Of a stretch of 64,000 nt of DNA, positions 1 to 64,000 are shown piece by piece. The notes beneath the pieces are model-generated. The model had not been told where the DNA came from. It was given only the letters and a program-made list of their open reading frames with translations, and searched no databases. Numbering within the stretch: position 1 is the stretch's first letter; every line of letters begins with the position of its first letter. The stretch comes from Paenibacillus jilunlii (GTDB lineage Bacteria; Bacillota; Bacilli; Paenibacillales; Paenibacillaceae). The position numbers and the translations under genes were made by a program. Location: NCBI RefSeq assembly GCF_900102965.1, contig NZ_FNGM01000003.1, forward strand, positions 248,001 through 312,000, given 5' to 3'.

Positions 1-408
1 GCTTTCCAATTCCCGACCGTGAACGGCAAAGGTGATCCTAACGAATTCATGCTGGCACCAGGCAGCGCATTCGCAGTATCTGCTAACAGCGAGCATCTGC
101 AGGAAACCAAAGATTTCCTCAACTTCTTTGCCAGCAATCTGCCTAAGAAACAATTTGAATTGAAAAACGCTGTAGGCTTGGGCCAAAAAGTAGACGGCGA
201 CCTCAAAGCAGCCGGTTACTCCGATCTGGCGATCACTATTGCTGGTCTGTTCAACCAAGTGAAAGGCGGCGACCTTTCATTCGATAACACGATGAACCCT
301 GCAACCTCGCAGGTGCACCTCAGCAGTATCCAGAACCTGTTCGTACAGAAGATGGATTCCGCAGCGGTAGCCAAAGAACATCAAACCGCTTTTGAAGCGA
401 ATAAATAA
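1..408 (+). CDS. Sugar ABC transporter substrate-binding protein, C-terminal part
   Basis: The reading frame is open from the first base, so the gene begins before the window; about 135 C-terminal residues are present. They resemble the end of family 1 extracellular solute-binding proteins: a stretch about keeping residues at the binding cleft, a helix with ETKDFLNFF, and a final region with an NxxxQNLFVQK-like helix. In the cell this lipoprotein would capture a sugar and hand it to the two permeases encoded next. It is followed by a stem-loop and then the permease genes, the usual order of a carbohydrate uptake operon. The substrate cannot be told. The family call rests mainly on context and moderate sequence resemblance. 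Confidence 0.8.
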   Translation, partial: AFQFPTVNGKGDPNEFMLAPGSAFAVSANSEHLQETKDFLNFFASNLPKKQFELKNAVGLGQKVDGDLKAAGYSDLAITIAGLFNQVKGGDLSFDNTMNPATSQVHLSSIQNLFVQKMDSAAVAKEHQTAFEANK

Positions 409-430
409 GCAGGCCTAAACGTCCACCTTC

Positions 431-465
431 GGTGCGAAGCAAGCTGATTCCGGCTTCTTCGCACC
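431..465 (+). terminator. Intercistronic stem-loop after the binding-protein gene
   Basis: GGTGCGAAG at 431-439 pairs perfectly with CTTCGCACC at 457-465, with further AGC/GCT pairing inside. No run of T longer than three follows. It lies between the binding-protein gene and the first permease. In such operons a hairpin here usually stabilises the upstream message or partly terminates, so that more binding protein than permease is made. That role is inferred. Confidence 0.6.
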
Positions 466-530
466 AAATTTATCACAAGAAATTACATCTGCTATAGACA
501 AAGAATCTGCTTGTTTAGGAGGCGGGAAAG

Positions 531-1421
531 ATGAAAGTACTTAAGGTGCCAGCACGCACAATAGCCGTCTTCGTGTTGCCATGTCTGCTCTTGTATGTGT
601 GCCTTGTGTTTATCCCCATACTGGTTTCACTGTATACCGGCTTATTGAAATGGGACGGCCTTACGTCTGCCCAGTTTGTCGGATTCGGCAATTTCAAAGA
701 TATGTTCTTCAATGACCCGGTGTTCTGGCCGTCGGTAAGAAGAACCTTGCTCTACGCTGTAGCATCTATGCTGGAAATTCCTCTTTGCCTGGGAATGGCT
801 ATTCTGCTTAACCGTTATGTCAGAAGAGGAAACACATTGGTTTCGATCTACTTTACACCGGTCATTCTGTCTGTCGTCATTATTGGGCAGCTGTGGAAAA
901 CGGTCTACAACCCGGCATCCATGGGCGGTATGCTTAACGGCGTTCTAATCTCACTGGGACTGGACAGCTGGACACATAACTGGCTTACCGAACCCAAAAT
1001 TGCCATGTTTGCGCTATACTTTGTCTCCTTGTGGCAGTTCTTCGGCTACCATCTGCTGATCCAGTACACCGGCGTACAGAATATTCCGGATGAGCTTTAT
1101 GAAGCGGCAAAAATCGACGGGGCAGACGGATTCAAAGCGGACCGCTACATCACCCTTCCGCTGATTGTCCCGATCTTCAAAATATCGATTGTACTGGCGT
1201 TTATCGGTTCCCTGCAGGCCTTCGATCTGGTAATGGTTATGACAGCGGGTGGTCCGGCTCATGCAACCGACGTCATCTCCACCCATATGTACAACAGCTC
1301 ATTTATGTCTTTGAAGTACGGATACGGCAGTGCGATTGCCAGCTTCCTGGTTATAGTCTGTCTGGTCTTCACGGGATTCATCAATACCATATTCAATAGA
1401 ATTGAACGCAAATTTAATTAG
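531..1421 (+). CDS. Sugar ABC transporter permease, MalF/UgpA type
   Basis: A 296-residue membrane protein with about six hydrophobic segments. The cytoplasmic EAA loop, where the transport ATPase docks, is visible near residues 185-205 (YEAAKIDGADG). The start ATG follows GGAGGCGGG at good spacing. It would form the membrane channel together with the next gene product and take sugar from the preceding binding protein. No ATPase gene is nearby, which is normal in this group, where one shared MsmX-like ATPase serves many importers. Family assignment is firm; the sugar is unknown. Confidence 0.93.
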   Translation: MKVLKVPARTIAVFVLPCLLLYVCLVFIPILVSLYTGLLKWDGLTSAQFVGFGNFKDMFFNDPVFWPSVRRTLLYAVASMLEIPLCLGMAILLNRYVRRGNTLVSIYFTPVILSVVIIGQLWKTVYNPASMGGMLNGVLISLGLDSWTHNWLTEPKIAMFALYFVSLWQFFGYHLLIQYTGVQNIPDELYEAAKIDGADGFKADRYITLPLIVPIFKISIVLAFIGSLQAFDLVMVMTAGGPAHATDVISTHMYNSSFMSLKYGYGSAIASFLVIVCLVFTGFINTIFNRIERKFN

Positions 1422-1438
1422 AAAAGGAGTGCGCGATC

Positions 1439-2263
1439 ATGCGAAAATTCAAAAAAGGAATCGTGTATCTTCTTTTCGCAATTCCTGTAGTGACCCAGTT
1501 GTATCCTTTGCTCTGGCTGGTGCTGTATTCACTGAAGACCAATGAAGAGATTATGGACGGCAGCTTTTTCTCCTTCCCCAAATCCTTTCAATGGCATAAC
1601 TACAGTGAAGCTTATACTTCCGGCAGCTATCTGAAGTACTTGTCCAACAGCGTGTTTGTTACCGGCGTTACAATGATCTGCGTAATTGTGCTGGCCTCCA
1701 TGGTGGCTTATGCCATCTCGCGTTTCCGCTGGAAATACGGCAATATCGTTATGACCATCTTCCTGATGGGCATGATGATTCCGATGCAGGCGACACTGCT
1801 GCCGCTGATGATTATTTTCAAGAACATTCACGTGCTGAACACGCATTTATCGCTGATTCTGCCTTACATTGCCTTTTCCACACCGATTGCCGTGTTCATC
1901 CTCTCCGGGTTCATGAGAGATATCCCGCATGAAATTGAGGAATCGGCATTCATCGATGGTGCGAGCGTATACCGGATTTTCCGCAGCATTATACTGCCGG
2001 TGTCGATCCCGCCGGTGATGACGGTATGCATTCTGACCTTTATCAACATCTGGAATGAATATATCCTGGCGGCAACCTTTATTTCTTCCGAGAAGCTGAA
2101 AACACTGCCGTTCGGGGTATACACCTTTGTCAGCCAATATTCAGTCAATTACGGCAACATCGGGGCATTCCTGGTCATGGGGGCACTGCCGGTTATCCTG
2201 ATCTACTTCTTCCTGTCGAACAAAATTACCAAGGGCATGGTTGCGGGTGCGGTCAAAGGTTAA
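1439..2263 (+). CDS. Sugar ABC transporter permease, MalG/UgpE type
   Basis: A 274-residue protein with about six membrane segments and an EAA loop (EESAFIDGASVYR) near residue 165. It starts 17 bases after the first permease ends, behind AAAAGGAG, so the two are surely co-transcribed. It is the second half of the channel. The short gap to the downstream sensor kinase suggests that the importer and its regulator share a transcript. The length is typical of the CUT1 family. Confidence 0.93.
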   Translation: MRKFKKGIVYLLFAIPVVTQLYPLLWLVLYSLKTNEEIMDGSFFSFPKSFQWHNYSEAYTSGSYLKYLSNSVFVTGVTMICVIVLASMVAYAISRFRWKYGNIVMTIFLMGMMIPMQATLLPLMIIFKNIHVLNTHLSLILPYIAFSTPIAVFILSGFMRDIPHEIEESAFIDGASVYRIFRSIILPVSIPPVMTVCILTFINIWNEYILAATFISSEKLKTLPFGVYTFVSQYSVNYGNIGAFLVMGALPVILIYFFLSNKITKGMVAGAVKG

Positions 2264-2338
2264 TCACCATTGCAAATGAAATTATCATGGATTTATAATA
2301 AGGAACGGCAGGACAGGGTGTTGAAAGGAGAGAGTCCT

Positions 2339-4105
2339 ATGAAGAGCGGCTTTCATTCCATCCATCATCGGTTGTTCTTGCTGTTTCTTTTTTGCATGTC
2401 CAGTATTCTGCTTATTGTCAGCTTGCTGTACTATAACCGGACTACTGTGCAGCTGCATGAGAAGATCAGTGATTTGTCGCAAAAAAATGTCTCCCAGACG
2501 GCCGGCCTGTTCAGCCTGCTCTACAAAGGGTATGACGCATTGTCCAAATCACTCAGCAACAACTTCGAGATGATTCGCTTGATTAATGAAACAACGGATG
2601 AACCGGCGGTAGCCTACATCAACGAGCAGACCATTACCAACATTATCGGCTCGATTTTTTATTCACGGGACGACCTGGTGGGTATTCATGTCATTACTGA
2701 CAAGGGCAAAATCTATAATTACGGGAACTATATGAATGTAGTCGACCCTAAATACCGCAGTCAGGACTGGTACAAGCAGCTTCAAGCCTCATCCGGGAAA
2801 ATGGTCTGGCTCGGCGTATATCAGCATTCTCTGATTGACCAGGTGGAGGATAGTCCGGTGTTTGCTTTTGGCCGGCAGATCTATGATCTTAATGAACACA
2901 AGCCCATCGGCATTGTTCTCTACGAAACGAACCCCCAGCCTGTGCTGGACGCTCTGGAGAACCTCAAGCTAGGCGCGCACAGCCAGGTGTATCTCATGTC
3001 TGAGGATGGGAGGTTTGTAACTTCGGCAACGGACCCGGCGCCTGTGCTGGAAACCTTGCCTTCCTTGAAGAATTTCCAGAATCAGATTGTCCGGCAGGAA
3101 GCGGGCCGTCTGGTGGTTGCCTCGAAGCTGTCCTTTTCAGGATGGTGGGTTATGAGTATTACACCGGATCAGGATCTCAACGTAGAGCTGAACGAGATGA
3201 AGCGTTATCTGCTGATCGTGATCTCGATTCTGATCATTGTTTCAACGCTAATCGCTTCCATGGTTTCCAAGACCATTTCCTCGCCGCTGAAAAAGCTGAT
3301 CCGCGAGATGAGGCAGGTGGAGATTGGAAACTTCCGGGGGATGGTCAATGTGTCGTCCTACCAGGAGATCAATATTCTCGTCGCTTCATTTAACCGGATG
3401 GTCCGGCGGATTGAGGAATTGATCGAACGCGTGAAGCTGTCTTCCGTCAGTGAAAAAAATGCCGAGCTGCACGCGCTGCAGTCCCAGGTCAATCCGCATT
3501 TTCTCTACAACACACTGGATATGATCTACTGGATGCTGGATGAGGAGGGGAATGAGCAGCTCGGCGAGCTGGTGCTCTCCCTGTCATCTATGTTCCGCTA
3601 CAGCAGCCAGTGGGAAGATGCGGCAGCGGTTACACTGCGTGAAGAGCTGGAGCAGATCGGCCATTATCTGAAGATCATTTCCATCCGTCTGGAAGGAAGG
3701 CTGAAGATCGTCATGGATATCGACGAGCGCTGGCTGAATATCCGCGTTCCGAAGATGACCGTCCAGCCCGTAATTGAGAACGCCGTCAAGCATGGGCTTG
3801 AATCGCTCAGCCGCCAAGGGATTCTGAAGGTGTATACTCATGAAGAGGATTCCATCCTCAAATTGATTGTGGAGGACAATGGAGAAGGGATGACCGCTGG
3901 ACAGTTGGAGCGTCTGCAGCAGTCTCTAAGCGGCGAAAGTCCCAAAGAAGGCGGCAAAGGCGGCATCGGCCTGCAAAATCTGCACCGCCGTATGCAGCAT
4001 ATGTTCGGTGAGGAATACGGCCTGCAAATCCAGAGTTTTCCCGGAGTAGGGACTCAGGTGGCCATTGTGCTGCCGATTAGGTTGGAAGGAGATATATTTA
4101 CGTGA
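2339..4105 (+). CDS. Sensor histidine kinase, YesM-like
   Basis: Membrane sensor kinase of 588 residues. It has a first membrane segment at about residues 11-31, an extracellular Cache-like sensor region to about 285, a second membrane segment at about 288-310, a HAMP linker, and a His-kinase domain with the phospho-accepting His at about 387 in NPHFLYN. An ATP-binding domain with NAVKHG and GGIGLQN follows. The frame is open further upstream to 2270, but ATG at 2339 follows AAAGGAGAG and gives a normal N-terminus. The stop overlaps the start of the response-regulator gene. It probably senses the sugar, or the loaded binding protein, of the upstream importer. Confidence 0.93.
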   Translation: MKSGFHSIHHRLFLLFLFCMSSILLIVSLLYYNRTTVQLHEKISDLSQKNVSQTAGLFSLLYKGYDALSKSLSNNFEMIRLINETTDEPAVAYINEQTITNIIGSIFYSRDDLVGIHVITDKGKIYNYGNYMNVVDPKYRSQDWYKQLQASSGKMVWLGVYQHSLIDQVEDSPVFAFGRQIYDLNEHKPIGIVLYETNPQPVLDALENLKLGAHSQVYLMSEDGRFVTSATDPAPVLETLPSLKNFQNQIVRQEAGRLVVASKLSFSGWWVMSITPDQDLNVELNEMKRYLLIVISILIIVSTLIASMVSKTISSPLKKLIREMRQVEIGNFRGMVNVSSYQEINILVASFNRMVRRIEELIERVKLSSVSEKNAELHALQSQVNPHFLYNTLDMIYWMLDEEGNEQLGELVLSLSSMFRYSSQWEDAAAVTLREELEQIGHYLKIISIRLEGRLKIVMDIDERWLNIRVPKMTVQPVIENAVKHGLESLSRQGILKVYTHEEDSILKLIVEDNGEGMTAGQLERLQQSLSGESPKEGGKGGIGLQNLHRRMQHMFGEEYGLQIQSFPGVGTQVAIVLPIRLEGDIFT

Positions 4106-5310
4106 ATATTCTCGTAGCCGATGACGAACGGGTAATACGCGAAGGCATCAGACGTACTATCGGACAGATTAGTCCGGATCATCAGGTTTTTGTGGCGGCT
4201 AAGGCGGAAGAAGCGGTCAAGATTATGGAAGAACAGCGGATTCACATCGTTCTGACCGATATCCTGATGCCGGGGATGAGCGGTCTCGAATTCATGAAGA
4301 TATCTAAGCGCCGGTATCCTTATGTGAAATGGGTTGTAATCTCGGCGCATAGCGAATTCTCTTATGCCCAGGAAGCGGTACGTCTCGGGGCAAGGGATTA
4401 CCTGCTTAAGCCTATCGGCAAAAATAAGCTGCTGGAATTGATCAACAACCTGACTGCTGAAATTGAGCAGGACAACGATATGTCCAAGCAGGGCGAGAGA
4501 CTGAAGGCCAGTCTGCGGTTTCTGAGGGAAGGCGTATTTCAGCGTCTGGCTTCAGGGCTGGATATCGGCAATTTGGATATTGAGCCTTTTATTGAAGATT
4601 ATAAGCATTTCTATATGGTGATGGTTCAGCTGGATGCGGAGGACAGGAGTATCCGGCTGGAGCATTTTATTGTCGAGAATGTGCTGTCAGAGCTCATTGA
4701 GCTGCACGGGCGCGGGTTCGTTGTCAGCTACGGCCGCCAAAGTCTGCTGGGCCTCATTACCCTGCGGGAGGATGCTTCGATTCAGCAGTTCCAGAGTGAG
4801 GTCAAGGAACATCTTTCCCACTATATAAAAATTCCTTTTCAAGTGATCCACTCTGGCCTCAGCTATGATTTCAGCACGGTTCCGCAGGTCGTCAAGCGGA
4901 TGAGCGAAGCGTCTGCTTCACAGGTGCTGGAGCTTGAGCCGATGAAGGGAAGCGGTGAGAAAGCGATAGATGTCGCCCTGCATTATATCAAGGAGCATTT
5001 CTATGAAGACCTGTCCCTGGAAAAAATGGCTTCGGTGGTGTTCCTGAATCCGGCATATTTCAGCCAGCTGTTCAAGCAAAAGACCGGGCAGGGCTACAAA
5101 GAGTATGTGACTTCGCTGCGGCTGGAACAGGCCAAGCTGCTGCTGCTTAATCCGCGGCTGAAGCTGGCAGAGATCGCCGAGCGGGTGGGTTATCAGGACA
5201 TGAAGCATTTTACCCAGATGTTCCGTAAGCGATACCAGTTAACGCCCACCGAGTACCGCCAGCAGCAGAATATCAATATTCTGCTGAACAAAGGAACGCC
5301 GCCGCAATAA
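4102..5310 (+). CDS. Response regulator with AraC-type DNA-binding domain, YesN-like
   Basis: A 402-residue regulator starting with GTG that overlaps the kinase stop by four bases. Residues 1-120 are a receiver domain with the acidic pair near residue 7, phospho-acceptor Asp53 (LTDILMPG) and a conserved Lys near 104 (LLKPIGK). A central region of unknown role follows. The last 100 residues are two AraC-type helix-turn-helix motifs, with YFSQLFKQKTG and VGYQDMKHFTQMFRK. It would be phosphorylated by the preceding kinase and activate the sugar transporter operon. Ribosome site GGAAGGA lies just upstream. A strong terminator follows. Confidence 0.95.
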   Translation: MNILVADDERVIREGIRRTIGQISPDHQVFVAAKAEEAVKIMEEQRIHIVLTDILMPGMSGLEFMKISKRRYPYVKWVVISAHSEFSYAQEAVRLGARDYLLKPIGKNKLLELINNLTAEIEQDNDMSKQGERLKASLRFLREGVFQRLASGLDIGNLDIEPFIEDYKHFYMVMVQLDAEDRSIRLEHFIVENVLSELIELHGRGFVVSYGRQSLLGLITLREDASIQQFQSEVKEHLSHYIKIPFQVIHSGLSYDFSTVPQVVKRMSEASASQVLELEPMKGSGEKAIDVALHYIKEHFYEDLSLEKMASVVFLNPAYFSQLFKQKTGQGYKEYVTSLRLEQAKLLLLNPRLKLAEIAERVGYQDMKHFTQMFRKRYQLTPTEYRQQQNINILLNKGTPPQ

Positions 5311-5330
5311 TATCCATCCGGGGACATATC

Positions 5331-5381
5331 AAAAAAGGAAGCAGCTGCCGGTAATCGAAACCGGTTTCTGCTTCCCTTTTT
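5331..5381. terminator. Bidirectional intrinsic terminator
   Basis: AAAAAAGGAAGCAG (5331-5344) pairs with CTGCTTCCCTTTTT across an inner stem that includes ACCGGT. An A-run lies on one side and a T-run on the other, so it can stop transcription from both the regulator gene and the convergent small membrane protein gene. Confidence 0.85.
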
Positions 5382-5397
5382 GAAAAGAGAAGAATGA

Positions 5398-5751
5398 CTA
5401 GATGTTGTTGAAGCTGTTGAAGGTATTAAAACCACCGTCGTAGTCATTAAAAACAAGAATGGCAACCACGACAAGCGCAATAATAACCGCATAAATAATG
5501 GTGCCAACAATCCCGCAGACCAGACCGGCGATAGCCATGCCTTTGCCTTGCTCATAACGGGTACGGATTTCCTTGAGCGAAATCGCAGAGAGGATGATGG
5601 CAATAATTCCGAATAGCAGACCAATATAAGGGGTCACTACCGATAAAATCCCGAGCACCAGGGCGGCAACCGACTTGCCGTTCGTCTTGACGGGCGGGGG
5701 CGGCGGTGTGTAATACTCCTGGTTTCCAAATGGTGGCGGTTGATAACTCAT
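5398..5751 (-). CDS. DUF4190-type small membrane protein
   Basis: A 117-residue protein with a proline/tyrosine-rich N-terminus (YYTPPPPPV), then two hydrophobic segments around a G-rich loop, ending in a third hydrophobic stretch and an Asn-rich tail. This matches the DUF4190 layout, a family of unknown function common in Gram-positive bacteria. The start at 5751 follows AAAAGGAG seven bases away; the frame is open to 5787 but without a ribosome site. It is convergent with the response regulator and shares its terminator. Confidence 0.85.
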   Translation of the reverse strand: MSYQPPPFGNQEYYTPPPPPVKTNGKSVAALVLGILSVVTPYIGLLFGIIAIILSAISLKEIRTRYEQGKGMAIAGLVCGIVGTIIYAVIIALVVVAILVFNDYDGGFNTFNSFNNI

Positions 5752-5945
5752 GTAATTGCTCCTTTTAAAAAGTTTGTGTGAATCCATGCTCCAGTGTATT
5801 ATATAATATTTTCCAACCGGAGATGCTTAAATTTGTCTTTACTGTATATCGGTTGATCTATGTAGTTCATCCTCAATTTTACTACAAAATCATCCTCATG
5901 ACCTCCATAAAATTGTCGAATTATTGCTCTAATCCGCGCACTTAT

Positions 5946-5990
5946 AAAAAAACTGCACCCCGTCGCTGCCGGACGAAAGTGCAGCTTTTT
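5946..5990 (-). terminator. Intrinsic terminator of the small protein gene
   Basis: Read on the minus strand, CTGCAC pairs with GTGCAG, enclosing CGTC/GACG pairing, and a T-run follows. It lies just after the stop of the 56-residue protein gene. Confidence 0.7.
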
Positions 5991-5995
5991 GTCAA

Positions 5996-6166
5996 CTAAG
6001 TTTCATTTTTAGTAACTCCGTTTAAGCTCGGCACATAGTCAGCGGCTTTATTGTTGCTCACCATTTGAGGCTCCTCGGTAAGATGATCATGATTCTGCTG
6101 ATTATTTTTCTTATCCGCACGGTTATTGGCGCGGTCGTACTTGGAATCTGCATTGTTTTTGGGCAT
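5996..6166 (-). CDS. Small hydrophilic protein of unknown function
   Basis: A 56-residue protein beginning MPKNNADSKYDRAN, rich in Asn, Asp and Lys, with no membrane segment. The start at 6166 sits eight bases after GGAGGTGA, a very strong ribosome site, and an intrinsic terminator follows, so it is very likely expressed. Its composition resembles small spore-associated proteins of spore formers, but I do not recognise a family and that link is only a guess. Confidence 0.7.
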   Translation of the reverse strand: MPKNNADSKYDRANNRADKKNNQQNHDHLTEEPQMVSNNKAADYVPSLNGVTKNET

Positions 6167-6270
6167 GACGTTCACCTCCATCTCTGAAACTTAGTATGAG
6201 ACGGTGTTTTGTATTTTATCCTAGGCCATTTGACTGGTGCTGCTATAATAATTTCATTACATAAAAGAGG

Positions 6271-6804
6271 GTGAAGAACATCGCTGAAAAAACTAAAATT
6301 GTCGAAGTGGTTCCTTATGATCCCGCCTGGAAGGAGGAATTCATCAGACTGCGCGATTTTTTACTTGAAATCACCGGAGATTTAATCATCGCTGCTGAAC
6401 ATGTCGGCAGCACTTCCGTCGAGGGACTATCGGCGAAGCCCATCATCGATATTGACTTGGTCATGGAGAGCTACGAGGTTTTCCCGGAGATTGTTCAAAG
6501 GTTAAGCCAGTATGGATATGTTCATCAGGGCAATCTTGGAATCGAGGGCAGGGAGGCTTTCCGGCGCGCACAGGAAAACGGCTTCATGAAATATCATCTG
6601 TATGTATGCCCCAAGGATGGCAAAGGGTACCTGGAGCATATCGCATTCCGGGATTATATGAGGGCCAACCCGGCAGCCGCCAGGGAATACGAGGAAGTGA
6701 AGCTGAAGCTGGCCGAGCAGTTCCGGTATGACATCGATGCTTACTGCGAGGGGAAGACAGATGTAGTGCATTCTATTCTGCGGAAGGCTGGACATACTAT
6801 TTGA
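6271..6804 (+). CDS. GrpB family (UPF0157) nucleotidyltransferase-fold protein
   Basis: The protein of about 175 residues carries the GrpB signature: VVPYDPAWKEEF at the start, HVGSTSVEGL, and KPIIDIDLVM with the metal-binding-type acidic residues of the nucleotidyltransferase fold. The biological role of the family is poorly known. The start is odd. GTG at 6271 directly abuts the SD-like AAAGAGG with no spacer, while an in-frame ATC codon at 6280 sits at normal distance. The frame is certain, the exact start is not. Confidence 0.88.
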   Translation: MKNIAEKTKIVEVVPYDPAWKEEFIRLRDFLLEITGDLIIAAEHVGSTSVEGLSAKPIIDIDLVMESYEVFPEIVQRLSQYGYVHQGNLGIEGREAFRRAQENGFMKYHLYVCPKDGKGYLEHIAFRDYMRANPAAAREYEEVKLKLAEQFRYDIDAYCEGKTDVVHSILRKAGHTI

Positions 6805-6985
6805 TTAACTCCTCATAATGAAAATGTACAAGTAGTGCGGGCGGGAGTCATCTTAAAAAGCCATTTCAATGGAATTGATAGGAATTACTTGTATTTATGT
6901 GAGTTTGATGGTAAATTATAGATATAAGTTTGGGTTTCAATTTGAGCCCAAGGATCACCTCAACCGACTGAACTTGCAAGGCAAG

Positions 6986-7014
6986 AAGGAGCATTTCCCC
7001 CGATGCTCCTTTTT
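6986..7014 (+). terminator. Intrinsic terminator 1
   Basis: AAGGAGCAT (6986-6994) pairs perfectly with ATGCTCCTT (7003-7011), followed by a short T-run. Confidence 0.8.
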
Positions 7015-7046
7015 GTATGCGCTTGTTAAGCTTGACCTGGTTAAGA

Positions 7047-7078
7047 AGAGCTGACCGCTATGGGTTGGCTCTTTTTAT
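7047..7078 (+). terminator. Intrinsic terminator 2
   Basis: AGAGCTGACC (7047-7056) pairs with GGTTGGCTCT (7063-7072), including two G-T pairs, and a T-run follows. It lies about 35 bases after the first terminator. Confidence 0.75.
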
Positions 7079-7234
7079 TTGTTTGGGGAGCGTAAAGTAA
7101 GGTGAGTGCCAAAATTTGGAGCTTAACAGGCAACATTTCTTATTCGCTGCCTTGTTCAGCCCCATCATAACAGGATGCAGAGTTCGGGAGTTTCAAGTAT
7201 AATGGGGGCTATCTGGAACAGGAGGCTGTGACGA

Positions 7235-7924
7235 ATGAAGCCGATTACAATCTTGATTGCGGATGATGAGGCGGAGATCGCTGAACTGATTGCCATACAC
7301 CTGGAAAGGGAGGGCTATCATACGGTTAAGGCTGCGAACGGAAGAGCCGCTATGCAGGCCGTACAATCCCAACCGGTTGATCTGGCCATACTGGATATCA
7401 TGATGCCCGAGCTGGATGGTCATGAGGTCACCCGCCAGATCCGCGAGCAGTACCGGATGCCAATTATTTTTTTGAGTGCCAAGGCTACGGATCTGGATAA
7501 AATAACCGGTCTGGTCCTTGGAGCAGATGACTATATGACCAAGCCGTTTAATCCGATGGAGCTGGTGGCACGGGTTAAAGCCCAGCTGCGCCGGGCCATG
7601 CAGCTGAATCAGCCGGCTGAAGGCGCACACTCTGTGCTGCAGGTTGGCGGTCTGATCATTGATCCGGATAAACGCACCGTCGCAATCTATGGGCAGACGG
7701 TGGAGCTCACCCCGAAGGAATTTGACATACTGCAGCTGCTGGCCAGCCACCCGAACAAGGTATTCAGTGCAGAAAATATCTTTGAACAGGTATGGGGCGA
7801 GTCTTATTATGACAGCGGCAATACCGTAATGGTCCATATCCGCACCCTCCGCAAAAAGCTTAGCGAGGACCCCAAAAAGTTTGTCAAAACCGTCTGGGGC
7901 GTAGGATATACGTTCAATGGTTAG
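7235..7924 (+). CDS. VanR-like OmpR-family response regulator
   Basis: A 229-residue regulator. The receiver domain has Asp10/Asp11, phospho-acceptor Asp54 (ILDIMMPELDG) and Lys near 104 (TKPFNPMEL). An OmpR-type winged helix occupies residues 130-228 (VELTPKEFDILQLL, VHIRTLRKKL). The start ATG lies behind AGGAGG. It overlaps the kinase gene by eight bases. VanR-type regulators share the TKPFNP motif and respond to cell-wall stress. The presence of vanY- and vanZ-like genes right after supports this reading, but other cell-envelope regulators look alike. Confidence 0.9.
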   Translation: MKPITILIADDEAEIAELIAIHLEREGYHTVKAANGRAAMQAVQSQPVDLAILDIMMPELDGHEVTRQIREQYRMPIIFLSAKATDLDKITGLVLGADDYMTKPFNPMELVARVKAQLRRAMQLNQPAEGAHSVLQVGGLIIDPDKRTVAIYGQTVELTPKEFDILQLLASHPNKVFSAENIFEQVWGESYYDSGNTVMVHIRTLRKKLSEDPKKFVKTVWGVGYTFNG

Positions 7925-9011
7925 ATACAAGCGCAGTTTCCGCACAAGTATGCTGATGCTGTTCGGGCTCAGTATGCTGATCTCCGGTCTCCTTACTTAT
8001 CTGGTCTATAAAGGGCTCCAGTTCTATTACCATGAAAAGGTTCTGGCAGAGGATGATATTGCCCGCTTGCGGGCTTTTATCTATAGGGTTGGGGATGTTA
8101 ACTTTTTTTTAATTCTGTTCGTGCCGCTGGCGATCTTCTTTTTTTTCCTGCTGACCAAGCGCTACGCCGCCTATTTTGACACAATTTCCTCGGGTATTCA
8201 TAATCTCGCCAACGGTGAGTTTAGCTCCAGGGTGGAGATCACCTCTCACGATGAGTTTCAGCTTATAGCCGAAGACATCAACCGGGCGAGCGAGCAGCTG
8301 CAAAAAGCTGTGGAGCGGGGGGATTTTGCCGAGAGCAGCAAGGATCAGCTGGTGCTGAATCTGGCGCATGATATCCGGACACCGCTGACGTCGGTATTGG
8401 GTTATCTGGATTACATCCTGAACCATACCGATCTGACGGCGGAGCAGACCAAGCATTACACCATGATTGCATACACCAAATCGCAGCGGCTGGAGAAGCT
8501 GATTGAAGAGCTATTCGAGATCACGAGAGTCAACTATGGAATGCTTACAGTGGTCAAGGCGCCGATCGATCTCAGCGAGCTGCTGCTCCAGCTTAATGAA
8601 GAACTATATCCGCTTTTCGAAAAAAACAAACTGGCATCCAGGCTGCAAATTACGCCCCAGATAGTCATTCCTGCAGATGGGGAGCTGCTTGCCCGCGTCT
8701 TTGAGAATCTTCTGACCAATGCGGCGCGATATGGCAAAGATGGCCAATTTGTGGATATACACTGCCGGCTGGAGGAAAGCAATGCGCTGGTCCAGGTCAT
8801 TAATTACGGAAATTTCATTCCTCCGGATGAGCTGCCCTTCCTCTTCGATATGTTCTATACAGGAGACCGGGCGCGCACCTCGGATGCGAACAGCACGGGC
8901 CTCGGGCTTTTTATCGCCAAAAATATTGTCGAGCAGCACGGCGGCACCATCTCCGCAGAGAGCAGTGTAACCCGGACATTATTTGAGGTGCGCTTGCCGC
9001 TTCAAGACTGA
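7917..9011 (+). CDS. VanS-like sensor histidine kinase
   Basis: A 364-residue kinase with two membrane segments (about 13-33 and 60-80) around a very short outside loop, a HAMP linker, phospho-accepting His151 in NLAHDIRTP, an N box (FENLLTNAARYG) and G boxes (FDMFYTGDRAR, TGLGLFIAKN). The small outside part is typical of VanS-type and other cell-wall-stress kinases. It overlaps the regulator gene, so the two are translationally coupled. The signal, whether glycopeptide or other, cannot be read from sequence. Confidence 0.9.
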   Translation: MVRYKRSFRTSMLMLFGLSMLISGLLTYLVYKGLQFYYHEKVLAEDDIARLRAFIYRVGDVNFFLILFVPLAIFFFFLLTKRYAAYFDTISSGIHNLANGEFSSRVEITSHDEFQLIAEDINRASEQLQKAVERGDFAESSKDQLVLNLAHDIRTPLTSVLGYLDYILNHTDLTAEQTKHYTMIAYTKSQRLEKLIEELFEITRVNYGMLTVVKAPIDLSELLLQLNEELYPLFEKNKLASRLQITPQIVIPADGELLARVFENLLTNAARYGKDGQFVDIHCRLEESNALVQVINYGNFIPPDELPFLFDMFYTGDRARTSDANSTGLGLFIAKNIVEQHGGTISAESSVTRTLFEVRLPLQD

Positions 9012-9120
9012 AATCAGACAGACTTAGTGAATTTAAGGAAAATTTAATTTTTAGGCCACTTTGTATTTAAGCTTTTCCCTGTATTCTGGTGAAACAAACG
9101 GTAAAAGGGAGATGCTTGCA

Positions 9121-9999
9121 TTGAAGAAGTGGCTTTTTTTGTGCATTGTTTTGCTGGTCATCGCGTTCAAAATCTATCAAAAAGAAGTGCTGCCGGCCAA
9201 GAATCCGGGCATTATAGAGCATGCGGCAGAAATATCTGCTTCTGGAGAAAACACAATAACCATACGTATAGACAAAAAACAAATTTACAAGGGAGATCTC
9301 ATTCTCGTCAACAAGGACTATCCCGTACATACGAAAGGGGTTGCCAATGATATCATTGAGCTTTCCCGTTATGATGAGCTGACACAAGGGTTTGAATTGC
9401 TTGACCGTTCCATCGGGCTGTCCAGGAAGGTAACCGAACGTTTCTCGGAGCTGACCGCAGCGGCTGCCGAGGAAGGGGTGGAAAATTTCCGCATAAGCAG
9501 CGGGTACCGGAATCAAGAGGAGCAGGGCAAGCTCTACCGTGAAAAAGGAGCGGATTACGCATTACCCGCTGGGTACAGTGAGCACAACACTGGCCTGTCG
9601 CTGGACATTGGCTCTTCGCTCGGAGAAATCAAGAATTCACCGGAAGGGAAATGGCTCCGGGCTAACGCTTGGAACTACGGGTTTATTCTCAGGTACCCCG
9701 AAGACAAAACAAATATTACGGGAATTAAATACGAGGCCTGGCATTTCCGCTACGTCGGTCTGCCGCATAGTTTGGTCATGAAGGAGAAGAACATGGTGCT
9801 GGAAGAATATCTTGCCGATCTGAAACAGCGGAAGCGCCTGGAAATTACGGTCGCCGACCGCAAATATCTCATGCTATATGTACCGGCTTCCCAATTGGGC
9901 AGCGTTCAGGTGCCTGCCGGACATCCTTATACAGTATCAGGGAACAACAGCGATGGGGTCATTGTTACCGTGGAGCTCAGCAAGTGGAGCACATCATGA
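9121..9999 (+). CDS. VanY-like D-alanyl-D-alanine carboxypeptidase (peptidase M15)
   Basis: The protein of about 292 residues has an N-terminal membrane anchor (residues 4-20) and an M15 zinc peptidase domain. Zinc ligands appear in SEHNTGLSLDIG (about residues 153-164) and EAWHFRY (about 204-210). The enzyme would trim the last D-Ala from peptidoglycan precursors, removing the target of vancomycin-type drugs. TTG at 9121 is nine bases after GGGAG and gives MKKWLFL; an in-frame ATG at 9112 is too close to that site. The C-terminal 60 residues form an extra beta-rich part. The vanZ-like start overlaps its stop. Confidence 0.9.
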   Translation: MKKWLFLCIVLLVIAFKIYQKEVLPAKNPGIIEHAAEISASGENTITIRIDKKQIYKGDLILVNKDYPVHTKGVANDIIELSRYDELTQGFELLDRSIGLSRKVTERFSELTAAAAEEGVENFRISSGYRNQEEQGKLYREKGADYALPAGYSEHNTGLSLDIGSSLGEIKNSPEGKWLRANAWNYGFILRYPEDKTNITGIKYEAWHFRYVGLPHSLVMKEKNMVLEEYLADLKQRKRLEITVADRKYLMLYVPASQLGSVQVPAGHPYTVSGNNSDGVIVTVELSKWSTS

Positions 10000-10484
10000 A
10001 GCGGATGGACCGGAAGCTTTTGGCCCTGGGGTTTGCCGTATATTTGTATATATTGATCAAAATTATCTTGTTCAAGTACGCTCCGGTGGAAATTGCTTTC
10101 CTCTTGCGCCAGCTGCATAGTGTGATGGAACATCCTGAGATAATTGAGAACGGGCTGGCATATGCCAACTTCACCCCCTTTTTCTCTATTCACCAGAATC
10201 TGGACCATCTCTCTAATACGCACGACTTCGTCAATCTGTTTGGGAATATTGCACTGTTTGTTCCCTTAGGGATATTCACCCGGCTATCAGCTAAAGGGGG
10301 CTTATTCACTGCGCTTGTACTTTCACTCGGAATAAGCTTTTCTCTGGAAGGCTCACAGCTTCTCTTGTCCATGGGCAGCTTTGATGTCGATGATCTGATT
10401 TTGAATGTGCTTGGAGGTCTGATTGGCTACGCCATTTGTTTGGTAGTACCTCAACCTGCTGCTGCTTTTCAAAAGAAATCGTAG
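9996..10484 (+). CDS. VanZ-like membrane protein
   Basis: A 163-residue protein with about four membrane segments and VanZ family marks: a short first segment, an outside loop with the NFTPF motif, DFVNLFGNIALFVPLG, and FDVDDLILNVLGGLIGY. The family is linked to lipoglycopeptide (teicoplanin-like) tolerance by an unclear route. ATG at 9996 overlaps the vanY-like stop (ATGA), with GTGGAG seven bases ahead. Frame and family are clear, and the order R-S-Y-Z matches the front half of the vanF-type operon known from Paenibacillus. Confidence 0.9.
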   Translation: MKRMDRKLLALGFAVYLYILIKIILFKYAPVEIAFLLRQLHSVMEHPEIIENGLAYANFTPFFSIHQNLDHLSNTHDFVNLFGNIALFVPLGIFTRLSAKGGLFTALVLSLGISFSLEGSQLLLSMGSFDVDDLILNVLGGLIGYAICLVVPQPAAAFQKKS

Positions 10485-10548
10485 GACATAGCTAAATCCC
10501 CCCTGTCTTCTTAACTCGGCAAGATCGTGCATTCCCTGGAAATTTATA

Positions 10549-10582
10549 GGTACTATTAAGTGCCTATGGTACTAAAAAGTAC
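10549..10582. promoter_or_regulatory. Paired palindromes resembling a DUF24/HxlR-type operator
   Basis: GTACTAAAAAGTAC at 10569-10582 has perfect five-base arms. GGTACTATTAAGTGCC at 10549-10564 is an imperfect copy 20 bases upstream, so the two lie on the same helix face. The TACT-N4-AGTA core is close to what I recall for YodB/HxlR-type redox regulators. It precedes a decayed oxidoreductase gene and an Old Yellow Enzyme, a typical setting. The match is by eye. Confidence 0.45.
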
Positions 10583-10691
10583 GTACTACTCTTAACCACA
10601 GATTGAATTTATAATGTAACCTGTGACGGGCCGAAAAGCCGAACCCGCCTCATGAATTTCACTCAAATCGATAAGGATGGAGGAAGAAATA

Positions 10692-10973
10692 ATGCTAACC
10701 CTTGCAGAACGGTATAGTGACGATTTTTAAGAAAACCGGATTGTTGAAAATTCCAACGTGTTCGATTTTGAATTAACGAAAGAAGACATGGAACAAATCG
10801 GCAGCTTGAATACGACAACCGAGTTTGACATTATGCTGGATACGCTCGGAGGCTCATCTTACGGGGATGCTCTGAAATTCATGAAGAAAAATGCAGTAGT
10901 GGCTACAATCATTAGCGGGCGGGATGCCGTACGTCCCGATTATGTAGACGCAGTAGAAGAAGAACGCTTCTGA
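10692..10973 (+). pseudogene. Chimeric remnant of an aldo/keto reductase joined to a quinone-oxidoreductase piece
   Basis: ATG at 10692, behind GGAGGAAG, opens only 12 codons before TAA. Right after that stop, the frame from 10731 reads ENRIVENSNVFDFELTKE, which is the typical C-terminal signature of aldo/keto reductases. At about 10810 it turns into FDIMLDTLGG and DALKFMKKNAVVATI, which resembles the cofactor domain of zinc-free quinone oxidoreductases. The frame ends at 10973. No catalytic domain of either enzyme is left. This is best read as a deletion fusion of two neighbouring oxidoreductase genes whose promoter and ribosome site survive. Confidence 0.65.
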
Positions 10974-11027
10974 AGCCCACCTTATAAGCCAGATGGGGCG
11001 GACACGGGGCAAGATCGTCTTGAGTAG

Positions 11028-11056
11028 TACCAACTAATCTGTTTGATGAGTTGGTA
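11028..11056. promoter_or_regulatory. Inverted repeat upstream of the Old Yellow Enzyme gene
   Basis: TACCAACT (11028-11035) and AGTTGGTA (11049-11056) are a perfect eight-base inverted repeat with a 13-base gap, 54 bases before the next start codon. There is no T-run, so an operator is more likely than a terminator. The regulator is unknown. Confidence 0.4.
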
Positions 11057-11109
11057 TCTTAAAATTTAATAAGTGCAAATTTTCACAATCCAAAAGAGGA
11101 GAGATCGCC

Positions 11110-13026
11110 ATGTTTACGAAGATTTTTGAACCGGGCAAAATAGGTAATTTAGCAGTTAAGAACCGGCTGATTGTACCGCCCATGCTATCCGAATACGCCG
11201 CGGAAGACGGCAGACTGACTGAACGGTATATCAGATATTACGAGGAAAAAGCGAAGGGCGGCTGGGGCCTGATCATCGCCGAAGATCATGCGATTGAACC
11301 CCGGGGCGCCGGGTTCAAGAACATACCAGGGTTATGGTCGGATGAACTCATGGAAGAGCATAAGGAATTGGTTGAACGGGTCCATAGGGCCGGAGCTAAG
11401 ATAGCGGTCCAAGTATATCATGCGGGCAGAGAAGCGAGCAGTGCAATTATGGGGATGAGACCGGTAGCCCCTTCGGCCATTCAAGATCCGACTCAAACTG
11501 AAACTCCTGTTGAATTGACAACAGGGGAAGTAAAGGAGCTGGTGGAAAAATTCGCGCAGGCGATCAGAAGATGTAAAGAAGCAGGCTATGATGCCATTGA
11601 GCTTCACGGCGCGCATGGATATTTAATCAATCAATTTGTCTCTCCGTTCTCGAACAAGAGAACCGACGCCTATGGCGGAAATCTGATGAACCGGTTGCGC
11701 TTCCCGCTTGAAATTATAGCCAGAGCCAAGGAATTGGTCGGTCATGAATTCCCGATGATATACCGGATTTCTGCAGACGAGATGGTGGAAGGCGGATTAA
11801 CCATCGAAGATACCAAAGTAATCAGTCAAGTGTTGGAGGCAAATGGCGTGGCGGCCATACATGCTTCCGCCGGCGTTTACAAGAGCGGGGCGATCGTATC
11901 TGCGCCTACAGCGATCAGAACGGCCGTATTCTCCGATTACGCCAAAGAAATTAGAAAAGTAGTTAATATTCCGGTATTTGCCGTTAACAAAATTATCTAT
12001 CCCCATGTGGCGGAGTCGATTCTAAAGGAGGGCAAGGCGGATTTTGTGGCCATGGGCCGGGCTTCCACTGCTGATCCTCAATTCCCGAACAAGGTGAAGG
12101 AAGGACGGCTGGACGAAATCATTTTTTGCATCGGCTGCCGACAGGGCTGTCAATGGAGGATCGCTCAGCAAAATCCAGTGTCCTGCTTGGTCAACCCGCT
12201 GACAGGCAAAGAAGGCGAGTATGAGCTTCAGAAAGCTGAGGTTCAAAAGAAAGTGATGGTCATCGGCGGCGGACCCGTGGGGATGGAAGCGGCTATTATC
12301 GCTGCAAGACGCGGTCATGATGTAACCTTGTATGATAAGAGCGATAAGCTTGGCGGCCAGTGGCTCCTTGCCGCGATCCCTCCCGGCAAAGAACTTTTAA
12401 ACACCTTTACCGTATGGCAGAAGGGCGAACTTGACCGGTCAGGGGTAAAGGTTGTGTTAAATACAGAGGTAACGAGAGAATTCGTGGAACAAGTAAATCC
12501 GGATGAAATTATACTCGCTTCCGGGGCGAATCCAATCATTCCGCAAATTCCAGGTGCGGACAAATCCCATGTCTATGCGGCCAATGATGTGCTTCTTGGA
12601 AAAGTGGATCTGGTGGATCCTGTGGTCGTCATTGGCGGCGGTCTAGTGGGAGCGGAAACGGCAGAACATATTGCTGTTCATAACCGGAAAACCTCCATCG
12701 TTGAGATGCAACCGGAAATTGCAGCCGATATGGAGCCGGCATCCAAACAGTTTTTGATGCAATCCTTAAAAAATAATGAAGTGAACGCTTATGTGAATTC
12801 GAAGGTTCTGGAAATCACGGATACCCGTGTAATTATTGAAACGGAAGACGGGCAACAATCGCTGCCTGCTTCTTTGGTCGTCTTGGCTATAGGATCAAGG
12901 TCCAATAACTCATTGGCTTCAGAACTTGGCAAGAAGTACAGTGTTAAAGTGATTGGCGATGCTGCTGTTGTCGGCAAAGCTTTGGAAGGCATAAACCTTG
13001 CTTATAAAACGGCTTTGGCCATATAA
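11110..13026 (+). CDS. NADH:flavin oxidoreductase, 2,4-dienoyl-CoA reductase type (Old Yellow Enzyme family)
   Basis: A 638-residue iron-sulfur flavoprotein. Residues 1-340 are the FMN barrel (GNLAVKNRLIVPPM, IELHGAHGYLINQF). The cluster ligands follow as C-x2-C-x3-C-x11-C near residues 342-362, and residues 375-638 are the FAD/NAD(P) part with GGGPVGMEAA and GGGLVGAETA. The layout is that of FadH and related enone reductases. It would reduce alpha,beta-unsaturated carbonyls, perhaps in detoxification rather than fatty acid breakdown, since no beta-oxidation genes are near. The ribosome site is AAGAGGAGAG. Confidence 0.93.
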   Translation: MFTKIFEPGKIGNLAVKNRLIVPPMLSEYAAEDGRLTERYIRYYEEKAKGGWGLIIAEDHAIEPRGAGFKNIPGLWSDELMEEHKELVERVHRAGAKIAVQVYHAGREASSAIMGMRPVAPSAIQDPTQTETPVELTTGEVKELVEKFAQAIRRCKEAGYDAIELHGAHGYLINQFVSPFSNKRTDAYGGNLMNRLRFPLEIIARAKELVGHEFPMIYRISADEMVEGGLTIEDTKVISQVLEANGVAAIHASAGVYKSGAIVSAPTAIRTAVFSDYAKEIRKVVNIPVFAVNKIIYPHVAESILKEGKADFVAMGRASTADPQFPNKVKEGRLDEIIFCIGCRQGCQWRIAQQNPVSCLVNPLTGKEGEYELQKAEVQKKVMVIGGGPVGMEAAIIAARRGHDVTLYDKSDKLGGQWLLAAIPPGKELLNTFTVWQKGELDRSGVKVVLNTEVTREFVEQVNPDEIILASGANPIIPQIPGADKSHVYAANDVLLGKVDLVDPVVVIGGGLVGAETAEHIAVHNRKTSIVEMQPEIAADMEPASKQFLMQSLKNNEVNAYVNSKVLEITDTRVIIETEDGQQSLPASLVVLAIGSRSNNSLASELGKKYSVKVIGDAAVVGKALEGINLAYKTALAI

Positions 13027-13082
13027 CTTCGTATAAAAATATTGGCGGCTGCCGGATTCTTTTTGCTTAGGTAACCGGTCAA

Positions 13083-13841
13083 TCAGTAGGCGGTCCAGCC
13101 GCCATCGGCGGTAACAACCACGCCATTGATAAAGCTCGCTTCATCCGATGCGAGAAAAAGCGCCAGCTGTGCGACTTCTCCCGGCTGGCCCATCCTCGGG
13201 TTAATCGCCATTCCCGGCTGTGTCCGTCCCATTCCGAATTCATTAATATGGGTCATGGTGGAGCCGATATTGGTCTCGACACCGCCGGGAGCAATGGCAT
13301 TACAGCGGATACCCGATTTTGCGTACATGTACCCTGTATTCTTCGTGAATCCGACAACGGCATGCTTTGAAGCGGTATAAGCAGCGCCCGCACGCGCCCC
13401 GAACAAACCCCCTATCGAAGCGACGTTGATGATGACCCCTTTTTCTTTTGGCAAAAAGACAGTTAATGCCTTGCGTGTAGCCCGCATCACAGAAGTTGTA
13501 TTGACAGCAAAGATCCGCTCCCAGTCGGCATCGGCAATATCACCGGCCGGCTCAAAGTTATCCATTATCCCGGCATTGTTGACGAGTATATCCAAGGTTC
13601 CATAGGCCGTGACCGTTGTATCGATTAAGCGCTGAATATCTGCTTCGGCAGCAACGTCCGCTTCTATGGCGATTGCTTCTCCGCCGGCGGAGGTAATCTC
13701 CTGCACAGTTTCTTTAGCAGCCTCCAGCTTAATATCGGACACGACTACTTTGGCACCTTCGCTTGCATACAGGATTGCTATTGCTTTGCCCATTCCGGAA
13801 GCTGCACCGGTTACGACAGCAACCTTATCCCGAAGTCTCAT
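13083..13841 (-). CDS. Short-chain dehydrogenase/reductase
   Basis: A 252-residue classical SDR. The cofactor motif TGAASGMGKA sits at residues 11-20, NNAG at about 88-91, Ser near 140, and the YxxxK pair in YTASKHA near 155-161. An NAD-type Asp (SDIKLEA) follows the second strand. It is an oxidoreductase on an unknown alcohol or ketone. It is convergent with the dienoyl-CoA reductase-like gene and divergent from the sugar kinase. The C-terminus GVVVTADGGWTAY is typical of the family. Confidence 0.93.
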   Translation of the reverse strand: MRLRDKVAVVTGAASGMGKAIAILYASEGAKVVVSDIKLEAAKETVQEITSAGGEAIAIEADVAAEADIQRLIDTTVTAYGTLDILVNNAGIMDNFEPAGDIADADWERIFAVNTTSVMRATRKALTVFLPKEKGVIINVASIGGLFGARAGAAYTASKHAVVGFTKNTGYMYAKSGIRCNAIAPGGVETNIGSTMTHINEFGMGRTQPGMAINPRMGQPGEVAQLALFLASDEASFINGVVVTADGGWTAY

Positions 13842-13947
13842 TCTATTTCCTCCAATGGTGTATCAAAAGGTTTGTTAGCTATGCCTAGTATCATGGATTG
13901 TGCTTTAATTTATGTATCACGCATCAGATTCGATAGGAGGACAATTT

Positions 13948-15312
13948 GTGCGAACGATTGGAATCGATATTGGAACGACCTCCATTACGGGATTGGTATA
14001 TGATTTGGAACACCGAAGGGTCCTTCACCGGCTTACAGCTGAGAATTCAGCGCAGCTTCCCGGCAGCGGGAAAGAATGGGAACGTCTGCAGGATCCTGCC
14101 GTTATCCTGCAGCTCGTGCAAGGTATATTGGAGCAACTAATGTCACGGGAGCCTGGGGTTCGTGGTATCGGATTCACCGGACAAATGCATGGGATTCTGT
14201 ATACAGATGCTGGTGGAAAGCATGTGAGTCCGCTCTATACCTGGCAGGATGGAAGAGGGAGTGTGCCATATGACGAATTCCTCACCCACGCGGAGAAGCT
14301 GAGTAAGGATACCGGTTATCCGGTTGCTCCCGGCTACGGGCTGGCCACTCATTTCTATAATCTGAGACATGGTCTTGTTCCAATCGAAGCCGTCAGCTTA
14401 TGCACCATCGCCGATTATGCCGCCATGAGATTGGCAGCAAGCACAGAGCCGGTGATTGACTCCACGCAAGCTGCCGGGCTGGGATGCTACAGCATCCCAA
14501 ATGGTGCTTTTGACATGGCGGCTATTGACCGGTCAGGTATCCATACAGACCTGCTGCCCCGGGTGGTTCAATCTGGAACCCTTGTGGGATTAACCCGGCA
14601 AGGTGTCCCGGTATACACTTCGCTCGGGGACAATCAGGCAAGCTTTCTAGGAAGCGTTCCCTTTCCTGAGGAGGCGCTGCTGCTGAACATTGGGACCGGA
14701 AGCCAATTGTCGGCCATGCTGACCGACTCGAGCGGCAGTATTGAGGGAATGGAAGCACGGCCTTATCCGGGAGGCGGTGTCCTGATGGTTGGTGCCGCGC
14801 TGAGCGGAGGGAAATCCTATGCGCTTTTGGAGAAGTTTTATCGTCAAGTCATCGAAGCCTATACTGGACAACCTCAAGGAGAGGTGTATCCTTTATTGGA
14901 CAAATTATTGGGTGATGGACCTGTCACAACAAGGGGCCTCACCGTGAACCCGCAGTTTCTGGGTACGCGGCTGAACCCGGAAGTGCGGGGGAGTGTGGAG
15001 GGGATCACGTTGGACAATTTCACTCCAGACCTGCTGGCCCATGCTTTTCTCCAAGGCATTACCGATGAGCTGTATGCTTTTTATACATCTCTTGAGCAGA
15101 TGGGTTCCGGGATAACATGGACCAGGCTCGTTGGCTCCGGCAACGCGCTGCGCGCCAATCCGGCTCTGCGCTCGAAAGTGGAGGCACGGTTTGGACTGCC
15201 CCTTATCTTGAGTGCTGCTTCCGAAGAAGCTGCAGTCGGAGCAGCATTGTGCGCAGCTGTCGGCGCTGGAGGAATTTCAAGCTTCCAGGAAGCCGGACAA
15301 TACCTGGGATGA
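13948..15312 (+). CDS. FGGY-family carbohydrate kinase, sedoheptulokinase-like
   Basis: The kinase has about 454 residues, with the N-terminal phosphate-binding motif GIDIGTTSITGL, the substrate-side motif GFTGQMHGIL with YTWQDGR, and the C-terminal ATP-binding part (NIGTGSQLS, VGSGNALRANP). The TGQMHG motif and overall length fit sedoheptulokinase-like or xylulokinase-like members; the exact sugar is not certain. GTG at 13948 follows AGGAGG at seven bases, whereas an upstream in-frame ATG at 13912 lacks a site. It stands alone, divergent from the SDR gene. Confidence 0.9.
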   Translation: MRTIGIDIGTTSITGLVYDLEHRRVLHRLTAENSAQLPGSGKEWERLQDPAVILQLVQGILEQLMSREPGVRGIGFTGQMHGILYTDAGGKHVSPLYTWQDGRGSVPYDEFLTHAEKLSKDTGYPVAPGYGLATHFYNLRHGLVPIEAVSLCTIADYAAMRLAASTEPVIDSTQAAGLGCYSIPNGAFDMAAIDRSGIHTDLLPRVVQSGTLVGLTRQGVPVYTSLGDNQASFLGSVPFPEEALLLNIGTGSQLSAMLTDSSGSIEGMEARPYPGGGVLMVGAALSGGKSYALLEKFYRQVIEAYTGQPQGEVYPLLDKLLGDGPVTTRGLTVNPQFLGTRLNPEVRGSVEGITLDNFTPDLLAHAFLQGITDELYAFYTSLEQMGSGITWTRLVGSGNALRANPALRSKVEARFGLPLILSAASEEAAVGAALCAAVGAGGISSFQEAGQYLG

Positions 15313-15344
15313 GCAGGTAGAGCGGTTGATTTAACAGCAACAGA

Positions 15345-15979
15345 TCAGAACATCTGCGGAAATTGCTTAATAATCGCCGTGCTTAGCATGTCGGCCATTG
15401 CCAAGGCACCTTTTTCGATAGGGTCATAGAGCTGGACACTTTGTTTGTAGTCCTTTTGGAGCAGAGTCACGGCTTCTGCCTTGGTTAATGCCAGATGCTG
15501 GTAGAACATTTTTCTGAATTCCTCTTTGGGCAGATACGGATTCAGACGGCTGAGAAATTCCACAATTTGGTCGCCATTGGCATACCATTTCTTCTCGGCT
15601 GCGGCGGCCGCCGCCTGGTCTCCAGCTTTAGCGGCTTTGACCAGGTCGGCAGCAATGACAAGATGCTCCTTAATAAGCTGGCCGTAAGCATCACCTGCTG
15701 CTGCGCCATAGAAGGGCTTAAGGGCATCTCCCATATCCTGTGCATTCTGCAATAGGCGGGGCAATACAGCATCGATGTCAGGCAACCCGTATACAAGGCT
15801 GCGGATGGTGATGATGGTCCAGGCCACATGCTGCTCCCATAGTGTTCTCAGTGGAGTATCAGCTCAACCTGCGCTCTGCTAAAGCATCCCGGCGCTGGCC
15901 CCGCATGTATCGGCATGGATTGGTGCATGGCATTAGGGCTTCCCTGTGCGGGGAAGTAGGGTCTCCAATTATACTGCAT
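15345..15979 (-). pseudogene. Conserved protein gene of unknown function broken by a frameshift
   Basis: ATG at 15979 follows AAGGAGGAATATTTC, an excellent ribosome site, and reads MQYNWRPYFPAQGSPN for 43 codons to a TGA at 15850-15848. The rest continues in another frame (PLRTLWEQHVAWTI to 15345), giving an alpha-helical protein of about 210 residues if one base were added near 15858. The helical part has repeated acidic and Ala-rich helices (LPRLLQNAQDMGDALKPFYG). The sequence LWEQHVAWT fits a family I recall from spore formers whose function is unknown. It is either a recent mutation or a sequencing error. Confidence 0.75.
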
Positions 15980-16049
15980 GAAATATTCCTCCTTAGTTCC
16001 TGTATACCCTTATCTTATGGTACACCCGCCCAGGTGGTTCTTCTGAAAT

Positions 16050-16094
16050 AAAAAGGCACGCTTCTCTTCCTCATGAAGGGAAACGCGCCTTTTT
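16050..16094. terminator. Intrinsic terminator after the beta-galactosidase gene
   Basis: AAAAAGGCACG (16050-16060) pairs with CGCGCCTTTTT (16084-16094) with one mismatch. A- and T-runs flank it. It lies between the lacZ-like stop and the frameshifted gene on the same strand. Confidence 0.8.
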
Positions 16095-16128
16095 AATTGG
16101 AAATCTCTAGTCACGCGATATTTAAAGA

Positions 16129-19266
<3,138 letters not shown>

Positions 19267-19361
19267 TTATATTATTATATTCATATTATAAAAGGGCTAC
19301 TCTTCAAGAGATATAGAAGAATATTCGCATGTATATCACAATATGAAACAGGAGAATGGAC

Positions 19362-20186
19362 ATGGAGAGCACACTGGTCTTCTGCGAGACGGAAGAAATG
19401 GCAGCCTTGCCGCTGTATGCGACTACGATCGGATTCTGGGAGCATCAGCCGGAAATGGAGCGGCCCGCAGGGTTCCCGGACTATCAGCTGCATCAGGTTC
19501 TTGAAGGCAAAGGAGAACTGTTCTTGAAGGACAAACATTACATTGTGGAGCCGGGGGATGTCTTTTTTCTTTTTCCGCATGTGGTTCATGCCTATGCGCC
19601 AATCAGCGCAGCCTGGAAGCTGTCCTGGGTTTCTTTTAATGGAAGAGAGGCGGGAAGCCTGCTCGCGTATGCCGGAATCCGGGAGTCTGGAACGGGGAGG
19701 TTAAGCGGGGTCACACTACTGGAGCCTCTGCAAAAAATGCTGGAGCTTTCGCATGGCAATAGTCTCCAGATGAATCTGGAGCGATCCAAGCTGATGTATG
19801 CACTGATGCTGGAGCTCAAAGTCCAGCTGACGGCACCGGCAGGCGGACCGGATGAGCTGGAACGCCTCAAGCCGGTGCTGCAGCATATCGAAAGCAACCT
19901 GCACCGGACACTGCCGCTCAAAGAATTGGCCGAGGTAGCTTCGATCTCGCCGCAATATTTATGCCGTCTGTTCCAGCGGACGCTGCACGAACGGCCGGTA
20001 ACCTATATCAACAAGCAGCGGATCAACCGCAGCAAGCAGCTGATGTTCAGCGGCAGGGAGAAGAAGATTTATGAGATAGCAGAGCAGGCGGGGTTTGAGA
20101 ACACGAGCTACTTTTGCGCGGTCTTCAAACGGGTCACCGGCATGAGGCCGGAGGAGTTCAGGCAGCTGCATGGGCTGGAGGGCTGA
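19362..20186 (+). CDS. AraC-family regulator with cupin-type sensor domain
   Basis: The regulator has about 274 residues: a sugar-sensing jelly-roll domain (residues 25-130; HQVLEGKGELFLK, PGDVFFLFP) and two helix-turn-helix motifs in the last 100 (ELAEVASISPQYLCRLFQR, AGFENTSYFCAVFKR). ATG at 19362 is seven bases after GGAG; the ATG at 19356 is too close. It is divergent from lacZ with a 107-base gap that holds the palindrome CTCTTCAAGAG (19300-19310), a possible operator. It probably activates lacZ in response to a galactoside. Confidence 0.92.
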   Translation: MESTLVFCETEEMAALPLYATTIGFWEHQPEMERPAGFPDYQLHQVLEGKGELFLKDKHYIVEPGDVFFLFPHVVHAYAPISAAWKLSWVSFNGREAGSLLAYAGIRESGTGRLSGVTLLEPLQKMLELSHGNSLQMNLERSKLMYALMLELKVQLTAPAGGPDELERLKPVLQHIESNLHRTLPLKELAEVASISPQYLCRLFQRTLHERPVTYINKQRINRSKQLMFSGREKKIYEIAEQAGFENTSYFCAVFKRVTGMRPEEFRQLHGLEG

Positions 20187-20209
20187 AGACCGCAATAGGC
20201 AGCAGAAAG

Positions 20210-20230
20210 ACCGTGAACGGTGTTCACGGT
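20210..20230. terminator. Hairpin after the AraC-type regulator gene
   Basis: ACCGTGAAC and GTTCACGGT form a perfect nine-base stem with a three-base loop, followed by a pyrimidine-rich TCTTCCTTAT. It separates two convergent genes. Confidence 0.6.
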
Positions 20231-20265
20231 TCTTCCTTATACGGTTTGCCGGACCTAGCCGAAGG

Positions 20266-20856
20266 TCAGTGCGAACCATAAATAAACCTCTCAACCGCCT
20301 CAGCCGCTGTCCGGACATCCGGGACCGAGTTGTCAATTTGCAGGATGTTTTCCGCCGGAAGCGGCCAGGCTATCGTGCGGCTGCCCAGTGAAGCGCTGAA
20401 CATCTCCCAATTCTGAAACTTCCAGGCATCCAGCGGCGAATGCCTGCCCTCAATCCGTTCCCGGTACAGCCCGGCGTTACCCAGACTCACCAGGACAACC
20501 TTTACTTCAATTTCCTCCAGGGTCCGTCCGATCCGGGCAAGCTCATCTCCGATCCATCCCGGATCAGCGGCTTCTTTGGTGAATGGACCCACCACAAACA
20601 CATCACAATCCAGCCCCATATTGTCAAGCGCGGCATCCATGGTGATCCGGTAGCCCAGATCGCGGCATAACCGCTTATATTCGGCAGAATCCCGGTCAGC
20701 GGGGTCCAGCCCGTGCATCTTCATAATGACATCGGCAGCTGGCCGGAGCAGGATATCCATATCCAGAACAGCGGCTTTACGGCGGGACGCAACGGCTTTG
20801 GCCAAGGTCGTTTTGCCCGCCCCCGCCGGTCCCAGGAAAAATACAAGCTGGTTCAT
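20266..20856 (-). CDS. P-loop kinase-like ATPase of unknown substrate
   Basis: A 196-residue protein with a Walker A motif (GPAGAGKTTLAKA, residues 8-20) and an acidic stretch DMDILLRP. Its size resembles small-molecule kinases of the shikimate/gluconate kinase or zeta-toxin-like fold. No antitoxin gene is next to it. The start at 20856 follows AAGGAG at eight bases. It probably phosphorylates a small metabolite, which cannot be named. Confidence 0.75.
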   Translation of the reverse strand: MNQLVFFLGPAGAGKTTLAKAVASRRKAAVLDMDILLRPAADVIMKMHGLDPADRDSAEYKRLCRDLGYRITMDAALDNMGLDCDVFVVGPFTKEAADPGWIGDELARIGRTLEEIEVKVVLVSLGNAGLYRERIEGRHSPLDAWKFQNWEMFSASLGSRTIAWPLPAENILQIDNSVPDVRTAAEAVERFIYGSH

Positions 20857-21001
20857 CGCTTTCACTCCTTACCTGAAAATATCATTTCATTATCGTATCA
20901 TTTTTCATCCTGAAAATCTCCTGCCTTTGAACGTAAAATCACTGACAGCCGGCAGATTGAAATGTTACCTTGTTGGTATAGAATTGCTGGAGGTGGTCCC
21001 A

Positions 21002-22165
21002 TTGCGAGAGAATAACGGAGAGCTAACCTATTCCTTAACCGGGGAAGACGGGGGAGCCGGGGAGTACTATCGGGACGTTGCCCTTTTGACAGATGAAGTT
21101 CTGGTGAAATTGCATGAAGACCCATCTATAGCCAAGTTTGGCCGGTATATAGCCTTAAGAAAGCTGGAAACCTGGAATCCCGATATCTATGCGCTGGAAT
21201 GGCTGATGATTGGCGTACTGTGGAATGTATATCACTCTAGAGCAACTGTGGGAAGTGTGTATGCAGGCCAGCTTCTTTCTTCACTGTACAGGCTTAGAAG
21301 CCGAAGCCGCGAGGCGCGCAGAGCCGTGGACCGGCTGAAGGGGATTGCTGGGACTACCGTACTCGCCCTGCGCCACAAAGCTGTTGAGCGGATACAGCTG
21401 CATTCATTTGCCAGACTGCTTGGATGGCTGCGCGCCAGCGGAGAATTCGAGCAGGAGAGCAGGCGGCTGAAGATCTGGCTGGATTTTCTCAGAGGATTGC
21501 CGGGTAAAGAGAGCGCAGGCATACTGCATCGGGCTGTACAGAAGGCTTCTTGGTTTGAGCGGCGCAGTCTGGAGTGCCTCGGCAGCTATACTTCCAAGGT
21601 AGAGACTTATATTGAGAATAACCGCCAGCGGTTGAAGTGGCAGGAGAATCGTATTTTCTGCAGCCGGGAACGGGTGGAGTACCATTTGAACATGGTCGGA
21701 GCTGACATCATGAACCGGGTTTTTCACGCTGGCTTCCAAGCGGCACCTGAGAAGATAGTATTCCTGCCCATCTGCATGCGCAACAAACCTGCCGGGGCTT
21801 GCCGGGCAGTACAGGAAGGACCGGGATATGTGTGCAGACGCTGCTCCAAAACCTGCCGGGTACATGCAGTTACAGCGATGGCTGAAACCTGTGACAGCAA
21901 GGTGCTGATGATTCCGCATGCCTCAACAGCCTTTGGGAAAGAACGCATCCCTGAGGGAAAAGTCGGTATTGTCGGCATAGCCTGTGTGCTGAATCTCATC
22001 CCCGGCGGCTATAAAGCCCGTGATATGGGATATCTTCCGCAATGTGTGCTGCTCCATTACTCAGGCTGTGTGATGCATTGGCATCCGGAGGGCATCGAGA
22101 CCTGTATCGATATGGACCGTCTGCAGCTTATGCTGGAACAGGGTAAGCCTTCAAGCAAAAGCTGA
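21002..22165 (+). CDS. DUF116 family protein
   Basis: A 387-residue protein whose C-terminal half is Cys-rich (PICMRNKPAGAC, CRRCSKTCRVH) and ends with VGIACVLNLIPGGYKARDMG, which fits the DUF116 family, possibly metal or Fe-S binding. The N-terminal half is helical with many Arg residues. TTG at 21002 follows GGAGG at eight bases. The frame stays open back to 20726, but that part lies over the convergent kinase gene and has no ribosome site. The function is unknown. Confidence 0.8.
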   Translation: MRENNGELTYSLTGEDGGAGEYYRDVALLTDEVLVKLHEDPSIAKFGRYIALRKLETWNPDIYALEWLMIGVLWNVYHSRATVGSVYAGQLLSSLYRLRSRSREARRAVDRLKGIAGTTVLALRHKAVERIQLHSFARLLGWLRASGEFEQESRRLKIWLDFLRGLPGKESAGILHRAVQKASWFERRSLECLGSYTSKVETYIENNRQRLKWQENRIFCSRERVEYHLNMVGADIMNRVFHAGFQAAPEKIVFLPICMRNKPAGACRAVQEGPGYVCRRCSKTCRVHAVTAMAETCDSKVLMIPHASTAFGKERIPEGKVGIVGIACVLNLIPGGYKARDMGYLPQCVLLHYSGCVMHWHPEGIETCIDMDRLQLMLEQGKPSSKS

Positions 22166-22208
22166 ATAAAATATAAAAACAAACACATAGAAAAAGAGGC
22201 CCATTTGA

Positions 22209-23390
22209 ATGAACAATCGCAAATATCAACTTTTCTGCTTACTGGCGGCTGGAATGCTGCAAATAGCCGGGTGTGAAACCCGGCCAGCTGCACAGCCAGA
22301 TCAAGTCCCGCAGATTCAGGCAGAGAAGAGCAATCAAGGCAAAGCTTCAGCAGAGAACAGAGGAACAGGCAGGGAATATATCTTTCAGGACAGTGACAAG
22401 ACGCTGTTGACCGAGGAAAATCTCAGCAACATCGACAGCAGAATGCTGGAGCTGGCGAGGAATGAGATTTTTGCCCGGCATGGCTTAGTATTCAAGCGGC
22501 CGGACCTGAAAGACTATTTTGCGGGCAAACGCTGGTATACTCCCGATGAGGATTACAATGGAAGCCTGTCGGATACAGAAAGCAGGAACATTAAGCTGAT
22601 TCAAAAACATGAAAAGCTCATGTCTGCCAACCAACTGGAAAAATTGTGGGACGTGGATGATCATGTGCTGGGTTATCCGCAGGGCGATGAGTCTATCCGG
22701 CTTCCGGCGGCAAATGTAGATTTGAATGGTGACGGAACCGTTGAGCATATCCAAATGACTTTAACCCAACATTACGAGGTCACTGACGAATGGAGCCTCT
22801 CGGTGAATGATTCTAAACTGAAAATTGAGCTGTCTGATTCATACTCCACTTCATATTTCAAAATTGTAGATTCAAATATCAATGACCCATACTTTGAAAT
22901 CGCTTTGGAGGATAGCAATGAGTCTGCGCAGTTCACAACGGACTATTACTATTACAATGGGCATGACCTGATACATATGGGAACGCTGGACGGGCTCACT
23001 GCCAATGCGCAGTCTTTGGATGGACATGGAACAGTAACAACATCGAGACAAGCTATTGACCTTCAATGCTGGTTCTATCTTGAAACATTTAAGCTGGACG
23101 GCGAGCATATGTGGAAGGAATCCCCGGCTGATTTTTATCCCATGGAGCCACCTACGCCTTGGGTAGCCAAAGTACGTTTTCCTATCTATACAACCTCAGG
23201 GCAAGACGATATTCTCAAGTGGGTAGAGCCAGGGGATTCAGTCTATTTCCAGGGCGGAGACACGGAGGGGAAGGGAAAGATTAAGACAGAAGATGGTACA
23301 ACAGGTTGGATTCAAGTCAAGGATGGCCATCTTTCCGGAACGGATACAGATATTTATGACTGCTTTGAGGGACTGCTGTTGTATGGCTGA
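22209..23390 (+). CDS. YARHG-domain lipoprotein with C-terminal SH3-like region
   Basis: A 393-residue secreted lipoprotein. The signal peptide ends in a lipobox LQIAGC (Cys22). A YARHG domain lies at about residues 78-118 (ARNEIFARHGLVF, KRWYTPD). A beta-rich middle follows, and the last 70 residues (VEPGDSVYFQG, TGWIQVKDG) look like an SH3b-type fold. The YARHG domain is thought to act outside the cell, probably at the wall; its ligand is unknown. It forms a one-gene unit. Confidence 0.85.
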   Translation: MNNRKYQLFCLLAAGMLQIAGCETRPAAQPDQVPQIQAEKSNQGKASAENRGTGREYIFQDSDKTLLTEENLSNIDSRMLELARNEIFARHGLVFKRPDLKDYFAGKRWYTPDEDYNGSLSDTESRNIKLIQKHEKLMSANQLEKLWDVDDHVLGYPQGDESIRLPAANVDLNGDGTVEHIQMTLTQHYEVTDEWSLSVNDSKLKIELSDSYSTSYFKIVDSNINDPYFEIALEDSNESAQFTTDYYYYNGHDLIHMGTLDGLTANAQSLDGHGTVTTSRQAIDLQCWFYLETFKLDGEHMWKESPADFYPMEPPTPWVAKVRFPIYTTSGQDDILKWVEPGDSVYFQGGDTEGKGKIKTEDGTTGWIQVKDGHLSGTDTDIYDCFEGLLLYG

Positions 23391-23395
23391 CCCGT

Positions 23396-23425
23396 TTGAC
23401 AACTAAACCGTCCAGACGGTATAGT
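23396..23425 (+). promoter_or_regulatory. Promoter of the TetR/SMR pair with a palindromic operator between -35 and -10
   Basis: TTGACA (23396-23401) and TATAGT (23420-23425) are separated by 18 bases. The spacer contains ACCGTCCAGACGGT (23407-23420), a palindrome with perfect six-base arms, and another GACGGT occurs at 23434-23439. This is the classic arrangement for self-repression by a TetR-type protein. Confidence 0.75.
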
Positions 23426-23445
23426 GATTTCAGGACGGTGATGAT

Positions 23446-24003
23446 ATGAGCAAAGAAGACGAAGAAAAAATCCCGAAGCGGATGCTTATTATACTCGCTG
23501 CCATAGAGGTTATGCGTGAGCTGGGCGGAGAGCAATTGACGCTGGAGCTGGTTGCCAGGCGGGCCGGAGTCAGCAAAGGCGGCTTGCTGTACCATTTTCC
23601 GGGTAAAGAAGCGCTGGTTAATGGTGTAGTGGAAACGTTGACGAACAGCTTTGAGGCCGATTTGGAAAAAAGAATTGGTGCGGATCAAATCCGCAGCGGG
23701 AAATGGAGCAGGGCTTATATTGAATCCACCTTCGACGAAGCCGGTGCAGGCAATGATATAGGAACAGTGCTAGCTTCAGCGCTTTTCCTCAACCCGGAAT
23801 CCTTGAACGGAATTCGCAGCGCTTATACGGAATGGCAGCGGAATATTGAAAATGACGGAATAGACCCCGTACAATCGACCATTGCCAGACTAGCTGCTGA
23901 CGGCTTATGGTTTGCGGAGATGTTTGGCCTTGCCCCTCCAGACAAAGAATTGAAGCAGCGGGTACGTGACGAATTGCTGCGCTTAACAAAGGAGGAGAAG
24001 TAA
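23446..24003 (+). CDS. TetR-family repressor of the adjacent efflux gene
   Basis: A 185-residue regulator with an N-terminal helix-turn-helix (residues 15-60; ELVARRAGVSKGGLLYHFPGK) and a helical ligand-binding C-terminal domain. Its stop codon overlaps the start of the SMR efflux gene, and a palindromic operator lies in the shared promoter. It most likely represses both genes until a toxic cation or dye binds. The TetR family call is secure; the inducer is unknown. Confidence 0.92.
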   Translation: MSKEDEEKIPKRMLIILAAIEVMRELGGEQLTLELVARRAGVSKGGLLYHFPGKEALVNGVVETLTNSFEADLEKRIGADQIRSGKWSRAYIESTFDEAGAGNDIGTVLASALFLNPESLNGIRSAYTEWQRNIENDGIDPVQSTIARLAADGLWFAEMFGLAPPDKELKQRVRDELLRLTKEEK

Positions 24004-24380
24004 TGGCTTATTTCTTGCTAGCGGTATCCATTGCCAGTGAACTGCTTGGAACTTCGATGCTGAAAGCTTCCCAAGGCTTTACACGGCTGATACCGTCTAT
24101 TGTGACAGTGGTTGCATTCGTATGTTCCTTCTATTTCTTGTCGATCTCGCTGAAGTCCATTCCCTTGAATACAGCGTACGCCATTTGGTCAGGGCTTGGT
24201 ACGGTAATTACAGTCATTGTGTCGGTCGTAATCTGGAAGGAAAAGATTAATACCGCCAGCATCGTCGGCATCACCCTCATCATCATTGGCGTGGTTGTGC
24301 TGAATTTGCTGGGTCCGGGACATGGAGCTTCTGAAGATCAACAATCTAGCAATCTGCATTCTGCGGCTGCTCGTAAGTAG
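24003..24380 (+). CDS. SMR-family small multidrug efflux protein
   Basis: A 125-residue protein with four membrane segments. The essential membrane Glu is present in the first helix (SIASELLGTSMLK, Glu13), with the conserved GFTRLIPS, PLNTAYAIWSGLGTV and WKEKI motifs. It would export quaternary ammonium compounds or similar cations in exchange for protons as a dimer. The tail after the fourth helix is about 18 residues longer than usual for the family. ATG at 24003 overlaps the TetR stop. Confidence 0.93.
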   Translation: MAYFLLAVSIASELLGTSMLKASQGFTRLIPSIVTVVAFVCSFYFLSISLKSIPLNTAYAIWSGLGTVITVIVSVVIWKEKINTASIVGITLIIIGVVVLNLLGPGHGASEDQQSSNLHSAAARK

Positions 24381-24476
24381 CCTCTTTTTTTCGCAACCAT
24401 CTATATACCCACTCCATATGTAAAATATTTACATAGAGTATATTGTATTTATATTTCACAGAATGGAGTGATAGAA

Positions 24477-24968
24477 ATGGGTTTTTATGTTCAAAACAAC
24501 ACCCCTAACACCATATGGGTTGCTGTGGGCCACTATGATCCTAATTGTAGTCCTACCACTTATGTTAAAGAGGGTTGGTACCGGATAGTACCAGGTAGGC
24601 GTTCACTCATTGTGTCGGGATCTGCCGCCAATCAAAGATTCTATATCTACGGGCATGACAACTTCGGTAATACTTGGGGTGGTGATTTCAACACCTATAT
24701 TCCTAGTTCAGTTTTCACAATGTGCTGGGTAGAAAGATGCCAAGGCACAGGCTGTAATAGAGTAGGGTTTGATGAAATCATTGTCGGCAATTTCCAAAAC
24801 TACACATTGACCCTTACCAATGGAGCCCAAGGTGCATCAAGAGCAAGAAATACTAAAATATCGAAAAAAGGAGCCCGCAAATTCAAATTAGGCAGATTCA
24901 GCATTAAGAAGACACCTGGAAAGTTAGGCAAGTTAGGCAGAGTGGTTAGACCATTACGCAGCAGATAG
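24477..24968 (+). CDS. DUF1036-like protein with a strongly basic tail
   Basis: A 163-residue protein. Residues 1-110 show the DUF1036 pattern (GWYRIVPGRRSL, FYIYGHDNFGNTW). From about residue 118 to the end the chain is almost all Lys, Arg, Gly and Leu, a basic tail typical of nucleic-acid or surface binding. There is no signal peptide. ATG at 24477 follows TGGAGTG at eight bases. The gene is visibly more AT-rich than its neighbours. The function of DUF1036 is unknown, and the tail is not a usual part of it as far as I know. Confidence 0.7.
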   Translation: MGFYVQNNTPNTIWVAVGHYDPNCSPTTYVKEGWYRIVPGRRSLIVSGSAANQRFYIYGHDNFGNTWGGDFNTYIPSSVFTMCWVERCQGTGCNRVGFDEIIVGNFQNYTLTLTNGAQGASRARNTKISKKGARKFKLGRFSIKKTPGKLGKLGRVVRPLRSR

Positions 24969-25025
24969 GAAGAGAGCGCCGAAGAACCAGGTAAGAGCAT
25001 AAGCTATGAATCCAGAAATCGGAAA

Positions 25026-25059
25026 CGGCTCGCAGGAACAGCATCTGCGGGTCGCTTTT
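25026..25059 (+). terminator. Intrinsic terminator
   Basis: CGGCTCGCAG (25026-25035) pairs with CTGCGGGTCG (25045-25054) over ten pairs, including two G-T, and CTTTTG follows. Confidence 0.6.
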
Positions 25060-25080
25060 GAATACATACGTCGACAATCT

Positions 25081-25100
25081 TAATATATCATGATATATTA
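25081..25100. promoter_or_regulatory. Perfect 20-base palindrome upstream of the GntR/LacI-type regulator gene
   Basis: TAATATATCATGATATATTA is identical to its reverse complement. It lies 37 bases before the regulator start, a good place for self-control. The sequence is AT-rich, so part of the symmetry could be chance, but 20 bases without a mismatch is notable. Confidence 0.5.
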
Positions 25101-25136
25101 TTATGTATAATCGTGAAAAATTAGAGTCAGGAGATA

Positions 25137-26315
25137 GTGAAAGTCATGAACGAACCGACTTCATCCAAGCCGATGTATGAGAAAATATTTGACGAAGTGA
25201 AGGAGAGCATATTGACTCAAGCCTACCGGCTTGGAGAGCGTGTCCCTTCCGAGAAAGAGCTTGCCGATACCTATAACGTGAGCCGTATCACCAGTAAAAA
25301 AGCACTTGAGATGCTGGCCGCAGAGCACCTAATCGTCCGCAAACCGGGCAGGGGCTCGTTCGTAGCAGATCCAGCCGCTGAACCGCAGGAACTGACGACC
25401 GCAGCAGGTACCGGGAGGACCGCAATCAACACAGAGGAAAAGACCATTGGGCTGATTATAACCGACTTTGGCAACAGCTACGGGACCGGGCTGATTTATG
25501 GCATGGAACAGGCCTCGCGCGATAATGATTGTTTCCTGGTTCTGCGGAGGACCTTCGGTATTCCCGAGAATGAGGAGCAATCCATCCAGAAGCTGCTCAA
25601 CCTGGGCGTGGACGGGCTCATCATTTTCCCGGCTCAGGGTGAATACTTCAATGCTGAAATTCTCAAGCTGGTCATTGGCCGTTTCCCGCTGGTACTGGTG
25701 GACCGGCATTTGAAAGGGGTTGCCGCCGCATCGATCAGCTCGGATAATCTGCAGGCTGCGCTAGAAGCCACCGAGTATTTGTTTGATCTGGGGCATACGC
25801 ATATATCGTTTTTGTCACCTCCTCCGGTAGATACAACAGCCGTAGAAGACCGGATTGAAGGCTTCATTCAGGCTCACGCCCAGCGGGGAATTATGGTGGA
25901 TAAGGAGCTGTGGGTCAGCGACCTGACTTCGACCCTGCCGAAGTTTTTTAACCCGGATAACATTGAAAGGGACATCACGCGTCTGATCTCCCATTTGGAG
26001 AGCCACCCTTCCATTACGGCACTGTTTGCCATTGAGTACAATATTGCTCTGCTCGCCAAGACTGCAGTAGAACGCCTGGGGCTGCGAATTCCTGAAGACA
26101 TTTCAATTATTTGCTTCGACAGTCCGCCAACCCATCTCGGCGGCGGTTATTCCTTCACCCATATGCGCCAGAATGAAGAAGAGATGGGGCGGATTGCAGT
26201 GGAAAATGTGCTGAGTCTGATGAACGGGCAGCCCGTACCCAATAAGGTAATGCTGGATGCGAAGCTGATCCCCGGCAGCTCGACCGGGCCTGCATCCCGC
26301 AAAAAAAGACATTAG
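25137..26315 (+). CDS. GntR/LacI-type hybrid transcriptional regulator (AraR-like)
   Basis: The regulator has about 390 residues: a GntR-type winged helix (residues 10-75; ILTQAYRLGERVPSEKEL, NVSRITSKKALEML) joined to a LacI-type sugar-binding domain (residues 100-385; IGLIITDFGNSYG, ITALFAIEYN, RIPEDISIICFD). This is the AraR layout, which senses a sugar. GTG at 25137 is three bases from GGAG and ATG at 25146 is twelve, so the start is uncertain by three codons. It may control the polysaccharide genes downstream, but there is no direct proof. Confidence 0.9.
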   Translation: MKVMNEPTSSKPMYEKIFDEVKESILTQAYRLGERVPSEKELADTYNVSRITSKKALEMLAAEHLIVRKPGRGSFVADPAAEPQELTTAAGTGRTAINTEEKTIGLIITDFGNSYGTGLIYGMEQASRDNDCFLVLRRTFGIPENEEQSIQKLLNLGVDGLIIFPAQGEYFNAEILKLVIGRFPLVLVDRHLKGVAAASISSDNLQAALEATEYLFDLGHTHISFLSPPPVDTTAVEDRIEGFIQAHAQRGIMVDKELWVSDLTSTLPKFFNPDNIERDITRLISHLESHPSITALFAIEYNIALLAKTAVERLGLRIPEDISIICFDSPPTHLGGGYSFTHMRQNEEEMGRIAVENVLSLMNGQPVPNKVMLDAKLIPGSSTGPASRKKRH

Positions 26316-26353
26316 CGGGAGACCCCATTCTAAGACATTCCCAAATCGTTGAT

Positions 26354-26401
26354 AAAAATCACACCACCACCTGTTTCTTTTGGGTGGTAGTGTGATTTTT
26401 T
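26354..26401. terminator. Strong bidirectional terminator
   Basis: A long stem joins the run starting AAAAATCACACC (26354) with the run ending GTGTGATTTTTT (26401), with CCACC/GGTGG at the inner end. It separates the convergent regulator and phosphodiester-glycosidase-like genes. Confidence 0.9.
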
Positions 26402-26427
26402 ACAAGTATACTTAATAGCTGCTCTTC

Positions 26428-27453
26428 TTAGAATTGAACAGATACTTTAGCATATGTTGGAGAGCCGTCATGGAAGTTACGAACTTTTAAATAATAGGTT
26501 TGTCCCCAATTCAGATACCAACCTGTAATTAGAGAGTATTGATTGCCGCCCTGATCATCATCTTCAGTAACCTTACTTGTTAGATTTTCGTCATAATAAA
26601 GTTCAAGATAGGTATCACATTGCTGCTGATAAAACTCTGTTCTAATAGTAGCGTAACCCGCTCCAGTTATTTTGAAAATCTTGCTTGTTTCACCATTCAA
26701 ATAACCGGGTAAGCCAGGAGACAGTTCTACTGCAGGGGAAGTTCCATCAATATCCACGTTATGGACAACCTCAACCATTGCAGCTAATTGGCGGGTCCAG
26801 CTAGTTGAATAAGTTCCTGGAACATTCATTTGGGCAGCATCTGCACCATCTAAGAATATGCCGTTAACCATTCCGGATTCAATTTCTTTACAAGCGCTTC
26901 TAAATGCAGTTCCACTGCATTTAGTTTCACTAACAACTAGAAATACATTATTGCCGGAATTCCAAAGGAGACCAGATCGGTTAGGCCAAGTCTCGTCAAT
27001 TACTGGCATGCCCTCAGAAATTGCAATGCTTCGCCAATTCGCATCATCCTGAAGATTCATACTAATGCCACCTTGCGCCCAGTATTTATCGCCATAGTTA
27101 ACCCAAAGGGTCGCTTCATCCCCTACTTTTGTTGGTTGAACCCAAAAAGTCCTTTTTGTTTTATCCCAAACCAGAGTTCCTCTCGTAACATCTTGTGTGC
27201 CACCGCTGCCATAATCACCGAATCCACCGTTAATAGGTACATTGTCATTTACTGCAATCGAGTATACATTAGGTTTGGTTTGACCAGCGGGAAGGGGCAG
27301 ATCCTGAAAGAACCCACCATTCATCCCCAATTTACCCGATGAAGGTACACTTTTACCCCCAAGGTACGTAAGAACGATGTTGTTTGGAGAAGTTTTGATG
27401 ACTTTTAATGTTATACCATTGCTTGCCTTCATTGAATTGAATGTGTAATACAT
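26428..27453 (-). CDS. Phosphodiester-glycosidase-like (NAGPA/DUF2233) protein with C-terminal PPC-like domain
   Basis: A 341-residue protein. Residues 20-235 resemble the DUF2233/NAGPA fold: LGMNGGFFQ near residue 45 and GIFLDGADAAQM near 200 match its NGGFF and LDGG positions. Residues 250-341 look like a pre-peptidase C-terminal (PPC) beta-sandwich (YLELYYDENL, GQTYYLKVRN). It would cleave a sugar phosphodiester, perhaps in a wall polymer. No signal peptide is seen, which is odd for this combination. Ribosome site AGGAGG lies nine bases ahead. The gene is AT-rich against its surroundings, suggesting transfer. Confidence 0.65.
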   Translation of the reverse strand: MYYTFNSMKASNGITLKVIKTSPNNIVLTYLGGKSVPSSGKLGMNGGFFQDLPLPAGQTKPNVYSIAVNDNVPINGGFGDYGSGGTQDVTRGTLVWDKTKRTFWVQPTKVGDEATLWVNYGDKYWAQGGISMNLQDDANWRSIAISEGMPVIDETWPNRSGLLWNSGNNVFLVVSETKCSGTAFRSACKEIESGMVNGIFLDGADAAQMNVPGTYSTSWTRQLAAMVEVVHNVDIDGTSPAVELSPGLPGYLNGETSKIFKITGAGYATIRTEFYQQQCDTYLELYYDENLTSKVTEDDDQGGNQYSLITGWYLNWGQTYYLKVRNFHDGSPTYAKVSVQF

Positions 27454-27623
27454 TTGGAAAACCTCCTATTTTTTTTAAGAGTTTTTTACTCTCTTGTAAT
27501 AGAGCAAATTAAATAGGCTAATTTACAACTCAAATTCGAATATTTTATTTTTAAGCATATTGCAATAGCTATAATGAAAGTGCAATGAACCTGAACCCAT
27601 TTGATAGGAAAGAAGGATGTCCG

Positions 27624-28319
27624 GTGAGTCAAACTATATTGATCGTGGACGACGAGCGCGAGGTCGTCGATTTGCTGAAATTGTATATCGAGAACGAAGG
27701 CTACAACGTGCTGGAGGCTTTTGACGGACAAGAGGCGCTGGAGCTGGTGCGCAAGCGTGATATTCACCTCATTGTGCTTGATATCATGATGCCCGCCTGC
27801 GACGGGCTTCAGGTGGTTAAGGAACTGCGCCAAGCATTGTCCGTCCCCGTGATCTTTCTGTCCGCGCGGGTGCAGGATCATGATAAGATTCTGGGGCTTA
27901 ATCTGGGAGCAGATGATTATATGACCAAGCCTTTTAACCCGCTGGAAGTGGTTGCGCGCATACAGGCGCAGCTCAGAAGATATCAGTATATGCATGCAGA
28001 GAGTGCTGCGGTTTCTGAGGTGGTGGAGATCGGCGGGCTGCTGCTGGACAAAGCCGGCTGCCAGCTGCACAAGAACGGTCAATTGGTTCCGCTGACGTCC
28101 ATTGAGTATAAATTGCTGCTTCATTTTATGGAGAATCCAGGGCGGGTATTTACCAAGCGCCAGCTGTTGGACAGTGTCTGGCAGCAGTGGTTTGGAGACG
28201 ACAACACCCTCCTGGTGTACATAAGCAAGCTGCGTGACAAAATTGAGGATGAGCCCAGGAAGCCGGTCTACTTAACCACCATCCGGGGACTGGGCTACCG
28301 GTTTGAGAAGAGATGCTGA
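27624..28319 (+). CDS. OmpR-family response regulator
   Basis: A 231-residue regulator with a receiver domain (Asp9/Asp10, phospho-acceptor Asp53 in VLDIMMPACDG, Lys in TKPFNPLEV) and a winged helix at residues 130-230 (LVPLTSIEYKLLLHF, LLVYISKLRDKI). GTG at 27624 follows AGAAGGA at seven bases; the frame extends upstream to 27585 without support. It overlaps the kinase start by seven bases. It is followed by a secreted GH8 gene, its possible target. Confidence 0.93.
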   Translation: MSQTILIVDDEREVVDLLKLYIENEGYNVLEAFDGQEALELVRKRDIHLIVLDIMMPACDGLQVVKELRQALSVPVIFLSARVQDHDKILGLNLGADDYMTKPFNPLEVVARIQAQLRRYQYMHAESAAVSEVVEIGGLLLDKAGCQLHKNGQLVPLTSIEYKLLLHFMENPGRVFTKRQLLDSVWQQWFGDDNTLLVYISKLRDKIEDEPRKPVYLTTIRGLGYRFEKRC

Positions 28320-29728
28320 AGGTGAACCGCAAGCAAACAGGGATAAGGGAAATGCTGCGCATCCATTATTATTTTCTGGTCGTGGTGATCAGCGTCATCG
28401 GGATGCTTAGCATTGCTTATGCTGCCAAAGGTTCTGACCGGAGCTATGCCTCTACGGAAATGCAGGTGACGAGAGCACAGGATTTGGTCGATGCCGAGCG
28501 GGATGCTGCGAAGCTGGAGGCGTTGATCCAGAATATCCTGAAGGTTCACGGGTGGGTTGAAACGCTGGATGAGAACAAACAGCTTATCCATTACACTGGC
28601 ATTCCCCTGGACCGATCCACACCGGAGTCGTTGCGGCTGGGCGAGGAGCCGGAGAATGCCCCTTATATCAGCTCGGAAGCCTCTTTTTTACAAAAAGGGC
28701 TGCTCTATACCTATATCGTAAAAATACCTGTAGACCAACTGGAGGTAAGCATCTGGGACCAGCAGAGTGCCAGGGACCGTGACAAACAGATTCAGCGTTA
28801 CAATGTTCAGGCTGTGTTCGGGTTCATACTGCTCTCGGCCGTTGTTATTGTTATCTACAGCAGATGGACCGCAAGAAAAATAATCCAGCCGCTCGGCGCC
28901 ATAGCCGCGGGCATCGATCATCTAAAGACCGGAGACTATACGATCCGCCTCAGCCTTAAGCTGGAGGGAGAATTTCTGCAAATCGGCAATACCTTGAATG
29001 ATATGGCAGAAAAGCTGGAACAGGCCGGAGCGCATAAGGTGCAGATGGAGAGGGGCCGCCAGCGGATGCTGGCGGATATTGCCCATGACTTGAAGACACC
29101 TATCTCAACCTTATACGGTTACGCTAAGGCACTGCATGAAGGGATGGTCAAAGATAATGACAAGCAGCAAAGCTATCTGCTGTCCATCTACACCAAAGCC
29201 AAACGGGTAGATGCCCTGCTGGACACGCTGTTTGAGATGACGCAGCTGGATCATCCCGATTATATGCTGGACAGACAGGTACAGGACCTGGGCGAGTGTA
29301 TGCGCACAGCTATTCTGGATCATTTCTCCGAAATAGAGGAAAAGGAGCTGGAGCTGGAGGTGCGTATTCCCGATACCGAGGTGCGCTACGCTTTTGACCG
29401 CAAGCAGATGAGCCGTGTCTTCAGCAATCTGCTGTCCAATGCGGTGCGTTACAATCCGGCCGGTACCCGGCTGCGGGTGACGCTGGAGACTCATGCGGAT
29501 GGGCTATGGCTGGAATTTGCCGACAATGGAAGCGGGATACCGGAGCACTTGCGCAGCGTGATTTTTGATCCTTTCGTCAGAGGCGACCAGGCAAGGTCCA
29601 ATGCTGGAGGAACGGGTCTTGGACTGGCAATCGCCTACAAAATTGTCAGCCTGCATCAAGGTTCCCTGCAACTGCTGGGCACAGCGGAGGAACGAACAAT
29701 CTTCCGCATTATTCTGCCTGATTTTTAA
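28313..29728 (+). CDS. Sensor histidine kinase
   Basis: A 471-residue kinase with a membrane segment at about 18-38, an outside sensor region to about 165, a second membrane segment at about 167-187, HAMP, phospho-accepting His258 (DIAHDLKTPIS), an N box (FSNLLSNAVRYN) and G boxes (FDPFVRGDQAR, GTGLGLAIA). It forms a pair with the preceding regulator. ATG at 28313 overlaps the regulator stop; an in-frame GTG at 28322 is an alternative start. The signal is unknown. Confidence 0.92.
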   Translation: MLKVNRKQTGIREMLRIHYYFLVVVISVIGMLSIAYAAKGSDRSYASTEMQVTRAQDLVDAERDAAKLEALIQNILKVHGWVETLDENKQLIHYTGIPLDRSTPESLRLGEEPENAPYISSEASFLQKGLLYTYIVKIPVDQLEVSIWDQQSARDRDKQIQRYNVQAVFGFILLSAVVIVIYSRWTARKIIQPLGAIAAGIDHLKTGDYTIRLSLKLEGEFLQIGNTLNDMAEKLEQAGAHKVQMERGRQRMLADIAHDLKTPISTLYGYAKALHEGMVKDNDKQQSYLLSIYTKAKRVDALLDTLFEMTQLDHPDYMLDRQVQDLGECMRTAILDHFSEIEEKELELEVRIPDTEVRYAFDRKQMSRVFSNLLSNAVRYNPAGTRLRVTLETHADGLWLEFADNGSGIPEHLRSVIFDPFVRGDQARSNAGGTGLGLAIAYKIVSLHQGSLQLLGTAEERTIFRIILPDF

Positions 29729-29773
29729 GATTACATTAAGTTCCGGTTTAGAGTAGGGAAAGTCTATCCTGTT

Positions 29774-29793
29774 ATGCTGTGAGCATACAGCAT
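29774..29793. promoter_or_regulatory. Inverted repeat upstream of the GH8 gene
   Basis: ATGCTGT and ACAGCAT form a perfect seven-base inverted repeat around a six-base centre, 44 bases before the GH8 start. It could be an operator for the neighbouring response regulator or a small hairpin. Confidence 0.35.
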
Positions 29794-29836
29794 GATCAGC
29801 AGTCCGGATTTTTAATTTAAAAGGAGATGATATTAT

Positions 29837-31174
29837 TTGTTAAAGCGGCTTCTTACAACCGTAACCGTAATATCCTGCTTGACCTTAACCATGCAGGCGG
29901 CAGCCGCAGAGGATTCCGGCACCGTGCTCACCGGAGGGATTACCGCACCCGCGCCAAAGCATCCTTTCCCGGAGCATGAACCTTACCAGAGCGGTACTAT
30001 TAAGCCGAACCATGTATCCCAAGGCCAGCTGGATAATGATGTGCGCAAGAAGTACGATGAATGGAAAGCACGGTATCTGGTGCAGCCTCCGAAGGCATCC
30101 GACCAATACTATGTGTATTACAACCTGGAGAAGGAAGCTTCCCCCGCCAATGCTGTTTCCTGCTCGGAGGGGCATGGCTACGGGATGCTGATTACATCGC
30201 TGATGGCAGGTTATGACCCTCTTGCGAAGGATTATTTTGATGGTCTTTACCGGTTCTACAAAGCACATCCAAGCGTGAATAACCCGGCATTAATGGCCTG
30301 GCAGCAGATCAAAACCGTTCAAGGAGAGGTTATCGATACACCCCCCTCCGACAGCGACGACGGCAGCCGTTCGGCTACAGACGGTGATTTGGATATTGCC
30401 TACGCCCTGCTGCTTGCGGACAAGCAATGGGGGAGCAGCGGCCAGATTAATTATCTGGGGGAAGCCAAGGCCGTCATTTCCGCCATCATGGAGAAAGATG
30501 TGAATCCGCAGAAATGGAGCTTGAAATTCGGTGACTGGGTGGAAAATAACGATCCCGATTATGCCCTTGCCACACGCCCTTCCGACTTTATGCTGGGCCA
30601 CCTGAGGGCTTTCGGGAAGGCAACGGGGAATATGGACTGGACTAAGGTAGCCGATAACACTTATAAAATTATCCAAACCATTTCCAGCAAATATAGTCCC
30701 GTTACCGGACTTCTCCCGGACTTTGTAGTCTTCAAAAACGGCTCTTATGCCCCTTCACCCCCGTTTTTACTGGAGACCGAGAGAGACGGATTCTTCAGTT
30801 GGAATGCTGCCCGGGTGCCATGGAGAGTTCCCGTTGATTATCTCCTGACAGGAGATACGCGGGCGCTGAACCAGACCCGGTTGACGAACGCCTGGATTTC
30901 CAAAAAGACCGGCAATGATCCCGGCAAAATTGTGGCTGGCTACAAATTGAACGGCAATCCGCTGGATGACGAAGATCCCGCAATCGCGTTCTCCGCACCG
31001 TTCGCCGTTAGTGCAATGGTGGACGCCAGCAATCAGGCGTGGCTGAATGCCCTTTGGAACAGCCTTGTCAGTGCTCCAACAGCTTCCAACGCCTACTATG
31101 GCAACAGTATCCGCTTGCTTTGCATGATCACCGTCTCCGGGAACTGGTGGGACCCAACGAATGCCGGCAATTAA
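29837..31174 (+). CDS. Secreted glycoside hydrolase family 8 (endoglucanase/chitosanase)
   Basis: A 445-residue secreted enzyme. The signal peptide ends near residue 22 (MQAAAA). The GH8 domain shows the catalytic acid Glu111 in SEGHGYGML, the DGDLDIAYAL motif at residues 182-191, and PSDFMLGHL. In Paenibacillus and Bacillus this subfamily includes chitosanases with some beta-1,3-1,4-glucanase activity; the sequence does not decide between these. The start is TTG at 29837, eleven bases after AAGGAG. It follows a two-component system and ends in an intrinsic terminator. Chitosan is a component of some fungal walls. Confidence 0.9.
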   Translation: MLKRLLTTVTVISCLTLTMQAAAAEDSGTVLTGGITAPAPKHPFPEHEPYQSGTIKPNHVSQGQLDNDVRKKYDEWKARYLVQPPKASDQYYVYYNLEKEASPANAVSCSEGHGYGMLITSLMAGYDPLAKDYFDGLYRFYKAHPSVNNPALMAWQQIKTVQGEVIDTPPSDSDDGSRSATDGDLDIAYALLLADKQWGSSGQINYLGEAKAVISAIMEKDVNPQKWSLKFGDWVENNDPDYALATRPSDFMLGHLRAFGKATGNMDWTKVADNTYKIIQTISSKYSPVTGLLPDFVVFKNGSYAPSPPFLLETERDGFFSWNAARVPWRVPVDYLLTGDTRALNQTRLTNAWISKKTGNDPGKIVAGYKLNGNPLDDEDPAIAFSAPFAVSAMVDASNQAWLNALWNSLVSAPTASNAYYGNSIRLLCMITVSGNWWDPTNAGN

Positions 31175-31226
31175 GCATTAAGGATATAGGGCAGATGGAA
31201 TAAGGCAGGCTTACTTCAGCAGTAAT

Positions 31227-31262
31227 AAGATGACTTCTGTATTCAACAGAGTCATCTTTTTT
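31227..31262 (+). terminator. Intrinsic terminator after the GH8 gene
   Basis: AAGATGAC (31227-31234) pairs with GTCATCTT (31251-31258), with CTGT/ACAG inside, followed by a T-run. Confidence 0.85.
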
Positions 31263-31306
31263 AATGCCGTTCTACATTGATATATTATTGACAACATAAA
31301 TATTGA

Positions 31307-31335
31307 TTGACATATTATTTGTATACCAATATACT
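31307..31335 (+). promoter_or_regulatory. Near-consensus sigma-A promoter of the alpha-mannan operon
   Basis: TTGACA (31307-31312) and TATACT (31330-31335) are separated by 17 bases. A second TTGACA begins at 31288. The start of transcription is expected near 31342, right at the cre site. Confidence 0.75.
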
Positions 31336-31340
31336 ATTTA

Positions 31341-31356
31341 ATGTAAGCGCTTAATA
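31341..31356. promoter_or_regulatory. CcpA catabolite-responsive element (cre)
   Basis: ATGTAAGCGCTTAATA fits the cre pattern TGWAANCGNTNWCA with one deviation near the 3' end. It covers the expected transcription start of the promoter just upstream, so CcpA binding would block expression when glucose is present. Confidence 0.7.
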
Positions 31357-31382
31357 AAACATAAAAAGGGAGGTTATCTCTG

Positions 31383-32678
31383 CTGAATACCCCGAAAGAA
31401 ATACCTCATTCCATGCAGCGGCTATCCGCGCGGGTCAGAGAGAGGCTGCCGGGCCGCCCGAAGCTGGCAGACATGTTCGAACAATGTTTATCGAACACCT
31501 GGAATACTACAATCAAACGCAATATGGATGGTACAACTTTTGTAATTACCGGGGATATTCCGGCCATGTGGCTTAGAGATTCCGCTGCTCAAGTCAGGCC
31601 TTTTCTGATTTTGGCTGCAGAAGATGAAGAAATAGCAGATATGATCGAGGGATTGGTGAAGCACCAGTTTGCCTGCATCGAATTAGATCCTTATGCGAAC
31701 GCTTTTAATCAAGAAGCGAACGGCCAGGGGCATCAGAAGGACCTGACTGACATGAACCCGTGGATTTGGGAGCGGAAATACGAAATTGATTCCTTGTGTT
31801 ATCCTATCCAGCTCAGCTACCTGCTGTGGAAGAATACCGGACGGATCACTCAGTTTGATGCTGCTTTTGTAACAGGGGTCTGGCGGATAATCGGGCTATG
31901 GATCACTGAACAGAATCATGAACGTGATTCCGCATATACGTTTCAACGAACCAATTGTCCGTCTACCGATACCTTGGTCCGTAACGGCAAAGGGAGCTTG
32001 ACCTCCTTTACGGGAATGACCTGGTCCGGATTCCGCCCGAGTGACGATGCCTGCGAATATGGTTATCTGATCCCGGCCAATATGTTCGCTGTCGTTGTTC
32101 TAAGGTATGTATGCGAAATTGCCGGGGAGGTGCTGAAGAACCCGGAGCTTGCGGCAGCCGCCCAGCGTCTGCTGGAGCAGATCGAAGCGGGGATCGGGCA
32201 ATACGGGCTTGTGGACCATCCTGAGTATGGGACTATATATGCTTATGAGACAGATGGATTGGGCGGCGTGAACCTGATGGATGATGCGAATGTTCCGAGT
32301 CTGCTGTCCAGTCCTTATCTGGGTTACACTTCCGCAGACGATCCAATCTATATGAATACCCGCCGGTTTATTTTGAGCACTAGCAATCCCTACTACTATT
32401 CCGGAGCTGCTGCAGCAGGTGTTGGCAGTCCCCATACCCCCAGCCGATATATTTGGCCTATTGCCTTGGCGGTCCAGGGAATGACTTCAGGTAATGCAGA
32501 CGAGCGGCAATCTATGCTTGATCTTCTGGAGCATTCCGATGCCGGCACCGGCTATATGCATGAAGCCTTTCACGCAGACCGCCCCGGCGAGTATACCCGC
32601 CCCTGGTTCTCTTGGGCCAATATGATGTTCTGTGAGCTGGTGCTGATGTGCTGCGGGATTGAAGTCAAGCGGAGTTGA
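31383..32678 (+). CDS. Glycoside hydrolase family 125, exo-alpha-1,6-mannosidase
   Basis: The enzyme has about 431 residues and no signal peptide, so it is cytoplasmic. The GH125 fold shows in FVITGDIPAMWLRDSAAQV and DLTDMNPWIWERKYEIDSLC, and near the end in TGYMHEAFHAD and YTRPWFSWANMMF. It releases mannose from alpha-1,6-linked manno-oligosaccharides. GGGAGG at 31368-31373 is nine bases from an in-frame CTG at 31383 (another CTG is at 31380), whereas the first ATG at 31413 has no ribosome site, so a CTG start is likely. It is the first gene of the mannan operon. Confidence 0.9.
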   Translation: MNTPKEIPHSMQRLSARVRERLPGRPKLADMFEQCLSNTWNTTIKRNMDGTTFVITGDIPAMWLRDSAAQVRPFLILAAEDEEIADMIEGLVKHQFACIELDPYANAFNQEANGQGHQKDLTDMNPWIWERKYEIDSLCYPIQLSYLLWKNTGRITQFDAAFVTGVWRIIGLWITEQNHERDSAYTFQRTNCPSTDTLVRNGKGSLTSFTGMTWSGFRPSDDACEYGYLIPANMFAVVVLRYVCEIAGEVLKNPELAAAAQRLLEQIEAGIGQYGLVDHPEYGTIYAYETDGLGGVNLMDDANVPSLLSSPYLGYTSADDPIYMNTRRFILSTSNPYYYSGAAAAGVGSPHTPSRYIWPIALAVQGMTSGNADERQSMLDLLEHSDAGTGYMHEAFHADRPGEYTRPWFSWANMMFCELVLMCCGIEVKRS

Positions 32679-32726
32679 AGGAACGGGCAACAATGACATA
32701 CCAAATAGTGTGAGGGGGATACAACA

Positions 32727-34034
32727 ATGAAAAAATGGTTGATTACGGCGCTTTCGCTGGTCATGCTCTCTGCCCTGGCAGCCGGATGCGGCGGCAAGGA
32801 CAATTCCGGAACACCCGCCGCCGGAACCAACGGCACAGACTCAGGCAGCAAGAGCGGCAAGAAGACAGAACTCACCTTCTGGGGTGACTGGGGCGGCGAA
32901 GGCCAGAAGCAGTTCGAAACTATGGTCGATGCTTTTAACAAATCCCAGGATAAAATTCATGTGAAATACGTGCTGCAGCAGGACATGATCACGAAATTCC
33001 TTACGGCTGCGACGAATGGCGGCGCTCCCGATGTACTGTTCTGGGACCGCTGGCGCACCTCGCTCTACGCTCCCAAAAATGTGCTGCATCCTGTAGATGA
33101 ATATTTAACGCGGGACGGCGTCTCCAAAGATGATTTTTACAGTGAATCGCTGACAGAGCTGTCCTATAACGATAAATTGTACGGCCTCCCGCTTACAGTG
33201 GATGCACGGGCACTGTTCTATAATAAGAAGCTGCTGGCCGAAGCCGGACTTCAGCCCCCGACAACCTGGGATGAGCTGGAAGCAGCGGCAACGAAGCTGA
33301 CCAAATGGAATGGCGACAAACTTGAAGTTGCCGGATTCTCGATGGCCGACCTGGGACTGTTCAATATGTATCTCCAGCAGGCTGGCGGCACTATGCTGAC
33401 CGAGGACGGAAAGACCAACTTCAATAATGAAAAAGGCAAGCAGGTGCTGGAATTCTGGGACCGCTTGATGAACAAAGACAAGGTGTATAAGGTTGGCTTT
33501 GAGCTGGGACTTGGAGAAGGGCAGGACGCCTTCGTTACCGGCAAGGTTGCCATGCTCTACTCCGGTCCATGGATGCTCAGCACCTACAATAAATACGGCA
33601 AAGACCTCGATTACGGCATTGTGCCGCCACCCGCAGGTCCGAACGGCGACAAAGGCAGTGTAATGGGCGGATTCGGCCTTGTTATTCCTGAAGGTTCCAA
33701 ACATCATGATGAGGCCTGGGAATTCATTAAATGGTGGACAGCCAACAAGGACAATGCTTTGCTCTGGGCCAAAACCAGCCTCAATCTCCCTGGCTTTAAG
33801 CCTTCCATGGAAGACCCGTTCTTCCAGAACGATCCGCTGTGGAAACCGTTCCTGGAAACTCTCGAATTTGCCAAAGTCCGTCCATCGCATCCCGGTTATT
33901 CTGTCATGGAAACAGACGCACTCGCGCCTAATCTTCAGCTGAACCAGCAGAACAAGCTGAGTATTGAGGATACCCTGAAGAAAGCCCAGGAGCAGGGGGA
34001 TAAGATGCTCAAGGCTAACGAAGTTGTAAAGTAG
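32727..34034 (+). CDS. Sugar-binding lipoprotein of ABC importer (family 1)
   Basis: A 435-residue lipoprotein: signal peptide with lipobox LAAGC (Cys22), a Ser/Gly-rich tether, then a binding domain starting ELTFWGDWGGEGQK. The motifs DVLFWDRWRTSLYAPK and KVAMLYSGPWML are typical of CUT1 binding proteins. From its place between GH125 and GH76 genes, it probably binds alpha-manno-oligosaccharides. Ribosome site GTGAGGGGG lies upstream. The substrate is inferred from context only. Confidence 0.92.
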   Translation: MKKWLITALSLVMLSALAAGCGGKDNSGTPAAGTNGTDSGSKSGKKTELTFWGDWGGEGQKQFETMVDAFNKSQDKIHVKYVLQQDMITKFLTAATNGGAPDVLFWDRWRTSLYAPKNVLHPVDEYLTRDGVSKDDFYSESLTELSYNDKLYGLPLTVDARALFYNKKLLAEAGLQPPTTWDELEAAATKLTKWNGDKLEVAGFSMADLGLFNMYLQQAGGTMLTEDGKTNFNNEKGKQVLEFWDRLMNKDKVYKVGFELGLGEGQDAFVTGKVAMLYSGPWMLSTYNKYGKDLDYGIVPPPAGPNGDKGSVMGGFGLVIPEGSKHHDEAWEFIKWWTANKDNALLWAKTSLNLPGFKPSMEDPFFQNDPLWKPFLETLEFAKVRPSHPGYSVMETDALAPNLQLNQQNKLSIEDTLKKAQEQGDKMLKANEVVK

Positions 34035-34111
34035 ACGGATGCAAGCAGCAGGGAGGGGCTTAACCCCCTGCTGCCTTGAAGTATTGCCGCATGATGAAGG
34101 GGGGAAGTTAT

Positions 34112-34999
34112 ATGGCTTCCATGAGAAAGGTGGAACGTCACCAGGCGCGGACAGCTTATTTGTTCATCACGCCCACGGTGCTGCTGTTCGCAGTGTTTAC
34201 AGTCATACCCGTGGTGATGGCCTTATATTTAAGTTTTACCAACTATGATGTGCTAAGCAGAAATGACTGGATCGGCTTCGACAACTACCGGCGTCTGGTC
34301 GGTGATGATCTGCTGTGGAAGACCTTCCGCAATGTCTTTCTGTATTCGGTGATTTTTGTCCCGCTGAATATTCTTATTTCATTGCTGCTGGGGCTGCTGC
34401 TAAGCCGGGCGTGGCGCGGAGTTAAGCTATTCCGCACTTTTTATTACCTGCCTACGCTGACTTCGGCTGTTGCAGCGGCAACGGTATGGATCTGGCTGCT
34501 GCATCCGGAATTCGGGCTGGTCAACGGACTGCTCTCCTATGCCGGGATAACCGGACCCGCCTGGCTGTCGGAGACAAGAACGGCCATGCTGTCGATTGTT
34601 ATGCTGACCCTGTGGCAGTCCGTCGGCTCCAATATGATTATTTATCTGGCCGGTCTGCAGGGAGTGCCGGATTATCTGTACGAATCGGCGCGGCTCGACG
34701 GAGCGGGCAAGCTGGACTGCTTCCGGTTCATCACCTGGCCGCAGCTCCGGCCAACCACTTTTCTGGTTAGTACAATGGCCATTATCGGCGCGCTGCAGCT
34801 GTTTGACCAGGCCTTTGTCCTGACACAAGGCGGTCCGGCGAATGTCACCAAAACGCCGGTCTATCTGATCTATCAGCAGGGCTTCAATCAGCTGCAAATG
34901 GGCTATGCATCGGCGCAGGCTTTTGTGCTGGCAATGGCGATCCTGGTGTTCTCACTGATCAACATGCGGATATCCAAAGCTGAAGAGCCGGTCGTATGA
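34112..34999 (+). CDS. Sugar ABC transporter permease 1 of mannan operon
   Basis: The 295-residue membrane protein has six predicted segments and an EAA loop YESARLDGAGKLD near residue 190. ATG at 34112 follows AAGGGGGG; an upstream in-frame ATG at 34076 lacks a site. It forms the channel with the next protein. The family is clear; the substrate is inferred as manno-oligosaccharides. Confidence 0.92.
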   Translation: MASMRKVERHQARTAYLFITPTVLLFAVFTVIPVVMALYLSFTNYDVLSRNDWIGFDNYRRLVGDDLLWKTFRNVFLYSVIFVPLNILISLLLGLLLSRAWRGVKLFRTFYYLPTLTSAVAAATVWIWLLHPEFGLVNGLLSYAGITGPAWLSETRTAMLSIVMLTLWQSVGSNMIIYLAGLQGVPDYLYESARLDGAGKLDCFRFITWPQLRPTTFLVSTMAIIGALQLFDQAFVLTQGGPANVTKTPVYLIYQQGFNQLQMGYASAQAFVLAMAILVFSLINMRISKAEEPVV

Positions 35000-35032
35000 G
35001 CAGGATAGTCCGGAAAAAGGAGGTTTCGAGCT

Positions 35033-35920
35033 ATGGGTGTTACCGGCGGCTCCCCGCTAAAGAGGGGTCTTACTAAAACTGTGTATTATATCGTGTGTAT
35101 TCTTATCGCTATTGCCATGTTCCTGCCGTTCTACTGGAGTGTGCTGACGTCGCTGAAGCCGGATGATGAGATTTTCGCTATGCCCATTAAGTGGTTTCCG
35201 GACCATTTGACCTTTGAGCATTACCGCAAAGCTTTTACGACAGTACCTTTTGCGTTATATTTCTGGAATTCGCTTGTCCTCGCGGTAGCTGGAGTACTGG
35301 CTAATCTATTCTTCGGCTCACTAAGCGGCTATGCCTTTGCGAAGCTGAAGTTCAGACTGAATAAGCCCATCTTCCGCGTGCTGCTGGCAGCGATGATGAT
35401 TCCCGGCATCGTAACCATGATCCCAACGGTATATGTCATGCGCCATATTCCGTTTGCCGGGGGCAATGACTTCTTTGGCAGCGGCGGGAATGGCCTGATG
35501 AACTCGTTTTGGGGCATTATTTTGCCGGGGGCATCCGGGACCTTTGCGGTTTTCTTCATGCGCCAATTTTTCCTCACCCTGCCCAGTGACATGATGGAAA
35601 TGGCCCGGATCGAGGGCTGCAGGGAATTTATGATCTTTTGGCGGATTTATCTGCCTCTGACCAAGCCGGCGCTAGCTACCTTGAGCATTTTTACCTTTCA
35701 GGCCGGCTGGAACGGCTTCCTCTGGCCGATGATTGTGCTGAATGACCCGGACAAGGCGACCATCCAAATGGGGCTGCAGGCCTTTTCCTATAATTTTCAG
35801 ACCGATTACGGGCCGATGATGGCGGGTGCGCTGGTGGCGATTTTACCGATACTGGTGCTGTTTCTGGCCTTGCAGCGTTACTTTGTTCAGGGCATTGCGT
35901 TCAGCGGTATCAAAGGGTAA
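35033..35920 (+). CDS. Sugar ABC transporter permease 2 of mannan operon
   Basis: The 295-residue protein has six predicted membrane segments and the EAA-type loop MEMARIEGCREFM near residue 187. It starts seven bases after AAAAGGAGG. No ATPase is encoded in the operon, so a shared MsmX-type ATPase must drive it. The loop before the fourth segment is a little longer than usual (GGNDFFGSGGNG). Confidence 0.92.
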   Translation: MGVTGGSPLKRGLTKTVYYIVCILIAIAMFLPFYWSVLTSLKPDDEIFAMPIKWFPDHLTFEHYRKAFTTVPFALYFWNSLVLAVAGVLANLFFGSLSGYAFAKLKFRLNKPIFRVLLAAMMIPGIVTMIPTVYVMRHIPFAGGNDFFGSGGNGLMNSFWGIILPGASGTFAVFFMRQFFLTLPSDMMEMARIEGCREFMIFWRIYLPLTKPALATLSIFTFQAGWNGFLWPMIVLNDPDKATIQMGLQAFSYNFQTDYGPMMAGALVAILPILVLFLALQRYFVQGIAFSGIKG

Positions 35921-35965
35921 GCGGCGCCTGGCGGTAGATTATCAGATACGGGGAGAGAGAGCCTT

Positions 35966-37027
35966 ATGAAGCAATTGAAGCTTGAAGCTGGATTATGGGA
36001 GGAACGGGCAGACGAAGCCCAGGAAGCGCTGGACCACTTCTTCTGGAATGAGTCCATTGGAATGTACAACATCGAAACGCCTTGCCCGGACGGGGAGTGC
36101 AACACTGTATTTCACTATTGGTGGATGGCGCATGCCGTGGATGTGCTGGTGGATGGGCTGTTGCGGACGAAAAATGGACGTTACGAAGACCGCCTCGCCT
36201 CGCTGCATGATGGTCTTCTGCGCCGCAATGGCGGAGTATGGCCAAATGAGCTCTATGATGATATGGAGTGGATGGCCTTGGCCTGGCTTCGTGCCTATCA
36301 GGCAACCGGGGAGACACGCTACAAGGAGACAGCGCTGCTGTTGTGGCAGGATATACAGACCGGCTGGAATAACCACATGGAAGGGGGGATTGCCTGGCAA
36401 AAATCACAGCTTGATTACAAAAACACCCCGGCCAACGCACCAGCTGCCATTTTAGCCGCCCGGCTGTATCGTCAATTCGCCGATCCGCAGGATCTGGAAT
36501 GGGCAGAGAATATTTTCGACTGGCAAAAGCAGCATCTCGTCGACCCGGACACAGGTTTTGTCTGGGATGGTTTGAACCGTGAGGGTGACGGCTCAATCGA
36601 TAAGGATTGGAAATACACCTACAATCAAGGGGTATATATCGGTGCTGCCATCGAGTTGTACCGGATTAAGGGGCAGGCCGCTTACCTTGAAGACGCCCGG
36701 CAGACCTTCACCGCAGCCGCCCAGGAGCTGGCCGATCCGCAGTCCGGTGTTTTGCCGGATGAGGGCAATGGGGACGGGGGGCTGTTCAAAGGCATTCTGG
36801 TCCGCTACGCCGCGGAATTGGCGAAGGCAGATCCAGATGCAAGTGAAGCGGCAGCCTTTCTGCGGCGAAATGCAGAATCGCTCTGGGCGAGAGGAAAGGC
36901 GGAGAGCGCCCTGTTCGGAACGGACTGGAGCCATCCGCCCGCCGGTATGGTGCAGCTCAGCTCCCAGCTCAGCGGCATAAAGCTGCTGGAGCGGATGGCT
37001 GAGCTGAGCAGAGCAGAGGTGAACTGA
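35966..37027 (+). CDS. Glycoside hydrolase family 76 alpha-1,6-mannanase, cytoplasmic
   Basis: A 353-residue alpha-toroid enzyme with no signal peptide. The catalytic Asp pair of GH76 is at residues 98-99 (YDDMEWMALAWLR). Other family marks are YWWMAHAVDVLVDG, DYKNTPANAPAAILAARLY and KDWKYTYNQGVYIG. It would cut alpha-1,6-mannan chains. Being inside the cell, it probably acts on imported oligosaccharides. It overlaps the next GH76 gene by one base (TGATG). Ribosome site GGGGAGAGAG. Confidence 0.92.
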   Translation: MKQLKLEAGLWEERADEAQEALDHFFWNESIGMYNIETPCPDGECNTVFHYWWMAHAVDVLVDGLLRTKNGRYEDRLASLHDGLLRRNGGVWPNELYDDMEWMALAWLRAYQATGETRYKETALLLWQDIQTGWNNHMEGGIAWQKSQLDYKNTPANAPAAILAARLYRQFADPQDLEWAENIFDWQKQHLVDPDTGFVWDGLNREGDGSIDKDWKYTYNQGVYIGAAIELYRIKGQAAYLEDARQTFTAAAQELADPQSGVLPDEGNGDGGLFKGILVRYAAELAKADPDASEAAAFLRRNAESLWARGKAESALFGTDWSHPPAGMVQLSSQLSGIKLLERMAELSRAEVN

Positions 37028-38085
37028 TGGATATTTCCGCAAAAGCGGCCACGAAGGCAGATTGGCAGGCGCGTGCGGACTGGTTCCAGCGAAGCCTTCA
37101 GAAGCTTTTTTACAATGAAAAGACCGGAATTATGAATCAGTGGTTTCCCAGAGAGTACACCCGGCCGGATGACAATTTCTACTATTGGTGGCATGCTCAC
37201 GTGCTTGATGTACTTATAGATGCATATGAGCGTACGGAAGACCCTGCAATAGTCCGGCATCTTCGGGAGTACAGCCACAGTCTGCGTGCATATAATGGCG
37301 GGACCTTTCTCCACAATTATTATGATGATATGGAATGGACCGCGCTTGCGCTGCTGCGGGCGTACCAGGCAACCGGGGAAGAGGAGTACAAAGCCGCTGT
37401 ATTGGAGCTGTGGGCGGATATTCAAACTGCGTGGAATGACCATTTCGGGGGAGGAATGGCCTGGAAGAAGGATCAGCTGGATTATAAGAATACCCCGGCG
37501 AATGCGCCTGCCGCCATTCTGGCTGCCCGTTTGTATGGACTGCTGCGGAATCCGGAGGATTTGGACTGGGCGGTCCGCATCTACGGATGGAATCAGGCCC
37601 ATCTGGTTGATCCGGATTCAGGCTTTGTATGGGATGGAATTAACAGGCAGGGAGACGGCCGGATTGATTATGATTGGGAATTTACTTACTGCCAGGGCGT
37701 AGTTCTGGGAGCAGGCGTGGAATTGTTCCGTATTACGGGGGAGCGGAAATATGCAGATGATGCTCTCCGCACGGCCGGGGCCTGCATCAAACGGCTGTGT
37801 CACCCGGATACCCTGCTGCTGCCAGATGAAGGCATTGATGACACCGGCTTGTTCAAAGGCATTCTGATCCGCTATTTCGCTCAGCTGGAGAAGCAGTTTC
37901 CCGGAGCAATACCCATCCGTAAGGTTATTATGGCAAACGCCGATGCTTTATGGAACAAAGGGCTGGACGACCGATTAGGGTTATGCGGCCCCTCTTGGGA
38001 ACAGAAGCCAGTACTGCCGGTTCAGCTTAGTGTCCAGCTCAGCGGCCTGATGCTGCTTGAAGGTGCAGCCGCTATACAAAACTAA
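37027..38085 (+). CDS. Second cytoplasmic GH76 alpha-1,6-mannanase
   Basis: A 352-residue paralog of the preceding protein with the same layout: catalytic Asp100-Asp101 (YDDMEWTALALLR), YWWHAHVLDVLIDAYER, the identical block DYKNTPANAPAAILAARLY, and CQGVVLGAGVELFRITG. No signal peptide. The two are similar along their whole length, so they arose by tandem duplication. They may differ in chain-length preference. Start and previous stop overlap (TGATG), so translation is coupled. Confidence 0.92.
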   Translation: MDISAKAATKADWQARADWFQRSLQKLFYNEKTGIMNQWFPREYTRPDDNFYYWWHAHVLDVLIDAYERTEDPAIVRHLREYSHSLRAYNGGTFLHNYYDDMEWTALALLRAYQATGEEEYKAAVLELWADIQTAWNDHFGGGMAWKKDQLDYKNTPANAPAAILAARLYGLLRNPEDLDWAVRIYGWNQAHLVDPDSGFVWDGINRQGDGRIDYDWEFTYCQGVVLGAGVELFRITGERKYADDALRTAGACIKRLCHPDTLLLPDEGIDDTGLFKGILIRYFAQLEKQFPGAIPIRKVIMANADALWNKGLDDRLGLCGPSWEQKPVLPVQLSVQLSGLMLLEGAAAIQN

Positions 38086-38153
38086 GATTTGCCACATCAC
38101 GGATTCACACAGAAGGCGTCTAGCTTTGGAAATAAATCCAAGGAGATGATGTG

Positions 38154-40208
38154 ATGAGGAAAAAAGTAAACGGCAGAGCCGGATTCGGCTTAAGATGTTT
38201 GCTGGCTTTCCTGCTGGTCTGGCCATTAATGATGGACATATTCATGGTACCACAGGCATCCGCGTTAAATAATGGTCTGGCACAGACCCCGCCAATGGGC
38301 TGGAACAGCTGGAACTATTACGCTTGCAATGTGGATGAGAACAAGATTAAGGAAGCGGCTGATCTGCTGGTCAGCACAGGAATGAAGGATGCCGGCTATC
38401 AGTACGTCGTCATTGACGACTGCTGGCAGACCGGCCGCGATGCGAACGGAAACATTATGGCCGATCCGGTCAAGTTCCCCAGCGGCATGAAGGCGCTTGC
38501 GGATTATATTCACAGCAAGGGGCTGCTGTTCGGGCTCTATACTGATGCAGGTTATACCACATGCGCAGGAAGGCCGGGGATGTACAACCACGAGGTTCAG
38601 GATGCTCTAACCTTTGCGGCCTGGGATGTGGATTACGTGAAGGTGGACTGGTGCGACAACGGAGGAATGGACCCGCAGACGCGATATACGCTGATCCGGG
38701 ATGCGCTTTTGAATTCCGGGCGCGATATACTGTTCAGCATCTGCAACTGGGGCATTAACAAGCCTTGGGTATGGGGCGCGGAAACGGGAAACATGTGGAG
38801 AACTACAGATGATATCTTTGATTTCTGGCAGCGGGTGACCTGGATTATCGATCAGAACTATCCGCTCGCCAACTTCGCCGGACCAGGCAGGTGGAATGAC
38901 CCCGATATGCTGATGGTAGGCAATTATGGAGCAGGCGCTGTTTTTGGAGAGGGAATGACAGATACCGAATACCGTTCCCATTTCTCCATGTGGGCTATTA
39001 TGGCTGCACCGCTGATTGCCGGGAACAACCTTTCCAGTATGACCGCATATACCCAGGCAACTCTGATGAATTCCGAGGTGATTGCTGTAGATCAGGACCC
39101 GCTCGGCAGACAAGGCGTACTGGTCAGCGATGTGGACGGCAAACAGGTATATTCCAAACTGCTGCAGACACCGGGCACCAGGGCCGTTGTTCTGTTCAAC
39201 CGGTCGGAAACGGCTGCCACCATGACCGTGAATTTCACTAGTCTGGGGCTGGGCTCATCAGCTGCTGTCCGGGACTTGTGGCAGAAGTCGAACCTGGGCA
39301 CCTATAGCGGCAGCTATTCGGCAACCGTTCCCGCACATGGCACAGTGATGCTGAAACTGACCGGCACGGAAGCAACGACGAGTCCCATCGTCTCCGGCAA
39401 AACCTACCGGATCATCCCCAAATCAACCGGACTATCGGCGGCAGTCGAAGCTTCCTCTACGCAAAATGGAGCCAAGGTGCTGCAATGGGATTACGGCATT
39501 TCCCAAAATGACAAATGGACCGTTACAGCGACTACTGGAGGATTTTATAAGATCATCAATGTGAACAGCGGTAAAGCGTTGGCCGTAGAGAACGGGGATC
39601 TCAAGGACAATGCAAAAGTCATTCAATGGGACTATGGCACAACCGGCAACGATCAGTGGCAGATTCAAGGCATTGGCCAGGGATATTACAAGATCATTAA
39701 CAAGCTCTCCGGCAAATCCCTCAACGTGGCGGATAATTCTCTGGTCAGCGGTGGCGGATTCATTCAATGGACCTATGGAGCGGCGGACAATATGACCTTC
39801 CAGCTGGTTGAAACCGATGTGACCTATGAAGCGGAAGCGGCTGTGCTGCATTCTCTCTCCACAGAATCCACACATCAGGGCTATACGGGCAAAGGCTATA
39901 TCTCGGGCTGGAACGCAAGCGGGAAATGGGTAGACTTCAACGTCATTACCGATACGTCCGGAGTCTATAATTTGACCTTCCGTTATTCCGGCGGAGCGGG
40001 TACCGCAGGCCGTTATCTGTATGTAAACGGGGCAGGGGTTGTCAATAATGTGGTGTTTAACGGGACGGGAAGCTGGAATTCCTATAACACCGTGACTATA
40101 CCAAATATCGCCCTGAACAGCGGCAGCAACACGATTTCATTAATTTATGATACCGGCAAGGGAAGCACGAACTATCTGAATCTCGATCATCTGAAAGTAT
40201 CCCACTGA
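38154..40208 (+). CDS. Secreted GH27 alpha-galactosidase with ricin-like lectin and CBM35/6-like domains
   Basis: The protein has about 684 residues. A signal peptide ends near residue 36 (PQASA). Residues 40-310 are the GH27 barrel: PPMGWNSWNYYAC, nucleophile Asp in YVKVDWCDN, acid/base Asp in GRWNDPDML. A beta-sandwich follows, then a ricin-type lectin domain (about 415-545) with three QW repeats (VLQWDYG, VIQWDYG, FIQWTYG), and a CBM35/6-like domain (about 560-684; YEAEAAVLHS, YLNLDHLKV). It removes terminal alpha-galactose, perhaps from fungal galactomannan. ATG at 38154 is eight bases after GGAG; GTG at 38151 is also possible. Confidence 0.92.
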   Translation: MRKKVNGRAGFGLRCLLAFLLVWPLMMDIFMVPQASALNNGLAQTPPMGWNSWNYYACNVDENKIKEAADLLVSTGMKDAGYQYVVIDDCWQTGRDANGNIMADPVKFPSGMKALADYIHSKGLLFGLYTDAGYTTCAGRPGMYNHEVQDALTFAAWDVDYVKVDWCDNGGMDPQTRYTLIRDALLNSGRDILFSICNWGINKPWVWGAETGNMWRTTDDIFDFWQRVTWIIDQNYPLANFAGPGRWNDPDMLMVGNYGAGAVFGEGMTDTEYRSHFSMWAIMAAPLIAGNNLSSMTAYTQATLMNSEVIAVDQDPLGRQGVLVSDVDGKQVYSKLLQTPGTRAVVLFNRSETAATMTVNFTSLGLGSSAAVRDLWQKSNLGTYSGSYSATVPAHGTVMLKLTGTEATTSPIVSGKTYRIIPKSTGLSAAVEASSTQNGAKVLQWDYGISQNDKWTVTATTGGFYKIINVNSGKALAVENGDLKDNAKVIQWDYGTTGNDQWQIQGIGQGYYKIINKLSGKSLNVADNSLVSGGGFIQWTYGAADNMTFQLVETDVTYEAEAAVLHSLSTESTHQGYTGKGYISGWNASGKWVDFNVITDTSGVYNLTFRYSGGAGTAGRYLYVNGAGVVNNVVFNGTGSWNSYNTVTIPNIALNSGSNTISLIYDTGKGSTNYLNLDHLKVSH

Positions 40209-40228
40209 CACTGAAAGGGGAAATGAAT

Positions 40229-41785
40229 GTGATCATCTGGAAAAAGCTATGTTCCGCCGCTTTACCCGCTGTGCTGGCTCTATCCCTGCTGGCTCCTGCC
40301 GGGAGCCGGCAGGCGGAGGCCTTCACTACTTCGAATGCTGACGATGCCATGGCAGCGCTCGTGAATGTGTTCTACGACCCGTCGGCGAAATACTTCTATG
40401 TCAACAGCGACCATCAAATTCATTCCGAACATGCGCATGGGCCGGATGGAGGCCTATATACGGATTTCTGGTGGGAAGCCCAGCTGTGGGAAACGGTAAT
40501 GGATGCTTACGAACGCACGAACAGTCCGGTATACCGGACAATGATCGATGATATCTATGCCGGCTTCAACAACAAGTATCCTGATATGATGGCGAACCCT
40601 TTCAATGACGATCTGGGCTGGTGGGCGCTGGCCTGCATGAGGGCTTACGAGCTAACCGGCACTGCTGAATACCGTAACCGCGGGAGCTTTCTGTTCGGCC
40701 AAATCTATGCGGAATGGGACACGGTTTATGGCGGAGGCATTTGGTGGAGAAGGGACGCACATACACCGGGCCAAGCGAATGCCCAGAAAAACATGGCGAC
40801 GAACGCCCCGATGGTCATGACCGCCGTCAAGCTCCGCAATGCCTATAATGATCCTGCCTATCTGACCAAAGCTGCACAAATCTACAACTGGTCCAAGACA
40901 ACCCTGGTGAACGGCAGCAAGGTTAACGATCATATTGAAGGCACCGGCAGCGGCTTAGTCAAGGATTGGGACTTCACCTATAATTATGGAACCTTTCTGG
41001 GTGCCGCAGTCTCCATGTACCAGGCTACAGGAACTGCTTCCTACCTCACAGATGCTAATACTGCCGCACAGTACGTTGTGAATAAAATGGTATCCGCCCA
41101 AAGCCTCATGTATGAAGGGGAAAATGATGCCGCCGGCTTCAAAATGGTCTTCGTCCGCAACCTGAACCGCCTGCGTGTCCAAGGCGGACAATCGCAATAT
41201 TTGAGTTTTCTTCAGCAAAACGCTACACAAGCCTGGAATCACCGCCGTGCTTCCGATCAGATCATCGGCAGCGACTGGCTCTACCCGACTGGGACGGCCT
41301 ACGTGCAAAGCCTGGCTGCTGCTGCGGGCGCTTCTATTCTGCAGCTTGTACCGGCTGACGGCTACACCGGCTATATTGCCGGCAATGGCGCATATGAAGC
41401 GGAGAATGCCCGGCGGACCTTGGCTTCCGGCGGTGGCATGATTAATGAGAGCACCAATGCCGGCTTCACCGGAAGAGGTTATGTGGGAGGCTGGAACACG
41501 AACGGAACATCGCTTGATTTCTATGTCAACCAGAATACAGCAGGCACCAAAACAGTAACTTTCCGTTATGCCGCTGCTGCCGGCAATGCTTCGCGTTATG
41601 TAAAAGTGAATGGGGTTGTAGTCTCGGCCAATCTGGTATTCAATTCAACTTCAAGCTGGAGTACCTACGGAACCGTATCCGTAACAATACCGCTGAATGC
41701 TGGCTCCAATACGATTCAACTGGGGTATGACAGCACTCTGGGGAATTCGAATTATTTGAATGTGGATTTGCTGAGCGGTTTGTAG
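40229..41785 (+). CDS. Secreted GH76 alpha-1,6-mannanase with CBM35/6-like domain
   Basis: The protein has about 518 residues. A signal peptide runs to about residue 30 (SRQAEAF). The GH76 domain has catalytic Asp127-Asp128 (FNDDLGWWALA), FWWEAQLWETVMDAYER and DWDFTYNYGTFLGAA. Residues 388-518 form a CBM35/6-like module (YEAENARRTLA, NYLNVDLL) similar to that of the GH27 before it. It would make the first cuts in alpha-1,6-mannan outside the cell. GTG at 40229 is eight bases from AAAGGGG; ATG at 40223 is only two. A strong terminator follows. Confidence 0.92.
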   Translation: MIIWKKLCSAALPAVLALSLLAPAGSRQAEAFTTSNADDAMAALVNVFYDPSAKYFYVNSDHQIHSEHAHGPDGGLYTDFWWEAQLWETVMDAYERTNSPVYRTMIDDIYAGFNNKYPDMMANPFNDDLGWWALACMRAYELTGTAEYRNRGSFLFGQIYAEWDTVYGGGIWWRRDAHTPGQANAQKNMATNAPMVMTAVKLRNAYNDPAYLTKAAQIYNWSKTTLVNGSKVNDHIEGTGSGLVKDWDFTYNYGTFLGAAVSMYQATGTASYLTDANTAAQYVVNKMVSAQSLMYEGENDAAGFKMVFVRNLNRLRVQGGQSQYLSFLQQNATQAWNHRRASDQIIGSDWLYPTGTAYVQSLAAAAGASILQLVPADGYTGYIAGNGAYEAENARRTLASGGGMINESTNAGFTGRGYVGGWNTNGTSLDFYVNQNTAGTKTVTFRYAAAAGNASRYVKVNGVVVSANLVFNSTSSWSTYGTVSVTIPLNAGSNTIQLGYDSTLGNSNYLNVDLLSGL

Positions 41786-41805
41786 ACAGTTAAGCTGCAC
41801 CGGCT

Positions 41806-41850
41806 GAGGATGACCTGGAGCCTTGAAAACAGGCAGCACGGGTCATCCTC
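41806..41850. terminator. Strong bidirectional terminator ending the mannan operon
   Basis: GAGGATGACC (41806-41815) and GGTCATCCTC (41841-41850) are a perfect ten-base inverted repeat. It lies between the secreted GH76 and the convergent gerC-like gene. Confidence 0.85.
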
Positions 41851-41882
41851 TTATACTTTTAATCCAGCCGTCATTCCATCCT

Positions 41883-42953
41883 TCAGGAGAGCTTCAGATT
41901 CCCTTCATTTTGGATCACCGGATTGACCTTGAGCTTCACCTTCATCCGGGGCAAATAATCGGTTCTCCAATGACTTAGCTCGCTCCTGGGCAATTTATTT
42001 CTGAAATACTGCCCGACGCCTAGAATATCAGCCTTGCTCGCCAGTATTTTGTCAAAAAGATGCTCAAACCTCTGCAGCAAAACCTCCTGAAGTTCGTCTT
42101 TGATCAACTTTGTAGTGGGAGTGCCCTTCGTTTCCACGATGCTTACCTTGAGGGTTAATTCTATATCCAGATAAGGAATGTTGTGGACCAGACGGCTTCG
42201 ATGCCGCGTTGAATTGCTTAGGATCAGGACGCTCGCGTTATTCATGACTTCAATTTTCCCTTGAGTACCGAGGCCATTGACCGAATTGAACAGCAGCGTT
42301 TCCTCCGGGGTGATCTGTCCGACCATTCGGCCGTTCTTAATGATCGCCGAGCCGGTGTAATCGATAGTTCCGCTTTTGCCGGATTTGTAGACCGGAATGG
42401 CAACATCCCGGGTATAGGAATGGATGCTCCGGTACACCTGCCAGATTCGGGTCAAGGCCATCTGCGGATTCCAGCCGGCGTTTTTTTCAAAACTGTCATA
42501 TAAGGTGGTTCCTTTGGGGGCCATCGACACTTTGACATGCTCAAAAAAAGTATCCAGCTTCTCGTCGCAGATCACAACAAGCGCTTTGGGGGAAATTTCC
42601 CTGGATCTCATGAAGGTTGTAATGCTGTCACTGAGGCCGAGCTGAGCATATTCTTTCTCCACCAGAATCACTTTGAGATGTAGAAGATCCACAGAGCTTT
42701 CCATTCTTGCACTGATTTTGTCTACGGCCTGGTTGATGGTTTTCCCGGTTTGGGTCAATATCTTTAGGGAAATTCCACTTTCCAGCGGCTCCGGGATTTG
42801 CAGAACGATTTGGTATAGATTCTCATGATAGGCAATCCCCATGACTAAGGGCAGGGAACGGTGATTGATGTCCCTGTTGTCCCAACAGCCAGTGTTAAGG
42901 AGCAGCAGGCATATGCATAGCAGGCTTCCGGCCGTTCGCCTAATCCGCCGCAT
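41883..42953 (-). CDS. Ger(x)C family spore germination lipoprotein, receptor 1
   Basis: A 356-residue lipoprotein with signal peptide and lipobox LLNTGC (Cys23), followed by WDNRDIN and the three-domain GerAC fold. It is the C subunit of a germinant receptor in the spore inner membrane. Its start overlaps the transporter-like gerB gene by 14 bases. Together with the two genes upstream on the minus strand it forms a complete gerABC operon. Confidence 0.92.
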   Translation of the reverse strand: MRRIRRTAGSLLCICLLLLNTGCWDNRDINHRSLPLVMGIAYHENLYQIVLQIPEPLESGISLKILTQTGKTINQAVDKISARMESSVDLLHLKVILVEKEYAQLGLSDSITTFMRSREISPKALVVICDEKLDTFFEHVKVSMAPKGTTLYDSFEKNAGWNPQMALTRIWQVYRSIHSYTRDVAIPVYKSGKSGTIDYTGSAIIKNGRMVGQITPEETLLFNSVNGLGTQGKIEVMNNASVLILSNSTRHRSRLVHNIPYLDIELTLKVSIVETKGTPTTKLIKDELQEVLLQRFEHLFDKILASKADILGVGQYFRNKLPRSELSHWRTDYLPRMKVKLKVNPVIQNEGNLKLS

Positions 42954-44019
42954 GACAGTCCACCTTCCTTTGCAGTCTTTTTCCGAAGAAATAAGTTGAC
43001 AACGGTATAGTAATCACAACATAAAACCGGAGGTATGAGTTCCATTCGAACAGCAGTTTCACATCTTCCCAATTGGGAATGGCCATACAGGCGATGAAGA
43101 TGAGAACCGGAAGGGCAAACGTTAAATATGACGGCTTAATAACCGGTATACACCGGCTGATCACCCGTATGGTTGACCATAACACCATGGTGAGGAAGAG
43201 CATCGTAAAGGAAATCAGGCAAAGAAAGAAAAAGATGGTAATCCGGTCAAACATCAGCCAGCTGAGATTGATGGAATCCAGGGCCGCAATAAAGGGGAAA
43301 TGAAAGGTAGAGGCGGTAGCCTGCCCAAAAGTCAGCACCGGGATATATACGGAAAACAGAAAAAAGGGCAGCAGCACCAGTGCGGCAATGAATATATTTT
43401 TTTTCCGGTAGGTGAAATAAGGCTGAAGAAATCCCAGGAACAGGAATCCTCCGGCAAATGCAAAGAAACTTTGATAAAAGTCCGAATCTGTAAAAAAAGC
43501 AAATCCATCCGCTAACGGGAAGATATAACGCCAATCAACGTTCTGAAAGGAAGCCGCAGTGAACAATAAAATCACCGGGAGGCATAACATACCGGTCAGC
43601 ACCCCCGTCCGGAGGAGTGTGCCAATGCCCTTTATGGCAATAAAGGCAGCAATCAGCAGAAACAACAGCATGATCGCCCACAGCGGAGTATTGGACAGAA
43701 AAACAATCGTCATCATTTCTGCGCAGTAACGGAGTGTGATGATAATAATCAGCAGGAAATAGACAGTGACTGGGAGCAGCAGCAGCAAGGGCCAGCCTTT
43801 GCCCGCTTCCAAATAGAGGCTGATAATATCCCTTCGGCCAATGAAGCTTAGTCCTTTCATATAAACCGTAATAGCGGCAAGGTGGACCATAAAGCCGATA
43901 ATCACCGGCAGCCAGTGGCCGTCGTTAGTGCTGGAGATTACATCTCCGGGGTACAGGAAAAAGATCAGCCCCAGGTGGATGAAAAAATACATCAGCGTGA
44001 TCTGCCAGGTTCTATCCAT
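42940..44019 (-). CDS. GerAB/ArcD/ProY family germination transporter-like subunit, receptor 1
   Basis: A 359-residue membrane protein with about ten hydrophobic segments. It starts MDRTWQITLMYFFIHLG and has the endospore-germination permease layout (GDVISS, SLYLEAGKGWPL). It is the B subunit of a germinant receptor, thought to bind the germinant. It overlaps both neighbours, the A gene by eight bases and the C gene by 14. The germinant cannot be told. Confidence 0.92.
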   Translation of the reverse strand: MDRTWQITLMYFFIHLGLIFFLYPGDVISSTNDGHWLPVIIGFMVHLAAITVYMKGLSFIGRRDIISLYLEAGKGWPLLLLLPVTVYFLLIIIITLRYCAEMMTIVFLSNTPLWAIMLLFLLIAAFIAIKGIGTLLRTGVLTGMLCLPVILLFTAASFQNVDWRYIFPLADGFAFFTDSDFYQSFFAFAGGFLFLGFLQPYFTYRKKNIFIAALVLLPFFLFSVYIPVLTFGQATASTFHFPFIAALDSINLSWLMFDRITIFFFLCLISFTMLFLTMVLWSTIRVISRCIPVIKPSYLTFALPVLIFIACMAIPNWEDVKLLFEWNSYLRFYVVITIPLSTYFFGKRLQRKVDCHAAD

Positions 44020-45349
44020 GGTTCACCTCTTTTTTGCAACGCATGATGCTTGTGTAGGGAATGCCAAATGGATGCAGACTCGACAGGTAGGCAAAAACCA
44101 GCACCAGACCTTCCATAATGCCAAACACCCCATAAATGGCGGCAAGAATCACAATGATGTATTTTGCGATCCGCAGCGAAAGGGATTGCTGCAAGCCGAT
44201 AATGGTGGAGTTGGCGATGGTGGTTGCCGCCAGAATGATGATGAGCAAATTACTCACCAGCTTTGCCTGCACAACCGCCTCCCCCAAGATGATTCCACCT
44301 ACCATAGTGATCGTTGGGCCAATGTTTTTGGGCAGACGGATGCTCGCTTCAATAATCAATTCCAGTATCAGCAGCATGAGCACTATCTCAACGATGGCTG
44401 GATAGGGGATGCCTTCTCGGGTCTGTGCAATCGAAAGCGCCAGTTCAATCCTCAGCACCTCCGGGTTCACGGAGACGAGGGCGACATACGTTCCGGGGAG
44501 AATCAGTGTCAGCATGACCCCAATTACACGCAGGGCGCGCAGGAACATCATAAGCGGCAATGGCATATGCCTGTCACTGCCCAGGACAAAAATATCCCAG
44601 AGCAGGCTCGGAAGCACCACTGCCACCGGCAGCCTGTCCATGAACAGCAAAGCACGGCCGTTTCTCAGAAAGTTCGCCGCTTCTTCCGGCAGCTCGGTCT
44701 GGTTCAGATTCGGGACCAGCGTCCAGTTCCGGAACCCCATCATACGCTGAGACAGCTGCTGCAGATTGTCAATTTGCTGGTGTTTATTTTGCTCAATCTG
44801 CATTTTGATTTTCTCGATCAGGTTAACATCGGCATGGCCTTCATAATACACCAGCGTTAGCTGACGTGTTTCTTCACTGCCGATAGTATAAGAGCTGACA
44901 TTGACATGGCTGGATTGAATTTGCTTACGAAGAATCCCGATATTGGAGTTGATATCCTCGGTGAAGGAGCTTAAGGTACCTTGAAATACATTTTCGTTGA
45001 CAGGCGGGGTTATGGAACGGTCAAGGGTTCTAGCGACCGTGTCCATCACTATGAATGAATTCTCTTGTTCAAAATAAATAATCAGCTTGCCTTGAAGCAG
45101 CCCCGCACTAGCCTTGTCCATGCCGGATGCAGTCTCAACCTGCCCCAATACGGTTCTGAACTCCTCCAGACCCAATCCCGTATCTGCAGCGGTGTTGATG
45201 TAGGTTTGGAGGTTCTGCTTCGTAAGGGTCCAATCCATCAGAGAATTGAAACCCATCAGAATAACCGGGGTTTCCAAGAGGTAATCATTCAGTATAAAGA
45301 AATCATCGCTGACGGCATATTGTTCCTTAATCCTGCTGATGAATCCCAT
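44012..45349 (-). CDS. GerA family spore germination protein, receptor 1
   Basis: A 445-residue A subunit of a germinant receptor: a cytoplasmic N-terminal part of about 240 residues, then four to five membrane segments with SVNPEVLRIELALSIAQ and AEASIRLPKNIGPTIT-like family motifs (EASIRLPKNIGPT). The start at 45349 follows GGGAGG at about ten bases; the frame is open to 45433 without a ribosome site. The length is slightly short for the family. It is divergent from the GH87 gene. Confidence 0.92.
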   Translation of the reverse strand: MGFISRIKEQYAVSDDFFILNDYLLETPVILMGFNSLMDWTLTKQNLQTYINTAADTGLGLEEFRTVLGQVETASGMDKASAGLLQGKLIIYFEQENSFIVMDTVARTLDRSITPPVNENVFQGTLSSFTEDINSNIGILRKQIQSSHVNVSSYTIGSEETRQLTLVYYEGHADVNLIEKIKMQIEQNKHQQIDNLQQLSQRMMGFRNWTLVPNLNQTELPEEAANFLRNGRALLFMDRLPVAVVLPSLLWDIFVLGSDRHMPLPLMMFLRALRVIGVMLTLILPGTYVALVSVNPEVLRIELALSIAQTREGIPYPAIVEIVLMLLILELIIEASIRLPKNIGPTITMVGGIILGEAVVQAKLVSNLLIIILAATTIANSTIIGLQQSLSLRIAKYIIVILAAIYGVFGIMEGLVLVFAYLSSLHPFGIPYTSIMRCKKEVNHG

Positions 45350-45576
45350 GAAATCAATCCTCCCTTCTGAAGAAAAATGGTTGCTAGAAGGGTTCCCCTG
45401 AAGGAGAAAGGATATGCATGGTAATCGGTCCATGGCAAAAGTGCAGCTGCAGCTTCTTTAAAGCATGGAATCGCCTATCTTTTCAGTAGAAATGCCTATC
45501 TGGATTCATCTGCATTATATCTATAATAAGTATGTATTGCAGCGGCAATCTTACATTATTATGGAGGAGGTTAATA

Positions 45577-48500
45577 ATGCGCAACAAGTATTTCTTATGG
45601 CTGATTACCGGGACTCTAGTGATCGCAAGCTTGCTTATGGGTATGGGTCCATTTCCCCCTGCTTCAGCAGCCGGAGGCTCCAACCTGACGCTCGGCAAAA
45701 GCATCACTGCAAGCAGCCACTCCCAGATTTACAGTGAGGGCAATGTCCAAGACAGCAACCAGGCTACGTATTGGGAAAGCTCAAACAACATATTTCCGCA
45801 GTGGCTGCAGGTTGATCTGGGCGCTGTCACAAGCATGGAACAAATTGTCCTTAAGCTTCCGGCAGGGTGGGAAGCACGGACACAGACGCTATCGGTTCAG
45901 GGCAGCACGGACGGGATGGCATTCACAACCTTAGCCGGCAGTGCCGATTACAAATTCAGCCCTTCCGTTCAGAATAACTCCGTAACGATCAGCTTCAATG
46001 CAGCAGACACCCGCTATGTGCGTCTGAGCTTTACAGCCAACACAGTCTGGCCTGCGGCACAGCTGGCTGAATTTGAAATTTACGGCACCAGCGGCACTTC
46101 TCCGACGGCAACCCCGACAGCAGTTCCAACGTCGACTCCAACAGCAACAGCTACTCCTACCGCTACCGCTACCGCTACCGCTACTGCTACTGTTGCACCT
46201 ACAGCAACTGCAACATCCACGGCAACACCCGTTCCGGGCAACAACATCGCCACCGGCAAATCTATAACCGCTTCTTCCAGCACTCAATCCTATGTGGCTG
46301 CCTATGCGAATGACAACAGCACCAGCACGTATTGGGAAGGGAACGGCCATCCCAGTACGCTGACACTGGACCTTGGTTCTAATTACAATATTTCCTCTAT
46401 TGTGCTGAAGCTGAATCCGGCAGCAGAATGGAGCACGCGTACACAAACTATTCAAGTGCTTGGTCATAACCAGAGCTCTTCCACCTTCAGCAATCTGGTG
46501 ACGGCTCAGAGCTATACCTTTAATCCGTCCACGGGAAATTCGGTTACCCTGCCGGTAGCAGCCACTGTCAAACGGCTGCATTTGAACATTACCTCCAACT
46601 CCGGCGCTCCATCCGGGCAAATCGCCGAGTTCCAGGTCTTTGGTTCACCTGCGCCGAATCCGGATTTGACGGTTACAGGCATGACCTGGTCTCCGGCCTC
46701 TCCAGCCGAGAACAGTGCGATCACGCTGAATGCTGTTGTCAAGAACAGCGGAAATGCGGCTTCGGGGCCAACCACCGTCAATTTCTATCTGGGCGGTGAG
46801 CTTGCAGGATCAGCTCCCGCAGGTGAACTTGCGGCAGGTCAATCCGTTACCGTCTCACTTAACGCAGGAACATATAAGGCTGCATCCTATGCCCTCAGTG
46901 CCAAGGTGGATGAGAGTAACACCGTTATTGAGCAGAATGAAAGCAACAACAGCTACACTAATCCGTCGAACCTTGTAGTTACACCTGTTGCTAGCTCTGA
47001 TCTGATTGGAATCGTATCCTGGACGCCGGTAACTCCGGTGGCGGGCAATACGCTCGGGTTTACAGTGAATCTCAAAAATCAGGGAAGCATTGCTTCGGCC
47101 AGCGGAGCACATGGCATCACCGTTGTGCTTAAGAACTCTGCCGGGTCTACAATTCAAACCTTCAGCGGATCTTATGGCGGTGTGATTGCTCCAGGAGCAT
47201 CGGTCAATGTCGCCATTCCGGGTACATGGACAGCAGGAGACGGAAGTTATACCGTAACTGCCACCGTTGCGGCAGATGCCAATGAGCTTCCTGCCAAACA
47301 GGCCAACAACATTAATACGTCAAATCTGGTTGTGTATGCGCAGCGTGGAGCAAGCGTTCCTTACAGCCGGTACGACACGGATGATGCTGTGCGCGGGGGA
47401 GCAGCCGCATTAAAGACTGCACCGGATTTCGATCAGGCGCAGATTGCCTCGGAAGCTTCCGGCCAGCGATATATCGCACTTCCTGCGAACGGCTCCTATG
47501 CTCAGTGGACGGTCAGACAAGGCCAAGGCGGGGCGGGAGTAACCATGAGATTTACCATGCCCGACGCTGCGGATGGCATGGGCCTGAACGGTTCACTTGA
47601 CGCCTATGTTAATGGAGTCAAGGTCAAGACTATAGCCTTGACCTCATATTACAGCTGGCAGTATTTCTCTGGGGACCATCCCGGAGATGCTCCCGGTGCG
47701 GGACGCCCGCTGTTCCGGTTCGATGAAGTGCACTGGAAACTGGACACTCCGCTTCAGGCGGGTGACACGATCCGGATTCAGAAGAATAACGGAGACAATC
47801 TGGAATATGGAGTTGACTTCCTTGAGATCGAGCCTGTTCCGGCAGTCATAACCAGACCGGTTAATTCCGTTTCCGTCACGGATCATGGTGCGGTAGCGAA
47901 CGATGGCCAGGATGACCTTGCGGCGTTTAACGCGGCAGTGACTGCGGCAGTATCTTCCGGTAAAACTCTGTATATTCCCGCAGGAACCTTCAACCTGAGC
48001 AGCATGTGGCAAATTGGCTCGGCCAACAGCAAGATCAACAATTTTACGGTTACGGGTGCGGGCTTCTGGCATACGAATCTGCAATTCACGAATCCCAATG
48101 CGGCTGGAGGCGGAATCTCGCTCCGCATTACCGGCAAACTTGATTTCAGCCATGTGTATATGAATTCCAATCTGCGTTCACGTCATAACCAGAATGCGAT
48201 CTACAAAGGATTTATGGATAATTTCGGCAATAACTCTATCATTCATGATGTCTGGGTAGAGCATTTTGAATGCGGCATGTGGGTCGGGGATTACGCTCAT
48301 ACTCCGGCCATCTACGCCAGCGGGCTGGTTGTTGAGAACAGCCGGATCCGCAACAACCTGGCGGACGGCATCAACTTCTCGCAAGGTACCAGCAACTCCA
48401 TCGTCCGCAACAGCAATGTGCGCAATAATGGAGATGACGGGCTTGCTGTGTGGCCGAGCAACACGTTTGGCGCACCGGATGGTGTGAACAATACTTTCTC

Positions 48501-49047
48501 ATACAACACCATTGAGAATAACTGGCGGGCGGGGGGCATTGCCATTTTCGGAGGAAGCGGGCACAAGGCGGATCATAACTATATTATCGACACGGTGGGC
48601 GGCTCAGGTATCCGTTTGAACACTACTTTCCCGGGGGCTCATTTCAATAACAATACCGGCATTCTGTTCTCGGACACAACCATTATCAATAGCGGAACCA
48701 GCCAGGATCTGTACAACGGGGAACGGGGAGCTATCGATCTTGAAGCTTCCACCGACCCGATCAAGAACGTAACGTTTACCAGCATCGATCTCATCAATAC
48801 CCAGCGGGATGCCATCCAGTTCGGATATGGCGGCGGATTCAGCAACATTGTGTTCAATAATATTACCATTGACGGCACGGGGCTGGATGGAGTAACCACC
48901 TCACGTTTTTCGGGAGCGCACAAAGGTGCGGCAATTTACACCTATACCGGCAATGGGGCCGCCACTTTCAACAACCTGACCACGAGCAACATTGCCTATC
49001 CTGACCTGTATTTCATCCAAAACGGCTTTGGTTTAACCATTCAATAG
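45577..49047 (+). CDS. Secreted GH87-type alpha-1,3-glucanase (mutanase) with two discoidin and two CARDB domains
   Basis: The protein has 1156 residues: signal peptide to about residue 33, discoidin domain (about 36-168), a Thr/Ala/Pro linker (about 169-220), second discoidin (about 222-358), two CARDB domains (359-470 and 472-588), a carbohydrate-binding-like beta-sandwich (589-763), and a right-handed beta-helix (764-1156). Asp930 (ADGIN), Asp953 and Asp954 (NNGDDGL) have the 23/24 spacing I recall for the three catalytic Asp of GH87 enzymes. It would hydrolyse alpha-1,3-glucan of fungal walls. ATG at 45577 follows GGAGGAGG. It lies between two ger operons, not in the mannan operon. Confidence 0.85.
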   Translation: MRNKYFLWLITGTLVIASLLMGMGPFPPASAAGGSNLTLGKSITASSHSQIYSEGNVQDSNQATYWESSNNIFPQWLQVDLGAVTSMEQIVLKLPAGWEARTQTLSVQGSTDGMAFTTLAGSADYKFSPSVQNNSVTISFNAADTRYVRLSFTANTVWPAAQLAEFEIYGTSGTSPTATPTAVPTSTPTATATPTATATATATATVAPTATATSTATPVPGNNIATGKSITASSSTQSYVAAYANDNSTSTYWEGNGHPSTLTLDLGSNYNISSIVLKLNPAAEWSTRTQTIQVLGHNQSSSTFSNLVTAQSYTFNPSTGNSVTLPVAATVKRLHLNITSNSGAPSGQIAEFQVFGSPAPNPDLTVTGMTWSPASPAENSAITLNAVVKNSGNAASGPTTVNFYLGGELAGSAPAGELAAGQSVTVSLNAGTYKAASYALSAKVDESNTVIEQNESNNSYTNPSNLVVTPVASSDLIGIVSWTPVTPVAGNTLGFTVNLKNQGSIASASGAHGITVVLKNSAGSTIQTFSGSYGGVIAPGASVNVAIPGTWTAGDGSYTVTATVAADANELPAKQANNINTSNLVVYAQRGASVPYSRYDTDDAVRGGAAALKTAPDFDQAQIASEASGQRYIALPANGSYAQWTVRQGQGGAGVTMRFTMPDAADGMGLNGSLDAYVNGVKVKTIALTSYYSWQYFSGDHPGDAPGAGRPLFRFDEVHWKLDTPLQAGDTIRIQKNNGDNLEYGVDFLEIEPVPAVITRPVNSVSVTDHGAVANDGQDDLAAFNAAVTAAVSSGKTLYIPAGTFNLSSMWQIGSANSKINNFTVTGAGFWHTNLQFTNPNAAGGGISLRITGKLDFSHVYMNSNLRSRHNQNAIYKGFMDNFGNNSIIHDVWVEHFECGMWVGDYAHTPAIYASGLVVENSRIRNNLADGINFSQGTSNSIVRNSNVRNNGDDGLAVWPSNTFGAPDGVNNTFSYNTIENNWRAGGIAIFGGSGHKADHNYIIDTVGGSGIRLNTTFPGAHFNNNTGILFSDTTIINSGTSQDLYNGERGAIDLEASTDPIKNVTFTSIDLINTQRDAIQFGYGGGFSNIVFNNITIDGTGLDGVTTSRFSGAHKGAAIYTYTGNGAATFNNLTTSNIAYPDLYFIQNGFGLTIQ
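46156..46192 (+). repeat. Six-base tandem repeat in the linker of the GH87 protein
   Basis: CTACCG is repeated about four times, followed by two CTACTG-type units, encoding Thr-Ala pairs. As the unit is six bases, slippage would change linker length by two residues without breaking the frame. Confidence 0.8.
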
Positions 49048-49152
49048 CACGAGCGGAAGGGAGAGGCTTTTACAGCTTCTTCCTTTTCTTGTTGTGTGAT
49101 CTGTTCTGCGGGTATATCATACAGGTAATAGAACATAAGGAAGGTGAGACTC

Positions 49153-49509
49153 ATGGGGGAGCATCCTTCAACCCCGCAAATCGCAATATTGAAACAAAAG
49201 TACACCGAACTCTACCCTCAAGCGGAAGCGCTGGTGAATGCCTGGGACCCGATTGGATTAATTGGAGGAGGGGCGCCTCCGGATGAATATGACTGTATCA
49301 CGGTTCAACTGTTGGAACTGCTTGCTCAGGGGAAAAATGCCGCCGAAATCTATGAATTTATCCTTCAGGAGCTCTATGATCATTTTGGCATGGGACTAAA
49401 TTCGGTCAAGGAAGAAAATTTGGGGCCCTATATCAAAAAACACAAAGACTTCAGTTCGGAGATCTTACATTGGTACGAAGAACTAAATATCACCGTTAAT
49501 CTGGACTAA
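49153..49509 (+). CDS. Small DUF1871-like protein
   Basis: A 118-residue acidic helical protein. The block NAWDPIGLIGGGAPPDEYDC is its most conserved-looking part and fits what I recall of the DUF1871 family, whose function is unknown. ATG at 49153 follows AAGGAAGGTGA; a GTG at 49144 is in frame but lies inside that site. A terminator follows at 49536, so it is a single-gene unit. Confidence 0.7.
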   Translation: MGEHPSTPQIAILKQKYTELYPQAEALVNAWDPIGLIGGGAPPDEYDCITVQLLELLAQGKNAAEIYEFILQELYDHFGMGLNSVKEENLGPYIKKHKDFSSEILHWYEELNITVNLD

Positions 49510-49535
49510 CGCTTCAAAAGTTCAAGCCGATACAT

Positions 49536-49572
49536 AAGGACCAAAACCCGCTGCATGTGGTGTTTGGTCCTT
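49536..49572 (+). terminator. Intrinsic terminator
   Basis: AAGGACCAAAAC (49536-49547) pairs with GTTTGGTCCTT (49562-49572) with at most one bulge, followed by a short T-rich run. Confidence 0.8.
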
Positions 49573-49701
49573 CTTTGTTGTTGTGGTACAGCCTTGAACC
49601 GGACAGTAGAATGACTAAAATTTGCTGTTTTTTGGCACACTTAAATCACGGCTTGCTGTCCTTGCCATCTAGGCAAAACTATAAGTTAAGGAATGAGCAC
49701 A

Positions 49702-51357
49702 ATGTGGTCAACTATTGTATCCTACATCCCGGGATGGGTCATATTCATGCAGGCTGCACTTACATTGCTCTGTCCGCTGGGAATTTATTATATATATAAA
49801 AAACTGTATGCATTCGTTAGCAATGCGGGACCCAAGATGAAGGCGAATGCTCAACCCAATAAGGATTCAACCGCGGACAGCCAGGTCAGCGGGCAGTACG
49901 AGGCAGATTTGTCGTATGTTCAGCAAGCAATCGGCGGGAACAGTGATGTGAATTTTCGTGAGTTTGTGGTACAGGGGTATGAGCTTCGGGCTGTACTTAT
50001 CTTTGTTAACGGTATGCAGGATGAAGAATCGATCAACAGGCATGTCATGCAGCAGCTTATGTTCGGAAACAGCGGGATGAAGGAGGAGGGGCAAGATTCC
50101 CGGGAAACCTTAACCCTGTCCGCTCTAAAAGCAAACCTGCTGCCGCTCACAGAGCTTGAGGAGGTTACAGAGCTGGACAAGCTCCAGGAGCGGATTCTTT
50201 TCGGCTATACGGCATTACTGATTGAAGGAATACCCGCAGGACTTTTGGTTGGGCAGCCCAATGGGTCTATCCGTGCTATTACGGAACCGACCTCAGAAGC
50301 GCTGCTTCGCGGACCAAGAATCGCTTTTTCGGAAGTGTTGAGTGAGAACACGTCTATGCTGCGCAGACAGGGCCTGAATAAGAATCTGGAAATGAAGGTA
50401 TACGAGGTGGGCAGTCTGGTAAAACGCAAGCTGGTGATTGCGTACATGAAGGATATCGTCAACCCCGATTTGCTGGAGGAAGTGAAGACGAGAGTATCCA
50501 GGATCGATATGGATTTTATTGCTGAATCGGGTTATGTGGAACAATTGATAGAGGATAATGTTCTAAGCCCTTTTCAGCAAATTCAAAATACCGAGCGGCC
50601 TGACCGGGTAATCAACGCCTTGCTCGAAGGGCGGGTTGCTCTACTTCTGGACGGGACACCGTTTGCACTCATTGTGCCAGTGACCTTCAGTATGCTGCTT
50701 CAATCACCGGAGGATTACTTTGAGCGGTGGCTGCCTGGAACCTTGCTGCGGCTGCTGAGGTTTTTCGCCGCATTCATGGCGCTGATGGCACCGGCTTTGT
50801 ATATTTCCTTCATCTCGTTTCATCCCGGATTGATTCCGACCGAGCTGGTGATCAGCATCATCGAGACACGCCAGGGGGTGCCTTTTCCTTCCGTTATTGA
50901 AGTTCTGATTCTGGAGGTATCCATTGAAATCCTGCGTGAAGCGGGAATCCGGCTGCCCAAACCGATCGGACCTGCGATGGGCATCGTAGGCGGTCTGATT
51001 ATAGGCGATGCCGCAGTGAATGCGGGAATCGTCAGCCCTTTTCTGGTCATAGTGGTGGCAGTTACTGCGATTTCATCCTTTTCGATCCCCATGTACAGTG
51101 CCGGCATCACGCTCCGTATTTTGCGGTTTGTTGGCATGATGTTCGCAGCCGTACTCGGCATGCTTGGCACTATTCTGTTTATACTGCTGATCTTTATCCA
51201 TTTGACCAAGCTGAAGAGCTTTGGCGTGCCATACGTCACCCCTTTCTCCCCTCTGCGCTTGAGCGACTGGAAGGATCTCTATATTCGTGCACCGCTGCCT
51301 TTAATGAAGCGCAGACCTGAAATGATGAAGACACAGAAGAAAAAACGCCGCAACTAG
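49702..51357 (+). CDS. GerA family spore germination protein, receptor 2
   Basis: The A subunit has about 551 residues. It has an unusual N-terminal membrane segment (about 5-30), a cytoplasmic domain to about 360 (YTALLIEGIPAGLLVGQ), then membrane segments with SFHPGLIPTELVISI and EAGIRLPKPIGPAMGIVG. The C-terminus is Lys/Arg-rich (MMKTQKKKRRN). ATG at 49702 is nine bases from AAGGA; ATG at 49693 is too close to that site. It is the first gene of the second gerABC operon. Confidence 0.92.
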   Translation: MWSTIVSYIPGWVIFMQAALTLLCPLGIYYIYKKLYAFVSNAGPKMKANAQPNKDSTADSQVSGQYEADLSYVQQAIGGNSDVNFREFVVQGYELRAVLIFVNGMQDEESINRHVMQQLMFGNSGMKEEGQDSRETLTLSALKANLLPLTELEEVTELDKLQERILFGYTALLIEGIPAGLLVGQPNGSIRAITEPTSEALLRGPRIAFSEVLSENTSMLRRQGLNKNLEMKVYEVGSLVKRKLVIAYMKDIVNPDLLEEVKTRVSRIDMDFIAESGYVEQLIEDNVLSPFQQIQNTERPDRVINALLEGRVALLLDGTPFALIVPVTFSMLLQSPEDYFERWLPGTLLRLLRFFAAFMALMAPALYISFISFHPGLIPTELVISIIETRQGVPFPSVIEVLILEVSIEILREAGIRLPKPIGPAMGIVGGLIIGDAAVNAGIVSPFLVIVVAVTAISSFSIPMYSAGITLRILRFVGMMFAAVLGMLGTILFILLIFIHLTKLKSFGVPYVTPFSPLRLSDWKDLYIRAPLPLMKRRPEMMKTQKKKRRN

Positions 51358-51385
51358 CCGGAAAACAGCAGAAGGGGGAAGCTAA

Positions 51386-52489
51386 GTGTTTGAACGCTCT
51401 GACCCAAAAATCACATCCACACAGGCTGCTATATTCTTGACAAACACTGTTCTCGGTGCAGGAATATTGACGCTGCCCAGATCAGTTACCGAGTCCGCCA
51501 AAACTCCGGATGCCTGGATTTCGGTTCTGCTGGGAGGCGGCATTATCATGCTGGTTATCGTGCTGATGGTTAAGCTTAGCCAGCAATTCCCCGGGAAAAC
51601 AGTCTATCAATACTCCAGACAAATTGCAGGCAGCATTCCAGGGAGCTTTCTTTCCATGCTGCTGATTGTTTACTTCATCGTAATTGCAGGTTTTGAGATT
51701 CGTGTATTTGCCGAGATCACCATGTTTTTTTTACTTGAAGGCACACCTATCTGGGCCATTGTCATCCCGTTTATCTGGGTGGGGGGGTATCTGGTCTTCG
51801 GAGGGATTAATTCAATCGCCAGAGTGTATCAGATTATTTTTCCGGTCAGCATATTCGTTCTTCTGCTGTGCTATTTCTTCAGTGGGAGACTGTTTGATCT
51901 CAATCATTTGCGACCGTTATTGGGTGACGGAATCATGCCGGTCCTCAGGGGACTAAAATCAACAATCTTGGTGTACACCGGTTGTGAGGTTGTAATGACA
52001 ATAACAGCATTTATGCAGCATCCCCAGCAAGCTGTCAAAGCCATGTTAACCGGGATTGGGATTCCGATGGTGTTGTACTTGATAACTGTGGTCATGTCCA
52101 TTGGCGGACTGTCGGTAGATTCAGTGATTACAAGCACATGGCCTACGATTGACCTGATCCGCAGCTTTGAAATTTCAGGCTTCTTTTTTGAACGTCTGGA
52201 ATTCCCGCTGCTCGTCATTTGGATGATGCAGATGTTTTGCAACTTCTGCAGCTTCTTCTTCAACGCATCACTGGGAATCTCCCAGTTGTTTAAACTAAAG
52301 ATGGCTCCGATAATTTTCGGACTGATGCCGTTCATTTTCCTGGCAACCATGGTTCCTGTACGCATCAACGATGTATTTGCTATTGGCGACGCGATCGGGA
52401 AGATGGGTATAGGCATTTTTTTCCTGCTGCCGGTTCTTCTGTCCCTGATTCTGATCGTTCGGAGGAAGGGGCTGAAGCAGAATGTATAG
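51386..52489 (+). CDS. GerAB-type germination transporter-like subunit, receptor 2
   Basis: A 367-residue membrane protein with about ten segments, starting GTG at 51386. The motifs AAIFLTNTVLGAGILTLPR and WMMQMFCNFCSFFFNASLG fit the endospore germination permease family. It overlaps the next gene by eight bases. It would carry the germinant-binding site of the second receptor. Confidence 0.92.
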   Translation: MFERSDPKITSTQAAIFLTNTVLGAGILTLPRSVTESAKTPDAWISVLLGGGIIMLVIVLMVKLSQQFPGKTVYQYSRQIAGSIPGSFLSMLLIVYFIVIAGFEIRVFAEITMFFLLEGTPIWAIVIPFIWVGGYLVFGGINSIARVYQIIFPVSIFVLLLCYFFSGRLFDLNHLRPLLGDGIMPVLRGLKSTILVYTGCEVVMTITAFMQHPQQAVKAMLTGIGIPMVLYLITVVMSIGGLSVDSVITSTWPTIDLIRSFEISGFFFERLEFPLLVIWMMQMFCNFCSFFFNASLGISQLFKLKMAPIIFGLMPFIFLATMVPVRINDVFAIGDAIGKMGIGIFFLLPVLLSLILIVRRKGLKQNV

Positions 52490-53681
52490 ACACAGATTAT
52501 TCCTTACCTTCTTGGCCGCTGCACTTCTGCTGGCAGAGACCGGCTGCTGGAGCAGCAATGAGATTGAAGATCTGAGCATGTACACGGCGCTAACTATGGA
52601 TACAGGACAACCAAGCCAGGTGGAGCAGACCTTTGAGAAAGAAGGAGGAAGCTATTTTAAAGACAATAAAATTACAGTAACGATTGAGATTGTCCCGAAA
52701 CAGTCCTATGAGAATTCCAACAAAACAGCGGATACCGGTGCCAAAGCGCATAACTACGTCAATATTTCGGAAACAGGCGATTCAGTATTGGAAATTTTGC
52801 GCCAGTTCGCCATTCGTCTGGATCACCCGGTGATTGGGCATCACCTGAAGGTTATTGTGATTTCCAAGCAGCTGCTGCAGGAGCAGCGAATACAGGATTT
52901 GATGGATTTTGTGCTGCGGGATAATGACATTCGTCCCAGCTGCTTAATTTTAATGAGTGAAGGGCGGGCTGCGGATATACTCAAAACGAAATATGGCGAT
53001 GAAATACCGGCTTTTCACATTAGAGGCATGACGCGGAACCGTTTTAGAAACAACAGAATTATGAAGGGCATCATTACATCCGAACTTGATGCGCTGATGT
53101 ATGCCAAAAAAACCTTTGTGTTGCAGAATATCGTTGAAGCGAATCAGGAAGTGGAGTTCTCAGGCGGAGGGGTGATTAAGGGGGACACCGGCAAGTGGAT
53201 TGGAAATCTGGATCAGCAGGATATTGAGAGCATCGCATGGATAAAGGGGGAAGTAAAAGGCGGAACGCTCAAAACCTACAATCCGGATCATAAAACCGTG
53301 ACCTATGAGATTAAGTCGGCAAAAAGTAAAATCTCGGCAAAAATGAACAAAGATCACCAGCCGGTGTTTCACGTGAATATTGAATCCGAAGGGCGGTTAA
53401 TCGAAACGTGGAAGAACCCTGGGCTGTCCTCTAAGAAAGAATATCTTGAAAAATTGCAGGAAATATTCGAAGAGAGACTAGCCGCCATGATTCAATCGCT
53501 TATGCAGAAGATGCAGTCGGATTACAAAGTAGACGTAGCCGGATTTGGAGATCGGCTTGCTGTGGAAGAGCCGCAGGAATGGAAGAAGCTGAAAGATCAT
53601 TGGGATGAAACCTTCAGCCGTACTCCAGTCACCTTTGATATCAAGCTTAAAATTACAGATTTTGGATCATTCATTGAATAA
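52482..53681 (+). CDS. Ger(x)C family spore germination lipoprotein, receptor 2
   Basis: A 399-residue lipoprotein with lipobox AETGC (Cys22), WSSNEIEDLSMYTAL at the mature start, and the GerAC fold ending DYKVDVAGFGDRL and PVTFDIKLKI. It is the C subunit of the second receptor. It overlaps the gerB-like gene, so the three form a tight operon. A Fur box and hairpin follow downstream. Confidence 0.92.
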   Translation: MYRHRLFLTFLAAALLLAETGCWSSNEIEDLSMYTALTMDTGQPSQVEQTFEKEGGSYFKDNKITVTIEIVPKQSYENSNKTADTGAKAHNYVNISETGDSVLEILRQFAIRLDHPVIGHHLKVIVISKQLLQEQRIQDLMDFVLRDNDIRPSCLILMSEGRAADILKTKYGDEIPAFHIRGMTRNRFRNNRIMKGIITSELDALMYAKKTFVLQNIVEANQEVEFSGGGVIKGDTGKWIGNLDQQDIESIAWIKGEVKGGTLKTYNPDHKTVTYEIKSAKSKISAKMNKDHQPVFHVNIESEGRLIETWKNPGLSSKKEYLEKLQEIFEERLAAMIQSLMQKMQSDYKVDVAGFGDRLAVEEPQEWKKLKDHWDETFSRTPVTFDIKLKITDFGSFIE

Positions 53682-53723
53682 AGATTTGAGCCATAGACAG
53701 CTGAAGAATTAATGATTATAATT

Positions 53724-53742
53724 GATAGTGATTATCATTATC
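53724..53742. promoter_or_regulatory. Fur box upstream of the AraC/binding-protein fusion gene
   Basis: GATAGTGATTATCATTATC matches the 19-base Fur consensus GATAATGATAATCATTATC at 17 positions. A weak promoter, TTGATA with a 17-base spacer, overlaps it, so iron-loaded Fur would block transcription. Confidence 0.8.
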
Positions 53743-53799
53743 TCTAAAAATCTATTTTCCTCAAACACCGCCTACCCTGGTGGTGTTTTTTTTAGAGAT
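53740..53799 (+). terminator. Two-tier hairpin in the leader between Fur box and start codon
   Basis: Inner stem: AAACACC near 53763-53769 pairs with GGTGTTT near 53782-53788, followed by a T-run, as in an intrinsic terminator. Outer stem: ATCTCTAAAAA (53740-53750) pairs perfectly with TTTTTAGAGAT (53789-53799), tying up that T-run. It may end the ger operon or act in the leader of the next gene. Confidence 0.55.
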
Positions 53800-53823
53800 G
53801 CTTTCAGGAGTTGAGATTAGAAT

Positions 53824-55569
53824 ATGATTGTAGAAGATCACCTTATATTGTGGAATCAAGCTGTGCTGAAAATTATGGATGTACGGCGCATCGAGCTGCC
53901 GGTCAGCGGGCAGCCACATCTCATGCGGCTTTCAGAAAGTACTATATTATTCACGGCACAAGGCCGGGCCCGGCTGCTGCTGGCCGGGGAAGAGAGGGTA
54001 TTGGAGAATGGATATGTTTTTCATGCGGGTAAAGATGCAGTGCTCAAGGTCACGGACGTAGCTGTTCCATTGAGCTGTTATCGGGTTCAGTATAAGGCCG
54101 ATTTACCTCTGTCCTGCAGCCGGGAACTGCTTGATTTGCTGGAGCGTACAAGGCCATTTGATAGACATTATGGTTTGGCAGCCACCAATACCGCTTCGCT
54201 ATCTGCCACCTTATCCCGTATGGTTCAGGAATGGGAACGGCCGGAAGCACTCGCTAAGCTGCAGGTAAAGTTATTGTTTTACCAGTTCATATGCGAGCTG
54301 ATGGATCAGCTGCAGCGCCGTAAGCCAGAGCCTGCTTCACCGGATATGGTCCTTCAAGCTGTCCGGTATATGGATGAAAACTATACGCATCCGATTACTG
54401 CGGACACTCTAGCGGAGCTGTTCAAATGCAGCTCACGCACCATGCAGCGGCTGTTCAAAAAACGGCTGGCGGTTGGACCAATTGACTATCTGCTGCAGGT
54501 GCGCATGGACCAGGCCAAGTCGATGCTCAGCCGTACAAATGCCGGGCTTAAAGAAATTTCTGAAGCTGTAGGTTATGCGGACAGCTATTATTTCAGCCGC
54601 TTATTTAAACGCTGCACGGGCATTTCTCCCAGCACGTACCGGGAATGGACACGGCAATCTGGCGAAGCTGAATCAGAAAGACTGTCTGTGCCCGTTGGAA
54701 AATCCGCAAGTGAACTGCTGAATACCGCTTTCCGCCGCTCCTTGCGGACAATCGTCCATCTTAAGGGCGAATTCCCGCTCGCGCGGCTGCCGGAGAAAAT
54801 TGCCGTGCTGGACCCCCAGTTTACGGACCATATGCTTGCTTTGGGTGTGCAGCCGGCCGGAAGTGTTACGGTGAGCGGGGACCCGGCTGGCTTCCCTGAG
54901 TATCTGCTCGGCAGCCTGCGCGAGGTACGGACCTTGGGGACGAAAAATGAACCTAATCTGAAAGGGCTGCAGGCGCTCGCGCCGGATCTGATCCTCTGCA
55001 CCGAGTTTCAAAAAAGTATTTACGGCAATCTCGCGCAAATTGCGCCAACCATTATGCTCAAGCGAAATCACGACTGGAAGGAAACCTTGCGGATCATCGG
55101 GCGTATCGTAGGCAAGGAAATAGAGGCGGAGCAGATCCTGCAGAGGTACAAACAAAAAACCGGACGGCTGAAAACGGTCCTGGCCGCCAAGCTGCATGGA
55201 CAGTCGGTATCCGTCATCCGTCCGCAGGACAATCATATCAGACTGCATACAAGCGCTCACCGGACGGCTGCGATTTTATACGGTGATTTGGGACTGTGTC
55301 CTCCGAAGCAGGCCGTTCACCGCCAACGCACCAGTTCGATGATTCCCCTGGAAGGCTTGCGTGAGCTGGATGCCGACCATTATTTTGTATTGACCGGCGG
55401 CAAATTGGACACCTGGCCGGATGAGGTTCAGAATACAGCGACCTGGAAAAACCTCCGTGCTGTTCTGCAGGAGCATGTGTATCCTGCCAAAATGAGCATG
55501 TGGATCGCTTATTACGGTCCGATTGCGTTGAATCGGGTGGTAGATCAAGTGGAGGAAGTGTTCCTGTAA
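53824..55569 (+). CDS. Btr-like regulator: AraC domain fused to siderophore-binding domain
   Basis: A 581-residue protein. The N-terminal sensor part runs to about 165, then comes an AraC-type helix-turn-helix domain (about 175-275; ELFKCSSRTMQRLFKK, VGYADSYYFSRLFKR). Residues 315-581 are a class III binding-protein domain (EKIAVLDPQFTDHMLALG, WIAYYGPIALNRVVDQV). This is the layout of B. subtilis Btr, which binds Fe-bacillibactin and switches on uptake genes. The domain is clearly related to the lipoprotein encoded next, so both probably recognise the same siderophore. It has no signal peptide. The start ATG follows CAGGAG. Confidence 0.92.
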   Translation: MIVEDHLILWNQAVLKIMDVRRIELPVSGQPHLMRLSESTILFTAQGRARLLLAGEERVLENGYVFHAGKDAVLKVTDVAVPLSCYRVQYKADLPLSCSRELLDLLERTRPFDRHYGLAATNTASLSATLSRMVQEWERPEALAKLQVKLLFYQFICELMDQLQRRKPEPASPDMVLQAVRYMDENYTHPITADTLAELFKCSSRTMQRLFKKRLAVGPIDYLLQVRMDQAKSMLSRTNAGLKEISEAVGYADSYYFSRLFKRCTGISPSTYREWTRQSGEAESERLSVPVGKSASELLNTAFRRSLRTIVHLKGEFPLARLPEKIAVLDPQFTDHMLALGVQPAGSVTVSGDPAGFPEYLLGSLREVRTLGTKNEPNLKGLQALAPDLILCTEFQKSIYGNLAQIAPTIMLKRNHDWKETLRIIGRIVGKEIEAEQILQRYKQKTGRLKTVLAAKLHGQSVSVIRPQDNHIRLHTSAHRTAAILYGDLGLCPPKQAVHRQRTSSMIPLEGLRELDADHYFVLTGGKLDTWPDEVQNTATWKNLRAVLQEHVYPAKMSMWIAYYGPIALNRVVDQVEEVFL

Positions 55570-55640
55570 GCGAAATAGCAGATTGGCTGTGCTATGAAGA
55601 GGGTGGACAAACGGCGAGGCAGCCTGTTCCTTGACATCAT

Positions 55641-55684
55641 CACTGCTGAATCCGGATTTTCAAATCGGGCGGCAGTGTTTTTTT
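55641..55684 (+). terminator. Intrinsic terminator after the Btr-like gene
   Basis: CACTGC (55641-55646) pairs with GCAGTG (55672-55677), with additional inner pairing, followed by a run of seven T. Confidence 0.75.
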
Positions 55685-55759
55685 GTGTCGCCATAATCCA
55701 TTGCGGATGTCGCAAGTATCCATTGCCGGGAAGGACCTGAGTCATTATAGTGTTGTAAT

Positions 55760-55778
55760 GATGATGAGTATCATTATC
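55760..55778. promoter_or_regulatory. Fur box upstream of the siderophore-binding lipoprotein gene
   Basis: GATGATGAGTATCATTATC matches the 19-base Fur consensus at 16 positions and lies 27 bases before the start codon. Confidence 0.8.
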
Positions 55779-55804
55779 AATTAGGGATAGGAGGGACAAC
55801 ACTT

Positions 55805-56818
55805 ATGCATCCGAATTTAAAAGGCCCGGGGGTCATCAGCCTGTTGATATGTCTTGTTATGCTGCTTGGGGGTTGCTCCAACCCATCAAATCAAGGCAGC
55901 GGGAAAACGCAAGGAACAACAGCGGATCAGACACAAGCCGCACCAGAACCGGTCGCAGGCTCAAGCTCCGAAGCAAAGCCCGCACCGGCAGCACCTGTTA
56001 CGATTCAACATTTGAAGGGCGAGTTGACGCTGGAGAAAGTACCCGAGAGAATTGTCGTGCTGGATGTTCAGTACGCAGATGAGCTGCTGGCGTTGGGAAA
56101 GAAGCCGGCGGGGAGCGTAGTAGCCGGAACCGACAATGCAGTTCCCGAATATTTGGGAACTCAAATGGACAATGTTACTTTAATTGGAACGTATGAAGAA
56201 CCGAACGTGGAAGCGGTCATTTCGCTGAACCCGGATCTTATTATCGGCACGGAGTTCCATGACAAAATTTACGATGAGCTGCAGAAAATCGCTCCGACGC
56301 TTATCTTTGAGCGCAATGAAGACTGGAAAACGGTAATGTTGAAGATCGGGCAGGTTTTGGGCGAGCCAGAACAGGCACAGCAGCTGATCGATGATTACAA
56401 TCAGAAGGTGAGCGGTCTAAAAGCTGCGCTGGCCGGCAAGATGAAGGGACAGACGGTTGCCTTGATCCGTCCGCGGGATAGCATGATTCGTCTTCAAAAC
56501 ACTTCGCATCGAACCTCCCAGATTCTGTACGGCGACCTTGGACTGACTCCTCCCCCAATGGCCGTAAACAGCTCGGATACAAGTTCGATGATCTCGATTG
56601 AAGTTTTGCCGGAGCTTGGGGCTGACCATATCTTCCTGCTTCAGGATGATACGAACAAGGCACTGACGGCTGAATTTCAAAGTACCTCGGTCTGGAAAAA
56701 TCTGAGTGCGGTAAAAGACAACCGGGTATATGAAGAAAATACGGCACAATGGATCGGTTATTATGGACCCATAGCCATTAATCTGATTGTCGATCAGATT
56801 GCCGAGGCACTTAACTAA
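55805..56818 (+). CDS. Iron-siderophore-binding lipoprotein (FeuA/FecB-like)
   Basis: A 337-residue lipoprotein with lipobox MLLGGC (Cys24), a Ser/Thr/Ala tether, and a class III binding domain (ERIVVLDVQYADELLALG, NPDLIIGTEFHDKIY, IGYYGPIAINLIVDQI). It captures a ferric siderophore at the cell surface. It closely parallels the binding domain of the preceding regulator, including the HRTSQILYGDLGL versus HRTAAILYGDLGL blocks. No permease or ATPase gene follows, so the channel must be encoded elsewhere. Ribosome site TAGGAGG. Confidence 0.93.
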   Translation: MHPNLKGPGVISLLICLVMLLGGCSNPSNQGSGKTQGTTADQTQAAPEPVAGSSSEAKPAPAAPVTIQHLKGELTLEKVPERIVVLDVQYADELLALGKKPAGSVVAGTDNAVPEYLGTQMDNVTLIGTYEEPNVEAVISLNPDLIIGTEFHDKIYDELQKIAPTLIFERNEDWKTVMLKIGQVLGEPEQAQQLIDDYNQKVSGLKAALAGKMKGQTVALIRPRDSMIRLQNTSHRTSQILYGDLGLTPPPMAVNSSDTSSMISIEVLPELGADHIFLLQDDTNKALTAEFQSTSVWKNLSAVKDNRVYEENTAQWIGYYGPIAINLIVDQIAEALN

Positions 56819-56855
56819 AGCAATGTTACACTAAGAATCCAAGGAGGGGTTGTGT

Positions 56856-57617
56856 TTGAATATTCAGTCCCCGCTCGCACAAGAGGAATGGGCTGGATTA
56901 AGCCAATATTTCAGCTTGCATAAGCATACCGGACCTTGCAGCGCATATTCTGTAAAAGCTTCAGAGTTAATTGAAGTTCAGGCCTGTTCTGATTACCTGG
57001 ACCGGTTGAGCGTACTTCTGGATTCCCCCTCGAGAGGAGTTACAGCTTCACAATTTATAAAAAGGTACGCCTTCTTAACCGCTGTCCCTCTATTGTACGC
57101 CATGACAGTGTACAATAAGGGGCTGGACTTTTCGGCCGGAAACTGCTGGCTTGCCTCACCGCCGGGTTACTCCTGGCTGGAATATGTCAGTCTGGCCGAA
57201 GCAAATGCCGCTATGCCTGAAACTGGCGAACGGCAGGGTTGGCGCGATATGTTGCTTCAGGCGCTTTTTGCCGGGAATTTGGGCCGGCTAATCCAAGTGA
57301 TGTCCGGAGTGGCGCATGTGCCGAAAGCAATATTGTGGGAAAATGTGGCAGTGCGCGTATTCTCGCTCTACGAGAAAAGAATCGGCCTGTCAGTGGACCC
57401 GCAGGAGAAGGCCCGGGGACAGGCAGACTTCCAGTACTTGATTGAGCAGGCTCCAGGCGCCCTATTCGGAGAAAAACACAATCCGTTGCGCCGTTTCTAC
57501 AGCCGTCCGGCCAGCTCACCGGTCACTGGTTCTCCCTTGCGGGTCCGCAAAACCTGCTGCTTCTACTATGAAGTCGCGGGCAGCGCGGATTACTGCTCCA
57601 ACTGTCCGAAGAAGTGA
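56856..57617 (+). CDS. FhuF-like siderophore-iron reductase (2Fe-2S)
   Basis: The protein has about 253 residues. Its C-terminus has the cysteine pattern of FhuF-type ferric reductases, CC-x11-CxxC (TCCFYYEVAG, DYCSNCPKK); I count 11 residues between the pairs, against about ten remembered for FhuF. The body is helical. It would reduce Fe(III) from the imported siderophore in the cytoplasm. TTG at 56856 is eight bases from AGGAGG; a TTG at 56850 abuts that site. It follows the binding protein within 40 bases, probably in the same transcript. Confidence 0.85.
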   Translation: MNIQSPLAQEEWAGLSQYFSLHKHTGPCSAYSVKASELIEVQACSDYLDRLSVLLDSPSRGVTASQFIKRYAFLTAVPLLYAMTVYNKGLDFSAGNCWLASPPGYSWLEYVSLAEANAAMPETGERQGWRDMLLQALFAGNLGRLIQVMSGVAHVPKAILWENVAVRVFSLYEKRIGLSVDPQEKARGQADFQYLIEQAPGALFGEKHNPLRRFYSRPASSPVTGSPLRVRKTCCFYYEVAGSADYCSNCPKK

Positions 57618-57668
57618 ACCTAGGCGATCCCGGAATAAGTACTCCTTGAACGGTATCCCTTCATACTT

Positions 57669-57698
57669 GCGCCGCCCCGATTCTCTGGGCGGCGCTTT
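57669..57698. terminator. Perfect nine-base terminator hairpin between convergent genes
   Basis: GCGCCGCCC (57669-57677) pairs with GGGCGGCGC (57687-57695), followed by TTTGTTT. It separates the iron module from the biosynthetic-looking cluster. Confidence 0.85.
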
Positions 57699-57735
57699 GT
57701 TTGCTAGGCGTAAGCCCGGTGAGTACGTGAGGAGA

Positions 57736-58722
57736 TTATCGAACAGATTCAATCCGAACCGCCAGTTGTGCCAATTCCTCCAGGAGCTGTTCTTCGAGGC
57801 TGATTATTTCATGCATTTTTTTATGAATCTTCCGCCGTTGAGATAGCTTGTTGCCTGAACACATCACTTTGATCATGAATTGATTTATAAGATTCCACTG
57901 CTCTCCTGAATGCTGATAGCCCTCAGCAGCTTGAGAGAGTGCGGTCAGGCCGGCCTCACGGTTAAGCAGACGCAGGAACAGGCTGAACCGGATCCGGTGG
58001 ATTGGCAGGGTGTTGGCTGCCAGCATGAAGTTAGAGCTGTATTCAGCAGGACAATCGGCGGTGATCCCCGTATTCAGATAGGTGTCGGCATAGGCTCTGA
58101 GGTGAGCGGCAACCTGGCCCGGCTGAACCTGATTGAAAGGGGTGCTCAGCATTCCTTGAAGCGTAGTCTGCCAATCTGTGTATGAACGCGAAGAATCGCA
58201 AAGCTCAAATAATGCATAGAAATGGCAGGCTTGCTGAAAGACATCGAAATCCACAGCTTCAAGCTTTTTGCCATAGTAGGCATCCGTTAAATAGATGATG
58301 TGGCTTGTACGGTCCAGTCCAACGGCGAGACAGGCATGGCTGGTATGCAGCTTGCGGAAGGCCAGACACCAGGGGCAGTCATAGGAATCGAATCCGACCA
58401 GGACCGGCATTCCTGAAGACAACCGGCTCTCCAGCATGTCGAGCATGAAGTTCTTATCCATTTCTGGCTCCTTCCGTTCAATATAAGTGAACATAAGGCC
58501 ATGGTACGCAGACAGAGATTCTGTACTGATCCGCGGCAGGGCTAACCGCTCAATCAACGGCTGATCCGGGAACTGCTGTTCTTCAAAGGACACCTGCCAG
58601 GCATTTCCGTACATGCACTTGCTGTCCTTTCCCTGCCATTGCGCCACAGAATGAATGCAGTCATCGATGCAGCTGCGGAGTGTGGGGTAGGGGGTGCTCT
58701 TAACGGGAACAATGTTCAGCAA
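57736..58722 (-). CDS. BtrH-like protein (butirosin H N-terminal-type domain)
   Basis: A 328-residue cytoplasmic protein. Residues 1-150 contain SCIDDCIHSVAQW, CMYGNAWQVSF, GMPVLVGFDSYDCPW and HTSHACLAVGLD, which resemble the BtrH N-terminal (papain-like) fold found in biosynthetic clusters. In butirosin synthesis BtrH moves an amino-acyl group from a carrier protein to the sugar core. The C-terminal half is helical and unassigned. The start is TTG at 58722, ten bases after AAAGGAG. It overlaps the AraC gene by 23 bases. It could be a transferase or a peptidase; I infer acyl transfer from the ACP nearby. Confidence 0.65.
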   Translation of the reverse strand: MLNIVPVKSTPYPTLRSCIDDCIHSVAQWQGKDSKCMYGNAWQVSFEEQQFPDQPLIERLALPRISTESLSAYHGLMFTYIERKEPEMDKNFMLDMLESRLSSGMPVLVGFDSYDCPWCLAFRKLHTSHACLAVGLDRTSHIIYLTDAYYGKKLEAVDFDVFQQACHFYALFELCDSSRSYTDWQTTLQGMLSTPFNQVQPGQVAAHLRAYADTYLNTGITADCPAEYSSNFMLAANTLPIHRIRFSLFLRLLNREAGLTALSQAAEGYQHSGEQWNLINQFMIKVMCSGNKLSQRRKIHKKMHEIISLEEQLLEELAQLAVRIESVR

Positions 58723-59620
58723 TGTTCATCATCTCCTTTGCCGACAAAAAATGACTGCGAAACCGGTTTCGATAACAAGCAGGAGTCATCCCGCTGTATT
58801 CGCGGAACAGCCGGTAGAAATATTTCATGTCGTAAATTCCGACCTCCAGCGCAATAGCCTGTATCCCAAGCTTCGTGAACATCAGCAGCATGCAGCTGTA
58901 TTTCATGCGGATTTCCTGGAGCATCTGGATGTAGGATCTGCCGGTCTTTATTTTGAATAACCGCTGAAACTGGCGGGAGCTCATCGCAATCTGCCGGCTA
59001 ATCTCCTTCAGTGTGATTTTCTCGCTGAAATTACTGATCATATACAGAATGACGTCATGCAGCGGATCTTCGTCAATCTCGGGCTGCTGAGTGAAGGGGA
59101 CGGCTGCAGCAGGCAGTATGAGGTTCGCCAGCTTGAACAGCAGCGGGTACAGCTGCTGTTGATCCTCAGCGGAACCATTGTTATGAATCCCCTGCATTCG
59201 GCGGAGTAAAAAGGAAAGCTCCACATTATTATCCCTGTATCCGAACCATTGCTTCAATTCCAGAAGCTTCAGCAATGGAAACATGTCCTCTTCAGAGAAT
59301 TGTCCTGACAGTTCGCTGGGAATCCTGCTAAGCTCAGGCCTGAGCATACAATTGAGAATGATGAGCGGCTGGGAACCGGTCAGGTCCTGCGGGTGAAAGA
59401 CATGGGACACCCCAGGCGGTATAACTAGCAAATCCCCTTGAACAACCTGCATTTTATCCTCAGCTGCCAGATGAATTCCTTCCCCCTGAACCACATAAGC
59501 GAGCTCCAAAAAATCATGCTGATGACGTACGGAAGTGACCGTTTCCTGAGTCAGGAGCATTTGAACCGGTGAACAGGAGTCAAATAGATATTCCCCAGTA
59601 AATACCGGAAAAACTTCCAT
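58700..59620 (-). CDS. AraC-family regulator with cupin sensor domain
   Basis: The 306-residue regulator has an N-terminal cupin-like domain (residues 35-110; RHQHDFLELAYVVQGEG, GDLLVIPPGVSHVF) and two helix-turn-helix motifs in the last 100 (EISRQIAMSSRQFQRLF, EVGIYDMKYFYRLFREY). The start at 59620 follows GGAGG at eight bases; the frame is open to 59701 without support. It is divergent from the acyl carrier protein gene and co-directional with the BtrH-like gene, so it probably controls the whole cluster. Confidence 0.9.
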   Translation of the reverse strand: MEVFPVFTGEYLFDSCSPVQMLLTQETVTSVRHQHDFLELAYVVQGEGIHLAAEDKMQVVQGDLLVIPPGVSHVFHPQDLTGSQPLIILNCMLRPELSRIPSELSGQFSEEDMFPLLKLLELKQWFGYRDNNVELSFLLRRMQGIHNNGSAEDQQQLYPLLFKLANLILPAAAVPFTQQPEIDEDPLHDVILYMISNFSEKITLKEISRQIAMSSRQFQRLFKIKTGRSYIQMLQEIRMKYSCMLLMFTKLGIQAIALEVGIYDMKYFYRLFREYSGMTPACYRNRFRSHFLSAKEMMNIAEHCSR

Positions 59621-59776
59621 AGACAAGCCTCCGTTTCCTACTTCCTTAGGATATAGACCTGGAATCCACCCTAGTATAGCTGAATATTTTGGCGCATTCA
59701 ACCATATATTAACATCTGGTTTTTTGGTATATTCATTTCATTCATTCCTAATATGCACACTGAAAGGGGTATACAC

Positions 59777-60019
59777 ATGCAGCAGAAGGTCATTGAGATT
59801 ATCGCTGAAATCAAGGAGGAGCCGGGCCTGCTTCAGACGCTGAACGGGGCTTCCGATCTGACTCTGGATGCCGCACTCGATTCGCTGCAAATCATCAACT
59901 TTATTCTGAGAATCGAAGACGAATTCGATATCGAAGTAGATTTCGATACCTTTGATCTGGAACATTTGAAATCGGTAGACCGTTTCTCCGCTTATGTTGC
60001 CGGGCTTACCGTGCGATGA
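59777..60019 (+). CDS. Stand-alone acyl carrier protein
   Basis: The 80-residue protein has the phosphopantetheine site at Ser36 in LDSLQIINF and acidic helices (EDEFDIEVDFDTFD) typical of carrier proteins. Such small stand-alone ACPs carry amino acids or short acids in natural product pathways. ATG at 59777 follows AAAGGGG at seven bases; the ATG at 59753 lacks a site. Its stop overlaps the ATP-grasp gene start (ATGA), so the pair is translationally coupled, as with BtrI/BtrJ in butirosin. Confidence 0.9.
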   Translation: MQQKVIEIIAEIKEEPGLLQTLNGASDLTLDAALDSLQIINFILRIEDEFDIEVDFDTFDLEHLKSVDRFSAYVAGLTVR

Positions 60020-61356
60020 GGAAGGCTGTGCACTGCGGCAGCTTGGAGTCGGAACGGTACTGGCGGGAGGAAGACCTGGCCGCTCTGCCGTCCATTCCTG
60101 ATGCGAGGGCGCTGGCTATCGTTCAGGCGATGGATGAAATGCTGTTTGTCTTTTGCAGGAGCGGGGATATTCTATTAACCCGTCATGGCATGGACCAAGC
60201 TCAATATGACTATCTGCAATCTCTCAAATATTCATTCAAGACGAATATGAATCCGTTAATATTAGGAGCCCAAGAACCGGACACAGACCAGAACGCACTG
60301 AATGTGTTTGAATTGCTGGGCAGGCTAGGCCCCGGGCAGGAGCCGGATAGGTTAATACCGGAAGGATCGCTGCTTGAACCTTTTGCCGTGCTTCCCGGGA
60401 CGGAGGAGGCGGTTAGGCGCTATAAGCTTCTGCCCGGACTCCCGGATGAACAGACCGTGCGCACAGTGAACACCAAAACCTACTCTGCTGCTATGCGGGA
60501 TAGGCTGTCGCTGCCGAATATCGCCCGGATCGTTCACAGTGTGGAGGAGCTGCTGCAATCAGGACAGGAGCTGCTGGAGAAGGGGTCTTTTCTGATCAAG
60601 GATGAGTACGGTGTATCCGGCAAAGGAAATCAGCTCGTGGACTCTGACCGCATGCTGCGCAGAATTGCCGGGTATCTGGAGTCCAGCCGGAACAAGGATA
60701 AAAGAATCCGCTTTGTGCTTGAGCCCCTGTTGAACCGGGAGACAGACTTTTCCTGTCAGTTTCACATCGATGCTGAAGGCCAGATCTCGATATTGTCTGT
60801 TCAGCAGCTGGTCAATCATGGCTTTGCCTTCGGTGAGTCCCATTCCCCGGAGCCGACGCTGCTCGAAACGCTGAACCGGGAAGGCTATTGGGAAATCATG
60901 CACAATATTGGACGGGAGCTGTATGCAGACGGTTATCATGGCGATGTATGCGTGGATTCCATGCTGTTGCGTGACGGGAGTCTCGCACCTCTGGTAGAGA
61001 TCAATGCCCGCAAGTCGATGAGTTTGATTAAGCATAATATAGACCGCCATCTCAAGCATGAGGGGATGCACACCTGTCTAATACAGGTACCGCTCGCAAC
61101 CATGGGAGAGGTTTGTTATGGAGAGCTGCTGCAGCGGTTGGAGGAGGCTGGCATATTATTTTCGCCGGCAGAGGGAGAAGGCGTGATTCCTTTGTCTTCA
61201 GGTACACTCCAGCCTCAGGTCCCGTCACGTTCCGCGGGTTCTGCCAAGGGTAAGCTGTATGCCTCACTCGCCTACCGGAATGAAGACCGCAAAAACAGAC
61301 TCACAGGCAAGCTGGAAGAATCGCTTTTGCGCAATGGCTATACTATACTGCGTTAA
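60016..61356 (+). CDS. ATP-grasp ligase, probable ACP-loading enzyme
   Basis: A 446-residue protein. The central part has ATP-grasp features: the lysine and Gly-rich loop in FLIKDEYGVSGKG (about residues 190-203), RFVLEPLLNRETDFS, and the metal-binding motif LVEINARKS (about 328-337). The N-terminal 180 residues would be the pre-ATP-grasp part. Such enzymes activate a carboxylate as acyl-phosphate and join it to an amine or thiol. Its coupling to the ACP gene suggests it loads the carrier, as BtrJ does with glutamate. The substrate is unknown. Confidence 0.85.
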   Translation: MRKAVHCGSLESERYWREEDLAALPSIPDARALAIVQAMDEMLFVFCRSGDILLTRHGMDQAQYDYLQSLKYSFKTNMNPLILGAQEPDTDQNALNVFELLGRLGPGQEPDRLIPEGSLLEPFAVLPGTEEAVRRYKLLPGLPDEQTVRTVNTKTYSAAMRDRLSLPNIARIVHSVEELLQSGQELLEKGSFLIKDEYGVSGKGNQLVDSDRMLRRIAGYLESSRNKDKRIRFVLEPLLNRETDFSCQFHIDAEGQISILSVQQLVNHGFAFGESHSPEPTLLETLNREGYWEIMHNIGRELYADGYHGDVCVDSMLLRDGSLAPLVEINARKSMSLIKHNIDRHLKHEGMHTCLIQVPLATMGEVCYGELLQRLEEAGILFSPAEGEGVIPLSSGTLQPQVPSRSAGSAKGKLYASLAYRNEDRKNRLTGKLEESLLRNGYTILR

Positions 61357-61360
61357 CAAG

Positions 61361-61450
61361 TGGAAACGGCTGCGCCGTCCTTAGAGAAGCTTATCCTTCC
61401 GAAGCAGCGATACTACGTATCGCTTTCAGGTACTCGTTTCAGCGGGAAAT
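61361..61450. repeat. Structured, probably dispersed repeat element
   Basis: The 90 bases between the ATP-grasp and glycosyltransferase genes hold nested inverted repeats. GAAACG (61363-61368) pairs with CGTTTC (61435-61440). Inside lie ACGGC-tgc-GCCGT (61366-61378) and the eight-base stem AGCGATAC/GTATCGCT (61406-61424) with a three-base loop. There is no T-run. I recall similar elements scattered in Paenibacillus genomes, but cannot check. It does not code. Confidence 0.55.
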
Positions 61451-61504
61451 AGAAGGAATTTATAGCGCGAAGAATATAAATTATATTTTGAAAGGAACCC
61501 TCCA

Positions 61505-62626
61505 ATGAACAACACCGTGACTGTTCTATGTTCTGGTTTTGGTCTGGGCTTCTATGTGCCCGGCCTGCTGATTGCGCGGAGACTCAAGGCACTTGGCATC
61601 AAGGCGGAGATTGAGGTTTTTGAAACATTAATGTCTGACAGCAAAAAAAAGCTGACGGACGACAGCCGCAAAGCGTACCAGAAGAATTTTGCGGTAGCAC
61701 TGACCTCTCAGAAAATACCGGCGGATATCCGGAGCAGCCTTGATTCATCAGCCGTTGAAGGGTTATTCCAGCAATGGCGGCAGGAAGAAAGACAGCACTT
61801 CATAGTATTATCCGGGCACTGGGTACATGTGATGGACAGATACCGTGAAACTGCCGGTTTGCCTATGTATGCCGACTTGCTATATATTGATGCCGATCTT
61901 TCACCGTCCTGGAAGAATCTCCGCAGGCTGAATCCCGGTTATGCGGAAGGTTACCATGAAGTAAGCATGTATGATCCCGAGAAGCGGGAGATACTCTGCA
62001 GCATAGATGCCGGCCCCCTGGAAGCGCTGCCCGCTACGGCAAGAAACGGGAGATTGGTTGTTCATGGCGGCGGCTGGGGAATTGGAACCTTCCGCGAGAA
62101 GTTCGATGCCCTGGAGTCGGCAGGGTATGAGCTGGATATCGCCGCCTACAGTACTGAGGAGATTGGAGAGGCAATCCACGGAAGACGTTATTATATGAAC
62201 GACCCGGAGTGGCCGACCTGGCTCCGCGACAGCAGCGGGCAGTATACCTTCCCGCCTTTTGCAGAGGTAACCGGCAACCAGGCCAACCACTTTCCGCCCT
62301 GCCGCCACTATCAGGAGGGGATGTATGGTGTCATCCGGCAGGCATCTGCTGTAATCAGCAAACCGGGAGGAGGGGCCTTGATTGATTCATTGGCCTCAGG
62401 CACTCCGCTGGTGCTGCTGGACCCTTTTGGCCCGCATGAGAAGATCAACAGCGATCTGTGGGTAGAGCTTGGTTACGGCATTCGTTACGGGGAGTGGGCC
62501 GGGACAGGCTTTGACCGGGAGGAATTGCTTAAGCTGTCGGACAACCTCCAGGCAGCCAGAGGCCGATATCCAGATTATGCCGCAAGTTATGCGGAACAAT
62601 TATCCGCAGCAGAAGGGAGAAGCTAA
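61505..62626 (+). CDS. GT-B fold glycosyltransferase (UGT/MurG-like)
   Basis: A 373-residue protein with the two-lobe layout of UDP-sugar glycosyltransferases. It starts VLCSGFGLGFYVPGLLIA, and the donor-binding lobe has VVHGGGWG and SKPGGGALIDSLASGTPLVL with PFGPHEKINSD near residues 285-325. It probably moves a sugar onto a small molecule in the cluster. ATG follows AAAGGAAC. It is separated from the ATP-grasp gene by the structured repeat, and its stop overlaps the next gene's start (TAATG). The family is fairly clear; donor and acceptor are unknown. Confidence 0.85.
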   Translation: MNNTVTVLCSGFGLGFYVPGLLIARRLKALGIKAEIEVFETLMSDSKKKLTDDSRKAYQKNFAVALTSQKIPADIRSSLDSSAVEGLFQQWRQEERQHFIVLSGHWVHVMDRYRETAGLPMYADLLYIDADLSPSWKNLRRLNPGYAEGYHEVSMYDPEKREILCSIDAGPLEALPATARNGRLVVHGGGWGIGTFREKFDALESAGYELDIAAYSTEEIGEAIHGRRYYMNDPEWPTWLRDSSGQYTFPPFAEVTGNQANHFPPCRHYQEGMYGVIRQASAVISKPGGGALIDSLASGTPLVLLDPFGPHEKINSDLWVELGYGIRYGEWAGTGFDREELLKLSDNLQAARGRYPDYAASYAEQLSAAEGRS

Positions 62627-63819
62627 TGCAGCCTACCAGCAGAGTGAACCTGGATGCCAAATCCTTTGAGGCTTTGAAACGCACGATCAAGAATGTCGTC
62701 ATTCCGCACAGAGAACGTAAGCGTGATCCCGGTTTCAAAACCGTTATGCCGGAGATAATGTCACTTAAGCTGACCAACCGCTGTAATCTCCGCTGCAAGC
62801 ATTGCTACCAATGGAATGAATCCGGCTATCATCATGATATGGACACCGCCGAGCAGAATCTGGATATGGATTTGGAGATGATCCGCAAGCTTTTGCAGGA
62901 AACGGATGAAGCACAGTCCCGTCTGTATTTATGGGGAGGCGAGCCGCTGTTTCACCGGGATACGAAGCAAATTTTGGAGCTTCTGAAAGAGCATCCCCGC
63001 GATACGACGATCTGCACTAATGCTTATCTGATTCATAAGTATGAAGAAGAGCTGTGTGCAATCTCGGACAATCTGGAGCTGCTGATTCCGATAGAGGGGT
63101 TCGAGGAGGAGCATGATTTTCTGCGCGGCAAAGGATCGTTTCACAAAGTGATCGAGAACGTGGAACGGCTGCTTGAACTGCGCAAGCAAGGCCGCTTCCG
63201 CGGCCGGATCTCTGTGCATAATGTGATTAATGATAATATGATCGGCAGATTGTATGAGCTGGTGGAATTTTTTGAGCAAAAGGGTGTCGATCTGGTGCTG
63301 CTCTGCTTCCCCTGGTATATTTCTGCAGAAACCAGCCTGGAAATGGACCGCTTTTACGATGAACACTTCCAGTGGCTGGCGGAGCTTGCGCCGGATCACC
63401 GGAGCAGCTGGCATGCCTTCAAATACCATATTAAGCCCGGCAATGTCACAAGGCTAACCGAAGACCTGAAACGGATCAACAGCAACACTTGGCAAAATAC
63501 AAGAATCCGTTACCAGCCGGGGCTCGACTTTGATGAAATCGAAGATTTTGTGGCCGGCAGGCCGATGGCGTCCCGCAGTACGTCGAAATGTCTGGCGCTC
63601 AGCACCAGGGTTGATATTGCCCCGAACGGCATGGTGAGTGCATGCAAATTTTTTGGCGAGCTGGCCATTGGCAACGTGAATGAGTTGTCCCTGACGGAAA
63701 TATGGAACTCGGACCGCTACGACCGGCTGCGGCGGATTCTGGATGAAGGCTTGTCGCCAGCTTGTTCCAAATGCAATGTGCTGTACCTGAATACCTATGC
63801 TGCGCTGACACATGTATGA
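62626..63819 (+). CDS. Radical SAM enzyme with SPASM-type C-terminus
   Basis: A 397-residue enzyme. Cys53, Cys57 and Cys60 form the CxxxCxxC cluster site (NRCNLRCKHCYQW). LYLWGGEPLFHRD gives the SAM-binding GGE-type motif. The C-terminal 80 residues hold further cysteines (KCLALST, VSACKFFGE, PACSKCNV), a SPASM-like auxiliary cluster region. Such enzymes oxidise sugars (BtrN) or modify peptides. No small precursor peptide gene is visible next to it, which favours a sugar or small-molecule substrate. It overlaps both neighbours. Confidence 0.93.
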   Translation: MQPTSRVNLDAKSFEALKRTIKNVVIPHRERKRDPGFKTVMPEIMSLKLTNRCNLRCKHCYQWNESGYHHDMDTAEQNLDMDLEMIRKLLQETDEAQSRLYLWGGEPLFHRDTKQILELLKEHPRDTTICTNAYLIHKYEEELCAISDNLELLIPIEGFEEEHDFLRGKGSFHKVIENVERLLELRKQGRFRGRISVHNVINDNMIGRLYELVEFFEQKGVDLVLLCFPWYISAETSLEMDRFYDEHFQWLAELAPDHRSSWHAFKYHIKPGNVTRLTEDLKRINSNTWQNTRIRYQPGLDFDEIEDFVAGRPMASRSTSKCLALSTRVDIAPNGMVSACKFFGELAIGNVNELSLTEIWNSDRYDRLRRILDEGLSPACSKCNVLYLNTYAALTHV

Positions 63820-64000
63820 AGAGTGAATGTGGACCAACTGCCTATCGGCTGGGTATCCTGGGCTCCTCGAACATCGCTGCGCCAGCTATACTGGAGCCTG
63901 CACGGTATGTTCGGACTGTCAGTGTAGCCGCAATCGCAAACCGGACATTTGAAAAAGCGGCAAAAATGGCGGAAGCTTACCAGATTCCTTATGTAGCGGG
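63816..64000 (+). CDS. Gfo/Idh/MocA-family oxidoreductase, N-terminal part
   Basis: The gene overlaps the radical SAM stop (ATGA) and runs off the window end; 61 residues are visible. They show the start of a Rossmann fold (YRLGILGSSNIAAPAIL, VSVAAIANRTFEKAAKMA), typical of NAD(P)-dependent sugar dehydrogenases of this family. It would oxidise or reduce a sugar ring in the same pathway. The rest lies outside the window. Confidence 0.85.
   Translation, partial: MKSECGPTAYRLGILGSSNIAAPAILEPARYVRTVSVAAIANRTFEKAAKMAEAYQIPYVA

Follow-up and report, generated by a model that had tools for sequence, protein, structure and literature searches.

What is built by the genes at the end of a 64,000-nucleotide stretch of the Paenibacillus jilunlii genome (hereafter the window), where a stand-alone carrier protein, an ATP-grasp ligase, a glycosyltransferase, a radical SAM enzyme and a sugar oxidoreductase are encoded next to a divergent pair of genes? 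A preliminary description, drawing on butirosin biosynthesis, had proposed an amino-acylated sugar or a glycosylated amino acid as the product. All of the genes that it named are present with open frames, the divergent AraC regulator and the BtrH-like gene among them, and the gene layout is confirmed (Table 1). The window ends (position 64000) inside the gene of the Gfo/Idh/MocA oxidoreductase, the remainder of which, to 64844, was read from the same contig.

Table 1. Features of the cluster and of its downstream edge, numbered from the first nucleotide of the window.
Feature	Position	Strand	Remarks
BtrH/CcbD/CtaG-like cysteine acyltransferase	57736-58722	-	328 aa; C18 as the predicted nucleophile, beside H129 and D147
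AraC-type regulator, divergent	58700-59701	-	HTH_18 E 2.6e-18; AraC_binding E 1.4e-9
Stand-alone acyl/aminoacyl carrier protein (ACP)	59753-60019	+	PP-binding E 1e-6; Ser44 in DSL
ATP-grasp ligase, predicted ACP loader	60016-61356	+	PGM1_C over cut-off; 8ynd E 1.5e-8
Interspersed repeat between the ATP-grasp and glycosyltransferase genes	61357-61500	.	not part of the pathway
GT-B glycosyltransferase	61505-62626	+	predicted structure model
Radical SAM enzyme, twitch type	62626-63819	+	Radical_SAM E 4.1e-19; SPASM E 1.9e-13
Gfo/Idh/MocA sugar oxidoreductase	63816-64844	+	5' part, 63816-64000, in the window
Nucleotidyltransferase, next after Gfo/Idh	64896-65693		beyond the window; NTP_transf_2 over cut-off

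The genes overlap as had been described (ATGA at 60016, TAATG at 62624-62628 and ATGA at 63816), and the AraC and BtrH-like genes share 23 bp, but the row is not tight throughout, as 148 bp separate the ATP-grasp and glycosyltransferase genes. This distance is due to an interspersed repeat of about 140 bp that has 46 matches in the same genome; in the nine closest loci of the best 80 of 103 (L104-L112), the gap measures 16 bp in seven cases and 56 bp in two. Folding of the gap, which is mostly interspersed repeat, gave a z of -0.34 and no sign of structured RNA. The divergent AraC and BtrH-like pair occurs in all 22 fetched loci, this one included, whose ATP-grasp is at least 69% identical, and clusters of the window's class count seven to eight genes. 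Siderophore-uptake genes lie upstream (53824-57617); they are absent from the gene strings listed for orthologous loci and were left out of the cluster. Genes for MFS and MGT proteins downstream (65924-68688) were also left out; such genes are listed for 3 of the 21 other loci of the class (MFS in L054, MGT in L055 and L056).

The carrier protein, whose start is probably at 59777 by its homologues rather than at 59753, retains S44 of the DSL motif, the phosphopantetheine site, in all 23 sequences compared, and two candidate phosphopantetheinyl transferases of the ACPS family are encoded elsewhere in the genome. Its partner scores 23.0 bits against Pfam PGM1_C (cut-off 22.5), and its profile matches PDB entry 8ynd, an “ATP-grasp peptide ligase” (E 1.5e-8), while housekeeping ligase models scored weakly in the model scan. 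Residues K195/D196, the GVSGKGN loop (G199-N205), D314 and E328-x-N330 are invariant or nearly so among 18 sequences, and we take them to be the ATP-binding lysine and loop and the metal-binding D...E-x-N motif. Ligases of the PGM1 type (8ynd, PGM1_C) couple free amino acids or peptides; they belong to the same superfamily and align mainly over the catalytic E-x-N region and the C-terminus. Here, in contrast, an ACP gene is found within 8 kb of the ATP-grasp gene in 80/80 loci (best 80 of 103), directly upstream in 67 of them. The carrier thus has a candidate loading partner, the lack of which the preliminary description had said would count against it. The ATP-grasp is predicted to load an amino acid on the ACP.

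The glycosyltransferase and the radical SAM enzyme belong just as firmly to this pair. Among loci fetched by their ATP-grasp alone, the ACP/ATP-grasp/GT-B/radical SAM core is complete in 77 of 80 (best 80 of 103), with the glycosyltransferase and radical SAM genes within 8 kb of the ATP-grasp gene in 77/80. The three incomplete loci are cut by contig ends, L156 and L157 inside the ATP-grasp gene and L165 inside a glycosyltransferase gene; counts given below out of 78 omit L156 and L157, which have no complete ATP-grasp frame and whose ACP was checked separately. The order ACP, ATP-grasp, glycosyltransferase, radical SAM is kept in 60 of the 77 complete cores. Cores were found in Paenibacillus, Cohnella, Clostridium, Lachnospiraceae and one Margulisbacteria MAG, and since gene content recurs across genera, the association is not due to chance. 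The linkage was also examined from the side of the radical SAM and glycosyltransferase genes, by genome scans with profiles built from cluster members and cut-offs of 1e-70 and 1e-10. Of the 62 radical SAM matches, 58 lie within 6 kb of a glycosyltransferase match, and among 150 genomes (own and relatives) the 49 with the radical SAM all have the glycosyltransferase, on a different contig in 4. The corresponding Fisher p of 2e-36 is not a true probability because the genomes are related.

An additional set of 61 loci, which partly comes from the same genomes and was not summed with the first, gave lower counts upon clustering (ATP-grasp in 60, glycosyltransferase in 50, radical SAM in 48, ACP in 37). 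The shortfall is partly due to greedy picking of frames, by which L035 lost even its ATP-grasp, and partly to real absences. These concern distant ATP-grasps of 24-30% identity that belong to other cluster types (L084, L086, L088, L090-L093), L089, which has a glycosyltransferase in a genome (G125) that lacks the radical SAM, and L052 and L076, whose radical SAM is on another contig. The conserved unit is the ACP, the ATP-grasp, the GT-B glycosyltransferase and the twitch radical SAM enzyme, not BtrH, which goes beyond what had been noticed from the window. No description of this four-gene core was found in searches of the open PMC literature.

Such a unit could in principle decorate the cell envelope, a DltC-like carrier and an ATP-grasp placing an amino acid onto a spore or wall glycan built by a MurG-like glycosyltransferase. 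The carrier resembles DltC (E 2.6e-7) no less than it resembles other ACPs. Synthesis of spore-coat or cell-wall sugars, which the preliminary description had named as a threat to its own reading, is however not favoured by the patchy distribution of the cluster, present in 52 of the 150 genomes (own and relatives) and in 4 of 398 genomes across the phylum (this one, two further members of its family, and G738). Moreover, a DltB-type membrane acyltransferase is absent among the core proteins, and the varying surroundings, with KASIII-like, methyltransferase, PLP decarboxylase and ABC-2 export genes, resemble those of specialised metabolism. We therefore regard an envelope function as improbable.

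The glycosyltransferase has no match over cut-off in Pfam; its predicted model adopts a GT-B fold, with two Rossmann-like domains and the nucleotide site towards the C-terminus, and matches CalG, SnogD, MurG and UGT structures along its length. Glycosyl transfer from a nucleotide sugar is predicted. In the radical SAM enzyme, the CxxxCxxC motif (C53, C57, C60) and four further cysteines (C322, C340, C380, C383) are invariant in 24 sequences. Read as a pattern, the four C-terminal cysteines presumably bind one auxiliary cluster of the twitch type, and the C-terminus fits this arrangement rather than the full SPASM set. The earlier label of a SPASM radical SAM enzyme is to be corrected accordingly. 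Likeness to BtrN is confined to the auxiliary-cluster region (residues 312-390, E 5e-6). The adjoining gene does encode a Gfo/Idh/MocA sugar oxidoreductase, as had been stated, with matches in the PDB to a “probable oxidoreductase” (4had, E 2.2e-32) and a sugar 3-ketoreductase (3rbv, E 1.4e-25); against the inositol 2-dehydrogenase model it scores E 6e-23, below the cut-off of that model.

The BtrH-like protein reaches 20.5 bits against Pfam BtrH_N, under the cut-off of 29.7, and is not a family member by score; its name hence rests on the predicted model. This confident model, of low confidence in loop 115-126, consists of a papain-like N-terminal domain and a helical C-terminal domain, as do CcbD (celesticetin), CtaG (closthioamide) and AziU3, which it matches over 282-294 of 328 residues, AziU3 being the top match. 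Residues C18, H129 and D147 are invariant in 22 sequences, and their positions resemble those of CtaG C11/H128/D144 and of CcbD C19 (PDB titles) and His131, residues to which they may be equivalent. Searching the PDB with a profile of the BtrH-like family gave nothing useful, CcbD and CtaG both being absent from its matches, and comparison with the profile of the HC-type family was weak (probability 7%, E 0.005, collinear). From its model, the protein is predicted to be a relative of the carrier-protein-dependent transferases CcbD and CtaG. A cysteine-type transferase, either BtrH-like or HC-type, was encoded within 10.5 kb in 29/78 loci, only an F10 protein in 32, and neither in 17; no conserved cysteine was found in the F10 proteins. 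Transfer of the BtrH type can therefore not be a general step. Nor is BtrH_N diagnostic on its own, being too common, with matches in 156 of 295 genomes of the family (over cut-off in 118).

The variability of the BtrH-like proteins across loci would be expected of a late step, and suggests another division of labour: the glycosyltransferase would attach its sugar to N, O or S of the ACP-bound amino acid, the resulting ACP-bound glycoside would be remodelled by the radical SAM enzyme, and the BtrH-like protein would only release or condense the finished product. The sugar would need no amine. The glycosyltransferase and the radical SAM are tied to the ACP and the ATP-grasp as tightly as these two are to each other, and this equal linkage of all four core genes fits their acting on one carrier-bound intermediate. 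Furthermore, AziU3 acts in azinomycin biosynthesis and is not known to act on a sugar. On the other hand, CcbD and CtaG, which are likewise matched over the full length, couple acyl groups from a carrier to amines. CcbD accepts carrier-bound proline on its own cysteine and passes it to an amino sugar (PMC12945683). We consider this division of labour unlikely, though to be taken seriously.

The reading that we favour, with a confidence just short of even, is that of a small-molecule cluster in which the core builds a glycosylated amino-acid product on the ACP and, in the window's class, the BtrH-like protein carries out aminoacyl transfer. It rests on the genes and their motifs, on the folds predicted for the glycosyltransferase and the BtrH-like protein, and on the conserved linkage. 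A phosphopantetheinyl transferase encoded elsewhere in the genome would prime Ser44 of the ACP, and the ATP-grasp would activate an amino acid by forming its acyl phosphate, then load it as a thioester. The glycosyltransferase would then transfer a sugar, with a nucleotide sugar as donor, stereocentres of that sugar would be oxidised or re-set by the radical SAM and Gfo/Idh enzymes, and the BtrH/CcbD-like protein of the window's class would move the aminoacyl group from the ACP to Cys18 and on to an amine that most probably belongs to the sugar; the order of these last three steps is itself a proposal. Neither an aminotransferase nor a nucleotide-sugar gene belongs to the window's own cluster, which makes the sugar's amine an assumption. 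AraC would control the divergent operons, and the nucleotidyltransferase may protect against, or modify, the product. The latter's only PDB match is an aminoglycoside nucleotidyltransferase at E 0.69, too weak for a resistance role to be claimed.

How far does the analogy with butirosin extend? In butirosin biosynthesis, we take an ACP (BtrI), an ATP-grasp (BtrJ) and the BtrH transferase to form a set, and the cluster is alike in combining an ACP, an ATP-grasp and a BtrH-type protein, as well as in having, like BtrN, a radical SAM with one auxiliary cluster. An aminoglycoside side-chain cluster of this type would also agree with the names given by sequence databases, since an ATP-grasp homologue of 83% identity (P0013) is annotated at its source as “[Butirosin acyl-carrier protein]--L-glutamate ligase” and several BtrH-like homologues are labelled “Butirosin biosynthesis protein H” by UniRef, and with the weak aminoglycoside-nucleotidyltransferase likeness of the next gene. 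However, the BtrH_N score and the restricted BtrN likeness set the window's proteins apart, and the glycosyltransferase and radical SAM core differs from the butirosin set. The 13 proteins between 53.8 and 68.7 kb, scanned with Pfam or NCBIfam, include none for deoxystreptamine and none of the BtrK, BtrO, BtrV or BtrG type, and strict membership of a butirosin cluster is thereby rejected for this stretch; the absence of 2-deoxystreptamine genes had already been remarked. A butirosin-type side-chain pathway is accordingly very improbable. The gene set (carrier, ATP-grasp, BtrH-type protein, glycosyltransferase and sugar redox enzymes) fits the two kinds of product first proposed, but not the pathway with which they were likened. 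The cluster belongs with non-canonical carrier-protein pathways and is not a butirosin cluster.

Two such pathways offer further comparisons. Closthioamide biosynthesis in Ruminiclostridium cellulolyticum has a predicted trio of ATP-grasp (CtaD), PCP (CtaE) and CtaG (PMC6772006). It makes poly-beta-alanine thioamides with CtaC, whereas the window's core includes glycosyltransferase and radical SAM genes, and the same 13 proteins show nothing of the CtaC type. In the lincosamide system, CcbD/LmbD catalyses a condensation with the carrier CcbZ/LmbN and shares 11-15% identity with the window's BtrH-like protein in structure alignments; the radical SAM and glycosyltransferase core is absent there, unlike in the window's cluster. 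The lincosamide carrier is not known to be loaded by an ATP-grasp. The triad of CcbD is Cys-His-Glu (PMC12945683), as opposed to the Cys-His-Asp predicted in the window.

A wider generalisation, possible but on balance doubtful, is that the core defines an unrecognised class of carrier-protein-templated glycosides in Paenibacillaceae, Clostridia and Margulisbacteria, in which the radical SAM would remodel a tethered sugar or glyco-amino acid and interchangeable modules would diversify the product. To our knowledge, there would be no precedent for a radical SAM enzyme acting on a carrier-bound glycoside. If the favoured reading is right, overlooked clusters in soil Bacillota and some anaerobes would make sugar-amino acid compounds without an NRPS or PKS, and clusters of stand-alone genes only may escape the usual signature-gene searches. 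The four-gene core provides a precise handle for genome mining, and clusters as small as those of the window's class are practical to express in another host. The nucleotidyltransferase neighbour, together with an APH-type kinase from one cluster of Lachnospiraceae, is a hint that the products may resemble aminoglycosides and come with self-protection, which would give them antibiotic interest.

The proposed modules comprise BtrH-type transfer, KASIII-type acyl transfer, and PLP decarboxylation with a second ATP-grasp, together with CDP-sugar supply, ABC-2 export and protection by nucleotidyl- or phosphotransferases. Also in favour of the small-molecule reading given above, ABC-2 exporter subunits are encoded within 8 kb in 52/78 loci, and one locus (L114) bears a glucose-1-phosphate cytidylyltransferase over cut-off, an NAD epimerase and a nucleotide-sugar dehydrogenase. 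L142 and L154 contain a PLP decarboxylase, a second ATP-grasp and a BtrH_N-family protein of a type with an invariant His-Cys pair; the decarboxylase of these variant clusters, likened to BtrK, scores above the threshold set for diaminopimelate decarboxylase (lysA) in L142.

The ACP, ATP-grasp ligase, GT-B glycosyltransferase (GT) and radical SAM genes of the window recur together as a conserved core. Relatives of the ATP-grasp ligase were found in 81 of 200 genomes (P. jilunlii and relatives; E ≤ 0.001), a count that includes distant paralogues. Among the best 80 of the 103 named loci, i.e., those fetched by ATP-grasp similarity, all 80 have an ACP gene no more than 8 kb from the ATP-grasp gene. 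It lies directly upstream in 67 (65 counted, with L156 and L157 added from their coordinates). GT and radical SAM genes are both encoded on the same strand at distances of up to 8 kb in 77; the remaining three loci end with their contigs (that of L165 stops inside a GT gene). The order ACP-ATP-grasp-GT-radical SAM is retained in 60 of these 77 complete cores. Across 150 genomes (P. jilunlii and relatives), 58 of 62 radical SAM matches have a GT match no more than 6 kb away, 58 of 66 GT matches are linked to a radical SAM match, and no genome has the radical SAM enzyme without the GT. Both occur on separate contigs in G156, G165, G177 and G179; GT without a radical SAM match at the cut-off used was found in G125 (full-length GT), G023 and G141 (GT fragments). 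A GT-family member 46% identical to that of the window (P0161) is present in Ruminiclostridium cellulolyticum, the closthioamide organism. In five loci (L084, L086, L088, L090, and L091), genes for KASIII-like proteins and PLP decarboxylases neighbour an ATP-grasp gene that is a remote relative (26-30% identity); GT and radical SAM genes of the core families are absent nearby, and these are apparently other carrier-protein clusters.

In the 7.0-Mb genome of P. jilunlii, the cluster is arranged as two divergent operons, both starting near 59.7 kb of the window. The nucleotidyltransferase gene is probably part of the system, since it is present in 20 of the 22 window-class loci (ATP-grasp at least 69% identical, own locus included) and adjoins the AraC or BtrH-like gene in the rearranged clusters L113-L115. 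Its product has a GS...DxD motif and weakly resembles aminoglycoside nucleotidyltransferases and MntA-type enzymes.

Organization of the cluster (window coordinates; L002, fetched locus of the same genome)
Feature	Position	Strand	Remarks
AraC regulator		-	First gene of operon
BtrH-like gene		-	After AraC regulator; 23-bp overlap
ACP, ATP-grasp, GT, radical SAM, Gfo/Idh		+	One operon, in this order
Gfo/Idh	63816-64844	+	Extends past window end; remainder from L002
Nucleotidyltransferase	64896-65693 (L002:9897-10694)	-	Downstream of Gfo/Idh

The ACP belongs to the PP-binding family, with an invariant DSL serine. The ATP-grasp protein, slightly above the PGM1_C cut-off and matching PDB 8ynd (E 1.5e-8), retains ATP and metal motifs; housekeeping ligase models match it weakly (biotin carboxylase, E 0.008). 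No family model scanned exceeded its cut-off on the GT, but its structure is predicted with confidence as GT-B, with CalG, SnogD, and MurG among the similar structures. The four auxiliary cysteines of the radical SAM enzyme fit the twitch-enzyme pattern rather than a full SPASM set. The best PDB match of specific function for Gfo/Idh is the sugar 3-ketoreductase 3rbv (E 1.4e-25).

Three groups of putative transferases or their possible relatives accompany the core. Within 10.5 kb in 78 loci, the window-type BtrH-like protein occurs in 13, a BtrH_N relative of the HC type in a further 16 and an F10 protein alone in 32; none of the three was found in 17. The His-Cys pair is invariant in the HC type (10 sequences), of which the L142 and L117 members exceed the BtrH_N cut-off. 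F10 proteins (L173:16358-17401 and 14 more, alignment A7) are BtrH-sized and share the clusters of the core; they have one near-invariant His but no conserved Cys, so they may be relatives that lack catalytic activity or work in a different way. They might have the BtrH-like fold without its Cys and serve another function, a shared fold being a guess from sequence. Apart from the core cluster, a strongly conserved BtrH_N protein, in most cases 325-340 aa long (E ≤ 1e-40; L098, G000:C24:501450-501836 in P. jilunlii), occurs at 40 sites in 39 of 295 family genomes scanned, own included.

Accessory genes distinguish cluster variants, the window class being characterized by BtrH-like, AraC, Gfo/Idh, and nucleotidyltransferase genes. 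Counted over 78 loci, same-strand genes at a distance of up to 8 kb encode an ABC-2 membrane subunit (52 loci), ABC ATPase (50), Gfo/Idh (41), PLP decarboxylase (11), KASIII-like protein (9), sugar nucleotidylyltransferase (9), and methyltransferase (7). The L114 nucleotidylyltransferase scores above cut-off with the model for glucose-1-phosphate cytidylyltransferase. The one PLP decarboxylase tested, that of L142, resembles BtrK in being an ornithine/DAP/arginine-type enzyme; as it lies above the lysA cut-off, "BtrK-like" denotes likeness only. In L155 (Lachnospiraceae bacterium 3-1), an APH-type phosphotransferase gene (14687-15748) and then a MatE exporter gene lie beside the core.

Gene content, motifs, two predicted folds and linkage are what the analysis shows. 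In the proposed pathway, an amino acid would be loaded onto the ACP, with glycosyl transfer, radical remodelling and acyl transfer to an amine as further putative steps; their order and a sugar as the site of the acceptor amine are the least certain parts. The patchy distribution (52 of 150 genomes, P. jilunlii and relatives; 4 of 398 in the phylum) and the variable tailoring genes point to specialised metabolism and away from a function in the cell envelope. The combination of carrier protein, ATP-grasp ligase and papain-like transferase is known, with butirosin as one case. Closthioamide is another (PMC6772006). The core described here adds a dedicated GT and radical SAM enzyme, a combination for which no description was found in the open literature searched.

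Within the operon, an interspersed repeat of ~140 bp (61357-61500) splits the ATP-grasp from the GT gene; it has 46 matches genome-wide, many spanning part 73-137 only. Judged by gap length, it is missing from the nine closest named loci (16 bp in seven, 56 bp in two), and it looks like an insertion in the window's operon; RNA folding of the window's ATP-grasp/GT gap did not indicate a structure. Elsewhere in the window, 53824-57617 is a probable siderophore uptake locus, whose products are a fusion of an AraC regulator with a periplasmic-binding-protein domain, a binding protein of the siderophore type and a ferric reductase resembling FhuF.
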